A model generated the notes under the pieces. The model had not been told where the DNA came from. It worked only from the letters and a program-made list of their open reading frames with translations, and did not search any database. Source: Candidatus Gastranaerophilales bacterium (GTDB taxonomy: Bacteria; Cyanobacteriota; Vampirovibrionia; Gastranaerophilales; Gastranaerophilaceae). From it: a stretch of 64,000 nt of DNA. Shown here piece by piece: positions 1 to 64,000 of this stretch. The position numbers were made by a program, and so were the translations under genes. Every line of letters starts with the position of its first letter. Position 1 is the first letter of the stretch. The DNA lies in assembly GCA_947587615.1 (NCBI GenBank), contig CANPYC010000007.1, positions 1 through 64,000 of the forward strand, in the 5' to 3' direction.

Positions 1-41
1 CCTTATCAGGTTTTATGGCTTGAATTATAGGAGATACACCG

Positions 42-1160
42 GTGGAAAATACTCAGAAAAAAACTAAAATTCTAAATTATATTAATGTCTTTCGAGGACT
101 TGCAATTTTATTAATTATAATGGGTCATACAATGCAGATAGGTAAACCCGATGGGCTTATAAGGTTTATTGATTGCGAACTTGTCTGCGGGGGAACGGCT
201 TTATTTATCTTTATATCAGGATTTTTATTTCAACATTTATCATATAAATATGAATTTAAAAATTATATGAAAAAAAAGTGGACAAATGTTATTATGCCAT
301 ATTTAATAACATCAATTCCGGGGTTATTTTTCTGTTTTTGGTGTCCTGTTGCTTATAAAAATTCTTTTTACGGTTTAAATTTTTTATATCAAATTCCGAT
401 TCATTTATCAATCGGGCGGGTTCATAATATTCCTACATGGTTTATTCCAATGATTGTAATATTTTTTCTTTTTTCTTATATATTTTTAAAATTAGAGAAG
501 AAAGATATTTTATATAAGTTATTGCCGATACTTTTTTTAATTACGATTTTTCTTCCAAGAGGTGTGGCGGAATATGAAAACACAATTAATTTAAGTTATT
601 TGGATAAATATTTGGTTTATGTAAAATATATTTTATCTAATTTTGTTCATTTTTTGTCATTATATGTTTTTGGGATGTATTGTTCAAAAAATAAAGATGT
701 TATTGATAAATTTTATAATAAAAGGTTTTTATTCTGGGGTTTGATGATAATAAGCTCTGTTTTTGATATTTATTTATCTTATAAATATCAGTATTCTAAC
801 TACACCGTATCCAAGACATTTTTAACAATACTTCTTGTTGCATATTTAAAGCATTATGACGAATTTATTTTATCTCATAAAAAAACAAATAAAACTCTTG
901 ATTTTATTGCAAAATACAGCTTCGGTCTGTTTTTTGTTCATTGGTACTGGTTTTTTATTTTTAATCAAATATGTAAAAAATTCTTTGATTTAGATTCTGT
1001 AATAAATATAACTGACGGGGATTTTATAAAATCAGCTCTTTTTGTTTTAATAAGGTTTAGCGTTGTAGCTATAATTTCTCTTGTGTCATTATTTAGCGCT
1101 AAAACAATTTTATTAAAAATAAATAAAGAAATTAACACAAGAAAATTCTTTGGAATATAA
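42..1160 (+). CDS. Acyltransferase family 3 (OafA/NodX-like) membrane protein
   Basis: N-terminal FRGLAILLIIMGH motif typical of acyltransferase-3 proteins, about 10 hydrophobic segments; GTG start. Confidence 0.85.
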   Translation: MENTQKKTKILNYINVFRGLAILLIIMGHTMQIGKPDGLIRFIDCELVCGGTALFIFISGFLFQHLSYKYEFKNYMKKKWTNVIMPYLITSIPGLFFCFWCPVAYKNSFYGLNFLYQIPIHLSIGRVHNIPTWFIPMIVIFFLFSYIFLKLEKKDILYKLLPILFLITIFLPRGVAEYENTINLSYLDKYLVYVKYILSNFVHFLSLYVFGMYCSKNKDVIDKFYNKRFLFWGLMIISSVFDIYLSYKYQYSNYTVSKTFLTILLVAYLKHYDEFILSHKKTNKTLDFIAKYSFGLFFVHWYWFFIFNQICKKFFDLDSVINITDGDFIKSALFVLIRFSVVAIISLVSLFSAKTILLKINKEINTRKFFGI

Positions 1161-1190
1161 AAGTTGGAATATAAAATTTAGAAAATAAAA

Positions 1191-1229
1191 AAGTGCCGTA
1201 AATTTTTTATTTAGGTTATTACGGCACTT
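1191..1229. terminator. Bidirectional intrinsic terminator between convergent genes
   Basis: AAGTGCCGTAA (1191-1201) / TTACGGCACTT (1219-1229) perfect inverted repeat followed by a T-rich run. Confidence 0.8.
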
Positions 1230-1247
1230 AATATTTTTTTATTTAGG

Positions 1248-1883
1248 TTAATTTAATTTGCATAAGAATGGTAATTTTTCAAATCTTTTTTTAATTACAA
1301 AGCCCGACCTTAAAGCCGTCGGTAAAGTATTGCTTAAATCCATAGCCATTGCGCCCGATTCATCTTCAGCGCAGAAATGACCTCTGAAGTTTGCAATAAA
1401 CTCACATCTTTGTTTTTGAACTTCCAATTCCGTGGTTTTAGGGTCTCTTTTTGCAATACAGTCATCAAGTCTTCTTTTGGGGCTGCATGAACCGTAATCT
1501 TCGCTATTTGTCCAAATATATTTAATATTACCTAAACCCCATTTTGCCACAAGATCATCATCAAATTCATTATATTTTGTATGAATAGCACTTGAAATAG
1601 CCATCAAATCAGATAAAGATGCCATTTTATTTATACCGCCGCAAGTATGAACCGCAGTAGCCCAATAATCGGGGTTTGCATTGCAAGTTTTAATTCCCAG
1701 TTTATCTTTATAAAGTCCGCAGCCTCCGCTTGAAAGCGGCGCTTTAACATATTTAGGCCCTGTAAAACAAGAACCGTTTACTCTGATTTTACATTTTGAA
1801 GTTGCTGCAAAAACAGTGTTTGATATTGCAAATGTCTCAACAAATACAAAGGCAAGTAAGCATAAGATTATTTTGTTTTTCAT
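1248..1883 (-). CDS. Secreted cysteine-rich hypothetical protein
   Basis: Signal peptide-like N-terminus, many Cys residues; no family recognised with confidence. Confidence 0.6.
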   Translation of the reverse strand: MKNKIILCLLAFVFVETFAISNTVFAATSKCKIRVNGSCFTGPKYVKAPLSSGGCGLYKDKLGIKTCNANPDYWATAVHTCGGINKMASLSDLMAISSAIHTKYNEFDDDLVAKWGLGNIKYIWTNSEDYGSCSPKRRLDDCIAKRDPKTTELEVQKQRCEFIANFRGHFCAEDESGAMAMDLSNTLPTALRSGFVIKKRFEKLPFLCKLN

Positions 1884-1995
1884 AAACTCTCCTTAATAAT
1901 ATCAATATTATATCTGATTATCAATTATTTTCTTCAAATATTTGTTCTATTTATTGTATTTTCATCTGTTTGTATTATTTAAATCTTTTTAATCA

Positions 1996-3393
1996 TTAAA
2001 AAGTGCGCAAATATTCTTCTAAACTTTTTTTAATTGATTGTGCAGCTTTGGTTTGAAAATCATCCGTTCTTATTTTTTTATATTCCTCAGGATTAATCAT
2101 ATAAGCAACTTCAACCAAAATACTTATGGGATTGGTTGAGCGAGTAAGTGCAAAGCTTTTTTGATTTAGACCGTCATCCTTTAGATTAAGGTCTTTAACA
2201 AGATTATTTTTTACTATTCTACCTAATTCTTTTGCGTTTTCATTATAGTAATATACACCCGTTCCATGTTTTTCATAAGGATTATAGCCTAAAGGCAGGG
2301 AGTTATTGTGAATACTTATTGATATAAGAGCATTATATGCTTTAGCCTGATTTACTCTTTGATAAAGTCCTACAAGCCTGTCATCGGTTCTTGAAGTTGT
2401 AACAATTGCACCCTGTGCTTTTAGCATTGCGATTAATTTTTTACTTATTGCAAGATTTATATTTTTTTCTAAAGCCCTTGTTGGCCCGAGTGCTCCCGTT
2501 TGAGCTCCCCCATGCCCCGGGTCGATAAATATTCTGATATTTTCAAGCGGTTTATCTTTATTTATTTTTGGTGTTTTTGCAACTTTTATAATTAAATCAT
2601 TACCTTGATAATACGCTTCATAGCCTAAAATCGGTTTTTTCATGTGCAATAAAAATTCACTGTTAATGCTTTTTGAATAATCTGCTTTTACAACACTAAA
2701 CAAAGTAAGTTTTAAAATGTCGCCAAATTGCTTTAGCTGATACATAACAGGTTCGCTCAGGGTAATTTTTAAATAATCGTAATATTCGTCATCATATCTG
2801 CTCTGATTGATTATTTGAGGAAGTTTTCTTTCGTTTAATACAAGCGGTTTTGATAAGTTATCTTTAGAAATCCAATATTCACTTTCCCCTTGTTCTTCAA
2901 TTTTATAAAAACTACCGCACGAACCTAAAAGATATAATACTGTGTCTTTTTGCAGCTCAAAGAGGCGAGTTGAATTTGAAGAAGGTTTATTTCTTACAAC
3001 AGCATTATTTTTTACAACCTTTGAATATAAATATGTCCCCGATTGTTTTGATATAAAGTTGTTGTTTGAGCTTGGGGCAGCGGAAGTACTAGAGCTTGAA
3101 GAGGTTCTTTTAACGGTAAATATTTTTTCTTGTTTAGTACCGTTTTTTAAGGTTTCAACAACTTTAATATTATTCAATCCGACATTCAGATTAACAACTT
3201 CAACAAAAAATCTATTATCCCAAATTTTAGCCTGCTTTGAATTAATTTTTAAACTTGAATCAGGGTTAACATTTCCATGGATAAAAATTGATTGAGCAGA
3301 GGTTGAAAAGCTTTTGCTTGAAGGATAAACAACATCAAGCGCAGAAGCTTTAAGGGTAAAAAATATAAAAATTAAAAATAACAACCGATACAC
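1996..3393 (-). CDS. N-acetylmuramoyl-L-alanine amidase (Amidase_3) with SH3-like domain
   Basis: IFIDPGHGGAQTGALGPTRALEKNINL, SISIHNNS and ILVEVAYMINPEE motifs; signal peptide. Confidence 0.9.
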   Translation of the reverse strand: MYRLLFLIFIFFTLKASALDVVYPSSKSFSTSAQSIFIHGNVNPDSSLKINSKQAKIWDNRFFVEVVNLNVGLNNIKVVETLKNGTKQEKIFTVKRTSSSSSTSAAPSSNNNFISKQSGTYLYSKVVKNNAVVRNKPSSNSTRLFELQKDTVLYLLGSCGSFYKIEEQGESEYWISKDNLSKPLVLNERKLPQIINQSRYDDEYYDYLKITLSEPVMYQLKQFGDILKLTLFSVVKADYSKSINSEFLLHMKKPILGYEAYYQGNDLIIKVAKTPKINKDKPLENIRIFIDPGHGGAQTGALGPTRALEKNINLAISKKLIAMLKAQGAIVTTSRTDDRLVGLYQRVNQAKAYNALISISIHNNSLPLGYNPYEKHGTGVYYYNENAKELGRIVKNNLVKDLNLKDDGLNQKSFALTRSTNPISILVEVAYMINPEEYKKIRTDDFQTKAAQSIKKSLEEYLRTF

Positions 3394-3451
3394 AAAAATA
3401 AACTCATCCGTCTTGTTAATACTTCAACAAAAATATATTAACATAAAAAAA

Positions 3452-4153
3452 TTATTCAATTAAATCTTTAACAACTTCGCTTGCAATTATTAATCCTGCA
3501 ACGGAAGGTAAAAAAGCAATACTTGCGGGTATTTTTTTATTATTTTCAAATATTTCTTCTTTCGGTGTTATTGGAATTTCTTTTGAATAAACAACCTTGA
3601 GTTTTTTAATTCCCCTTTGTTTTAATTCTTTTCTCATAACCTTAGCTAAAGGGCAAACGGAAGTTTTATATATATCATCAACAATAAAACCAAGCGGATT
3701 AAGCTTATTTCCTGTTCCCATTGAAGAAATTATCGGAATATTAAGTTTATTTGCAATTTGCACAAGCTCAATCTTAGCCGTTATTGTATCAATTGCATCT
3801 ATTATATAGTCATAATTTGAAAAATTAAGCTGATTAGAATTATCAGGCATAAAAAACAAATTATGAGTATTAACAATTGCGTTTTTATTGATGTCTAAAA
3901 TTCTCTTTTTTGCAACATCCGTTTTATATTGCCCAAGGGTAGATTGAAGAGCAAATATTTGTCTGTTTATGTTTGATTGTGAGATTTTATCATTATCAAT
4001 TAAATCAAACTTGCCTATAGCACACCTTGTAAGTGCTTCAACAACATAACTTCCGACGCCGCCAAGACCAAAAACGGCAACATGACAGGTTTTCAATCTA
4101 TTCAAAGCTTGAGCACCAATAAGAAGTTCTGTTCTTGAAAATTCGTTTTGCAT
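3452..4153 (-). CDS. tcdA: tRNA threonylcarbamoyladenosine dehydratase / ThiF-family E1-like protein
   Basis: VAVFGLGGVGSYVVEALTR nucleotide-binding motif, SNINRQIFAL, DAIDTITAK. Confidence 0.8.
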   Translation of the reverse strand: MQNEFSRTELLIGAQALNRLKTCHVAVFGLGGVGSYVVEALTRCAIGKFDLIDNDKISQSNINRQIFALQSTLGQYKTDVAKKRILDINKNAIVNTHNLFFMPDNSNQLNFSNYDYIIDAIDTITAKIELVQIANKLNIPIISSMGTGNKLNPLGFIVDDIYKTSVCPLAKVMRKELKQRGIKKLKVVYSKEIPITPKEEIFENNKKIPASIAFLPSVAGLIIASEVVKDLIE

Positions 4154-4248
4154 TCATAAAGTATAGCAAAAACAACCATACTTAAGCAAATACTTTTTAC
4201 CTTCTTTTGCCTTCTACTGCTTCATTAGGCAATATTATAAATTGTATT

Positions 4249-4494
4249 TTAACCTATGATATTAAGCTTATTGGCCGCTTCATCGCTTATCGATTCAGAC
4301 ATAACATCAATTGTGCCTGTTGCGGGATTAATTTTTTTAAATAGCACTTTCCAAACAGAACCGGATTCATTTTCGGTTTTATGAATTGCAACTATATCAG
4401 AAGTGTTAATATATTTGGATACATTGTTTTTTGAATTGTCATTTGCACCCACTTTTATAAACGCAGGTTGCGCAATATTAATATTGTTTAACAT
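4249..4494 (-). CDS. Hypothetical small protein
   Basis: Intact ORF; ATG at 4494 preceded by AGGTGAGG-type RBS; no family recognised. Confidence 0.5.
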   Translation of the reverse strand: MLNNINIAQPAFIKVGANDNSKNNVSKYINTSDIVAIHKTENESGSVWKVLFKKINPATGTIDVMSESISDEAANKLNIIG

Positions 4495-4620
4495 ATATAA
4501 CCTCACCTTACTTTTAACTTTTAACTTTTTTAATTTTTTACTTTTTTACTTTTTAAAATGGCACAGCGACACAGCTTTCGGCAAAAATGCGTATTTGATT
4601 AGAATAAATAAAATAAAAAC

Positions 4621-4708
4621 AGAGATGAAGGGATTCGAACCCTTGGCGGAGTTTGACCCCCGCACAGACGTTCCAGGTCTGCACCTTAAACCACTCGGAC
4701 ACATCTCT
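4621..4708 (-). tRNA. tRNA-Ser(GGA)
   Basis: Reverse complement AGAGATGTGTCCGAGTGG...GCAGACCTGGAACGTCTG...GGTTCGAATCCCTTCATCTCT: paired acceptor stem, CTGGAAC anticodon loop, long variable arm, T loop. Confidence 0.95.
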
Positions 4709-4835
4709 ATATTCTTAATATTAACCGAATAGCTTTTAAAATTCAAGCTTATATTATTTTTAATCTCAAATTGCGCTATAAAATATTATATTATATAATT
4801 TTTATAATATTTTTATATAGTAAGGATTATATTTA

Positions 4836-6542
4836 GTGAAAAAATTACTTTTAATAGCTGCATTTTTTGTTTATTTTTTTATCAGCCCTTCTTTTGCACA
4901 AAATTTTTACATTGAAAATTATGATGTATCATTAGACGTTAAAAACAACAGAAAAATTGAAGTTACGGAAAATATAGATGTAAATTATACAAATTCCAAA
5001 GAAGCTATATATAGAAAAATTCCTCTAAAATATATAATAGAAAAAAATAACAAAAAATATGGTATATTCGCTAAAATCAATAATATAAAAACGTCCGAGC
5101 CTTCCAAAAAATTGGTTTTGGATAATTTTCTTTATGTAAAATTTAATTCAGCCAAAAAAGAGATGACAGGCAGAAAAAATTATAAAATAAAATATACCTA
5201 TAAAATACCTTACGATAAAAAAGCGCAGGAAGATGAGCTAATCTATGATATATTCGGGAATTGGGATTGCGTCATCAGAAAAATAAATTTTAAAATTAAA
5301 ATGCCCAAGCAATTTTCAAAGGATAACTTATACTTTGTTGCAAATAATCCTTACGGCTTTAATCACTATGTTGAAAATAATACAATAATCGGTTATGGCA
5401 CACTTGCTTTAATTCCAAAACAAGCAATCGAGCTTCATCTTAAGCTTGGAAAAAATTATTTTTCAAAAACAAAAGATGAAAATTTAAAAGCAGTTATTTT
5501 AACTTTGATTTTTACCGTAATCGGAGCTTTAGCCCTGTTTAAATCACTAAACCAAAGGAAAATAAATTCCAAAATCAGCTTTAATCCCCCGTATAATTTA
5601 AACAGTGCGCAAGTTGGCTATATCTACAGAAATCGAGTATCAGGTCAAGACATTGCTTCATTGGTATCTTATCTTGCAAGCAAAGGTTATTTAAAAATTA
5701 TTGCCGATGGAAAAGATTTTAAATTTGTAAAATTAAAAGACTATCAAGGAAATGTAGAAAGCGAAAGAATATTTTTTAATACATTGTTTGAAAACAATGT
5801 TGACACCGTAACCGGAGAAATAATAGAAAAATCTTCTTATAAGAAAGCTTATAATAATATAATTAAATTATTAAAATCGGAAGCAAAGAAATTTTCCTGT
5901 AATAAATTTGAAAACAAATTTAAACTCATTGCGCTATTTATATGTTTTGCTTTATATGTTCAATTGTTTTACAGTTTTTCGGATTATATGACAGGAAGAC
6001 TTTTAATTAACATAGCAGTTGCTCTGCCTGCTTTTATAATTATGGGTATAGTTAACTTTTTATATGCAAAGCAAAAAATTAAAAAAGACACTGTTATTTT
6101 ATTATACTGCGTTTTTGCATTTTATATTTTTGAAATACCTGATGAACAAATTGCCAACAATAATTTCTTAGCTATAATTACGGAAATTATTTGTATCGTA
6201 ATAGCCCGTATTTGCTTTGCAAAAATACCTTTCCAAAACCAAGAAACAAATGTAATTCTAAATCAAATTTTAGGTTTTAAAAAGTATATCAAAGATAGCG
6301 ACTTAGTGAAAACCAATCAGCTAATTCAGGAAGATAGCGCTTATATTGATAAAATATTACCATATTTATACGCACTTGACTTATTGGATGTTTGGTTTAA
6401 AAAAACGCAAAAGCTTGATATAAACACGACGCCAAAATGGTTTGCCGGAGAAAAACTTGACTGTATAAACTTTTACGGTTTTTCAAACATATTTGACGAT
6501 TTTTATAAAGGTCTTTCGCTGTATGGTACAGATAAAGATTAA
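4836..6542 (+). CDS. DUF2207-type membrane protein
   Basis: Signal peptide, YDVSLDVKNNRKIEVTENIDVNY N-terminus and GYIYRNRVSGQDIASLVSYLASKGYLKI mid-domain typical of DUF2207 proteins. Confidence 0.75.
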   Translation: MKKLLLIAAFFVYFFISPSFAQNFYIENYDVSLDVKNNRKIEVTENIDVNYTNSKEAIYRKIPLKYIIEKNNKKYGIFAKINNIKTSEPSKKLVLDNFLYVKFNSAKKEMTGRKNYKIKYTYKIPYDKKAQEDELIYDIFGNWDCVIRKINFKIKMPKQFSKDNLYFVANNPYGFNHYVENNTIIGYGTLALIPKQAIELHLKLGKNYFSKTKDENLKAVILTLIFTVIGALALFKSLNQRKINSKISFNPPYNLNSAQVGYIYRNRVSGQDIASLVSYLASKGYLKIIADGKDFKFVKLKDYQGNVESERIFFNTLFENNVDTVTGEIIEKSSYKKAYNNIIKLLKSEAKKFSCNKFENKFKLIALFICFALYVQLFYSFSDYMTGRLLINIAVALPAFIIMGIVNFLYAKQKIKKDTVILLYCVFAFYIFEIPDEQIANNNFLAIITEIICIVIARICFAKIPFQNQETNVILNQILGFKKYIKDSDLVKTNQLIQEDSAYIDKILPYLYALDLLDVWFKKTQKLDINTTPKWFAGEKLDCINFYGFSNIFDDFYKGLSLYGTDKD

Positions 6543-6931
6543 ATTTCTATATCTATAAAATTAAAACTGCTTGTTTTAAGCGGGTTTAAATAGCCGTTTT
6601 CAGCGGATAAGTATTTTAACACCATATCTTGAGAAACACCGTTATTAACTGCTTCAACAATTTCAGAGGATGACAATTTTTCGCTGTGAAGATTATCTTC
6701 AATAATATTATTCAACGCTTCATTTATGTTATCTTCGCTTGGAAAATTTAATTTTAGCGTATCATTATCAGCCAAATTTTGTTCATCGCCAAGCGATTGA
6801 GGCAAAGTTTTGCTCAATTCTTCCGTATCGGAATTATCCGATTTAACTGTGTGTGGCTGTCTGGTATGGAGGTATTTTTCAATAATTGCAGAAATTTCGC
6901 TCATACCGGCATTGTTTTCAACACTTGCCAT
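6539..6931 (-). CDS. Hypothetical protein
   Basis: Intact ORF convergent with and overlapping the end of the preceding CDS by a few bases. Confidence 0.5.
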   Translation of the reverse strand: MASVENNAGMSEISAIIEKYLHTRQPHTVKSDNSDTEELSKTLPQSLGDEQNLADNDTLKLNFPSEDNINEALNNIIEDNLHSEKLSSSEIVEAVNNGVSQDMVLKYLSAENGYLNPLKTSSFNFIDIEI

Positions 6932-7046
6932 ATGCCAAAAAATCCTTTTTTATCTCAAATCCTTTTTAGCTTATTTATAATTCCCGTTTTTCCCGTTTTT
7001 GTAACAAAAACTTCAAAACCCGCTTATGGTAACCAATATGGGTTTA

Positions 7047-8828
7047 TTATATGTCTTTATACACAAAAACCTTATAAGCCTTTCCTTGTTTGATTTTTTT
7101 AAATTTAGAGTTATTATCTAAATCATTATTTTTATTTCTTGTAATAATATAAAAACTACCTTCGCTATTGTTAATATAATCATTTAAAATTGAATACTTA
7201 TTAGGGTCTTTTTTTACAATATATTTAACTTTTTTATAAGGATTTAAAATTGAATATTTTGTTGCCATATCGTAAGTTATTAATTTTGAATTTTCCTTGC
7301 TATAGATATACTCTGAAAAATTAACAAGTTCATCTTGCGAAAAGCTCATATAATAAGGTATTATAAAATCAAAGCCGATATGAACTATTAACAAAGAAAG
7401 TATAAGATTAGATACAAAACTTTTTATATATTCTTTCTTTTTTGTATAAATAAAAATTAATAGTGATACTATAAAGACAATAATTAAAGAAGGAAGCGCA
7501 AATTTAAGCGCCCCGGCAATATAAGTTGATAAGTTAATATGAGCAATGTTATTTACTGCCGGCAGTTTATAAATAAAGCATAATATAATTAATAGAAAGC
7601 TTACAAGCAAAAACAGACTTGAGTTAATATAGTTTGAAGCGGTTAAATATTTTTCATTTGTTTCATTAACCCCATCAACCTTATTTTCAATTGCGCTACA
7701 CCAAAAACCCCCGATTATTATAGCCAATGCAGGAAAAAGCGTTAAAATATAGGTTGGAAGCTTAGTACTTGAAATTGAAAAAAATAAAAACACAAAAAGA
7801 AAGTAAATATAAGCAAAAGCTATTATTTTTTCCTGTTTAATTGCGTTAAATATATTCTTGCCTTTAAAAAGCATGGTATTTTTTATTGCTTTAGTTATTA
7901 AAGCAATAAAATTAATCCACCAAGGGATTAGCCCTACAAGAATTATAGGTACATAAAACAAAAACGGTTGTTTTCTACCCAGCCCTTGCGAATTTAACAA
8001 CCTTGCAAAGTGATGTTTTAGAATATACATATTAACCCAAGCCTCTCCATGGGCTTTATAGATTAAAATATGCCAGGGTAGCGCCACAAACAATAAAATT
8101 AAAACCCCGGGGAGTAAATATATCGGTTTAAAAAGTTCTTTAGTTTTTTTATTTATTAAATAGCTAAAAAATACAACGCCACAAGGGATTATAAGCCCTA
8201 TAAAACCTTTAGCTAAAATAGATAAAGCCATAAAAAAGTAGCCAAGATACCAAAATATTATCTTTTCTTTTTGAAGTTTTTTATAATCGCTTTTATTTTT
8301 ATTATTATCATCACAAATATTTAAAAACAAAGGAATAACAGCGCAGTATATAGCGCACATTGAAAAAAACATAAACCCTAAATCAAGAATAGCAACATGG
8401 GAAAAGATTAAAAACCAACAGCTTGATAGAAGTACAAGCGAGCTAATTAAACTAAAGAAGGGTTTTTTGGTTGTTTTTATTAAAAAGAAATATGTAAAAA
8501 ATACGCTCAATGAGCTTAAAAGTGCAATTTGAAACCTTGAAGCAAAAAGAGAGAAATTACCGAATACTTTATAAGATAAGACATTGAGCCAAAAATAAAG
8601 CGGCGGTTTTTCCAAAAAAGGTTCAAAATTTAATATCGGAGTAATGTATTCTTTAGATAAATACATATATTTACTCATATTTACATATCTTGTTTCATCA
8701 ATATCTATCAAAGAATAAAGCGCAATATTTGAAAAAATAAAAAGAATACAACAAATAAAAATAATTGTCGTATAATACTTAGAGGGATAATTTTTAAAAT
8801 CATTCAATGATGAAAATTTAAACTTCAT
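7047..8828 (-). CDS. ArnT-like glycosyltransferase family 39 membrane protein
   Basis: DIDETRYVNMSKYM...FEPFLEKPPLYFWLN motif and multiple transmembrane segments. Confidence 0.85.
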   Translation of the reverse strand: MKFKFSSLNDFKNYPSKYYTTIIFICCILFIFSNIALYSLIDIDETRYVNMSKYMYLSKEYITPILNFEPFLEKPPLYFWLNVLSYKVFGNFSLFASRFQIALLSSLSVFFTYFFLIKTTKKPFFSLISSLVLLSSCWFLIFSHVAILDLGFMFFSMCAIYCAVIPLFLNICDDNNKNKSDYKKLQKEKIIFWYLGYFFMALSILAKGFIGLIIPCGVVFFSYLINKKTKELFKPIYLLPGVLILLFVALPWHILIYKAHGEAWVNMYILKHHFARLLNSQGLGRKQPFLFYVPIILVGLIPWWINFIALITKAIKNTMLFKGKNIFNAIKQEKIIAFAYIYFLFVFLFFSISSTKLPTYILTLFPALAIIIGGFWCSAIENKVDGVNETNEKYLTASNYINSSLFLLVSFLLIILCFIYKLPAVNNIAHINLSTYIAGALKFALPSLIIVFIVSLLIFIYTKKKEYIKSFVSNLILSLLIVHIGFDFIIPYYMSFSQDELVNFSEYIYSKENSKLITYDMATKYSILNPYKKVKYIVKKDPNKYSILNDYINNSEGSFYIITRNKNNDLDNNSKFKKIKQGKAYKVFVYKDI

Positions 8829-8830
8829 AC

Positions 8831-9592
8831 TTATTCCCTGTTCTTTTTTGTCATTTCTTTTGCTTTAGACCATAAAGCTTCATATTCTTCAAAATTTAGC
8901 TCATTTAGCGGTTTTTCCGATAGTTCTTCAAGCTTATTAAATCTTTTTATAAATTTAGCGTTTGCCTTAGAGAGCGCAAGCTCGGGGTCAATATTGTTCC
9001 ATCTTGCAACATTAACAAGAGAAAATAAAATATCTCCAAACTCGTCCTCTTTTTCTTCTTGAGTTTTGGCTTGTTTAAATTCTTCAAGCTCTGAATTGAA
9101 GCATTCTACAACCTGCTTTTTGTTTTTCCATTCAAAACCTGCTCGAGCTGCTTTTTTTGATATTTTCATACACTTCAGTAAAGCGGGAAGTTTTGGAATA
9201 CCGTCTAATGTTTTTGTTCTATCTTTCTTTTCTTCTTTTTTTAATTTTTCCCAATTGGCTAAGATTTCTTTTGTATCGGTTGTTTTGATGTCGCCAAAAA
9301 CGTGAGGGTGCCTGTGTATTAATTTATCATTTAGCATTTTTGCAACATCTTGAATATTAAACTCTTTATTGTCATCCGCTATTTGAGAATGCAAAACAAC
9401 CTGTAAAAGTACGTCTCCAAGCTCTTCTTTAAGGTGTTCAATATTATTTTCATCAATTGCTTCTGCTGCTTCATAGGCTTCTTCAAGCATATTTTGCCTT
9501 ATTGTTTGATGGGTTTGTTCTCTATCCCACTTGCAGCCATTGGGAGAGCGAAGAATTTTAACCGTTTTAATTAATTCATCAAGATAGTTCAT
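8831..9592 (-). CDS. mazG: Nucleoside triphosphate pyrophosphohydrolase MazG
   Basis: LRSPNGCKWDREQTHQTIRQNMLEEAYEAAEAI; tandem MazG domains. Confidence 0.95.
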   Translation of the reverse strand: MNYLDELIKTVKILRSPNGCKWDREQTHQTIRQNMLEEAYEAAEAIDENNIEHLKEELGDVLLQVVLHSQIADDNKEFNIQDVAKMLNDKLIHRHPHVFGDIKTTDTKEILANWEKLKKEEKKDRTKTLDGIPKLPALLKCMKISKKAARAGFEWKNKKQVVECFNSELEEFKQAKTQEEKEDEFGDILFSLVNVARWNNIDPELALSKANAKFIKRFNKLEELSEKPLNELNFEEYEALWSKAKEMTKKNRE

Positions 9593-10452
9593 TATCTTAC
9601 AAGCTGCTCCACATTTAAAATTAGTATACCTTCTCCTCCGATTGATTTTAAATTATCAATCGCATCATATACTTTATCCTCATCAACCGTTACATGTATT
9701 ACAACCTTATCGCTTTGATTATGAAGCGGGATAACCGTAGGCGAAGTTAGACCGGGTAAAAATTCTTTAACTGCTTCAATTTTATCTTTCGGGATATGAA
9801 CCATTAAATATTTTTTTGCTTTAGCATCTAAAACAGAGTCAATTGCTCGAATTAAAGAACGAAGCTCAAGCTGCTTAGAGCTGTCTAAATCACGTCTTGC
9901 GCAAAGAATAGTTGAAGAAGATAAAATTTTATCAATTATTTTCAACCTGTTTGATTTTAAAGTAGTACCCGTTGAAGTTATATCAACAATTACATCACAA
10001 AAACCAAGAGAAGGTGTAATTTCAACCGCTCCCATAATTTCTGATATTTGAGCATTTTTTCCGATTTTTTTAAAATAATTTTTTGCAATATTAGGAAAAG
10101 ATGTTGCAACTCTGATATTATCGCCTAATTGCGAAACATCATCAACTTCAAGCGCTTCAGGTACCGCAACAACCATATCACACTTACCGAAGGAAAATTC
10201 TTTTACAATATCAAGCTCGACTTCTTTTTCAACAAAGATGTCTTTACCGGTAAAACCGATATCTGCTACTTTTGAATCTAAAAAATTAGGAATATCAGCT
10301 GCCCTTACAAAAATAAGCTGAAATTTTTTATCTTTGGTATCAAGTTTTAAACATCTTTCATCTTTATTTTCAAGATTTAAACCGGCACAATCAAGCAATT
10401 CATAAATTTTTTGAGATAATCTTCCTTTATTTGGTAGTGCAATTTTTAACAT
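9592..10452 (-). CDS. hisG: ATP phosphoribosyltransferase (long form with C-terminal regulatory domain)
   Basis: MLKIALPNKGRLSQ...VDITSTGTTLKSNRL; C-terminal HisG_C-like domain. Start moved from 10485 to the ATG at 10452, which has a GGAG RBS. Confidence 0.95.
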   Translation of the reverse strand: MLKIALPNKGRLSQKIYELLDCAGLNLENKDERCLKLDTKDKKFQLIFVRAADIPNFLDSKVADIGFTGKDIFVEKEVELDIVKEFSFGKCDMVVAVPEALEVDDVSQLGDNIRVATSFPNIAKNYFKKIGKNAQISEIMGAVEITPSLGFCDVIVDITSTGTTLKSNRLKIIDKILSSSTILCARRDLDSSKQLELRSLIRAIDSVLDAKAKKYLMVHIPKDKIEAVKEFLPGLTSPTVIPLHNQSDKVVIHVTVDEDKVYDAIDNLKSIGGEGILILNVEQLVR

Positions 10453-10560
10453 AAATTCTCCTTTTGTAGCTAAACTATAACACAACCCATAAATATTTGA
10501 TACTTTACTAAACAGATTTTTAATATAAAATTAACATATTAAGAAATAGGGGAAAATGAA

Positions 10561-11898
10561 ATGGAACATTTACATCAAATTGTTTCTAATAACGCAATAG
10601 CCGTATCTGCTTCAATATTAATTGTTGCTTATATCTTTATTGCATGGGAAAAAATTTCTAAAGTTGTAATTGCTCTTTTAGGAGCTTCTCTAACATTATT
10701 TTTAGGCTTATTAGAAACAGAAAAAACTCACAACGGGTCTTTAGCTCATTATTTTACATCATTCATTGATTTTAACGTAATATTTTTACTTGTTTCAATG
10801 ATGATAATTGTTCATATTGCTTCAAAATCAGGCATGTTCAGCTGGATGGCAAATGAAATTTTAAAAAAGACAAAAGGTAAACCCAAACTTGTTTTAGCTG
10901 CATTAGCAATATTTACTGCTGTTGCTTCTGCGTTTTTAGATAACGTTACAACCGTTATTCTTGTAATGCCGATTACTTTTGCAGCTTGTAAGTTATTGGA
11001 TATCAGCCCCATTCCTTTTTTAATAACCGAGGTTTTCTGCTCAAACATCGGCGGAACGGCAACTTTAATCGGCGACCCGCCTAATATAATTATTGGGTCT
11101 GCTGCAAACTTCAGTTTTATGGATTTTGTAAGAGAATTAACGGGTGTAGTTGTAGTTATAATGCTTGTTGTAATTGCGCTTTTAAGCTTTATATACAGAA
11201 AAGAACTTAAATCTTCGCCCGAGAAAATGGAGCTTGTGTCAAAAATTGATAATTCAAAAACAATTACCGATATGACTTTGGCTCTTAGAGCTGGCGGGGT
11301 GCTTTTACTTGTAATCTTAGGCTTTATAAGCCATGACTTAACGCATATTCCTACTTTTTTAATTGCAATGATGGGTGCTTCCGTATTAATGATTTTTGAA
11401 AAACCCGCAGAAATACTTGTTGAAGTGGAATGGAATACGATATTTTTCTTTGTAGGTTTATTCATTATAATTGGCGGGCTTGAAGCTTCAGGCGGTATTG
11501 CTTTAATGGCAAAATGGCTTCTTGATGTTACTCAAGGTTCTCAAGCCGCTACTTCAATGATAATTTTATGGGCTTCAGGTATTTTATCGGGTATTATTGA
11601 CAATATTCCATACACTGCTACAATGGCTCCGATGATAGCAACAATCGAGCAGACAACAAGCGCCGCTTATGCTCATCCTCTCTGGTGGTCATTGTCTTTA
11701 GGTGCATGCCTTGGCGGAAACTTAACAATAATAGGTGCTGCGGCTAATGTTATAGTTTCAGAAAACGCTCACAAGGCAGGCTGCCCGATATCGTTTATGA
11801 AGTTTTTGAAATATGGTATATTGGTTACATTGATATCACTATCAATATCAACTGTTTATATATATTTCAGATTTTTAATTCATCCGATTGCAGCCTAA
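10561..11898 (+). CDS. ArsB/NhaD-family ion transporter
   Basis: Polytopic membrane protein; FLDNVTTVILVMPITFAAC and IGGTATLIGDPPNIIIGSA motifs. Confidence 0.85.
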   Translation: MEHLHQIVSNNAIAVSASILIVAYIFIAWEKISKVVIALLGASLTLFLGLLETEKTHNGSLAHYFTSFIDFNVIFLLVSMMIIVHIASKSGMFSWMANEILKKTKGKPKLVLAALAIFTAVASAFLDNVTTVILVMPITFAACKLLDISPIPFLITEVFCSNIGGTATLIGDPPNIIIGSAANFSFMDFVRELTGVVVVIMLVVIALLSFIYRKELKSSPEKMELVSKIDNSKTITDMTLALRAGGVLLLVILGFISHDLTHIPTFLIAMMGASVLMIFEKPAEILVEVEWNTIFFFVGLFIIIGGLEASGGIALMAKWLLDVTQGSQAATSMIILWASGILSGIIDNIPYTATMAPMIATIEQTTSAAYAHPLWWSLSLGACLGGNLTIIGAAANVIVSENAHKAGCPISFMKFLKYGILVTLISLSISTVYIYFRFLIHPIAA

Positions 11899-11940
11899 GA
11901 CAGCTAAACCTAAGATAGTTAAAAATATTACAGTTAAAAC

Positions 11941-13032
11941 ATGATAATTAAAGACGAAAATAAAAAAAATAGGGAAAATAAAGAAAACCTAAATAATAAA
12001 AAAGCACTCAAATTAGCCTCAAATCCTAATTTGAGTGCTTTATCAAATAACAGCGACGACAGTTATGAAAAAAATATTCGCCCGCTTAATTTTGATGACT
12101 ACATTGGTCAAAGCGCCATAAAAGAAACTCTAAAAATATCAATAGAAGCTTCAAAAAGAAGAAATACATATCTTGATCATCTTCTTTTCTACGGACCTCC
12201 GGGTCTTGGTAAAACTACTTTAGCAACAATTATAGCTCATGAATTGAATACTCAAATTAAAATCACCTCCGCTCCTTCAATTGAACGCCCGAGAGATATT
12301 ATCGGTATTTTAATGCAGCTGAAAGAAGGTGAAGTTTTATTTATTGATGAAATCCACAGATTAAATAAAATAGCGGAAGAAATCTTATATCCTGCAATGG
12401 AAGATTATACAATTGATTTAACAACGGGTAAAACTCAAAGCGTTAAAACAATGAGAATACCTATTCCAAAGTTTACTCTAATTGGCGCAACAACAAAAGC
12501 AGGCGCTCTATCAGGCCCTTTAAGGGACAGGTTTGGAATAATTCATCGGCTTGAATTTTACACTGTTGAAGAATTGTCTCAAATTGTAAAAAGAACGGCT
12601 AAAATTTTAAATTTTGAAATTGATGATGAAGGAGCACTTGAAATCGCAAAGCGCTCACGCTGTACCCCAAGAATTGCAAACAGGCTGGTTAAAAGAAGTG
12701 CCGATTGGGCAATTGTAAAAGGCGACGGTAAAATTACAAAAGAAGCCGCAATTTCAGCTCTATCTGCTCTTGATATTGATGAAGCGGGCTTAGATGTTAC
12801 TGATAGAGCCTTGTTAAATCTTATGATAAATTCTTTTGACGGTGGTCCTGTCGGTATTGAAACCCTTGCAGTTGCTCTTGGAGAGGATATAAGAACAATT
12901 GAAGATGTTTATGAACCTTTTTTAATTCAAAAAGGCTTAATTGCAAGAACACCAAGAGGAAGAAAAGTTACAAGGCTTGCTTATGAACATCTTGGAATTA
13001 AATTTGACAATTCTCAAATGAGCCTGTTTTAA
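11941..13032 (+). CDS. ruvB: Holliday junction DNA helicase RuvB with lengthened N-terminus
   Basis: [53 protein letters not shown]. Confidence 0.95.
12001..12041. repeat. 16-bp perfect inverted repeat within the 5' end of ruvB
   Basis: AAAGCACTCAAATTAG (12001-12016), 9-nt loop, CTAATTTGAGTGCTTT (12026-12041). Confidence 0.9.
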
Positions 13033-13075
13033 GGTGCTTTAAAGCGCTTAAAGTACATAAAAAACACTCAAAAAC

Positions 13076-15346
13076 TTATTGCATTTTAAATTCTTTAATA
13101 AAATTTGCCATAAAAGTTTCAACATCAACAGGTTTAGAAAACAAATATCCTTGCCCGTAGCTGCATTGAATTTGTTTTAGGAAATTCAATTGCTCTTGAG
13201 TTTCAATTCCTTCCGCAACCGTTTTCATGTTAAGTCTGTTTATCATTTGAGTTATGCTCTCAAGAATAATTCTTGTATTATTATCGGTTATGGAATCTTT
13301 AATAAAGCCCATATCAAGCTTTATAATATCAACGGGCAGATGTCTTAACATATTCAGTGAAGAATATCCCGTACCAAAATCATCCATAGATATATTAAAA
13401 TTAAGTTCTTTTAATTTGTTTAAAATTTCTCTAAATCTTTTTTCATTATCAAAGCAAGCACTTTCCGTTACTTCAAGCTCTAAATATTTTGCTTCGATAT
13501 CATTTTTATTAATAATATCAACCAATTCAGATATAAAACAATCATTATTCATATTTATTCTTGAAACATTAACTGAAATTGGAAACGGTTTTATTCCTTT
13601 TTTCTTTAAAGAACCGATAAATTCGGCTGCCTTGTTCCACATAAACCTATCCAGTTCTAAAATAAAACCGTTTTTTTCAAAAATCGGAATAAAGTTTATC
13701 GGAGGAATCATTCCTTTTTCGGGATGAATCCATCTGACAAGCGCCTCAGCGCCCGATAATTCGTTTGTTAAAATATTAAACTTAGGCTGCAAAAACATTT
13801 TAAATTGATTTTCCTTAAGCGCATTGGGCGCTTGGGCTTCTATTGTTTTTTCGTTGAGTAATTTTAATCTTATTTGTTCATCATAAAATTTATAATTTTC
13901 TAAAACGTTATTTGAAAGCTCTTCTTTAGCAAGATAGGCTTTTTCATACATCTTATTAACGTCATAGACGCTATCCGGGATATATATTCCGTATTTTAAT
14001 TTAATTTTTGTTGTTTTCGGAGCTTCATCATCGCTGAATTTTTCTTTAATATCTTTATTAGAGTAATTTTCTAAATCAATTGTTACTTTATCTATAAATT
14101 TTTCTTTTATATCATCCGTTTTATCAAATTTATAAAGCAATGAAAATTCAGAAGCATAATTTCTTGCAATTATACTACCTTCGGAGAGATTTTTTTTGAT
14201 TATTAAATAAACATCTTTTAAAATCTCATCACTTCTTTTTCTGCCGTAAAGTTCGTTTATTGCTCTAAAACCTGCAATGTTAAGGGCAATCAGCGCATAA
14301 TTTGATTTATTGTTTTTAAGTATCTCTCTTGCTTCAAGCAGAAATTTATTTCCGTTACCCGCACCTGTTAACTTATCACTAAAGCCTTCTTCAAAAATCA
14401 ATTCTTCGTGGCTTTTAAACAAATTTGTGCTGAAATATAATAAAGATATTAAAAGCAGAGCGATAATCAAAACAATTACGGTAATTCCAAAAAGCATTTT
14501 ATTAATTTGCAAAGTTATAACGCTTAAAGGCGCTGTCGTTAGAACATAATTGTTTGTCATATCAATTAAAGAATATGAAGCAATATATTTTTCATTGTTT
14601 TTTAAAAATAAAAAAGAACCGTTCTTTTTAGACTTTATACCTGATAAAATCTCTTGTTTTGTGATTTTAACATATTTAATATTTTCACTAAAAAAGTTTT
14701 GATGAGTGGAATTTTTCGGCGCAATTACATAATCTCCGTTTGAATTAATAACAAACGACTTGCCTTTTCCTCCATAAGTGTTATAGTTTAGAATTTGAAT
14801 ATATTTTTTCGCAAAAATTTGAGATAAGATTATGCCTTTATTTGAAGCTAAAACCCCGATTGAATTTGTATAACCCGTTGGAACTTCGGAATTTATTGCT
14901 GTTTTTATAAAAGGTGTTTCATCTTGTGATATATTAATAAAATTCAATACATTATCAGACCCGATATTTGAAATAATCCCCTTGTCTTTTTGAGCAGCAA
15001 AAGTTTTACCCGTTTTTGATACAAATATCAATCTGTAAAAATCATAATCTCCAAGATGTCTTAAAAGGAAATCGGAAATTTCATCATCAGAAAAAGTTTT
15101 CAGCTCTATTGACATTTTAAGAGCAAGCAGTCTCATCTCGTTTACGGAATTTATAACTCTACCGTTTAAATTGGAGGCTGTTTGAATTACGCTATATTCC
15201 ATATATTTTTTGGCGGAGGAAAATTCACTTGATAAAATATTATTAACAAAAATAATCGCAAATAAAGTAAGAACAATTGTTACCGCTTTTATAATTCCAT
15301 ACATCAAGGTAAGGTTTTTGCGAGAATAAGAAACTAAATTTTTCAT
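13076..15346 (-). CDS. Membrane sensor with degenerate GGDEF and EAL c-di-GMP phosphodiesterase domain
   Basis: Two flanking TM segments with an extracytoplasmic region, GGDEF domain with a degraded signature, EALVRWIHPEKGMIPP...MDDFGTGYSSL...AEGIETQEQL EAL motifs. Confidence 0.9.
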   Translation of the reverse strand: MKNLVSYSRKNLTLMYGIIKAVTIVLTLFAIIFVNNILSSEFSSAKKYMEYSVIQTASNLNGRVINSVNEMRLLALKMSIELKTFSDDEISDFLLRHLGDYDFYRLIFVSKTGKTFAAQKDKGIISNIGSDNVLNFINISQDETPFIKTAINSEVPTGYTNSIGVLASNKGIILSQIFAKKYIQILNYNTYGGKGKSFVINSNGDYVIAPKNSTHQNFFSENIKYVKITKQEILSGIKSKKNGSFLFLKNNEKYIASYSLIDMTNNYVLTTAPLSVITLQINKMLFGITVIVLIIALLLISLLYFSTNLFKSHEELIFEEGFSDKLTGAGNGNKFLLEAREILKNNKSNYALIALNIAGFRAINELYGRKRSDEILKDVYLIIKKNLSEGSIIARNYASEFSLLYKFDKTDDIKEKFIDKVTIDLENYSNKDIKEKFSDDEAPKTTKIKLKYGIYIPDSVYDVNKMYEKAYLAKEELSNNVLENYKFYDEQIRLKLLNEKTIEAQAPNALKENQFKMFLQPKFNILTNELSGAEALVRWIHPEKGMIPPINFIPIFEKNGFILELDRFMWNKAAEFIGSLKKKGIKPFPISVNVSRINMNNDCFISELVDIINKNDIEAKYLELEVTESACFDNEKRFREILNKLKELNFNISMDDFGTGYSSLNMLRHLPVDIIKLDMGFIKDSITDNNTRIILESITQMINRLNMKTVAEGIETQEQLNFLKQIQCSYGQGYLFSKPVDVETFMANFIKEFKMQ

Positions 15347-15816
15347 ACAAACATTATGAATATGATTTTATTTTGTGTCAATATTTTTGCCCAAAAAACC
15401 AAATTAAGCCATAAAAATTTAAAATTAGAAATACAAAACTTAATATTTATGTTAAAAAATTTAAAAAACGGGAACTATATTATTACGTTGATTTGTGCCT
15501 ATTTTGAAAATATATAAACCAAAAAAAACAATTAAAACCCCATTAAAACAAATTTTAATAATTTAATAACCATAACAAACTTAACTTTGAATATAATTTA
15601 AAATTTTTATATAAAAAATTAAATATCCGCTTAATCTCCTGCGGTATAAATTACCGCAGAACGGATTTTATTATCAATAAACGCTTATACAAGTAAATTA
15701 AACTTTATAAACTTGTATAATACTCTTTAGCGCTTGTTTTATCCTATCTCGTTAATTTATTCCAAGGAAAAAACGCTAAAAAACGTAATACTAAAAACCT
15801 GAAAGGAATATTTTTT

Positions 15817-15963
15817 ATGAAAAATAATAAGATAGATTCAAAATTAAATCTAAACAAACAGCAATTTATTGCTTCAAGCAGCAAAGTTCAAAATCAAGAC
15901 AAACCAAGAATTAGACAAATATGGTCTTTACCTCTATCAGATGACAAGAATAATAAAGCTTAA
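15817..15963 (+). CDS. Microprotein (48 aa) MKNNKIDSKLNLNKQQFIASSSKVQNQDKPRIRQIWSLPLSDDKNNKA
   Basis: ATG with GAAAGGA upstream; not in the supplied ORF track (too short). Confidence 0.5.
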   Translation: MKNNKIDSKLNLNKQQFIASSSKVQNQDKPRIRQIWSLPLSDDKNNKA

Positions 15964-15981
15964 TTTATGAAAGGATAAAAA

Positions 15982-16140
15982 ATGAAATACAGAAGATATA
16001 TTGCAAATATTAAAACCCTCTCAAGCAGCAAGCCCGTTGATATAACGGTATACGCAAGAAACGAAGATGAAGCCGAAGAAATAATTGAAAGACTTCCCGA
16101 GTTTGTTCGCTTTAGAACGTATCCGGTGCTTGATAAATAA
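15982..16140 (+). CDS. Microprotein (52 aa) MKYRRYIANIKTLSSSKPVDITVYARNEDEAEEIIERLPEFVRFRTYPVLDK
   Basis: ATG with AAAGGA upstream, 18 bp after the preceding microprotein; balanced amino-acid composition. Confidence 0.6.
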   Translation: MKYRRYIANIKTLSSSKPVDITVYARNEDEAEEIIERLPEFVRFRTYPVLDK

Positions 16141-16145
16141 TAAAT

Positions 16146-16181
16146 AATTTAAATCCTCATCAATTGATGAGGATTTAAATT
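16146..16181. terminator. Perfect 36-bp palindrome; likely bidirectional terminator
   Basis: AATTTAAATCCTCATCAATTGATGAGGATTTAAATT between convergent genes. Confidence 0.75.
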
Positions 16182-19100
16182 TATTGCGCTTTTATGGCTG
16201 CCGTGTTATTTACTTCAGCCGATTCGTTTGTTTGCGTTTGTTGAATTTGAGAAGAAGGAGGAATATTTTCTTTTAATTTATTTTTGATTTTATCGTTTAA
16301 GGAATTAAGCTTCTTTTGTCCTTCTTCAAGTTTTTGCTGCTGCAGCTCTTTATTTTTCTCAACGGCATTTTGAACTTTTGTTTCAAAATCTTCTTTGAGT
16401 TTTTCCTGCTGGGCTTTTTGAGCTTCAAGGCGCTCAGTTACTTGATTTTTGATATCTTCTTTCACTGCTTCTTTTTTGTCTTCAACAGCCTGAACATTAT
16501 CTTCAATTTTTTGTTCTACATTCTGTTTAGATTTTAAAACTTCCTCTAAAACAAGCTCTTTAACGGCAGGCGCTGTTGTATCCATTCCGAGTACTTTTTC
16601 AACTCCTACTTTAAGCTTGTTATTTTGTTCATACTCACTTTGCAGTTTATCAATTAAAGCTTGTTTTGCTAAATCTTCCTGTTCTTGAACGTATTTATCG
16701 CTAAATTCTTTTGCTTTATCCATATCTTCTTGAAGTGCTAACCACTTAAAAGATTTAACAAGCTTTAAAGGCTTAGCCACATCACCCGATAAGACAATTT
16801 GAAATTTTGTAGCGTTATTATCGGAATGTTTTGCGCTAAAATCGGGGATTTCTTTATATTCCGAAGGTTCAACCACATAAGTAAATATAGAGAATAATTT
16901 TGCCGTTGCAATATTAAGCCCCGGTGTATTTTTAACTAAATTAACGGGATTTGCCATAGACAGAGGCCCGAGCATATCTGAAACAGTTGAAGCAAGGCGA
17001 ACTCTTACTTTAGAATCTATATTATTCTTTAATAAATCCATATTCCCTTTAATTAATACGCATAATACATCACCCTGCGAGGTTATGGGGTTAAGTTTTA
17101 CGATACCGTTATTAAAATCAAGACTGCCGTTCAGATTTTCAAAATGAGAACTGTCTATTGTTGTTAAGGGAGTTAAAATAATTCCTATTGTATTTTTAAA
17201 TACGGGGTTTTCTCTTATGTTTTCGGCTAAGAAAAAGTTTTCAAGCTTTGAAAAAGGTCCGTATACGCCATCTTTAATATTAAACTTAACATTACCTTTT
17301 AGAGATTTCATTTGTTCTTCTAAAGTTGAGCCCGATAGTGAAATATCGGTTGTAAACCTTGTAACACCTGATATCATGCCTTTCATATTGGCAGCGTCCG
17401 TCAACATTTTATCGGCATTAATTTTATTGCCTCGAACTTTAATTGTTAGAAGGCTCGAGATTAAATTCATCTTAATATTACCGAGAATATTACCTTCAAA
17501 AGCTTTGCAATTTAATCTGTCTATTATTAAATCATTATTTTTAAGGGCAATATTACCTCTGGCATCATCAATTCTAATTGCACCTGTTTTAATTTGTTTA
17601 ATGTTGAATTTACCATCAGCGCTCAAGGGAATATCGGCGGAAGCTGTGTTTGTTTTTGATTGAGGTTTAGGGCTTGCAGGCGGCATATATTTTGTTAATT
17701 CGTTTAATATAAGCATTGTTTTATCAACATCAACTAAATTTGATAAAACGTTAATATCATAAATTCTAAACACTTTTGCGGGTTTTAAATCTGCCTTTAA
17801 GCTTGCGTCAAGCTTTGAGCCGTTTAAATCAAGCTCTTTTAAAGCTAGGGTTAGGTTATGCGAAGCTAAGTTTAAATCTAAATTCTGCAATTTAATAAGC
17901 AGCTCAGGTATTGAGATATCATTAATTTTTAAATCACCGTCATAGTTAATATTATCAAATTTACCGTTTAATACAATTTTACCTTTGGTACTGAATTGCG
18001 ATTTATTAAATTTAGCAATTGAACCGCTTAAAGAACGAGGAATATTTAACCTAAAAAGGTTAATATGGTTACCTTCTATAGTTGAAGTAAGCTCAACTAA
18101 TTGAGCGGCTCCCGCCATATTACTTTCTAAATTATCACTAAAACCGTTTTGAGCTTTTTTATAAAGCCCCGAGTCTTTAATCTTAATTTTATTTCCTTTA
18201 ATATTAACTCCTAAATTAATTAAAGAAGGATTATTAACAAGAGAAGTTAAATTAATCGGTGTTATAAAATTATTAGAGTCAGAATATATTTGAGCAATAA
18301 TATCTTGCTTTTTAGTATCACCCTTTATTGACACCTTAGCGGGAATTGAGCCTTTAGAGTTAAAATAGTAAGCTAGATCAGACCCTAAGGTTTGTTTAAG
18401 ATTTTCTGTTGTTAAAGCACCTGAAGCGAGAAAATCAATCTTGGGGTCTTTTTGATAATTTGAAACATCACCATAGATATTAATTTTAGATAAGTTATTA
18501 TAAACCAAATCAAAAGGATTAACTGTAATTTTATCACTATCAAGTTCAATATTTAATTTATCAACCAAAACCTTTGTATTTATTTGAGGCATGCTAAAAT
18601 TAAAGCCGTTATTTATAATATCACCTCTAAAAGCAGTGTTATTTGCGCTAAGTGCAATATCCACGCTGTTATTTTCAACAAACATAGTCTTTTTGCTGTC
18701 AGATAGTGATAAATTTGCCAATTTAGTTGTTAATTGAGCGCTTAATTCTTCAAGTTTACCCTCAATATCAGCATGCGCCGTTAAATTAGCGGAATTTAAA
18801 AGGAGCTGGTTTTTTAACTCCTTAGGAGCAAAAGCACTGTATAAAGGCGGTAAGGATAAATTATCAACATCAAGTTTAATATCAACATTTGACTTAGAGT
18901 CGATAAAACCGACAAGAGCTAATTTTGAGTTATTAATAAGCGCTTTTGTTTCTTTAATATCCATCTTATTATCATCAAAGATAAAATTAGCAACAAGATC
19001 TTTTATACCAATTCCCGTTGAACTATTCACAAACGCACCGTCTTGAATTGTGATAGAACCTTGAGATTTTAGTTTTTTAAAGTTTGTTTTAATTAAAGTA

Positions 19101-20251
19101 TTAGCTTCTAAATATCCGTCTGCTTTAATTGAAGCAAGATTATTTTTAATATTTAAGCTGTCTAAAAGTCCTTTAGATAAATCAAGTAAATTTGCAAAAT
19201 GAATTTTATCAGATATTATCTGCGTTTTCATCTTAGGATGTTTACCATATTTTAAGAAACCTAAAAGAGTAATTTTTTCATCGGATTTAGCATAGATATT
19301 ACTTTCATATTCAACTTTTTTACCATGAAATCTTGAGTGCAGATAGCTTTCAGGAAGTCTTATATCTGATAGCTTTAATGATAAATTATCAACATTTAAA
19401 AAACCTCTTGCAACAATTCCATGCTCATCAACGTTGTTAAATCTTAATCTTGAAACAACATCCGCTTTTAGATCGTAAGTTTGATAAATCGTAACGGGGT
19501 TTACAAAAGGAATGCTGATTTTTTCTTCAGGGTCAACTTCTTCTTGTGTTTTTTCTCCTTTAGGGAGTGTTGCTAAAAGCTTAACATCAGCTTTAATGTT
19601 TTCGCTCTCATCAGATAATAAATCTGCTTTTGTAGCAAATTTAAAGGTGTTTGACCTGCTATTATAACCTAAAACCATCTTTTCACCTTTCAAGGAGAGT
19701 TTATGAGCGGTTTTTAAATCTACAACTTGAGCTAAATAGTTATTAATAACAATTGAAGGAACTTTTATTGTAATATTTGGAATATTCGCTTCTTCAGTTG
19801 TTTTGGGTTCTTTTGGTTTAGCATTATTTTCATTTATTATATCTTCAATAATTTTTACGACTTTATACTGCTCGCCGTTTGCAATTTCAAGGTTTATATA
19901 GGGGCTATCTATTGAACATTTTGCTGTTTTAACCGTCAGCGTCAAAAGAGAAGGCAGAGCCAACCCCGCTTTAATTTTAGGTGAAGAAAAAAGAGTTGAA
20001 TTATCGTCTAATTTTACTTCGATATTTTCTATTATTGCTCCAATTGAGAGCATTGGAGTAGAATAAAGCTTAATTTTTGAATAATCAAGATTTAGTTTTG
20101 TGTACTGTTTTACGAGTTTTTGAACGTCAGGCTTATAGTTATCAAGCTTTGAAGTAAAATTTATTACAGGCGGGATTATAAGAAAAGCTAAATATAATAA
20201 AATTATTATTGATAGTATAAAAACCCCTGTAATTTTTAAAAATTTTTTCAT
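16181..20251 (-). CDS. AsmA-family large envelope protein with C-terminal coiled-coil tail
   Basis: N-terminal TM anchor, AsmA-like N-terminus, repeated beta-rich segments, AsmA-C-like region, then a long Lys/Glu/Gln-rich tail. Confidence 0.75.
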   Translation of the reverse strand: MKKFLKITGVFILSIIILLYLAFLIIPPVINFTSKLDNYKPDVQKLVKQYTKLNLDYSKIKLYSTPMLSIGAIIENIEVKLDDNSTLFSSPKIKAGLALPSLLTLTVKTAKCSIDSPYINLEIANGEQYKVVKIIEDIINENNAKPKEPKTTEEANIPNITIKVPSIVINNYLAQVVDLKTAHKLSLKGEKMVLGYNSRSNTFKFATKADLLSDESENIKADVKLLATLPKGEKTQEEVDPEEKISIPFVNPVTIYQTYDLKADVVSRLRFNNVDEHGIVARGFLNVDNLSLKLSDIRLPESYLHSRFHGKKVEYESNIYAKSDEKITLLGFLKYGKHPKMKTQIISDKIHFANLLDLSKGLLDSLNIKNNLASIKADGYLEANTLIKTNFKKLKSQGSITIQDGAFVNSSTGIGIKDLVANFIFDDNKMDIKETKALINNSKLALVGFIDSKSNVDIKLDVDNLSLPPLYSAFAPKELKNQLLLNSANLTAHADIEGKLEELSAQLTTKLANLSLSDSKKTMFVENNSVDIALSANNTAFRGDIINNGFNFSMPQINTKVLVDKLNIELDSDKITVNPFDLVYNNLSKINIYGDVSNYQKDPKIDFLASGALTTENLKQTLGSDLAYYFNSKGSIPAKVSIKGDTKKQDIIAQIYSDSNNFITPINLTSLVNNPSLINLGVNIKGNKIKIKDSGLYKKAQNGFSDNLESNMAGAAQLVELTSTIEGNHINLFRLNIPRSLSGSIAKFNKSQFSTKGKIVLNGKFDNINYDGDLKINDISIPELLIKLQNLDLNLASHNLTLALKELDLNGSKLDASLKADLKPAKVFRIYDINVLSNLVDVDKTMLILNELTKYMPPASPKPQSKTNTASADIPLSADGKFNIKQIKTGAIRIDDARGNIALKNNDLIIDRLNCKAFEGNILGNIKMNLISSLLTIKVRGNKINADKMLTDAANMKGMISGVTRFTTDISLSGSTLEEQMKSLKGNVKFNIKDGVYGPFSKLENFFLAENIRENPVFKNTIGIILTPLTTIDSSHFENLNGSLDFNNGIVKLNPITSQGDVLCVLIKGNMDLLKNNIDSKVRVRLASTVSDMLGPLSMANPVNLVKNTPGLNIATAKLFSIFTYVVEPSEYKEIPDFSAKHSDNNATKFQIVLSGDVAKPLKLVKSFKWLALQEDMDKAKEFSDKYVQEQEDLAKQALIDKLQSEYEQNNKLKVGVEKVLGMDTTAPAVKELVLEEVLKSKQNVEQKIEDNVQAVEDKKEAVKEDIKNQVTERLEAQKAQQEKLKEDFETKVQNAVEKNKELQQQKLEEGQKKLNSLNDKIKNKLKENIPPSSQIQQTQTNESAEVNNTAAIKAQ

Positions 20252-20323
20252 AAATTCTCCATCATAAAGCTTAAAGCTACAAATATTATAAAATAAAATT
20301 TTATAAAATCATTTTTCTTAACA

Positions 20324-21850
20324 TTAATTTACCCAGTTGATATTTGTTTTAAATTTTTCTCTGTTATAGTAGTTTTCATCATTTGAAGGCATTTTAAAGT
20401 TGTTATTTTTATATTTTTTATCTAAAAAAAGAGCATATTTTTTATCTTCATAAGCTAAAAACCAATCCTTGTTATTTTTCAGCTTTTCAACAACGGGGTA
20501 ATATTTATCTAAAATTAAAATATCACTTTTATATTTTTTTAATAAATCTTCATAATTATAAGCTAAATAAAACCTTGCCAGCTCATTAATTAAATTATTG
20601 TCATAGACTTCTTCATACCTTCCATCCATAAAAATTAAATTGTTAGGATAAAGCTTATAGGCGCCATAGCTTCCTTCATGGAAATTTGTTAAAACATTTC
20701 CTTTTAAATTGTTGATTTTAATAAATTCAATGCAATGAATAGGGTATTGATTTTCGCTTGTTTTAAATATCGGGCTTTTGGGGTTTATATGAGATATTGT
20801 TGAAATTAAAACCAAAAAAAGTAAGATAAATTCTTTTGTTTTATCAAATACCAGAGGTAATTTTTTATTAAATATTTTATAAAAATCACTGTAACAATAG
20901 GCTAAAACGCTGTATACAAAAAAAGGATGACATCTCATAGCTTTAATTGAAATTATTGTAGTAAAAAGAATGATTAAATATTTTGTTTTGTCAATTTGGG
21001 TGTAGAATTTTTTAAAACCCGAAAGTTTAATATTTTTAAAAATGCTATAAATAAAAATTATAATACTTATAAAAAAGAAGGTTTTAAATTTTATAAAACT
21101 TGTCAGATAAATTTTTGAATATTTTGAAAAGAAGGCACTCTGCCATTCAACTATATGAACTCTATTTAATGAGAATGCTTTTATTATATAGCTTATATAT
21201 TCAAACCCCCAGGGGTTAGCTAAAGAAGTCAGGGAGCTTATAAAAAAAATAATTAAATAGGGCATATATTTTCTATTGTTTAAAAATTCTCCAAAGGCAA
21301 ATAATAAAATCAAAACAAGTCCGACTAAAAACCCGCCGTGTAAATTTGCCCAGATGATATTTAATATAGGCAGACAAAAGAGTACTTTATAATCTTTTTT
21401 ACACCTTGCAAGCTCAAGAATGTAAAGATAAAAAACGAAAAATAAAAAACTGAATGTTTGACATCTTATTGTTGAAAAAATTGTGTAGCAGATACTATGC
21501 AGGCTAAAAAAGAAAAACAAGAAATATAAAGGGATGTTGTTATCTTTTAATCTGATAATTTTTGTTATCAAAAATAAGGTTAAAAATATTATCAGTGTTT
21601 TAAAAATTAATAAACCGATATCTGAAAAATAATTTTGAATAAGATAAAATACTAAACTTGAACCCCATTCATGGTCAATAAATTTATGGGTTGTACCGTA
21701 AGAATAAAAGTCATAATTAAAAAGAGAACCTGTTTGAAAAAAACTTTTCCCGACAATCAGCCTCGCCCAGAAGTCAAAGTCAATGTTGTTGTCAATTAAA
21801 CCAAATAATAGGAGGAATGAAAATAAGGTTAAATAAAATACTAAATCCAT
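20324..21850 (-). CDS. Polytopic membrane protein, glycosyltransferase-like
   Basis: About 10 hydrophobic segments; DFWARLIVGKSFFQTGSLFNYDFYSYG and GNVLTNFHEGSYGAYKLYPNNLIFMDGRYEEVY. Confidence 0.6.
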   Translation of the reverse strand: MDLVFYLTLFSFLLLFGLIDNNIDFDFWARLIVGKSFFQTGSLFNYDFYSYGTTHKFIDHEWGSSLVFYLIQNYFSDIGLLIFKTLIIFLTLFLITKIIRLKDNNIPLYFLFFFFSLHSICYTIFSTIRCQTFSFLFFVFYLYILELARCKKDYKVLFCLPILNIIWANLHGGFLVGLVLILLFAFGEFLNNRKYMPYLIIFFISSLTSLANPWGFEYISYIIKAFSLNRVHIVEWQSAFFSKYSKIYLTSFIKFKTFFFISIIIFIYSIFKNIKLSGFKKFYTQIDKTKYLIILFTTIISIKAMRCHPFFVYSVLAYCYSDFYKIFNKKLPLVFDKTKEFILLFLVLISTISHINPKSPIFKTSENQYPIHCIEFIKINNLKGNVLTNFHEGSYGAYKLYPNNLIFMDGRYEEVYDNNLINELARFYLAYNYEDLLKKYKSDILILDKYYPVVEKLKNNKDWFLAYEDKKYALFLDKKYKNNNFKMPSNDENYYNREKFKTNINWVN

Positions 21851-21943
21851 GGAAAATATTATAATATAAATATTTTAAATTATGGTAATGTTAGGTTTAA
21901 AACAAACTTCCCTGCGTTATTACATTATATTTAAAGGAGCCCC

Positions 21944-22215
21944 AGGGCGGAATTTAGCCCGCCATGCCCTAAGTTTAGGGATGGCAGACTAAAGTCTACC
22001 CTACGGCTTATCTTGAAACAAGCATGTATTCGGTTTTAAGATGGTAGACTAAAGTCTACCCTGCAATTATAATTCCTTGCCGTAGTAGTTTAGTATCCGC
22101 AGGGTAGACTTCACCCCACCGTTTATAACTAAGTTAAAAACCAAGAACCCGCAAGTCAGGCTTTAGAATGGCAGACTAAAGTCTACCCCACGACTTTATA
22201 AAACTACCCTACGGA
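21944..22215. repeat. Array of short hairpin repeats (GGYAGAC-TNNA-GTCTACC family), array 1
   Basis: GGCAGACTAAAGTCTACC at 21983-22000 and 22170-22187, GGTAGACTAAAGTCTACC at 22043-22060, GGCGG...CCGCC at 21946-21963. Confidence 0.85.
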
Positions 22216-22356
22216 TTCCTATCCTCACCCTTTTATTAATTCCCAGCCCTCGCTAATAAGACAAAGAAACAACACAATCAAAATTTTTACCTGCAACAAT
22301 ATTAAAAGTTACCAATTTTTTTTGTTTAAGCTATCATAATTACAGGAGAAACAAAA

Positions 22357-23391
22357 ATGGAAAATAAAATTCATCAAATTGAACAAGAAGCACTGGCTGA
22401 AATTGAAAAAGCAACAGACTTAAAAAGTCTTGAAAATGTTAAAAATAAATACCTTTCAAGAAATTCCGAATTTAACAACCTAAAAAAAGGCATGAAAGAT
22501 ATTCCAAACGAGAAAAAGCCTTTAATTGGTTCTCTTTTAAATAAAGTTTCTCAAAAGCTGACAAGTCTTATTGATGAAAAAAATCAAATTTTCTATCAAA
22601 AAGAACTTAATGAAAAGCTTTTAAAAGAAAAAATCGATATAACGCTTGATGGAGAATATATCCCGCAAGGGCATGTTCACCCTTTAAGTCAAACAATTAA
22701 TGAAATTGTTGATATATTTAACTATTTGGGTTTTTCTTTAATTGATCCAAAATTATCTCCTGAAGTTGAAGTTGAGAAATATAACTTTGATTTGTTGAAT
22801 TTTCCAAAAGAACACCCCGCAAAAGATATGCAAGATACATTTTACTGCACAAGCGCTAAAAATGTTATTTTAAGAAGTCAAACATCCAATGCGCAGGCTC
22901 GTGAGATGATGAACACCAAACCGCCCATTAAAATTATCTCTCCCGGCAGAGTATACAGAAATGAATCGGTGAGTGCACGAAAAAACAACCTTTTTCATCA
23001 GATTGAAGGTTTGTATGTTGATAAAAACGTTACAATGACACAATTAAAAGGTGTTTTAAACGAATTTATAAGATTATACTTCGGCTCATCCCGCCCGACA
23101 AGATTTAGAAGCAGTTATTTTCCATTTACTGAGCCATCGGTTGAAATTGATGTTCAATGCATAATGTGTCAGGGTAAGGGCTGTCCGACATGCTCCAATA
23201 CAGGCTGGCTTGAAATTTTAGGAGCAGGCATGGTTGATCCTAACGTATTAAGAGGGGTTAATATCGACCCTGAAGTATACTCGGGCTTTGCTTTTGGTAT
23301 GGGTGTTGAAAGACTTACAATGTTAAAATATGCAATTGATGACATTAGACTGTTTTTTAACAATGACGAAAGATTCTTAAAACAATTCTGA
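22357..23391 (+). CDS. pheS: Phenylalanyl-tRNA synthetase alpha subunit
   Basis: GHVHPLSQTINEIVDIF, FHQIEGLYVDKNVTM, FRSSYFPFTEPSVEIDV, GFAFGMGVERLTMLKY. Confidence 0.97.
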   Translation: MENKIHQIEQEALAEIEKATDLKSLENVKNKYLSRNSEFNNLKKGMKDIPNEKKPLIGSLLNKVSQKLTSLIDEKNQIFYQKELNEKLLKEKIDITLDGEYIPQGHVHPLSQTINEIVDIFNYLGFSLIDPKLSPEVEVEKYNFDLLNFPKEHPAKDMQDTFYCTSAKNVILRSQTSNAQAREMMNTKPPIKIISPGRVYRNESVSARKNNLFHQIEGLYVDKNVTMTQLKGVLNEFIRLYFGSSRPTRFRSSYFPFTEPSVEIDVQCIMCQGKGCPTCSNTGWLEILGAGMVDPNVLRGVNIDPEVYSGFAFGMGVERLTMLKYAIDDIRLFFNNDERFLKQF

Positions 23392-23428
23392 TAAAAATAA
23401 AAATGATTTTAACAAAATTTTTGTTTAA

Positions 23429-24895
23429 TTGGCAAAAAATATTTTCATAAGTTTTTTTATAAGCATGCCAATTACACCACTTAACATCTTTAGAAAACAA
23501 ACAGTTTTAAAAAATCAAAATTCAAATATTGAAAAACCTAAAGATAATCCCGATTCAATTAAAGAATTTAGCTGGGATTGTTATAGCAGGCATGCTTTTT
23601 TTCAATTTATGAGCGCAAAAAGAACACTTGAGCTTTTAGAGCTGCAAGAAAAATTAGGTCTTAATTTTAAAGATATAAACCTGCTTAATCAGGTTTTTAT
23701 CCATGGCTCAAATAAACTTCCCAACAACATTACTCATAAAGAAACCTATCAAAATTTAGAATTTTATGGCGATACAATTTTAAGTGCATGTATTAAAAGA
23801 TTGTTTTTTGAAGAAATGCAGCCTAAAAACTTAAAAACGGCAAACTCTATATATGATAATATTGCCAGTAATAATAATCTTGCAAAGTATTCTTATAAAT
23901 TAGGACTTGATAAATTTATAATCACAAAACAGGAAAGTAAAAAACAAAAAGCAGATGTTTTTGAAGCTTTATTAGCTGCAATTACAATTAATTATAAGGA
24001 TGAGGGGTTTGATAAAGCTTATGAATTTTTTAAAAATACAATTAATAAAGAAACGTCGGACAAAATTAAAAACTCAACTAACCGCTCTCAATGCACTGAA
24101 TTAAAAAAACCTCTACACAGCAGCAAAACTTTATCAAAAGCAAAAATCAAAAAATTAAACAACTTTCAAGAAAAATATCAGCTGAATTTTAAAGATTTAA
24201 ATTTTTTGAATAAAGTTTTTAATCCTCCGTATCGCAACAAATCAGAAATGAATGATTATAATTTTATGACATATTTTGGAAGAAGCTTGTTTTATATGAG
24301 TATAACCCGTCTGATTATAGAAAATTATCAAAATTATAGAGAAAGTGATTACGATAAAATCAGAGAAATTTGCTTTAAGAGCGAAAACTTGATAAAAAAA
24401 TTTTACAAGCTTGAATTGGATAAATTTTGCAATTCTAACTCTGATGAACCATTGGAAAAAAGTTCAATTGATAAGTTCTATAATCTTTATTGCGCTATAT
24501 ATTTAAATAATAAAAAAGACGGATTTAACAAAATTTATGAATTTACAAAAGAAATTTTTAAAGGCGATGTCAAAAAAACCGTAGATGAATATGACAAATA
24601 CTATTCTTCTCATGATTTAATAATCAACTATTTAGCAGATAAAAAAGTTGATATGGATAAGGTTAATTTTGCAATTTCAAACGGAAGAAAAAAAGCTTTT
24701 TGCGTTTTTTATGACAACAACTTGCTTTTAAAAGTTATCGGTTCTAAAAACGACATCAACGCAGCCATGTTTAAGGAAGTTTCAAAACTGTTTGAAGAAG
24801 GCTATGTAAAAATAACAAAATATAAAGATAAAGAAGGAAATATTCAAAGCAGACTGGTTACTCTAAAACCCTATCACAAAACAATTTCCGTCTAA
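23429..24895 (+). CDS. Tandem RNase III-domain protein (active-like + degenerate) with dsRBD-like C-terminus
   Basis: Domain 1: YQNLEFYGDTIL and ADVFEALLAAI. Domain 2: same fold order (LNFKDLNFLNKVF...NFMTYFGRSLF...IDKFYNLYCAIYL) without the catalytic acidics. C-terminal dsRBD-like AFCVFYDNNLLLKVIGSKNDINAAMFKEVSKLF. Start uncertain: TTG at 23429 or ATG at 23465. Confidence 0.75.
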   Translation: MAKNIFISFFISMPITPLNIFRKQTVLKNQNSNIEKPKDNPDSIKEFSWDCYSRHAFFQFMSAKRTLELLELQEKLGLNFKDINLLNQVFIHGSNKLPNNITHKETYQNLEFYGDTILSACIKRLFFEEMQPKNLKTANSIYDNIASNNNLAKYSYKLGLDKFIITKQESKKQKADVFEALLAAITINYKDEGFDKAYEFFKNTINKETSDKIKNSTNRSQCTELKKPLHSSKTLSKAKIKKLNNFQEKYQLNFKDLNFLNKVFNPPYRNKSEMNDYNFMTYFGRSLFYMSITRLIIENYQNYRESDYDKIREICFKSENLIKKFYKLELDKFCNSNSDEPLEKSSIDKFYNLYCAIYLNNKKDGFNKIYEFTKEIFKGDVKKTVDEYDKYYSSHDLIINYLADKKVDMDKVNFAISNGRKKAFCVFYDNNLLLKVIGSKNDINAAMFKEVSKLFEEGYVKITKYKDKEGNIQSRLVTLKPYHKTISV

Positions 24896-25530
24896 TTTGA
24901 AAGAGCATTTTCAACCATGCTTTGTAATTTTTTCTTTTTGATATATTTAACAGATTTTTTATCAGGCTTAGCGCCTTTTTGTATCATCAAAGAAGCAATA
25001 TCAACCATACTGTTTTTAAGTGCCATATATAAAACCGTATTATCACTAACAGCGTCAATATAATTTACATTTGCGCCGTTTTCAATTAGATATTGAGCCA
25101 TCTCAAAATTTTTATTTGAAACAGCCGAATATAATTCACTGTTAAATCCTCTATCCAATTTAGCACCGTTTTCAAAAAGAAGCTTTAAAATTTCAAATTC
25201 ATTTTCTTTTGCTGCAATATAGATAGGATACTCGCTCATATATGATTGATTAATATTAATATTTGAGCTTAGAAGCAAACTAACATTTTCGACATTTCCT
25301 TTTTTTATTTGTTCTATCAGGCATGCTGTTGTCGGAGTTAATTTTTTCTGTAGCAGTAAATCTTTTTGTTCTTTGGTTAGAGTATTTTTTTTATTCAAAC
25401 TGTTTAATATTGAAGAACGTGACTCAAAGTCGCCAAACTCCGATAAATCAATAGCAAAAGTTGATGTCACGATTTGACTTGCAAATATAAACATCAACAA
25501 TACAATTAAATTTTTTCTTATTTTATACAT
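24892..25530 (-). CDS. Secreted ankyrin-repeat protein
   Basis: Signal peptide and ankyrin motifs (YPIYIAAKENEFEILKLLFENGAKLD, NFEMAQYLIENGANVN). Confidence 0.85.
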   Translation of the reverse strand: MYKIRKNLIVLLMFIFASQIVTSTFAIDLSEFGDFESRSSILNSLNKKNTLTKEQKDLLLQKKLTPTTACLIEQIKKGNVENVSLLLSSNININQSYMSEYPIYIAAKENEFEILKLLFENGAKLDRGFNSELYSAVSNKNFEMAQYLIENGANVNYIDAVSDNTVLYMALKNSMVDIASLMIQKGAKPDKKSVKYIKKKKLQSMVENALSN

Positions 25531-25563
25531 AATAAAATTATATAACTAATTATATCACTATAA

Positions 25564-26292
25564 TTATATCACTAAGCCGCCGTCAACTTCAAGAACTTGT
25601 CCTGTAACGTAACTTGTATCAACTGCTAAAAATTTAACAGCAGCAGCGATATCCTCAGGGGTTCCCATTTTTCTTAAAGAGATTAATTTTAAATATTCAT
25701 CGGTATTTTTTAAATCTTTTGTCATGTCTGTTGCAATAAAACCGGGTGCAACGGCATTAACTCTTATGTTTCTTGAGCCGAGTTCTTTTGCTAAAGATTT
25801 TGTAAAACCGATTAAACCTGCTTTAGCGGCACTATAATTTGCCTGACCGATATTTCCGTAAACTCCTACAACGCTTGCCATATTAACAATAGCACCCGAT
25901 CTTTGTTTCATCATAACTTTTACGACAGGTTTTGCAACATAAAAAGCAGAGTTTAAATTTGTATTAATAACAGCATTCCACTTTTCTTCATCCATTCTGA
26001 TAAATAAATCATCTCTTGTTATACCTGCGTTATTAATAAGAATATCTATTCTTCCGTATTTTTCTACAATACGAGCAACATTTTCATTAACGTCTTTAGA
26101 ATTTGAAACATCAAATTTATAAGCTTCAGCTTCAACTCCGAGCGCTTTAATATCTTCAACAGTTTTTGCTGCCGCTTCAGAATTACCCGCATAGTTAACT
26201 ATAATATCATAACCGCATTTTGCCAGCTCAATTGCGCAGGCTCTGCCTATACCTCTTGAAGCACCCGTAACTAAAGCTAATTTTTCACTCAT
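25564..26292 (-). CDS. fabG: 3-oxoacyl-[ACP] reductase
   Basis: VTGASRGIGRACA, YSAAKAGLIGFTKSLAKE, VTGQVLEVDGGLVI. Confidence 0.95.
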   Translation of the reverse strand: MSEKLALVTGASRGIGRACAIELAKCGYDIIVNYAGNSEAAAKTVEDIKALGVEAEAYKFDVSNSKDVNENVARIVEKYGRIDILINNAGITRDDLFIRMDEEKWNAVINTNLNSAFYVAKPVVKVMMKQRSGAIVNMASVVGVYGNIGQANYSAAKAGLIGFTKSLAKELGSRNIRVNAVAPGFIATDMTKDLKNTDEYLKLISLRKMGTPEDIAAAVKFLAVDTSYVTGQVLEVDGGLVI

Positions 26293-26296
26293 TTAT

Positions 26297-27244
26297 TTAT
26301 ACTCCTACCATTAATTCGTTTTTTACAGCTTCGATTGAAGCAATATCATAAACATTATATGTTTTTATATCTTTTGAAATTTTTCGATTAAGCCCTGCTA
26401 AGACTTTGCCGTTACCAAACTCAATAAATGTATCGACACCGCAGCTAATTGCTTCTTGAACGGATTGGAGCCACATAACCGATGAATTAATTTGCTTTGG
26501 CATTTTTTCAATAAATTCATGTTTTTCAAGCGTTTGTTTAGCGTCAACATTTGTTATAACGGGAATTTTTGCATTATTTAATTCAAGAGTTTTAACAAAA
26601 TCAACAAAACCAACGCTTGCGCTATCCATAAGCTTTGAATGAAAACCGCCTGAAACAGCCAAAGGAACAACTCTTTTAGCGCCTTTTGCTTTGATAATTT
26701 CACAAGCATTGTTTATTGCTTCGATTTCACCGGTTATAACAATTTGAGTAGGGTCATTATAATTTGCAATCTGCGCAAGTCCATATTTTGAAGCTTCGCT
26801 AAGTGCATTTTTAATTGTTTCAATATCAGAACCCAAAACTGCAGCCATGGTACCTTTAGTTATTTTTGTTGCTTCATCCATCAGCTCAGAGCGCTTTTGA
26901 ATAGCTTTTATTGTTGTTTTTAAATCCATGACACCTGATAAATACATAGCACAATATTCACCTAAAGAATGTCCAAGCGTAAAATCTGCCTTTATATCAG
27001 GACATACCTTTTGAAAAGCGCTCAGTGCGGCAATTGAAGTTGTAACAATAGCACTTTGAGCATTAATTGTTTTTTTAAGTTCTTCATCAGGTCCTTCAAA
27101 ACATAATTTTGATATTTTTTTATTCAAAACGCTATCGGCTGTATCATAGACATCTTTTGCAGCAAGCGAATTATTGTATAGGTCTAACCCCATTGTCGTA
27201 CTTTGAGAACCTTGACCCGGGAATATAAAAGCAATTTTTTTCAT
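26297..27244 (-). CDS. fabD: Malonyl-CoA:ACP transacylase
   Basis: IFPGQGSQ, GHSLGEYCAMYLSG, GGFHSKLM. Confidence 0.95.
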   Translation of the reverse strand: MKKIAFIFPGQGSQSTTMGLDLYNNSLAAKDVYDTADSVLNKKISKLCFEGPDEELKKTINAQSAIVTTSIAALSAFQKVCPDIKADFTLGHSLGEYCAMYLSGVMDLKTTIKAIQKRSELMDEATKITKGTMAAVLGSDIETIKNALSEASKYGLAQIANYNDPTQIVITGEIEAINNACEIIKAKGAKRVVPLAVSGGFHSKLMDSASVGFVDFVKTLELNNAKIPVITNVDAKQTLEKHEFIEKMPKQINSSVMWLQSVQEAISCGVDTFIEFGNGKVLAGLNRKISKDIKTYNVYDIASIEAVKNELMVGV

Positions 27245-27264
27245 TTTCTCCTCGTTTATTTTTT

Positions 27265-28314
27265 CTAATTGATTAGCTCGGCAATCTTTTTGTTTACACC
27301 TGACTCAACAGCTTCTTTTGCAACCCTTACGGCATTTTTAATTGCATAAGAAGAACTTCTGCCATGAGATATAACGGTAATACCTTTAACACCAAGCAAA
27401 AGCGCACCGCCGAATTCTTCATAATTTATTCTTTTATAAATTCTTTTCATGAAAGGTTTAGCCAACAAACCGACAATCTTTGATAATATGTCTTGTTTAA
27501 ATTCCTGTTGGATTAATTTAAACAACATCATTGAACAGCCTTCAATAGTTTTAAGGGCAACATTTCCGACAAAACCATCACAAACTACAACATCAACATC
27601 CCCTTGAAAAAGTTCTTTTCCTTCAATATTACCTATAAACTTTAAGCCGATTTTATTTTCTTTTAAAAGTTTATGAGTATCTTTAACCAGTTGGTTGCCT
27701 TTTTCTTCTTCTTCACCGATATTTAGCACACCGATACGGGGTGTTTCTCTATTGTAAACACTTTTAGCAAATGTCGCACCCATTGTTGCAAACTGCATTA
27801 ACATTTCAGGCGAACACGCACTGTTTGCGCCTGCGTCAATCAAGATTACAGGTTCTTTTTTTGTTGGCAGAGTTGCAGCAATTGCAGGACGCTCAATTCC
27901 TTTTAAACGTCCCAAGCCAAATAAAGAGCTTGCCATTGCAGCACCCGTTGAGCCTGCTGCTACAACAGCATCCGAGCTTCCTTTTGCAACTGCGTCGACC
28001 GCTAAAACAATTGAAGATTTTTTCTTCTTACGAATTGCAACTCCCGGAGCTTCGCCCATTTCAATTATTTCGTCAGCCTGAGTAAGTTTAATATCAAGTT
28101 TTGATAAATCTACCTTAATGTTTTTTACAAAGTACCCGCCTCTGTTAGACCTGATACCTTTTTTTGCAATTTCATCAAGTACTTCTTGAATTTTATCAAT
28201 TTGTCCTACAAGTTCGATTGGTACATTGTAATCCTGTGCCGCCCAAACAGCGCCTTTTACAATTTCACCCGGGGCAAAATCCCCACCCATTGCATCAACT
28301 GCAATTCTTGTCAT
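27265..28314 (-). CDS. plsX: Phosphate acyltransferase PlsX
   Basis: RIAVDAMGGDFAPGEIVKGA, AVVAAGSTGAAMASSLFGLGRLKGIERPA. Confidence 0.95.
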   Translation of the reverse strand: MTRIAVDAMGGDFAPGEIVKGAVWAAQDYNVPIELVGQIDKIQEVLDEIAKKGIRSNRGGYFVKNIKVDLSKLDIKLTQADEIIEMGEAPGVAIRKKKKSSIVLAVDAVAKGSSDAVVAAGSTGAAMASSLFGLGRLKGIERPAIAATLPTKKEPVILIDAGANSACSPEMLMQFATMGATFAKSVYNRETPRIGVLNIGEEEEKGNQLVKDTHKLLKENKIGLKFIGNIEGKELFQGDVDVVVCDGFVGNVALKTIEGCSMMLFKLIQQEFKQDILSKIVGLLAKPFMKRIYKRINYEEFGGALLLGVKGITVISHGRSSSYAIKNAVRVAKEAVESGVNKKIAELIN

Positions 28315-28343
28315 ATTAAACTCCCCAATAACTGACTGTTAAT

Positions 28344-28700
28344 TTATTCCTGAGCTTCTTCTTTTTCTTCTTCGGCTTCTTGTTTTGTTTCTTCTTTAAC
28401 TTCGGTTTGTGCTTTTTTAGCTCTCGGCTTTCTTGTTTTTTTAACTTCTTTTTTTTCTTCTTCCGAAGTATTTTCTTGAGCTTTTACTTCTTCTTTAGGC
28501 GCTTCATTAGGTGTTTGTTGGGCTGTTTTTTTAATTGAAACAACTTTATCTTTATAATAACCGCAAACAGGGCAAACCGTATGCGTTAAAACAATTGATT
28601 TGCAGTTAGGACATATAGTTGTAGCGGGAATTGAACCCTTCCAATTTGCTCTTCTTGTTGCCTGACTTGCTTTGCCTGTTCTTTTCTTTGGTGTAGCCAT
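28344..28700 (-). CDS. rpmF: 50S ribosomal protein L32 with long charged C-terminal extension
   Basis: MATPKKRTGKASQATRRANWK and CPNC...CPVCG zinc motif, followed by about 60 aa rich in Glu and Lys. Confidence 0.93.
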   Translation of the reverse strand: MATPKKRTGKASQATRRANWKGSIPATTICPNCKSIVLTHTVCPVCGYYKDKVVSIKKTAQQTPNEAPKEEVKAQENTSEEEKKEVKKTRKPRAKKAQTEVKEETKQEAEEEKEEAQE

Positions 28701-28765
28701 TTTTATTTCCTTTACTATATTAATATTTTTTTAATTTAAATTGTCTTATTTTTATTTTCTAAAAA

Positions 28766-28802
28766 AAAGAAGTCCTTGTCAATAATTTGCAAGGACTTCT
28801 TT
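28766..28802 (-). terminator. Intrinsic terminator
   Basis: AAAGAAGTCCTTG / CAAGGACTTCTTT 13-bp arms; U-tract on the minus strand. Confidence 0.85.
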
Positions 28803-28819
28803 ATAATAATTTTTTTAAC

Positions 28820-29017
28820 TTATCTTAAACTTACTTTTGTGTAAGAACCTTTTCTGTTGAAGTTAATTTTATCTTCACGAGATAACCAACCTAAACCAAG
28901 GCCTGACATATTTTCATTTAAGCTAAGGTCTTTGTTCATTTTTTTTGTTGTTACTTCACCGTTTTCATTTAGGTATTCCCAAATTTTGCCAGCTGTTTCG
29001 ATAATTGTTTCTTGCAT
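28820..29017 (-). CDS. Small winged-helix protein (DUF2582-like)
   Basis: MQETIIETAGKIWEYLNENGEVTTKKMNKDLSL...GLGWLSREDKI; start moved to the internal ATG at 29017. Confidence 0.75.
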   Translation of the reverse strand: MQETIIETAGKIWEYLNENGEVTTKKMNKDLSLNENMSGLGLGWLSREDKINFNRKGSYTKVSLR

Positions 29018-29136
29018 TGTTGTACTCCTTTTAATGCTTAATGTATACAAGTTACTACTGTTTTGAATTTGTTTGTGTCAAATTCGTATTTGCATAATTA
29101 TCTTAATTTATAATATAGTGATTGTATATAGTTTAA

Positions 29137-29637
29137 ATGGATGAAAAAAAGATGAATAAAAATTGGATATATGGCGATAACGTAGATACTGATGTAATTA
29201 TACCTGCAAGATATTTAAATACAAAATCTCAAGATGAACTAAAAATTCATTGCATGGAAGATATCGACCCCGATTTTTCAAAGAATGTTAAAGCAGGAGA
29301 TTTAATTATTGCAGGCTATAACTTTGGCTGCGGCTCATCAAGAGAGCATGCCCCTCTATCAATTAAGGCATGTCAAATTAAAGCGGTAATTGCAAAATCT
29401 TTTGCAAGAATATTTTTTAGAAACGCAATAAATATCGGTCTTTTGATAATTGAAAACGATAAAATTCAAGAAGATGCGAGCCCTGATGACATAATTGAAA
29501 TCGATATTCAAAAAGGTATAATTGTTAACAAAAGTAAAAATAAAGAATACACCTTTTCGCCTTATCCCAAAGAAATTCAAAAAATAATAAAATTTGGCGG
29601 TCTGGTAAATTACACAAAAGAGAAAGTGAATAAATAA
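29137..29637 (+). CDS. leuD: 3-isopropylmalate dehydratase small subunit
   Basis: YGDNVDTDVIIPARYLN, AGYNFGCGSSREHAP. Confidence 0.95.
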   Translation: MDEKKMNKNWIYGDNVDTDVIIPARYLNTKSQDELKIHCMEDIDPDFSKNVKAGDLIIAGYNFGCGSSREHAPLSIKACQIKAVIAKSFARIFFRNAINIGLLIIENDKIQEDASPDDIIEIDIQKGIIVNKSKNKEYTFSPYPKEIQKIIKFGGLVNYTKEKVNK

Positions 29638-29640
29638 ATC

Positions 29641-30729
29641 ATGAAAAAAATTGCAGTTCTATTAGGCGACGGTTGCGGTGTTGAAATTGTGGAAAGCGCA
29701 ATTCGAGTACTTGACAAGGTTTCAAATGTTTATAATCTTAATCTTGAATATGATTATGCTCCAATCGGCGGCAGAGCCTATAAAGAAGCGGGGGTTCCAC
29801 TGCCCGATAAAACGGTTGAAACATGCTTAAAATCTGATGCCGTTTTATTAGGCGCCGTAGGCGATTGGCAATATGACTCTTTAGCGCCCGAATTAAGACC
29901 CGAGCGAGCACTTCTTGGGATAAGAAAAAAACTTAATCTTTTTGCAAATTTAAGACCCGTTAAAGTTTTTGACGAACTTTTAAATTCATCTCCTCTAAAA
30001 CCGACGATTGCTAAAGATGTTGATATTATGATAGTTAGAGAGCTAACGGGGGATGTATATTTTGGTGAACCCAAAGGAATAATCAAAAAAACAACTGCTG
30101 ATAACAGAGAAATCAGAGTAGGTTTTAACAATATGATTTATGACGAGGATGAAATAACAAGAATTGCTCATGTTGCCTTCAAGGCTGCTCAAAAAAGAAG
30201 AAAAAAAGTTTGCTGCGTTGATAAAGCAAATGTTTTAGATGTTTCAAGGTTATTTAGAGAAGTGGTTGCTCAAGTTGCGAAGCAATATCCTGATGTTGAG
30301 CTTACAAATATGTATGTTGATAATTGCGCTATGCAGCTTGTTTTAAACCCAAAGCAATTTGATGTTATTTTAACGGGAAATATCTTTGGAGATATTTTAT
30401 CCGATGAAGCTTCAACAATAGCAGGGTCGTTAGGCATGCTGCCTTCGGCTTCAATGTCGGATGGTAAAACTCCGTTTTTATATGAACCCATACACGGTTC
30501 AGCTCCCGATTTAGCGGGAAAAAACGTTGTTAATCCGATTGCAACAATACTATCTGCTTCTATGATGTTAGAATATTCATTTGATGAAAAATTAGCTGCA
30601 AATTCAATCAATAAAGCTATTAAAGCCGTTTTAAAAGAAAATAACAGAACAAAAGATATTTACGAAACGGGACTTAATCTTTGTTCAACAACAAAAATAA
30701 CCGATTTAATAATTGATAAAATATCTTAA
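29641..30729 (+). CDS. leuB: 3-isopropylmalate dehydrogenase
   Basis: [61 protein letters not shown]. Confidence 0.97.
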
Positions 30730-30802
30730 ATTAAATTAAATAAAATTTACATAATTAAAATTCATGCTAAAATTGAGTTAGTAAATTAACTTTGAGGAAA
30801 AA

Positions 30803-32581
30803 ATGAAAAAGAATATTGATGAAAAACTGCAAACACTAAGACATTCTTGCTCACATATAATGGCTCAAGCCGTTCAAAAATTATACCCGAGTGCAAAGCT
30901 TGCAATCGGGCCTGCTATTGAAAACGGTTTTTATTATGATTTTGATATTGAAGGTGTAACTTTATCCAATGAAAATTTAAAAGAAATTGAAGGAGAGATG
31001 AAAAAAATAATCTCTCAAAATTTAACTTTTGAAAAATATGCTATACCTGATGTTCAAGCTCAAATTGACGAATTTAAATCTCAAGGTGAAATTTATAAAG
31101 CAGAGTTGTTAGAAGAGCACAAAAACGATAACCCTACTCTTTATTTAACCAAAGATAAAGACGGAAATGTACTTTTTAACGACCTTTGTTCGGGCCCGCA
31201 TATTGAATCAACTAAAGAAATTAAAGCTTTTAAACTCTTGTCGGTTGCAGGGGCATACTGGAGAGGTAACGAAAAAAATAAAATGCTCCAAAGAATTTAC
31301 GCTACGGCATTTTTAACAAAAGAAGAACTGGATAATTATATTAAACAGGTTGAAGAAGCAAAAAAAAGAGACCATAGAAAACTCGGCGCTCAACTGGATT
31401 TATTCTCCGTTCGAGATGAAATAGGGGGCGGGCTTGTCCTTTGGCACCCTAATTTATACACCGTTAGAGAACAAATTGAAAATTATTGGAGAGAAGAACA
31501 CAGAAAAAGAGACTATGTCATTGTTCAAACTCCGCAACTGGCAAAATCAAAGCTTTGGGAATTATCGGGTCACATTGACCACTACAAGGAAAATATGTTC
31601 TTTATTCAAAAAGACGATGACGAAGACGAACAATATATTGTAAAACCGATGAATTGTCCTTTTCATATTTTAATTTATCAATCGCAACGTCATTCTTATC
31701 GTGATTTACCCCTTAGAATGGCAGAATTGGGAACGGTTTATCGAAGAGAAAAATCAGGAGCGCTCTCGGGTTTAACTCGTGTACAGGGATTTACTCAAGA
31801 TGATGCCCATGTTTTCTGCACTCCAGAGCAACTCGTTGATGAAATTAACGCCATTATTGATTTTGTAGCTGATACAATGTCGATTTTTAATATGAGTTTT
31901 GAAGTTGAACTATCAACCCGCCCTGAAAGCTATGTTGGCGACCTTAAAAATTGGGAACTGGCTGAAAAAGGCTTAAGAGAAGCAATGGATAAAAGAGGTA
32001 TGAAATATGAAATTAATGAAGGTGATGGCGCTTTCTACGGTCCCAAGATAGATTTTAAAGTTAAAGATGCCATAGGAAGAACTTGGCAATGTGCCACAAT
32101 TCAATTAGATTTCAATTTACCCGAGCGCTTTGATATAAAATATCAAGATAAAGATGGTGCCCTGAAAACTCCCGTTATGCTTCATAGAGTAATATTCGGC
32201 TCAATGGAGCGCTTCCATGGAATATTAATTGAACACTACGCAGGAGCTTTCCCTGCATGGCTTGCTCCTCATCAGGTTGCATTAGTTCCAATTGCCGACA
32301 GACACAACGAATATATGGAAAATATCTATAAAAAATTAAGAGAAAAAAGAATAAGAGTAATTTTTGAAGAAAAATCAGAATCAATGAATTATAAAATCAG
32401 AGATTACTTGCAAAATCAAAAAGTTCCTTATGTACTTATTGCAGGAGATAAAGAAATTGAATCAAATAAAGTTGCAATAAGAAAACGTGGTGTCGGTCAA
32501 ATCGGTGAAATGACACTTGATGAATTTATTGAAAAACTTGAAGAAGAAATAACTTCAAAAGGAAAAGTTGAAATAAAATAA
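30803..32581 (+). CDS. thrS: Threonyl-tRNA synthetase lacking an N-terminal TGS domain
   Basis: LRHSCSHIMAQAVQKLYP, YRREKSGALSGLTRVQGFTQDDAHVFC, class II motifs. Confidence 0.97.
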   Translation: MKKNIDEKLQTLRHSCSHIMAQAVQKLYPSAKLAIGPAIENGFYYDFDIEGVTLSNENLKEIEGEMKKIISQNLTFEKYAIPDVQAQIDEFKSQGEIYKAELLEEHKNDNPTLYLTKDKDGNVLFNDLCSGPHIESTKEIKAFKLLSVAGAYWRGNEKNKMLQRIYATAFLTKEELDNYIKQVEEAKKRDHRKLGAQLDLFSVRDEIGGGLVLWHPNLYTVREQIENYWREEHRKRDYVIVQTPQLAKSKLWELSGHIDHYKENMFFIQKDDDEDEQYIVKPMNCPFHILIYQSQRHSYRDLPLRMAELGTVYRREKSGALSGLTRVQGFTQDDAHVFCTPEQLVDEINAIIDFVADTMSIFNMSFEVELSTRPESYVGDLKNWELAEKGLREAMDKRGMKYEINEGDGAFYGPKIDFKVKDAIGRTWQCATIQLDFNLPERFDIKYQDKDGALKTPVMLHRVIFGSMERFHGILIEHYAGAFPAWLAPHQVALVPIADRHNEYMENIYKKLREKRIRVIFEEKSESMNYKIRDYLQNQKVPYVLIAGDKEIESNKVAIRKRGVGQIGEMTLDEFIEKLEEEITSKGKVEIK

Positions 32582-32839
32582 ATTTTATTAAAGTTTTAGA
32601 TATTCTTTATTATTTATGTATTAGATTTTCAAGCAAGCAGACAAATGGGACATAACGCTAGTGAGCCCGTATGTTTGAGCAGCCTTTGGAAGCGACTAAA
32701 CAACGGGTTTTAAAAACGTAGTGCTAATAATTTAAGAGAGAATAAAGCATGAGAGGAAAAAATTAAATTTATCATGGAATAAAATAAATAAATCCCAGGT
32801 TTTTGTATTTTAAGGGTTCTTTTATGCTAACATATCTTT

Positions 32840-33715
32840 ATGATAATAATTCCTGAAAACCTTGAAATTCATAAACCCGATAAAGTTTTGGATAAAAAAA
32901 TTAATGAAGCTAAAATAAAAGAGAAAGTTCTTTTTAAAAAAGAGTCGGATTTTCATTCAATTTTTGTTGTTGAAAATGAATTTGGCAGGTTTTTAAAATA
33001 TAAAGACACTTATCAGGCGGGTTTTATTAATTCAAAAGCATATAAAGGCAATATTCCTTATATTAACTATTTTTTAATACCCGTTTTAATGAATAAAAAT
33101 ATTAAAGATATTTTATTTATCGGCTTTGGTTCTGGTATTATCATAAATCAGTTTGAAAAAATTATTTCAAATATTAAAAGAATTGATATTGTTGATATTG
33201 AAGAAAATATTTTTCCGATTGCTCAAAAGTATTTTGACTTTAAAATATCAAAAAATATGAATTTTTTTCTTCAAGACGCTCTTATATATCTTAAAACAAC
33301 AAAAAAAAAGTATGATTTAATTATTGTTGATGTTGCAAACGATTTTGGAATAGATGAAAGGTTTTGTCAGAGCGAATATTTAGCACTTATTAAATCAAGA
33401 CTTAAAAAAGAAGGGGTTTTTGTTTCAAACATGCCATCAAGCAGGGATGTTTTTAATAAAAAGAATAAGTTTGTTTTAAAATTATTGGAAGAATATAAAA
33501 AATTTTTTAATAATATTAATATTTATAGCGGTGAAACATCAAATAAAATATACTATAAAGTTTTTTATGATATTGATTGTGCTGTTTATGACATTACAAA
33601 TTTGATTTTAATTTCATCGTCTAAAAAATATAAATTAAGCAGCAACTATTCAATTTTTGAAAAAATAAAGTTAAATATTGAACCCTACCTTAGTGATAAT
33701 ATTAAAACTTTATGA
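32840..33715 (+). CDS. Spermidine synthase-like SAM-dependent methyltransferase-fold protein
   Basis: DILFIGFGSGIIINQF, RIDIVDIEENIFPIAQKYF, YDLIIVDVAND. Confidence 0.7.
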   Translation: MIIIPENLEIHKPDKVLDKKINEAKIKEKVLFKKESDFHSIFVVENEFGRFLKYKDTYQAGFINSKAYKGNIPYINYFLIPVLMNKNIKDILFIGFGSGIIINQFEKIISNIKRIDIVDIEENIFPIAQKYFDFKISKNMNFFLQDALIYLKTTKKKYDLIIVDVANDFGIDERFCQSEYLALIKSRLKKEGVFVSNMPSSRDVFNKKNKFVLKLLEEYKKFFNNINIYSGETSNKIYYKVFYDIDCAVYDITNLILISSSKKYKLSSNYSIFEKIKLNIEPYLSDNIKTL

Positions 33716-33753
33716 TAAGATTTTTTTATACTGTATTATAAATTACATGGGAG

Positions 33754-34713
33754 ATGAAAATGAAAAAGTATAGAATTGGGGTTGATGTCGGCGGGACAAA
33801 TATTAAAATTGCTCTTGTCGATTTTGACGGTAAAATTATCTATTCAAATACTACCCCAACAAGAGCCGAGCTTGGTTATGAAGCGGGAGTTAACAGTATA
33901 AAACAAGCAATTAAAGATTTAGCGCAAGAAACTAATCAAGACTCTAAAACAATTGAAGCAATAGGCTTCGGCTTACCGGGGCAGATTGACTATAAAAAAG
34001 GAATAGTTAAAAATCTTCCCAATATCCCCGGTTGGGTTGATATTCCGTTAGCTAAAATTATTGAAGAAGAGTTTTCAATTCCGACAAGATTAGATAATGA
34101 TGTAAGATGTGCTGCATTAGGTGAACTTAATTTTGGTGCGGGTAAAGGTTGTGAGAATTTAATCTGTATTACAGTCGGAACAGGGATTGGTTCAGGTATT
34201 GTATTAAACGGAAAACTTGTTCGAGGAGCAACAAATGCGGCAGGTGAAATCGGTCATATAAAAATGTCTATGCAAGATGGGCCCTTATGCGGCTGCGGTG
34301 ATTATTCGTGTTTTGAAGCTTATGCTTCGGGGCCTGCAATTGTAACAATGGCAAAAGAATATATATCGGGCGGAAAATCAGCAAAATATAAAGAAATGGC
34401 AAATGACGGGATAATAACACCCTATATTGTAGCTCAAGCAGCACTTCAGGGAGACGCCGTTTCAATTCAAATATTTAAGAAAATCGGAACAATAATAGGG
34501 CTTGGTTTAACTTCCGTAATTAATCTTCTAAACCCTGAAAAGATAATTATAGGGGGCGGTGTAGCAGATGCAGGTGATATTTTACTTGAACCGATAAGAA
34601 AAACGATTTCAGATAGAGCTATGCCCATTCAAGCCGCAAGCGTTCAAATAGTACCCGCACAATTAGCAAATACCGCAGGTGTTATAGGCGCAAGCTTATT
34701 AATAAACAGTTAG
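33754..34713 (+). CDS. ROK-family sugar kinase (glucokinase-like)
   Basis: IGVDVGGTNIKIALVDFDG, AAGEIGHIKM, CGCGDYSCFEAYASG. Confidence 0.92.
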   Translation: MKMKKYRIGVDVGGTNIKIALVDFDGKIIYSNTTPTRAELGYEAGVNSIKQAIKDLAQETNQDSKTIEAIGFGLPGQIDYKKGIVKNLPNIPGWVDIPLAKIIEEEFSIPTRLDNDVRCAALGELNFGAGKGCENLICITVGTGIGSGIVLNGKLVRGATNAAGEIGHIKMSMQDGPLCGCGDYSCFEAYASGPAIVTMAKEYISGGKSAKYKEMANDGIITPYIVAQAALQGDAVSIQIFKKIGTIIGLGLTSVINLLNPEKIIIGGGVADAGDILLEPIRKTISDRAMPIQAASVQIVPAQLANTAGVIGASLLINS

Positions 34714-34725
34714 AAAGAAATAAAA

Positions 34726-35712
34726 TTGCCAATACATTTTCTTTGGGGCGATGAAGATTATTTAATCGAGCGCACTATAAACAAATTAAAGAAGGAAATT
34801 TTAAAAGATGATATCAACGAACTTAATTTTAAGTCCGTTGATAATCCTTCTTATGCTTTATTTTGCGAACTTTTAAGAACGAACGCCATGATGTTTGGTG
34901 ATATTGTTATTTTAATTAAATGTCAAAAATATTTTCTTGAAACAAAGCAAAAAGAAAAATTAGACGATAAACAAACTCAAGAATTAATTAACGCTCTTAA
35001 TGATATTTCTCAAAGAGTACATTTAATTCTTGTCTGCCCTACACCGAGAGGCGAAAAAAAGAAACCCGACAGCAGAAAAAAACTCTATAAAGAAATTTTA
35101 AAACTCACAAAACCACAGGAATTTCAGAGTTTTAGAAACTATGAAGAATATAAAATAATCCCTGTTATTAAGCAAATGGCAGGAGATTTAGAGCTTAAAA
35201 TCGGACAAAATGAAGCAAGTATTTTAATTCAGACTGTTGGAGCTTCCCTAAGAGATATTTCAAACCAGCTTGAAAAATTAAAGCTCTATGCTTACCCAAA
35301 GAATGTTATAACAGCCGATATGATAAAAGAAATTGCAACAAGCAGTGCTGATATATTTAATCTTGTTGATTTAATTTTATTAAAGCAATATCCGAAAGCG
35401 CTTAATTTAATTTCCGATATATTACAAAAAGAACACTATCTTTCTTCTTTAGCTTTTATTCAAACAACGGTATCAAATTTGTTAAAAATTAAAATTTACT
35501 CTAAAAGCTTAAACAGTTTTCAACTTGCAACAAAGCTAAATCAAAACGAGTTTGTTGTAAGAAAAAATATTGAAAAAGTCGCAAAAATTAATTTAGATGA
35601 TTTGATTAATTTAAAAATCAACCTTGCGCAATCGGAGTACAAATTAAAAACAGGTGCTATAAAAGACCCGATGACGGCTTATGAACTTGCTTTTGTGGGT
35701 TGTGGGGAATAA
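34726..35712 (+). CDS. holA: DNA polymerase III delta subunit
   Basis: HFLWGDEDYLIERTINKLKKEIL N-terminus and HolA-like domain layout. Confidence 0.88.
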   Translation: MPIHFLWGDEDYLIERTINKLKKEILKDDINELNFKSVDNPSYALFCELLRTNAMMFGDIVILIKCQKYFLETKQKEKLDDKQTQELINALNDISQRVHLILVCPTPRGEKKKPDSRKKLYKEILKLTKPQEFQSFRNYEEYKIIPVIKQMAGDLELKIGQNEASILIQTVGASLRDISNQLEKLKLYAYPKNVITADMIKEIATSSADIFNLVDLILLKQYPKALNLISDILQKEHYLSSLAFIQTTVSNLLKIKIYSKSLNSFQLATKLNQNEFVVRKNIEKVAKINLDDLINLKINLAQSEYKLKTGAIKDPMTAYELAFVGCGE

Positions 35713-35715
35713 AAA

Positions 35716-36666
35716 ATGATTAACAATTATTTTCAAACAAAGTTTCCTTTTGCTTATAACTATTTTTCAAATATGCTCGAGTTTGTTGCGCAAAATAAAA
35801 GAAAATTCCCTCAAGCATTGATTTTTGAAGGTGCGGATACAATGAGCCAGTATCTTTTTGCGCTTGAACTTGCAAGGGTTTTAAATTGTCAAAATGAAGG
35901 AGCGCTTGATTGCAACTGCATTAACTGCAAATGGATTAAAACACATACTCATCCTTGTGTTAATAATGTTTCTCAAATTCACTATAAGCCTGATAACGAT
36001 GAAACAAAAACGGTAATATCCGTAAAACAGGCAAGGAGTATTGAACAGAATTTAAAATTGACATCAGATTATTATCGCTTTTTTATTTTCTTTTCATCCT
36101 GCGAAAAAGAGTATTCGCCTTTTGAATTGAGCGAATTTAGCTCTTTAGGTTATGATACTCAAATTAACTATTCGATTGAACCCTTGGATTATAAGACTTT
36201 TAACCCTGCAACTCCTAATGCTTTATTAAAATCAATTGAAGAGCCGCCAGAAAATACGACATTTGTTTTTTTAACTCAATCAAGAGAAAATATTCTTCCT
36301 ACGATTGTTTCAAGGTGCTTGGTTTTTAAATTATCAACCCTATATTTAAATAAGCAAAACAGTACTTTTAATTATTCAAATTTATTTTCAAAATATCAAA
36401 ATTTGAATTTGAATAATATTTTTGATTTTTGTGATGAAATTCAAATATTTATTAAAGAAAACAATCTCACGCTTGAAGTTGTTTTGAATAAATTTATGGA
36501 ATATTTAAAGGAATTAATTAAAGCAAATATTAACAATAATTCAATTTATTTAAAATTAAAAAATGATATTAATTTAATTAATACTGCGCTTAAATATACA
36601 TCCGCTTCAATGTCGGATAAGATTGTACTTGAAGCACTTATGCTAAGACTTGTCAGGGGGTATTAA
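35716..36666 (+). CDS. holB: DNA polymerase III delta' subunit-like
   Basis: C4 zinc motif CQNEGALDCNCINC, NALLKSIEEPPENTTFVFLTQSRENILPTIVSRC. Confidence 0.85.
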   Translation: MINNYFQTKFPFAYNYFSNMLEFVAQNKRKFPQALIFEGADTMSQYLFALELARVLNCQNEGALDCNCINCKWIKTHTHPCVNNVSQIHYKPDNDETKTVISVKQARSIEQNLKLTSDYYRFFIFFSSCEKEYSPFELSEFSSLGYDTQINYSIEPLDYKTFNPATPNALLKSIEEPPENTTFVFLTQSRENILPTIVSRCLVFKLSTLYLNKQNSTFNYSNLFSKYQNLNLNNIFDFCDEIQIFIKENNLTLEVVLNKFMEYLKELIKANINNNSIYLKLKNDINLINTALKYTSASMSDKIVLEALMLRLVRGY

Positions 36667-37652
36667 TGAAGCCTGTTGTTGCACTTTCAATCCCAACGGG
36701 AGTAGGAGCGAATATCGGAGGATACGCAGGGGATTTTGGCTATATTGCAAGAAAATTTTCAAAATATTTCCACTGCATTGTTAATCCTAATGCCGTAAAC
36801 GGCGGAATATTAAGCGCTATTAATAATGATATGAGCTATCTGGAAGGTTATTTATTTGATGAATTTTTTAAAGGCAACATTGCTTTAGCTCCTCTAAAAC
36901 CTTATGAAACAAATAAAATCGGAGTGATTTTTGATTGCGATATACCAAAAAATATTCTAAACGTTCATCTTAATACTCTTAATGCTCTAAAAATGGTTCA
37001 AGGAGCAGATATTAGAGAAATCGAATACACAAAAGAGCCTGTCGGAGTAGAGCTTACAATAGAAAATAATATTTCATCGGGTAATTTAAAAAACCCCGAT
37101 ACTCTTTTAGAGTCTGCTAAAAAACTAATTAAAAAAGGAATAGAAGCAATTGCTGTTGTATGCTATTTTAGAGAGGATTCAGAGGATGAAAATTATTCTA
37201 ATGCAGAGGGAATTGACCCGATTGGAGGAATAGAAGCGGTTATATCTCATTTAATTACAAAAGAATTTTCAATTCCTTCAGCTCATGCACCCGCATTTTA
37301 TGATATTGATATATCTCAAAAACTTGAACATCCTAAGGTATCATCGGAATTAATTTCTTCAACGTATTTACCTTGTATTATTCAAGGGCTTTCAATTGCG
37401 CCAAAAATTTATAAAAATTCAAATTCAACAAACTTAAAGGGGGTGCAAATTACAAATAAAGACGTTAATTATTTAATTGTTCCTTATAATGCCCTTGGTT
37501 CAAGCGCTGTTTTAAGCGCAATAAAAAATAATATTAAACTTATAACAATAAAAAACGAAACAAAATTGGATGTTACATCAAAAAAACTCAATATTTCGCC
37601 TTATTTGCACTTTAATTCTTATGAAGAATGTTTGGATAAAATTTTAACCTAA
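36666..37652 (+). CDS. DUF3326-like protein
   Basis: MKPVVALSIPTGVGANIGGYAGDF...NPNAVNGGILSAINNDMSYLEGYLFDEF. Confidence 0.75.
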   Translation: MKPVVALSIPTGVGANIGGYAGDFGYIARKFSKYFHCIVNPNAVNGGILSAINNDMSYLEGYLFDEFFKGNIALAPLKPYETNKIGVIFDCDIPKNILNVHLNTLNALKMVQGADIREIEYTKEPVGVELTIENNISSGNLKNPDTLLESAKKLIKKGIEAIAVVCYFREDSEDENYSNAEGIDPIGGIEAVISHLITKEFSIPSAHAPAFYDIDISQKLEHPKVSSELISSTYLPCIIQGLSIAPKIYKNSNSTNLKGVQITNKDVNYLIVPYNALGSSAVLSAIKNNIKLITIKNETKLDVTSKKLNISPYLHFNSYEECLDKILT

Positions 37653-37710
37653 ATAAATGATGATAATTTGCTTTTAATAAAGTAAGCTTTCAGATGAAAG
37701 AGGTAAAAAT

Positions 37711-38742
37711 ATGAAAAAGAAATATGCGTGGACACTTGCAGAAATGGTAATAGCAATTACCGTATTAATTGTTTTAGCCGGAATAGCAAGTACGGTTATG
37801 AAGGCAAGTGTGCAAAAAGCAAAGTTTTTTGTTTACGCAACATTTAGAAATATTGAACAAGCAAACGTATATTTGATGGAAAAAAATGACGACGAACTTG
37901 AGCAGCCGAATAAAAACGGCAAGGATTGGTATTGTTCAAATTTAGCCGATATATTTTCTCTAAAAGGCGATGCTAATTGTAAAGCACCGGCTTCAGGAAA
38001 CGATACAACAACAGTTAATATGACTCTGGCAAACGGGGTTGCTCTTTATGGGCTTGCAAACCCTTGGCGGGTTGCTTATGATAACGCAGATTTTAAAATT
38101 AAAGATATATTAATGGATATAAACGGTTCAAAAGGTCCTAATAAAATATGGATTGACAGATTTCATTTCAGAGTATTTACAGGAGATATTTACACGGGTC
38201 TTGTACGTTTTGTAAACTGCGCAGATGACTCAATGTATGACGAAGACGGAGTAAAGCACCCCATTAAAACAAAACATTTATTCTGTGCAAGTGGAGACAA
38301 TACAAACTATACTCTTGACGATACAATAATTACTTATGATATATTAAAACCTGTTAACGGAGGAAAAGAAGACGAAAGCGAAGACGGAGACGAAGTTGCA
38401 AAAGCCAAAACCGTTGCAGCTAATTTATCAACAATGGCTGCCGATTGTCTTACTTACGGAGGTATGGGTATTTACAAAAGAGCGCAATGTGCGAGTGCAG
38501 GTTTTAAATTGCACTATGAATGTATAACAGAGGACACCTGTGAAGGATGTGGTGCAGGCAGAGTATGTCCCGATAAGCCAAGTGCTGACGGCACAACCAA
38601 AACAGCAATCAATGAAGCAACATGTCTGGCGGATGTAGAAAAAAACAATCCTGATAATCTGCCGTGTACCGCCATTATGCACAAACCCGCCGCAGGCATA
38701 AGCTCTATCTTAGGCGATGTCATGGGTGAAATTGACATGTAG
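37711..38742 (+). CDS. Type IV pilin/pseudopilin-like protein with class-III signal
   Basis: MKKKYAWTLAEMVIAITVLIVLAGIASTVMKAS: Glu five residues after the probable cleavage site, followed by a hydrophobic helix. Confidence 0.85.
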   Translation: MKKKYAWTLAEMVIAITVLIVLAGIASTVMKASVQKAKFFVYATFRNIEQANVYLMEKNDDELEQPNKNGKDWYCSNLADIFSLKGDANCKAPASGNDTTTVNMTLANGVALYGLANPWRVAYDNADFKIKDILMDINGSKGPNKIWIDRFHFRVFTGDIYTGLVRFVNCADDSMYDEDGVKHPIKTKHLFCASGDNTNYTLDDTIITYDILKPVNGGKEDESEDGDEVAKAKTVAANLSTMAADCLTYGGMGIYKRAQCASAGFKLHYECITEDTCEGCGAGRVCPDKPSADGTTKTAINEATCLADVEKNNPDNLPCTAIMHKPAAGISSILGDVMGEIDM

Positions 38743-38802
38743 GATATTGAAAAACATTAAATTATAAAGTATACTTGTAAATAATTACTTTAGGAAATTG
38801 AA

Positions 38803-39039
38803 ATGTTTATAACTGTTTTAACTATTGCTATTTTAAGCGTTGCATCGGTTGTTTTTCTAACTATATATTTCATGCCCGTTTTGGTTGCATATATCAGAGG
38901 ACATAAAAATATTTTAGCCATCAGTTTAATGACGCTCTTTCTCGGCTGGACTTTGTATGGTTGGATTGCAGCTTTGCTGTGGTCGCTAAACTGCGATATT
39001 GAAGAAGATAAAGAAGATAAAAGCGAAAATAATACTTAA
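38803..39039 (+). CDS. Superinfection-immunity-like small membrane protein (Imm_superinfect-like)
   Basis: IYFMPVLVAYIRGHKNILAISLMTLFLGWTLYGWIAALLWSL resembles the T4 Imm-like family. Confidence 0.8.
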   Translation: MFITVLTIAILSVASVVFLTIYFMPVLVAYIRGHKNILAISLMTLFLGWTLYGWIAALLWSLNCDIEEDKEDKSENNT

Positions 39040-39044
39040 AGAAC

Positions 39045-39650
39045 TTATACAGGCGGTGTTTGAATATAATTAGCATAAATATTCAAGTAATTAAAATCAT
39101 CTTTATTTTTTGAATTAAGATATTTTTCTTCACCGATTTTAAGCATAACTTTGCCTAAATCAACTTCGCTTGTTTCATAACAGGTTGAGCCGGGGTATTT
39201 ATCAAAAGTGCGCAAATCGCAAACCATGCTTTTATTTTGAATAAAGTAATTAAGCTGTTCTTTAGAGATAAGCTTAATATCTTCTTTTGTTCCTAAATAA
39301 TACATATCCCTTCTTGCGTCCATTAAAAGAATATCTTTATTATAAGCATTTAAAAGTATTTCAGCGGTATTTAAACCGACAAGAGGAAGATTAAGCTCAC
39401 AAGCAAACACTTTTGCAATACTAAGCGCTACTCTTATCCCCGTGAAGCTTCCGGGACCGCAATTGACAATTATTAAATTCAGCTTTTTTAAAGAGATTGA
39501 ATTTCTCCTTGAAACCTCTTGAATTTCATTGTTTAAATATAAACTGTGATAATTTTTGTCGCTTTTTATAATTTTGCTAAAAATTTTATCATCATATTTA
39601 AAAGCCGCATACGACTTATCTAAAGCCGAACAAATCGCTAATATATTCAT
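39045..39650 (-). CDS. tsaB: tRNA threonylcarbamoyladenosine biosynthesis protein TsaB
   Basis: NCGPGSFTGIRVALSIAKVFA. Confidence 0.93.
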   Translation of the reverse strand: MNILAICSALDKSYAAFKYDDKIFSKIIKSDKNYHSLYLNNEIQEVSRRNSISLKKLNLIIVNCGPGSFTGIRVALSIAKVFACELNLPLVGLNTAEILLNAYNKDILLMDARRDMYYLGTKEDIKLISKEQLNYFIQNKSMVCDLRTFDKYPGSTCYETSEVDLGKVMLKIGEEKYLNSKNKDDFNYLNIYANYIQTPPV

Positions 39651-40120
39651 AATCTTACCTTGAGTTTTTTTATAAATTCTTCTTGAAATTCGTCTGATGA
39701 GCTAAATTCAAACCATCTTATATTAACATCTTCGCTGTCATATTCAACGTTAATTTTTAGTGCGTCTTTAGGAATTTCATCATAAGCAAATTCTGCCCAT
39801 TCAATAAATGTTAAAACGTTTTGCTTTGTATATTCCCTAAGTTCATCAACAACAGATTTTAAGCCTTTTTCTTCAAGTCTGTATAAGTCAAAATGATAAA
39901 TCGGAAATTTATCACATTTATATTCATTCAAAATTACAAAACTGGGACTTGTTACTTTTTTATCAACACCCAAGTATTCTAAAACATATCTTATAAATTG
40001 AGTTTTACCCGCACCGATATCCCCCGTCAGAGTAACAAAAAGCCCCTTTTCATCTAAAAGAGAAGCAAAAGCCTGCGCAAGTTTTTTAGTATCATTCAAT
40101 GTTTGGGTTTTAATTTTCAT
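39647..40120 (-). CDS. tsaE: tRNA threonylcarbamoyladenosine biosynthesis ATPase TsaE
   Basis: LTGDIGAGKTQFIRYVLEYLGVDKKVTSPSFVILNEY. Confidence 0.95.
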   Translation of the reverse strand: MKIKTQTLNDTKKLAQAFASLLDEKGLFVTLTGDIGAGKTQFIRYVLEYLGVDKKVTSPSFVILNEYKCDKFPIYHFDLYRLEEKGLKSVVDELREYTKQNVLTFIEWAEFAYDEIPKDALKINVEYDSEDVNIRWFEFSSSDEFQEEFIKKLKVRL

Positions 40121-40238
40121 AAGTTAATTTTACATTAAAAATTTGTTAAATATTGTAAACAATTGAACCGATTTTTAAAGAAAAATTCAATAGTGTCGTT
40201 AATTATAATGTGAGGTTAGCAAACATAAGGATGATAAA

Positions 40239-40400
40239 ATGGATTACGAAAACGATTTAGAGTTATGTGAGTATAATCCGATTAGCGTTCAATACGAAAA
40301 TGAAATCAGAGCTTTAGCTCAAATAATTGAACCGCCCGCTAAAAGCTTTTTTCAAAGACTTATGAAAAAGATAATCTTAGCGCATGGCGCAAATGCTTAA
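40239..40400 (+). CDS. Microprotein (53 aa) MDYENDLELCEYNPISVQYENEIRALAQIIEPPAKSFFQRLMKKIILAHGANA
   Basis: AAGG RBS at suitable spacing and a strong terminator just downstream; below the ORF-track length cut-off. Confidence 0.6.
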   Translation: MDYENDLELCEYNPISVQYENEIRALAQIIEPPAKSFFQRLMKKIILAHGANA

Positions 40401-40409
40401 AAAATTTAG

Positions 40410-40428
40410 CCCCGAGAATTACTCGGGG
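40410..40428 (+). terminator. Intrinsic terminator
   Basis: CCCCGAG-AATTA-CTCGGGG followed by TTTGTTG. Confidence 0.85.
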
Positions 40429-40457
40429 TTTGTTGTATATAAATTAAACATTTAAAA

Positions 40458-41237
40458 CTATTTTCCCTTAGGTTTGAAATCTATTTTAATATTATTAATT
40501 TGCATTAAGTATTTTTTTAAATCACCGATATTATTATTTTCTTCAAATAAATCTTTTTTTAAAGCAGGGTTTTGTAAGCTGTCTTTTGTTTTTTCAAATT
40601 CCGATTTATAACCGTTTGAATTAATCTTTGACACTAAACTATCGACATCGCTTGCCTGAATATTTGAATACATAGATAATATTTCACTTTGCGTTTTTCC
40701 AACAGGCAATTTATAAAGCCATTTCAGCGTTTCAAGGTCATTTTGAGATATGTTAACTATTCCGTATTCATGCGGAACATACATAATATCCCCTCTTGTT
40801 TTAGAATGCCCTAAACCGACGCTGTGACCAATTTCATGCAAGATTGTATGAAAAACCTCATTTTCATCCATATACTGATGATGAATAATTCCGTCGGACA
40901 GTCCTATTGAAAGCTCAGCAGAATAATATCTTCCAAGTTTATCATAATTAAAAGTACAACAGCCTAAAGATTTTCTATCCACCCTTTTCCATTCAATATT
41001 TACCTGCGAATCATAAAGGTTCATTGTTCTCTCAAAACTGACAAGCCCGCAAGTAAGTTCTTCCCAAGTATTAAAACCGTCTATAATCATTTGAGTATAT
41101 TTATACTCGTCATTAGCGCCTTGGGATTTATACCAGTTAAACTTGCCGATAAATACTTTTAGAGGCATAATATTATCGGGCCATCTGGATAGTTTGTCTT
41201 TATTAAAACAATCGTTTAAATAAGTAACAGTTTGCAT
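40458..41237 (-). CDS. Matrixin-like zinc metalloprotease
   Basis: HTILHEIGHSVGLGHS (HExxHxxGxxH) and GDIMY Met-turn; start moved to the internal ATG at 41237. Confidence 0.85.
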   Translation of the reverse strand: MQTVTYLNDCFNKDKLSRWPDNIMPLKVFIGKFNWYKSQGANDEYKYTQMIIDGFNTWEELTCGLVSFERTMNLYDSQVNIEWKRVDRKSLGCCTFNYDKLGRYYSAELSIGLSDGIIHHQYMDENEVFHTILHEIGHSVGLGHSKTRGDIMYVPHEYGIVNISQNDLETLKWLYKLPVGKTQSEILSMYSNIQASDVDSLVSKINSNGYKSEFEKTKDSLQNPALKKDLFEENNNIGDLKKYLMQINNIKIDFKPKGK

Positions 41238-41306
41238 ATAAATATATAATAGCATATAATTAAATCAGATATAAGTACACTAAACCAATTAAAGGAAAAA
41301 CGAACT

Positions 41307-41642
41307 ATGATGAATATGATGCAGGTAATGCAAAAAGCTCAAAAAATGCAAAAAAAATTCAAAGAAACACAAGAAGAGCTTGAAAAATCCACAATAACAG
41401 CAACCGCAGGAAATGGTGCGGTTACTGCCGTTGTCAGCGGACAGGGCAAATTCTCTTCAATTAAATTAAAACCTGAAGCCATCAACCCTTCAAATCCGCA
41501 AAGTGTTGACGCTGATACAATTGAAATGCTTGAAGATTTAATCACTCAAGCGTTCAAGGAAGCTACAACAAATGCAAATAATCAAATGGAAACGAAAATG
41601 AAAGCCATTACAGGCGGAATTTCCATCCCCGGATTATTTTAA
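41307..41642 (+). CDS. ybaB: YbaB/EbfC-family nucleoid-associated protein
   Basis: MNMMQVMQKAQKMQKKFKETQEEL...ITGGISIPGLF. Confidence 0.95.
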   Translation: MMNMMQVMQKAQKMQKKFKETQEELEKSTITATAGNGAVTAVVSGQGKFSSIKLKPEAINPSNPQSVDADTIEMLEDLITQAFKEATTNANNQMETKMKAITGGISIPGLF

Positions 41643-41651
41643 TCAAATTTT

Positions 41652-41698
41652 AAAAGTGCGCATTTCAATTTATTTTTAATTTAACATTGCGCACTTTT
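41652..41698 (+). terminator. Intrinsic terminator
   Basis: AAAAGTGCGCA / TGCGCACTTTT followed by a T-run. Confidence 0.7.
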
Positions 41699-41748
41699 TT
41701 AAATTTATATTTTATATTTTTTGTGCGAAGTTATATGGGATAAACAAA

Positions 41749-42354
41749 TTGGAATACACAAAGCCTTTGGCAAGATTAATAGAACACTTTCAAAAGCTGC
41801 CTTCAATCGGACCTAAAACAGCAATGCGTTTAGCTTTATACATTGTTAAAATGAGCCAAAATGAAGTTGAAAACTTTTCAAATGCACTATTAGAAGCTAA
41901 AACAAAAATATCATACTGTTCAAACTGTTTTAATATGTCATGCTCCGACCCTTGTGAAATATGCAGCGACCAAACAAGAAATAAAAGCATAATTTGTGTT
42001 GTCGGGGAAACAAAAGACCTGATGGCAATTGAAAAAACAAACGAATATCACGGTTTATATCATGTCCTACAAGGTTTAATTTCCCCTCTTGACGGTATAG
42101 GCCCTGATGATATCAGAGTTAAAGAGCTATTGTTTCGAGTTAATCAAAACAATATCAAAGAGGTTATTTTAGCTCTCAATCCTTCGGTTGAAGGGGAAGC
42201 AACAAGTCTGTATCTTGGTAAACTTTTAAAACCGTTTAATATAAAAATTACAAGAATTGCTTTTGGCTTGCCTATGGGTGCCGAGCTTGAATATGCCGAT
42301 GAAATGACTTTAGCAAGAGCTTTAGAAGGCAGAGTTGAAATAAGCTTAGCATAA
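41749..42354 (+). CDS. recR: Recombination protein RecR
   Basis: [17 protein letters not shown]4 zinc finger [16 protein letters not shown], Toprim domain. Confidence 0.95.
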
Positions 42355-42426
42355 TTTCAAATGTAAATATTTTGCCTTCGGCATTATCCTTATACTACTA
42401 TAATAAAATAAGTATAAGGATAAAAA

Positions 42427-43641
42427 ATGAAATTCAAGCTTCTTTACTATACAAAAATATTAATCAAGTTTATAGTTAAAACTTTTTACGGATTTCTTTG
42501 TATTGTAACACCGACAGATAAAAATAAAATCGTAATATGTTCACACCTGGGCAGAACCTTAGGCTGCAACGTTAAATATGTCGCAAATGAACTTTTAAGA
42601 AGAAAACTTCCCTACAAGCTTGTTCGCTTATATAGGGCAGATATGTTTGATTTTGCTAAAGCCGACCCCAACATTAAACTTGTAGATTGGAATAACAACT
42701 ATAAGAAAATGAGAGAGCTTGCAAGCGCCAAGCTTTGGCTTGAAGGAGATCATAAAACTTTTGAATATATGATTGGTTTAAGAAAAAAGAAAAATCAGTT
42801 TTATTTAAATACTTTTCATGGTTCACTCGGAATTAAAAAAATATATCATGATGAAGAAGTTAACGTTCGCTCTAAAAAATTTATGGAAAATTTTGACAAA
42901 AATTTTGATGATTGCGACATAATGTTTTCAAATTCAAAGTTTGAAGAAAATGTTTACAGAAGCGGTCTTAAATTTAAAAATAAAATCTTTAGAACGGGAC
43001 ATGCCAGAAATGATATATTATTTAAAGATAATACAAAAATTAAACAAAAAGTTTTAAGCAAGCTAAATATTCCAAACGGTAAAAAAATTGCCCTCTATGC
43101 GCCTTCATACAGAGATGATTTAAAAACAAACTGCTTTTCAATTGATTATAACATCTTAAAACAGGCTCTTGAAAAGAAATATAACTGCGAATGGGTAATA
43201 GTTTCCCGTTTTCATAGTGTGAACGCATTAAAATCAAAAACCAAGATAAACGATATTATGTCTGAATATGATGCAACATACTATCCCGATATGCAAGAGC
43301 TCATTGTAAGTTTTGATTTATTGATATCTGATTTTTCAAGCTGTATGTTTGATTTTATGCTCACCAAAAAACCGGTGTTTGTTTTTGCAACAGACATTGA
43401 AAAATATAATAACGAACGTGGTCTATACTATCCGCTTGAAAAAACACCTTTTTTAATTGCCTCTAACAACGAGGAGCTGGAAAAAAATATTCTTAAATTT
43501 GACTATGAAAAATATAAAAAAGATATTGAATTATTTTTAGAAGATAAACAAGCGCTGGAAGACGGGCATGCTTCAGAAAGAATTGCCGATATAATCGAGC
43601 AGTTAATGCAAGGGAAAGATATAAAAAATATAAACATTTAA
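42427..43641 (+). CDS. CDP-glycerol glycerophosphotransferase family protein (TagB/TagF-like)
   Basis: KIALYAPSYRDD, DLLISDFSSCMFDFMLTKKPVFVFATDIEKYNNERGLYYPLE. Confidence 0.85.
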   Translation: MKFKLLYYTKILIKFIVKTFYGFLCIVTPTDKNKIVICSHLGRTLGCNVKYVANELLRRKLPYKLVRLYRADMFDFAKADPNIKLVDWNNNYKKMRELASAKLWLEGDHKTFEYMIGLRKKKNQFYLNTFHGSLGIKKIYHDEEVNVRSKKFMENFDKNFDDCDIMFSNSKFEENVYRSGLKFKNKIFRTGHARNDILFKDNTKIKQKVLSKLNIPNGKKIALYAPSYRDDLKTNCFSIDYNILKQALEKKYNCEWVIVSRFHSVNALKSKTKINDIMSEYDATYYPDMQELIVSFDLLISDFSSCMFDFMLTKKPVFVFATDIEKYNNERGLYYPLEKTPFLIASNNEELEKNILKFDYEKYKKDIELFLEDKQALEDGHASERIADIIEQLMQGKDIKNINI

Positions 43642-43659
43642 AATTTTAAAGGAAAAAAT

Positions 43660-44778
43660 ATGACAAACGATTTTACAACACTAACAAATAATATTGCAAA
43701 AAATTCTAAATTGGCTATATGGGGTTGTTGCGATTTTGGGAAAAAAATATATAACGAGCTTAAAAATACAAGAAAAGATGTTGAGATTAAATATTTCATA
43801 GACAAAAATGCAAAAGGAAATTTTGACAACACGGATATTTTAACAATTGAAGATTTTTTTAATCATGCAAACGAAATTGACTGCGCAATTATTGCCTCTT
43901 ATTCATCAAGATATCGTATGGAATTTATTTTAAAATCAATGGGGATTAAAAAAATTCTAATTCCAAAAGAAGAACTCTTTAGAAAAAACACCCTGATTTA
44001 CGATTTTAAAACAGCGCTTAATACTTTCAAGTTTGAAGAAGATAAAAAACTCTATACAATGTTATACAACTTTAGAAAATCAACCGTTTCAAGGTGTGAC
44101 ATTGCAAAATATTATGAAAAACAAAACTACGAGGAATTTAAAAGGAATGTTGTTAATACTCAATATCTTGATTTTATAAATAAAGATGAAATAAAGGTTC
44201 TATTAGAGGGGGGGGGTATGGACTGCGCCAACACTTTAATTTTTTTAAACAGCTTTAAAAACTGCAAAAAAGCCTACTCTTTTGAACCTTGCTATGATGA
44301 ATTTAAAGATAATCTTCTTGATTTAATAATTTCAAAAAACGATAAAATTGAAATTGTTAAAAAAGCTCTTTTTGACAAAGTTACAACCTGTGAATTTAAA
44401 AAAGCCTCCCCAAGACATAAAGGAGGGTCGGCTTTTTCAAGTGCAAAACCCGAGATGGCTTGTGAGTATGAAGTTATTAAAGTTGAATGTACAACAATTG
44501 ATGAATTTATCAAAGAAAAAGGAATAAAAAAACTTGATTTTATTAAACTTGATATAGAAAATGCGGAATTAAACGTTTTAGAAGGCGCTAAAGAAACTCT
44601 TATAAACCATAGACCGCAAATTGCAACAGCAATTTATCATTCGGATATGCAGTTTATACACATTCCAATCTTTCTTAAAGAAATCTTAAAAAACTATACC
44701 TTCAGACTTCAGCACTATACCGATAGAAACTGGGATACGGTTTTATTTGCTATACCCGATGAAATATATAAAAACTAA
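43660..44778 (+). CDS. FkbM-family methyltransferase with N-terminal Rossmann-like domain; contains a G9 tract
   Basis: KLDFIKLDIENAELNVLEGAKETLINHRPQIATAIYH FkbM motif; G9 at 44208-44216 encodes EGGG. Confidence 0.85.
   Translation: MTNDFTTLTNNIAKNSKLAIWGCCDFGKKIYNELKNTRKDVEIKYFIDKNAKGNFDNTDILTIEDFFNHANEIDCAIIASYSSRYRMEFILKSMGIKKILIPKEELFRKNTLIYDFKTALNTFKFEEDKKLYTMLYNFRKSTVSRCDIAKYYEKQNYEEFKRNVVNTQYLDFINKDEIKVLLEGGGMDCANTLIFLNSFKNCKKAYSFEPCYDEFKDNLLDLIISKNDKIEIVKKALFDKVTTCEFKKASPRHKGGSAFSSAKPEMACEYEVIKVECTTIDEFIKEKGIKKLDFIKLDIENAELNVLEGAKETLINHRPQIATAIYHSDMQFIHIPIFLKEILKNYTFRLQHYTDRNWDTVLFAIPDEIYKN
44208..44216 (+). repeat. Poly-G tract (G9) in an FkbM methyltransferase gene
   Basis: gag ggg ggg ggt: nine consecutive G. 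Confidence 0.95.
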
Positions 44779-44871
44779 AATTTTATTTTATTTTCAATCG
44801 TTTTTATAATAAAATTACATTACCAACACATAAAATTTGTGTTGCAGCTTAAATACCCGCAAGGAAAAATA

Positions 44872-45606
44872 ATGACTTCAACAATCGCACTTATCGGTAA
44901 ATCGGGAAGCGGAAAAACAACGCTTGCAAGAGCTTTTTTAAAGCTCTTAAGAAAAAAATTCGATAAATCAACAATCTTACTTGTTGATAATGATTTAACT
45001 CTTGAATTGTCGCAAAGTTTTGGAATTAAAACAAGAAATACAATCTATGGAATAAAATCAGGAAAACATGAATATAAAACAGGTATCCCTGAAGGCATGT
45101 CAAAACAGGAATTTATTGACTGGGCGCTTGAAGATATAATTGTTAAAGTTGATGAAAATATTGATGCTATTGCTTCTTGGTTTGTTACTCCAAAAGATTG
45201 CATGTGTTTAAATACTAAATTAATGAGAGACGCACTGTCTAAGTTGGTCGACAGATACGATTTTGTTATTTTTGATTGCGAATACGACTTGAAATACCTT
45301 AATTCTCTTGTTGATTATCCTATAAATGAGGCTGTAATTGTAGCTCAAGGAAATATGCAAGCGCTTAATCTTGCTTCTAAAATTGCCGAGTCGTCAAAAA
45401 AGTATGTCTTAAACGGTCAGATGGGAATAATTTTAAACAGAGTAAAAAAAGAAGAGTTAAAATTTGCTGTTGAGAATATTCAAAAGCTGGAGCTTGAACT
45501 AATTGGCTATATTGATGAATATAATGAAGTTGATTATGATAAATTAGCTAAATATTTAGAAACTCTTTATTCAAGAATGAACCTTCCGCAAGTTGAGGGA
45601 GAATAG
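44872..45606 (+). CDS. CooC-like P-loop ATPase
   Basis: IALIGKSGSGKTTLARAFLKLL and RYDFVIFDCEYDLKYL; MinD/CooC-like fold. Start moved from 44839 to the ATG at 44872 with AAGGAAA RBS. Confidence 0.65.
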   Translation: MTSTIALIGKSGSGKTTLARAFLKLLRKKFDKSTILLVDNDLTLELSQSFGIKTRNTIYGIKSGKHEYKTGIPEGMSKQEFIDWALEDIIVKVDENIDAIASWFVTPKDCMCLNTKLMRDALSKLVDRYDFVIFDCEYDLKYLNSLVDYPINEAVIVAQGNMQALNLASKIAESSKKYVLNGQMGIILNRVKKEELKFAVENIQKLELELIGYIDEYNEVDYDKLAKYLETLYSRMNLPQVEGE

Positions 45607-45609
45607 CTT

Positions 45610-46458
45610 ATGGCGGTTATAATAGACGGGAAAAAAATTGCGGATAAAATTTTAGATGAAATTAAAAGCAAGGTTTCAAAACTTGAAAATAAAAAACCTT
45701 CTCTTGCCGTAATTCTGGCAAATGATAACCCTTCAAGTGCGCTATATGTTAATTCTAAAGAAAAAAAATCAAAAAGTATCGGCTTTAATTCTTTTGTTTA
45801 CAGGTTTGATAAAGAAGTTGAACAAGGAACAATTAAAAATCTTATAATTAAGCTTAATAACGACCCTAATATTAACGGAATTTTGCTTCAATTACCTTTA
45901 TTTAATCATTTAGACGAAAGAGAGCTTATCGAGCTTATTAATCCCAAAAAAGATGTTGATGGTTTTCATCCGATTAACGTAGGTAAATTGAATTGCGGAC
46001 TTAAACCTTATGCAAAGTGCTGCACCCCAAAGGGAATAATAAGACTTTTAAAGGAATATAGTATAGAGCTTACGGGTAAAAATGCTCTTGTAATCGGACG
46101 CTCAAATATTGTCGGAAAACCTGTTGCAGCTATGCTTTTAAATGAGAATGCAACAGTTAGCGTTGCGCACTCCAAAACAAAAAATCTTAAAGAGCATACT
46201 CTTAGAGCGGATATAATAATAAGTGCAACGGGCTGTGCTCATTTAATTAAAGCAGATATGGTTAAAAAAGGTTCTGTTATAATTGATGTCGGAATAGTTA
46301 AAAAAGATGACGGGACGCTTTTAGGTGATGTTGATTTTGAAAACGTAAAAAATGTTGCGGGTTTTATAACTCCTGTTCCCGGGGGCGTCGGGCCTATGAC
46401 AATCGCAAGTTTATTAGAAAATACTTATGAATTATATCTTGAACAGCTTGAGAATTAA
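45610..46458 (+). CDS. folD: Methylenetetrahydrofolate dehydrogenase/cyclohydrolase
   Basis: GILLQLPLFNHLDE, PKKDVDGFHPINVGKL, VIGRSNIVGKPVA, GGVGPMTIASLLENT. Confidence 0.97.
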   Translation: MAVIIDGKKIADKILDEIKSKVSKLENKKPSLAVILANDNPSSALYVNSKEKKSKSIGFNSFVYRFDKEVEQGTIKNLIIKLNNDPNINGILLQLPLFNHLDERELIELINPKKDVDGFHPINVGKLNCGLKPYAKCCTPKGIIRLLKEYSIELTGKNALVIGRSNIVGKPVAAMLLNENATVSVAHSKTKNLKEHTLRADIIISATGCAHLIKADMVKKGSVIIDVGIVKKDDGTLLGDVDFENVKNVAGFITPVPGGVGPMTIASLLENTYELYLEQLEN

Positions 46459-46553
46459 ACAATGGGGCTGAAAGGTTTGGCTAATAAGGTAATAAGAGAA
46501 TAAGGGGTTAAGGGAATAAGGGAAATTAAAATTAAGGGTTGAAGTGTTAAAAA

Positions 46554-47735
46554 ATGAAAGATTTTAGAGGAACATTTGTTAATAAAAACAGAGACGCTTG
46601 GGTTGAAATTAATCTTGGTAATTTAGAACATAATGTAATAGAAATTAGAGATTTTTTGAAAAACAACTGCAAAAACAACAACGTAAAAGAACCCGCTAAA
46701 AAAGAACCGCCGGACCTCTTTGCCGTTATAAAAGCGGACGGTTACGGGCATGGCTCTTTAATGTGTGCCGATACATTAATTGCATGCGGAGTTAAAGAGT
46801 TTGGAGTTGCAAGCATTGATGAAGGAATAGAACTCAGGGAAAATAAAATAACAAACCCTGTTTTAGTACTTGGTGCAAGTCCTATTTGGGCATTTGAGAA
46901 TGCCATTAAATATGATATAGCTATTTCAATTTTTAATGATGAACACTTAGAAACCGCAAACCAACTCTATAAAAGACTTAATAAAAAATTAAAAGCTCAT
47001 ATTAAGCTTGATACGGGCATGAATAGAATTGGAGTAGATAGCGAGCAGTCTTATTCTTTTATTAAAAAAGTTTTAAATGCTCCTTATATTGATTTAAAAG
47101 GAATATTTACCCATTTTGCAGATGTTGAAAATGAAGATATTTTTAATACTCAAATTAAAAAATTTCAAAATGCAATTGAACCTTATTCGGATGAATTTAA
47201 AAAAAGAAATGTCAAAGTTCACTGCCTTAATTCACCCGGGATTTTTCTATATGGCAAGTATTGCTATGATATGGTTAGAATGGGCGTTATTATGTGGGGC
47301 TTAACTCCATTTAGCAAAAATATTAAACTACCTTTTGAGTTATACCCCGTTATGGGCTTAAAAGCAAGAATTACAAATATTCATACCTTGAAAAAGGGTG
47401 ATGGAATTAGCTATGGGCATATTTTTAAAGCCGATAAAGATATTAAAGTTGCAACAATTCCAATCGGTTATGCTGATGGCTTGGATAGAAGATTGTCAAA
47501 TAATTTGAGCGCAAATTTAAACGGAAAAACGATTAAGCAAATCGGAAGAATTACCATGGATCAGGTTATGTTTGATGTATCGGATGTTGATTGTTCAACG
47601 GGGGATGTTATTGTGCTTTTGGGAGAAGAAAATAAAGAAGAATCACTTGATATTTGGGCAAAAAAACTTGATACAATTAACTATGAACTTGCTTGCAGGT
47701 TGAAAATGCGCTTGCCTCGAATTTATGTAAGATAA
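46554..47735 (+). CDS. alr: Alanine racemase
   Basis: FAVIKADGYGHG PLP-lysine motif, KLDTGMNRIGV, RITMDQVMFDVSD. Confidence 0.96.
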   Translation: MKDFRGTFVNKNRDAWVEINLGNLEHNVIEIRDFLKNNCKNNNVKEPAKKEPPDLFAVIKADGYGHGSLMCADTLIACGVKEFGVASIDEGIELRENKITNPVLVLGASPIWAFENAIKYDIAISIFNDEHLETANQLYKRLNKKLKAHIKLDTGMNRIGVDSEQSYSFIKKVLNAPYIDLKGIFTHFADVENEDIFNTQIKKFQNAIEPYSDEFKKRNVKVHCLNSPGIFLYGKYCYDMVRMGVIMWGLTPFSKNIKLPFELYPVMGLKARITNIHTLKKGDGISYGHIFKADKDIKVATIPIGYADGLDRRLSNNLSANLNGKTIKQIGRITMDQVMFDVSDVDCSTGDVIVLLGEENKEESLDIWAKKLDTINYELACRLKMRLPRIYVR

Positions 47736-47747
47736 GGATAAAAAAAT

Positions 47748-48908
47748 ATGGAAGATAAAAAAACGGCTCTTTATAATGAACACATTAAATTAAAAGCAAA
47801 AATGGTGCCTTTTGGCGGTTGGCTTATGCCTGTTCAATATGAAGGAATAATAAAAGAACACCTGACAACAAGAGAGTCGGCAGGTTTATTTGATGTTTCT
47901 CACATGGGAGAAGTTTATATAAAAGGCAAGGATAGCTTAAAATTTCTTCAAAGTATCGTTGCTCAAGATGTTTCAACAATTAGCGAAGGAAGCGCCATAT
48001 ATTGCCACTTAACAAATGATAAAGGCGGAGTAGTTGATGATTTAATAATATATAACTCAAAAGGAATTATTGATGATGTTGATTATTTTGCCGTTATAAA
48101 CGCTTCAAGAATTAATAATGATATTCCTTATATGAGGGAATATGCCAAGGGTTTTGATGTTGAAGTAATTAATAAAAGTGATGATTTTTCAATGCTTGCG
48201 CTTCAAGGTAAGAATGCTAAATTTATAATTGAAAAAATGGGTGTTGATTTATTAAATCAGCCGAAATTCTTTAAATTTATTAAAACAAAGCTTGATAATA
48301 TTGATGTTATTTTAACAAGAACGGGCTATACGGGTGAAGACGGTTTTGAGATTATTTTTGAAAATAAATATGCCTCTGTCCTCTGGAATAAAATTTTATC
48401 CTATAAAAAAGATTATAACGTTGTACCCGTAGGATTGGGTGCAAGAGATACACTGAGACTTGAAGCGGGTTTACCTTTATACGGGCATGAATTAAGCGAA
48501 GATACAACCCCAATAGAATCTTCTTTAGGTTTTTTTGTTCCGAAAGACAAAAAAGAAAACTATTGCGGAAAAGATTTAATTATGAAGCAAAAGCTTAAAA
48601 CTTCGCCTTTAAGAAAAAAACTTTTCCCTTTTATAATGCTTGATAGGCAAATTGCAAGAGCTGATTATGAAGTATATATCAACAATAAAAAATCGGGATA
48701 TGTAACATCAGGTGTACCTTCTCCGACTTTACAAAAAAATATCGGCTTTTGTATGATTGATTTTAAAGGCTTAGAGCCTGATTTAGTAGCAAAACTTAAC
48801 AATCCTACAGAAAGTATTGGCATGAATATACAAATCATGGTAAGAAATAAATTATATGATGCGCAAATTGTAAAAAAGCCGTTTTTAAAAAAGAATTATG
48901 AAAAATAA
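47748..48908 (+). CDS. gcvT: Aminomethyltransferase (glycine cleavage T protein)
   Basis: MVPFGGWLMPVQYEGIIKEHLTTRESAGLFDVSHMGE. Confidence 0.97.
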   Translation: MEDKKTALYNEHIKLKAKMVPFGGWLMPVQYEGIIKEHLTTRESAGLFDVSHMGEVYIKGKDSLKFLQSIVAQDVSTISEGSAIYCHLTNDKGGVVDDLIIYNSKGIIDDVDYFAVINASRINNDIPYMREYAKGFDVEVINKSDDFSMLALQGKNAKFIIEKMGVDLLNQPKFFKFIKTKLDNIDVILTRTGYTGEDGFEIIFENKYASVLWNKILSYKKDYNVVPVGLGARDTLRLEAGLPLYGHELSEDTTPIESSLGFFVPKDKKENYCGKDLIMKQKLKTSPLRKKLFPFIMLDRQIARADYEVYINNKKSGYVTSGVPSPTLQKNIGFCMIDFKGLEPDLVAKLNNPTESIGMNIQIMVRNKLYDAQIVKKPFLKKNYEK

Positions 48909-48926
48909 TATAATAGGAGATAAAAA

Positions 48927-49304
48927 GTGAATATACCTGATGGAATATTGTGTTCTAAAACTCATGAATGGGTTTTAGAGGAAAATAACTTAGCAACAAT
49001 CGGGCTTACCGATTGGGCTGTTGAACAACTTGGAGATGTTGTTTTTATTGAACTGCCCGAAATTGGCGCAAGTTTTTCAAAAGATGAAGTTTTTGCAACA
49101 ATTGAATCAGTTAAAGCAGCAAGTGAAATTTACATGCCTGTTTCAGGAGTTATTGAAGAAGTTAATGAAGAATTAATCAACTCGCCCGAGCTTGTAAATG
49201 ATGACGCATTTAGCGCATGGCTTGTTAAAATTAAGCCGACAAATTTTCAAGAAGAGTCATCAGGGCTTCTTGAATATAATGATTATATAGACGAAGTTCA
49301 ATAA
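48927..49304 (+). CDS. gcvH: Glycine cleavage system H protein
   Basis: THEWVLEENNLATIGLTDWAVEQLGDVVFIELPEIG; lipoyl site ESVKAASE. Confidence 0.97.
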   Translation: MNIPDGILCSKTHEWVLEENNLATIGLTDWAVEQLGDVVFIELPEIGASFSKDEVFATIESVKAASEIYMPVSGVIEEVNEELINSPELVNDDAFSAWLVKIKPTNFQEESSGLLEYNDYIDEVQ

Positions 49305-49325
49305 GGAAGTTCAATAAGGAAAATT

Positions 49326-64000: not shown

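Follow-up and report, generated by a model that had tools for sequence, protein, structure and literature searches.

A gut bacterial protein carrying tandem RNase III domains, one of which keeps all four metal ligands

A protein with two RNase III domains (RIIIDs) in one chain is encoded in the window (the whole stretch of DNA analysed, 64 000 nucleotides) from a gut bacterium of the cyanobacteria-related Gastranaerophilales. The first domain retains an intact set of catalytic metal ligands and the second a degenerate one. The protein is judged fairly likely to be an RNase III that forms a pseudo-dimer within one chain and has one cleavage centre, and to act as an accessory paralogue because a normal rnc in the same genome covers the housekeeping role. 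In its affinities the gene is best read either as a member of a small set of RNase III fusions confined to the genus, all with one live centre per chain, or as a product of evolution parallel to theirs. The features are listed in Table 1.

Table 1. Features of the double RNase III gene, its neighbours and its relatives
Feature	Position	Strand	Remarks
pheS, upstream neighbour	22357..23391	+	37 bp before the TTG of 23429-24895
CDS, two RNase III domains	23429..24895	+	488 aa, TTG start
N-terminal disordered tail	23429..23602	+	Residues 1-58; pLDDT below 50; holds LKNQ
RNase III domain 1	23609..24058	+	Residues 61-210; intact metal-ligand set; profiles, model
E111 ... D115, signature helix	23759..23773	+	E. 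coli E41, D45
D176 ... E179	23954..23965	+	E. coli D114, E117
RNase III domain 2	24119..24583	+	Residues 231-385; degenerate site T281, R285, D348, Y351
C-terminal alpha-beta-beta-beta-alpha region, possible degenerate dsRBD	24584..24823	+	AlphaFold, Foldseek
Ankyrin-repeat gene, convergent	24892..25530	-	Overlaps stop codon of 23429-24895
Related tandem RNase III fusions	Loci L033-L036, L041-L043		Congeneric Gastranaerophilales
888-aa four-RIIID proteins	L033 8480-11146; L035 6274-8940	- (both)	Three degenerate and one intact domain

The gene and its two RNase III domains

The reading frame has a second candidate start, an ATG at codon 13 (23465), which is as likely as the TTG. The chance probability of 488 open codons at the local composition is ~7e-21, and both the position-3 GC of the codons and the base composition match those of the neighbour genes. 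The two flanking genes, pheS and the ankyrin-repeat gene, directly adjoin in 18 of the 29 other genus genomes; in the other 11, pheS is followed by a contig end or by different genes, and an inserted double RNase III gene was found between the two in none of the 29. A match to the protein beside pheS in one genome (G015) was spurious and corresponded to a membrane protein. A normal rnc (245 aa) lies between cdsA and rpe elsewhere in the same genome, which settles a check proposed in the sequence-only reading of this DNA.

Domain 1 matched Pfam Ribonuclease_3 with an E value of 1.3e-15 and Ribonucleas_3_3 with an E value of 9e-15; the scores of 58.4 and 55.4 bits against PF00636 and PF14622 lie above the cut-offs of 27 and 35 and place the protein in this RNase III fold family. 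Two stretches of the first half exceeded the cut-offs, and Pfam showed no other notable domain in the chain. Against the NCBIfam equivalog TIGR02191 the score was 97.1 bits, below the cut-off of 166.25, and the protein thus falls outside that equivalog. The mean identity of domain 1 to the rnc products of the genus is 34%. The signature residues had been described as mostly kept with Gln in place of the first Glu, and this was borne out: all four metal ligands are present (E111, D115, D176 and E179), and Q108, just upstream of E111, occupies the E. coli E38 position. A Gln at the first signature position also occurs in RIIIb of human Dicer. No acid (no Glu) is found in domain 1 at the position of E. 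coli E65. In the E. coli enzyme the metal ligands are E41, D45, D114 and E117; the other two acids, E38 and E65, are found at the two ends of the valley and at a distance from where cleavage occurs (PMC9291653).

Domain 2 shares 32% identity with domain 1. Residues 233-439 scored 52.8 bits (i-E 4e-15) with a hidden Markov model of 29 genus rnc genes, from which the window protein was left out, and domain 2 gave an E value of 2.6e-19 with a profile from the tandem proteins of relatives. With an RNase III profile from the other genus genomes, domain 2 alone reached 58.4 bits, compared with at most 10.5 bits in 1,933 shuffles. An AlphaFold2 model of residues 231-488 had block pLDDT values of mostly 79-98 over the RNase III part; its best PDB match in Foldseek was Aquifex RNase III, and mL44 and the RIIIb-dsRBD part of Dicer were also matched. 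The second half of the chain is an RNase III fold, as the profile scores, the shuffle control and the AlphaFold2 and Foldseek results agree, so that the two-domain composition held up, as did the structural expectation for the second half. The acidic positions of domain 2 had been read as replaced; this applies to three of the four ligands, which are T281, R285 and Y351 here, and not to D348, which is kept. The dimer-interface glycine (G284) is also retained.

The N-terminal tail carries LKNQ with NS after it and so matches in part the motif [LY]KNQ[IV]xF, which (once as LKTQILF) was found in the tails of nine of 859 distinct ORFs, all of them RNase III paralogues. For the C-terminal region AlphaFold predicted an alpha-beta3-alpha order (pLDDT 53-68) from an alignment that included rnc dsRBDs, and the segment scored alone gave no dsRBD HMM signal above shuffles. 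The dsRBD-like tail of the sequence-only reading is thus backed by the model and not by the profile, and the region is possibly a degenerate dsRBD.

Arrangement of the chain and proposed mode of action

In the full-length model the block pLDDT was 63-97 for domain 1, 57-88 for domain 2 and below 50 for the N-terminal tail. This model was best matched by Dicer and Drosha over ~450 columns (TMq 0.46-0.53), with alignment depth for domain 1 only and global rmsd values to Dicer and Drosha of mostly 7-10 Å; one-domain matches to Aquifex RNase III had a TMq of ~0.27. Among sequence matches to solved structures, bacterial RNase III came first, followed by Drosha and Dicer. Since the Dicer and Drosha matches extend across both domains, an intrachain pseudo-dimer is supported, in which domains 1 and 2 would pack like RIIIa and RIIIb of these enzymes. 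The earlier proposal of an internal pseudo-dimer with one active centre thus agrees with both the model and the presence of one intact and one degenerate ligand set.

In the proposed mechanism, double-stranded RNA would lie in the joint valley of domains 1 and 2; two-metal catalysis in domain 1 would cut one strand, and domain 2 would hold the duplex without cleaving it, possibly with help in RNA binding from the C-terminal region. One-strand cutting would be expected since one centre is intact, and the outcome would be a one-strand nick or single cuts in stems instead of the staggered double cut typical of RNase III. The two RIIIDs of Dicer cleave a strand each, and ligand mutants of RIIIb lose one cut (PMC6695490); the window protein would, by analogy, be expected to cleave a single strand of dsRNA. 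Its accessory role would most likely be the processing or destruction of structured RNA.

Bacterial RNase III enzymes consist of two identical RIIID-dsRBD chains (PMC7827160), and the partner of domain 1 might accordingly be its counterpart in another copy of the protein, or else the housekeeping Rnc, giving an ordinary RNase III that makes two cuts, with domain 2 in a binding or regulatory role. The identity of domain 1 to the rnc products of the genus speaks for such pairing, which is nevertheless considered unlikely: the full-length model matches the intramolecular arrangement of Dicer and Drosha, and the single live centre in every related fusion, together with the dimer glycine in the dead domains (see below), is what an intrachain pair predicts. 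An intrachain pair is therefore favoured over a dimer of two copies of domain 1. Non-catalytic RNase III domains of the trypanosome editosome depend on the signature-helix glycine for their association (PMC5770545).

The protein might also be a non-catalytic or weakly catalytic RNA binder that binds or titrates RNase III substrates, in the manner of mL44 or the editosome KREPB proteins. Domain 2 is degenerate, mL44 is among the Foldseek matches of its model, and paralogues with a degenerate domain only exist in three genomes (G003, G009 and G017:C7); the retention of all four metal ligands in domain 1 and in seven of seven active domains of the relatives makes this reading less probable still.

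Related fusions in the genus and their descent

Seven related fusions were found in three of the 30 genus genomes (G011, G017 and G025). Five of them have 444-476 aa in the order degenerate RIIID, dsRBD-like region, active RIIID, and in the other two (888 aa) this dead-dsRBD-active unit is doubled to give four RIIIDs. Each of the eight multi-domain chains, including that of the window, has the full set of four ligands in one domain and in no other, thus combining one live RIIID with at least one dead one, and the signature-helix glycine is kept in all 14 degenerate domains. Glu at the E65 position is kept in none of the eight live domains versus nine of the 14 degenerate ones (Fisher p 0.006, the sequences being related and not independent). 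No sharing of the active site, by which a dead domain would lend E65 to the live centre, is claimed from this pattern, given the distance of the E38 and E65 positions from the cleavage sites (PMC9291653).

In G017, three adjacent multi-RNase III genes (L033 5729-11146, -) lie between a glyceraldehyde-3-phosphate dehydrogenase gene and dnaE, and a degenerate RNase III-dsRBD protein of 298 aa with an LKNQILFTG tail is encoded separately (L151 2531-3424, +). A Cys was observed at the D114 ligand position (ILACxFEA) in all 29 housekeeping rnc genes of the genus compared (example locus L001 1249-1986, -) and likewise in rnc from the several other genera of the family that were checked, whereas this position is an Asp in the active tandem domains.

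The window protein resembles these congeneric proteins in the fusion of degenerate and active RIIIDs, the single live centre, the LKNQ tail element and the absence of E65 from the active domain. The order differs, being active-dead in the window protein and dead-dsRBD-like-active, or this unit doubled, in the relatives. No orthologue with the layout of the window gene was found among 393 genomes of the order, so that the gene is known from one genome only, and a first contig scan with the window protein as query returned no relatives. The outcome for conserved architecture among relatives is thus mixed: fusions of active and degenerate domains occur in three congeneric genomes, in a different order, and the exact layout was found in none of the genomes sampled. 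Outside the genus, no fusions were found in 393 order-wide and 392 phylum-wide genomes with profiles that are blind to unrelated tandem RNase III proteins. Viral contigs scanned for relatives yielded nothing, and an origin from phages or plasmids was set aside, the phage and plasmid collections having given matches to single-domain RNase III only.

In the domain tree the N-terminal domains of the relatives grouped in one clade, separate from a second clade that held their active and second domains; the two window domains fell inside neither with support, and tree support was low. Tree tests did not reject a grouping of the two window domains together, nor their placement with the active clade. 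Placing domain 1 with the rnc of the genus gave a p-AU of 0.10 and with that of its own genome 0.06 (threshold 0.05); neither is rejected, the genus rnc grouping being disfavoured, and a duplication of the genome's own rnc may be the source of domain 1. The window gene and its relatives may be one family with a rearranged order or two parallel fusions.

The branch of domain 2 is long (1.9-2.0), for which relaxed constraint could be another meaning. For the fusion orthologues of G025 and G011, dN/dS was ~0.2 overall; the degenerate domain alone gave 0.27 and the active one 0.14. The value was 0.39 (NG86) or 0.17 (YN00) for a degenerate single paralogue and 0.03-0.07 for rnc. The related fusion family is fast-evolving yet under purifying selection. 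The occurrence of the window gene in one genome, the long branches and the low tree support would also suit a decaying duplicate with no selected function, which is rated the least probable of the readings: its 488 codons are open, the domain 1 ligands are intact, the position-3 GC is neighbour-like, and the dN/dS values of the related fusions and of the degenerate single paralogue argue against decay.

Comparison with known systems

Both window domains are homologous to Rnc and closest in sequence to that of the genus. The protein differs from class I enzymes, which have one RIIID per chain and a dsRBD, in having two RIIIDs per chain, one of them dead, and an uncertain dsRBD. It shares with Drosha and Dicer the order RIIID, RIIID, dsRBD-like region in one chain, and Foldseek matched it to both. 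The two RNase III folds per chain correspond to the Drosha type. In that type both RIIIDs are catalytic; the second RIIID of the window protein is without three of the four catalytic residues and keeps D348 only. Unlike Dicer, the protein is bacterial, is not an orthologue and is without PAZ, helicase and DUF283; PAZ and helicase gave no Pfam match in it at E values up to 10. Minimal Dicers without some of the PAZ and helicase parts exist (PMC7827160). No Argonaute (Piwi) above the family cut-off was present in the 30 genus genomes, in which one sub-threshold match occurred (G010), and a link to RNAi was dropped for this reason. The label 'Dicer-like' thus fits the core architecture and does not extend to PAZ, helicase or an accompanying Argonaute above cut-off, and the suggestion that such a chain might measure length differently was without support.

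In the trypanosome editosome KREN/KREPB proteins a catalytic RIIID is likewise believed to partner a non-catalytic one in which the dimer glycine is retained (PMC5770545), but these are separate chains in a large eukaryotic complex. Domain 1 also resembles the engineered 'bacterial Dicer' (E. coli RNase III E38A or E38A-E65A-Q165A) in being without the E38 and E65 acids; that enzyme is a homodimer with two live centres (PMC9291653), unlike the window protein.

In a 2021 review all bacterial RNase III enzymes were placed in the single-RIIID class, and only Drosha and Dicer were listed as classes with two RIIIDs (PMC8708148); Dicer is described as absent from bacteria and archaea (PMC7827160; also PMC5303251). 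A chain with two RIIIDs is thus regarded in reviews as eukaryotic (PMC8708148, PMC7827160). No description of a bacterial two-RIIID protein was found in the open literature, subscription-only papers lying outside the scope. The broader proposition, held at slightly short of even confidence, is that bacteria evolved a Dicer/Drosha-type RIIID-RIIID core at least once, perhaps twice in one genus, and tuned it to one live centre in chains of two or even four RIIIDs, giving a natural strand-specific dsRNA nickase. Natural bacterial chains with two or four RIIIDs would provide an independent test of how a homodimeric nuclease turns into an asymmetric enzyme of one chain, as is assumed to have happened when Dicer and Drosha arose, and one-strand nicking, if true, would provide a small enzyme for asymmetric dsRNA cutting.

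Type II CRISPR systems use RNase III, and Cas9 was found in four of the 30 genus genomes, that of the window included. A CRISPR link was rejected for lack of association: Cas9 was present in none of the three genomes with other fusions, and three of the Cas9 genomes are without fusions. The Cas9 of the window genome has ~1,006 aa (L152 4396-7413, -; G000:C5) with a cas1-like gene beside it, and four tandem paralogues of 302-341 aa (YEKIKxDFLIKY...) are encoded near the CRISPR locus (L152 9000-12955, -).

In some unrelated proteins (L161 1414-3015, L164 1369-1863 and L033 2690-4528, -) the N-terminal tail is N/K/S-rich and has INFKGN or ITFKGN at its end; these tails, akin in style to those of the RNase III paralogues, are perhaps a sorting signal.

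Follow-up and report, generated by a model that had tools for sequence, protein, structure and literature searches.

A poly-G tract at SAM motif I of an FkbM methyltransferase gene as a probable contingency switch within a set of glycan genes in a Gastranaerophilales bacterium

A run of nine G residues within an FkbM methyltransferase gene of an uncultured gut Gastranaerophilales bacterium is probably a contingency tract, one of a genome-wide set in glycan genes, through which slipped-strand mispairing would bring about translational phase variation of surface glycans. Slippage of poly-G within an ORF is an established route to translational phase variation, and the host group is the non-photosynthetic sister group of the cyanobacteria. 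Thus, the mechanism is already known; it is the lineage for which a literature search, with most subscription journals outside its reach, found no report of phase variation (Gastranaerophilales or Melainabacteria). The gene lies in the window, i.e., the whole stretch of 64,000 nucleotides that was analysed (assembly GCA_947587615.1, contig CANPYC010000007.1, positions 1 to 64,000), and among named records, the closest are Candidatus Gastranaerophilales MAGs.

In the proposed mechanism, slipped-strand mispairing during replication would add or remove one G. With G9, the FkbM methyltransferase would be in frame (ON); with G8 or G10, it would be truncated within 6-13 codons of SAM motif I, leaving the N-terminal part alone (OFF). 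The target of methylation would likely be a surface glycan, so that methylated and unmethylated cells would coexist in the population as a mosaic. The switching of this focal gene, the substrate of FkbM, and the benefit of switching are what we infer here.

The focal tract is read as GAG GGG GGG GGT ATG (E183-G-G-G-M187), and both the sequence and the alignment place it at SAM motif I of an intact FkbM ORF (Table 1); the initial annotation had put it near this motif. In profile searches, the protein matches PF05050 (E=4.9e-19, 69.5 bits versus a cut-off of 22.7) and TIGR01444 (67.1 bits versus a cut-off of 37.7), and its closest solved structure is the FkbM protein 2py6, the top Foldseek match (E=1.4e-17, TM 0.5). 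Fold and domain are consequently those of the FkbM family (PF05050, TIGR01444, 2py6). However, the focal protein departs from this family in having a degenerate motif I that bears a homopolymer tract, while most relatives are tract-free. Within the motif (D-x-G-x-x-x-G), G185 is retained, and D183 is replaced by E and G189 by C; these two residues are nearly invariant in the other homologues, and the motif is intact in the proteins of three tandem FkbM genes (T1-T3) of the same window. Because of the two replacements, and because the Pfam match does not start until residue 201, the ON allele, i.e., the protein encoded at G9, could from its sequence be weak or decaying. One might go further and postulate, from the loss of two nearly invariant residues, that the gene is on its way to becoming a pseudogene and that the G run is a scar rather than a switch. 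Yet the ORF is full length, the remaining domain is conserved, and the AlphaFold model is confident (mean pLDDT 89.7), so that this possibility is considered very unlikely.

Slippage by one base in either direction had been predicted to lead to a stop within about 20 codons; in the shifted frames of the focal gene, stops are in fact reached within 6-13 codons of the tract. The CDP-glycerol glycerophosphotransferase-like gene just upstream, judged solely by its spacing, is probably cotranscribed with the focal gene as an operon partner, and there is no obvious capsule cluster around the focal locus. This upstream gene is also a possible candidate for the supplier of the glycan that FkbM methylates.

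Table 1. Positions in the window of the focal gene, its neighbour, the tandem FkbM genes, and their tracts
Feature	Position	Strand	Basis or remark
Focal FkbM methyltransferase gene, 372 aa, open at G9 (ON state)	43660..44778	+	PF05050, TIGR01444, 2py6 fold
G9 tract of focal gene	44208..44216	+	codons 183-186 (E-G-G-G), at SAM motif I
CDP-glycerol glycerophosphotransferase-like gene, ends 18 nt upstream of focal gene	42427..43641	+	PF04464, E=8.6e-58
Tandem FkbM gene T1, 369 aa	54759..55868	-	profile match and AlphaFold model
Tandem FkbM gene T2, 367 aa	53628..54731	-	profile match
Tandem FkbM gene T3, 368 aa	52497..53603	-	profile match
G9 tract of T1 (L-R-G-G-G-S), 62 codons ahead of stop	54948..54956	-	sequence and alignment
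G9 tract of T2	53814..53822	-	sequence and alignment
G9 tract of T3	52677..52685	-	sequence and alignment
Near-identical island round tract in T1	54900..55064	-	sequence comparison
Matching island in T2	53766..53930	-	coordinates by offset from tract
Matching island in T3	52629..52793	-	coordinates by offset from tract

The focal gene and T1-T3 are all open at G9 and all score as FkbM methyltransferases. The tandem proteins are 35-37% identical to the focal protein in a four-protein alignment, and in this alignment the focal tract at motif I (LLEGGGMDCANT) is opposite ILDCGFCNGIQT of the tandem proteins. The tandem tract (ALRGGGSIVKKHRP) is aligned with focal VLEGAKETLINHRP, about 120 residues beyond the focal tract site, and there the focal protein reads LEGAKE. 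The AlphaFold models give the same separation, with the focal tract in the loop following strand 180-184 and the tandem tract between the late helices 299-305 and 307-313 (model mean pLDDT 91.6). Thus, the view that the tracts occupy non-homologous positions, with those of the tandem genes nearer the C-terminus, was borne out.

Homologues were found by an alignment-based scan of contigs. Full-length homologues of the focal gene were compared from two sources, the genus and public records of Gastranaerophilales, and at both tract positions all of them are free of G runs of length 7 or above. Motif I has the form D-G/C-G-x-x-N-G in these homologues, and their tandem tract site is LKGA-like. Consequently, neither the protein nor the ancestor requires a tract, in agreement with the argument of the initial annotation that shared ancestry or protein constraint can hardly account for these runs. 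From the tract-free relatives, both tracts are seen to be derived, and given that the positions are also non-homologous by alignment and predicted structure, the evidence supports separate origins of the focal and the tandem tracts. A requirement for Gly-Gly-Gly itself, with the G run merely a matter of codon choice, is highly improbable: although relatives are rich in glycine at motif I (DGGGYEG in genome G027), most of them have no Gly triplet there, and the tandem site is LKGAEK or similar. Furthermore, across 34 window ORFs, GGG is the Gly codon used least often (103 of 693, a count that takes in the tract codons), and yet the G runs are unbroken at all four sites.

The nearest relative of the focal gene, that of G027, is 46% identical and has GGGGGTGG at the focal tract site. 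Its codons there (GAC GGG GGT GGT TAT) are a single substitution away from a G8 run, and this suggests how the focal tract began. The tract would have arisen on its own, probably by base substitution in the glycine codons at motif I, and would then have grown by slippage. FkbM genes have also acquired tracts at several further positions: those of genomes G024 and G026 have tracts near the N terminus, and one FkbM gene of another genus has a tract just ahead of the domain. Almost all of the 29 top-scoring FkbM loci, from family members other than the source genome, are without a tract in the gene.

Independent origin, which stands for the focal versus the tandem tracts, does not hold among T1-T3. 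Identity between these genes is roughly 40-75% over most of their length versus 83-100% in about 165 bp round the tract, and where T1 and T3 have identical residues, the same codon is used at 49 of 51 positions inside this island versus 81 of 139 outside (p=5e-8). Because the island is near-identical and the codons match far more often inside it than outside, the three tandem tracts are, on this sequence comparison, of one origin and were spread by local gene conversion. In the proposed course of events, this single origin at a site other than the focal one would have come first and the conversion afterwards. In the shifted frames of the tandem genes, stops occur within 2-18 codons of the tract. 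T1 and T2 also share a second patch, their first 240 bases being almost identical.

The tracts stand out against the base composition of the window, whose GC content is 31%. There are exactly four G or C runs of at least 8, namely those of the focal gene and T1-T3, all of length 9; apart from these, G runs reach 5 at most and C runs 6. Eight-base matches number 8, versus 0.07 expected from dinucleotide shuffles. In the genome as a whole (2.13 Mb), runs of lengths 6, 7, 8, 9, 10, and 11 number 66, 3, 4, 19, 1, and 1, respectively, a bimodal distribution, and the 21 runs of at least 9 compare with about 0.6 expected by extrapolation from the decay ratio of the window. The second mode at 9 is not what chance would lead one to expect. 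The initial annotation had drawn on the equal length of the focal and tandem tracts, but since 19 of the 21 runs of at least 9 in the genome are exactly G9, this equality is no special coincidence.

The genes containing tracts were examined in the stretches surrounding them. They encode FkbM proteins (four), alpha-2,8-polysialyltransferases (three), a GT10 fucosyltransferase, GT2 proteins (two), a GT1-type transferase, AlgX and hexapeptide acetyltransferases, PglD, a polysaccharide deacetylase, a GDSL esterase, a methyltransferase, and a radical-SAM-like protein, with three of the assignments (radical-SAM and two further hexapeptide; loci L009, L011, and L015) made by sequence inspection. Nearly all genic tracts of the genome are thus in glycan-type genes, and three tracts (L010, L016:1864, and L020) are not contained in any long ORF, with two of these adjoining repeats. 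At 6 of 19 genic tracts, the gene is out of frame and broken at the tract. In addition, a shifted frame meets its stop sooner after a tract than after a randomly chosen codon of the same gene (median 4.5 versus 9 codons, p=0.0016; in a second comparison, 3 versus 6 codons, p=0.019). The bimodal run lengths, the restriction to glycan-type genes, the out-of-frame genes broken at tracts, the early off-frame stops, and a G9/G10 difference in a relative together lend indirect support to the earlier proposal of selection for switchable expression. At one locus (L012:3138-5664), a C10 tract links two adjacent polysialyltransferase-like genes that are out of frame with each other, and a tract of another length would fuse them.

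Within the genus, tract sets are patchy: of 28 genomes, each a species, 4 have rich sets, 6 have a few tracts, and 18 have none. In G024, G025, and G026, tracts are present in genes for glycosyltransferases, FkbM, polysialyltransferase, AlgX, pyruvyl transferase, and radical-SAM proteins, as well as for a DNA methylase and a phage tail-fibre protein. The latter, a tail-collar fibre protein of G026 with a G10 tract (L151:561-2942), is possibly a phase-variable receptor binder of a prophage. When the four rich genomes are pooled, G9 accounts for 54% of tracts and G10 for 29%, and the coding strand carries G in 59 of 73 genic tracts and C in 14.

Several comparisons between relatives reveal differences at the tracts. 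A polysialyltransferase gene (L012:6546) is OFF in the source genome, whereas its counterpart in G024, with the tract at the same codon, is ON (92% nucleotide identity), and a pair of GT2 orthologs has G11 versus G9 at the N terminus. In G026, two contigs (C23 and C67) overlap at their ends by about 115 bp and are identical save for G10 versus G9; as this is a single pair, an error of assembly or sequencing might in principle account for the difference. Moreover, 4 of the roughly 33 tracts of G026 are no more than 50 bp away from the end of a contig, versus 0.15 expected, a result that fits assembly breaks at polymorphic tracts, although a loss of coverage at G runs would give the same picture. 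The occurrence of G runs at contig ends in some relatives might be taken to mean that the tracts themselves are artefacts of assembly or sequencing, such as two-colour poly-G calls. However, tracts are internal to long contigs, their codon position is conserved between orthologues of two species, and most are on the coding strand with frames intact at G9. An artefact is thus extremely improbable.

MutS1 and MutS2 are present in the genus, and the C-terminal domain of MutL (MutL_C) was not found in any of its 28 genomes, in a search whose control was positive in 11 of 14 genomes. A missing MutL_C could raise slippage rates. It might then be proposed that the tracts are a neutral by-product, with weak mismatch repair allowing G runs to grow in glycine codons in the absence of selection; very many G runs in other genera of the family, some of them probably intergenic or in repeats, would also be compatible with this idea. 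Yet 18 of the 28 species without MutL_C have no G9 run, and genic tracts are almost entirely confined to glycan-type genes. Furthermore, the dip at 7-8 and the peak at 9 are unlike neutral decay, and a coding gene under purifying selection should shed neutral frameshift hot spots. This explanation is accordingly judged quite unlikely, and phase variation of glycan genes is preferred. The loss of mismatch repair as a sufficient cause was rejected, since the tract-free sister species are likewise without MutL_C. Across the order, a run of at least 9 occurs in 202 of 241 genomes. Many genera are far above this genus in nine-base window counts, but such counts were not accepted as tract counts for other genera, where the runs are often longer, near contig ends, or interspersed repeats.

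The features by which a Campylobacter-type phasome is recognized are a length peak at 9-10, G on the coding strand, and the lack of canonical MutSL mismatch repair. In Campylobacter, 53% of tracts are at 9 and 26% at 10, and about 95% have G on the coding strand (PMC6321876). The present set resembles that described in the PhasomeIt survey (PMC6321876) in its AT-rich genome, its tracts mostly in ORFs with G on the coding strand, its length peak at 9 and 10, its roughly 20 tracts per genome, and its many methyltransferase and sugar-transferase genes. It differs in belonging to another phylum, the uncultured gut Gastranaerophilales, and in its more common C-coding tracts (14/73 versus 5%; PMC6321876). 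As in the C-terminal phase variation of Helicobacter canadensis (PMC2823697), the poly-G of the tandem FkbM genes lies late in the gene. Unlike that case, however, the off frames of the tandem genes stop in 2-18 codons and drop the conserved HRPQLAISIYH segment, and its removal makes loss of function likelier than an altered tail. Akkermansia muciniphila (PMC3048395) is also a gut commensal with G/C runs in capsule-type genes, but there, 17 tract genes are reported with two capsule genes named and no concentration in glycan genes.

This system is of interest for its lineage, for the contrast within the genus, and for the clear evidence that tracts are gained by two routes. Among these uncultured gut bacteria related to the cyanobacteria, a poly-G phasome is rich in some species and absent from sisters of the same genus, so that a within-genus comparison becomes feasible. 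In addition, the two paralogue sets, with tracts at different codons and one of them spread by gene conversion, illustrate both routes by which a switch is gained. If switching is real, strain-level surveys and binning would misread switched-off genes as pseudogenes, and phage or immune pressure on commensal glycans would be a plausible driver.

The immediate flanks of the tracts have led to one further hypothesis. The sequence TANNAG, mostly as (C/T)TANNAG, follows the G run by 1-2 bases in 26 of 95 tracts of the genus versus 1.6 expected, for a motif that was chosen after seeing the data, and G runs in this context often have CCGA ahead of the tract (loci L125-L179, G-strand flanks). Because unrelated genes share this flank context and the tandem conversion island is centred on the tract, it can be proposed that poly-G switches in the clade were seeded or spread by a process at the DNA level, beyond chance substitution and slippage, with tracts copied together with their immediate flanks; we regard this as possible but unlikely. 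The motif was rejected as a universal signal, as 0 of 51 tracts in genus g20 have the TANNAG context, and also as a -10 promoter element, since it sits inside coding frames and ends in G. In a genome of another genus (G242), several contigs contain an interspersed repeat, CCCGA(C/G)TA-G9-CGTTAGGT, with the poly-G inside the repeated element. Finally, in a 1036-aa fusion of IspD, epimerase, and glycerophosphotransferase (L218:765-3872, in G218), the two linkers between the domains contain C10 and C9 tracts, and slippage there would fuse or separate the enzymes.
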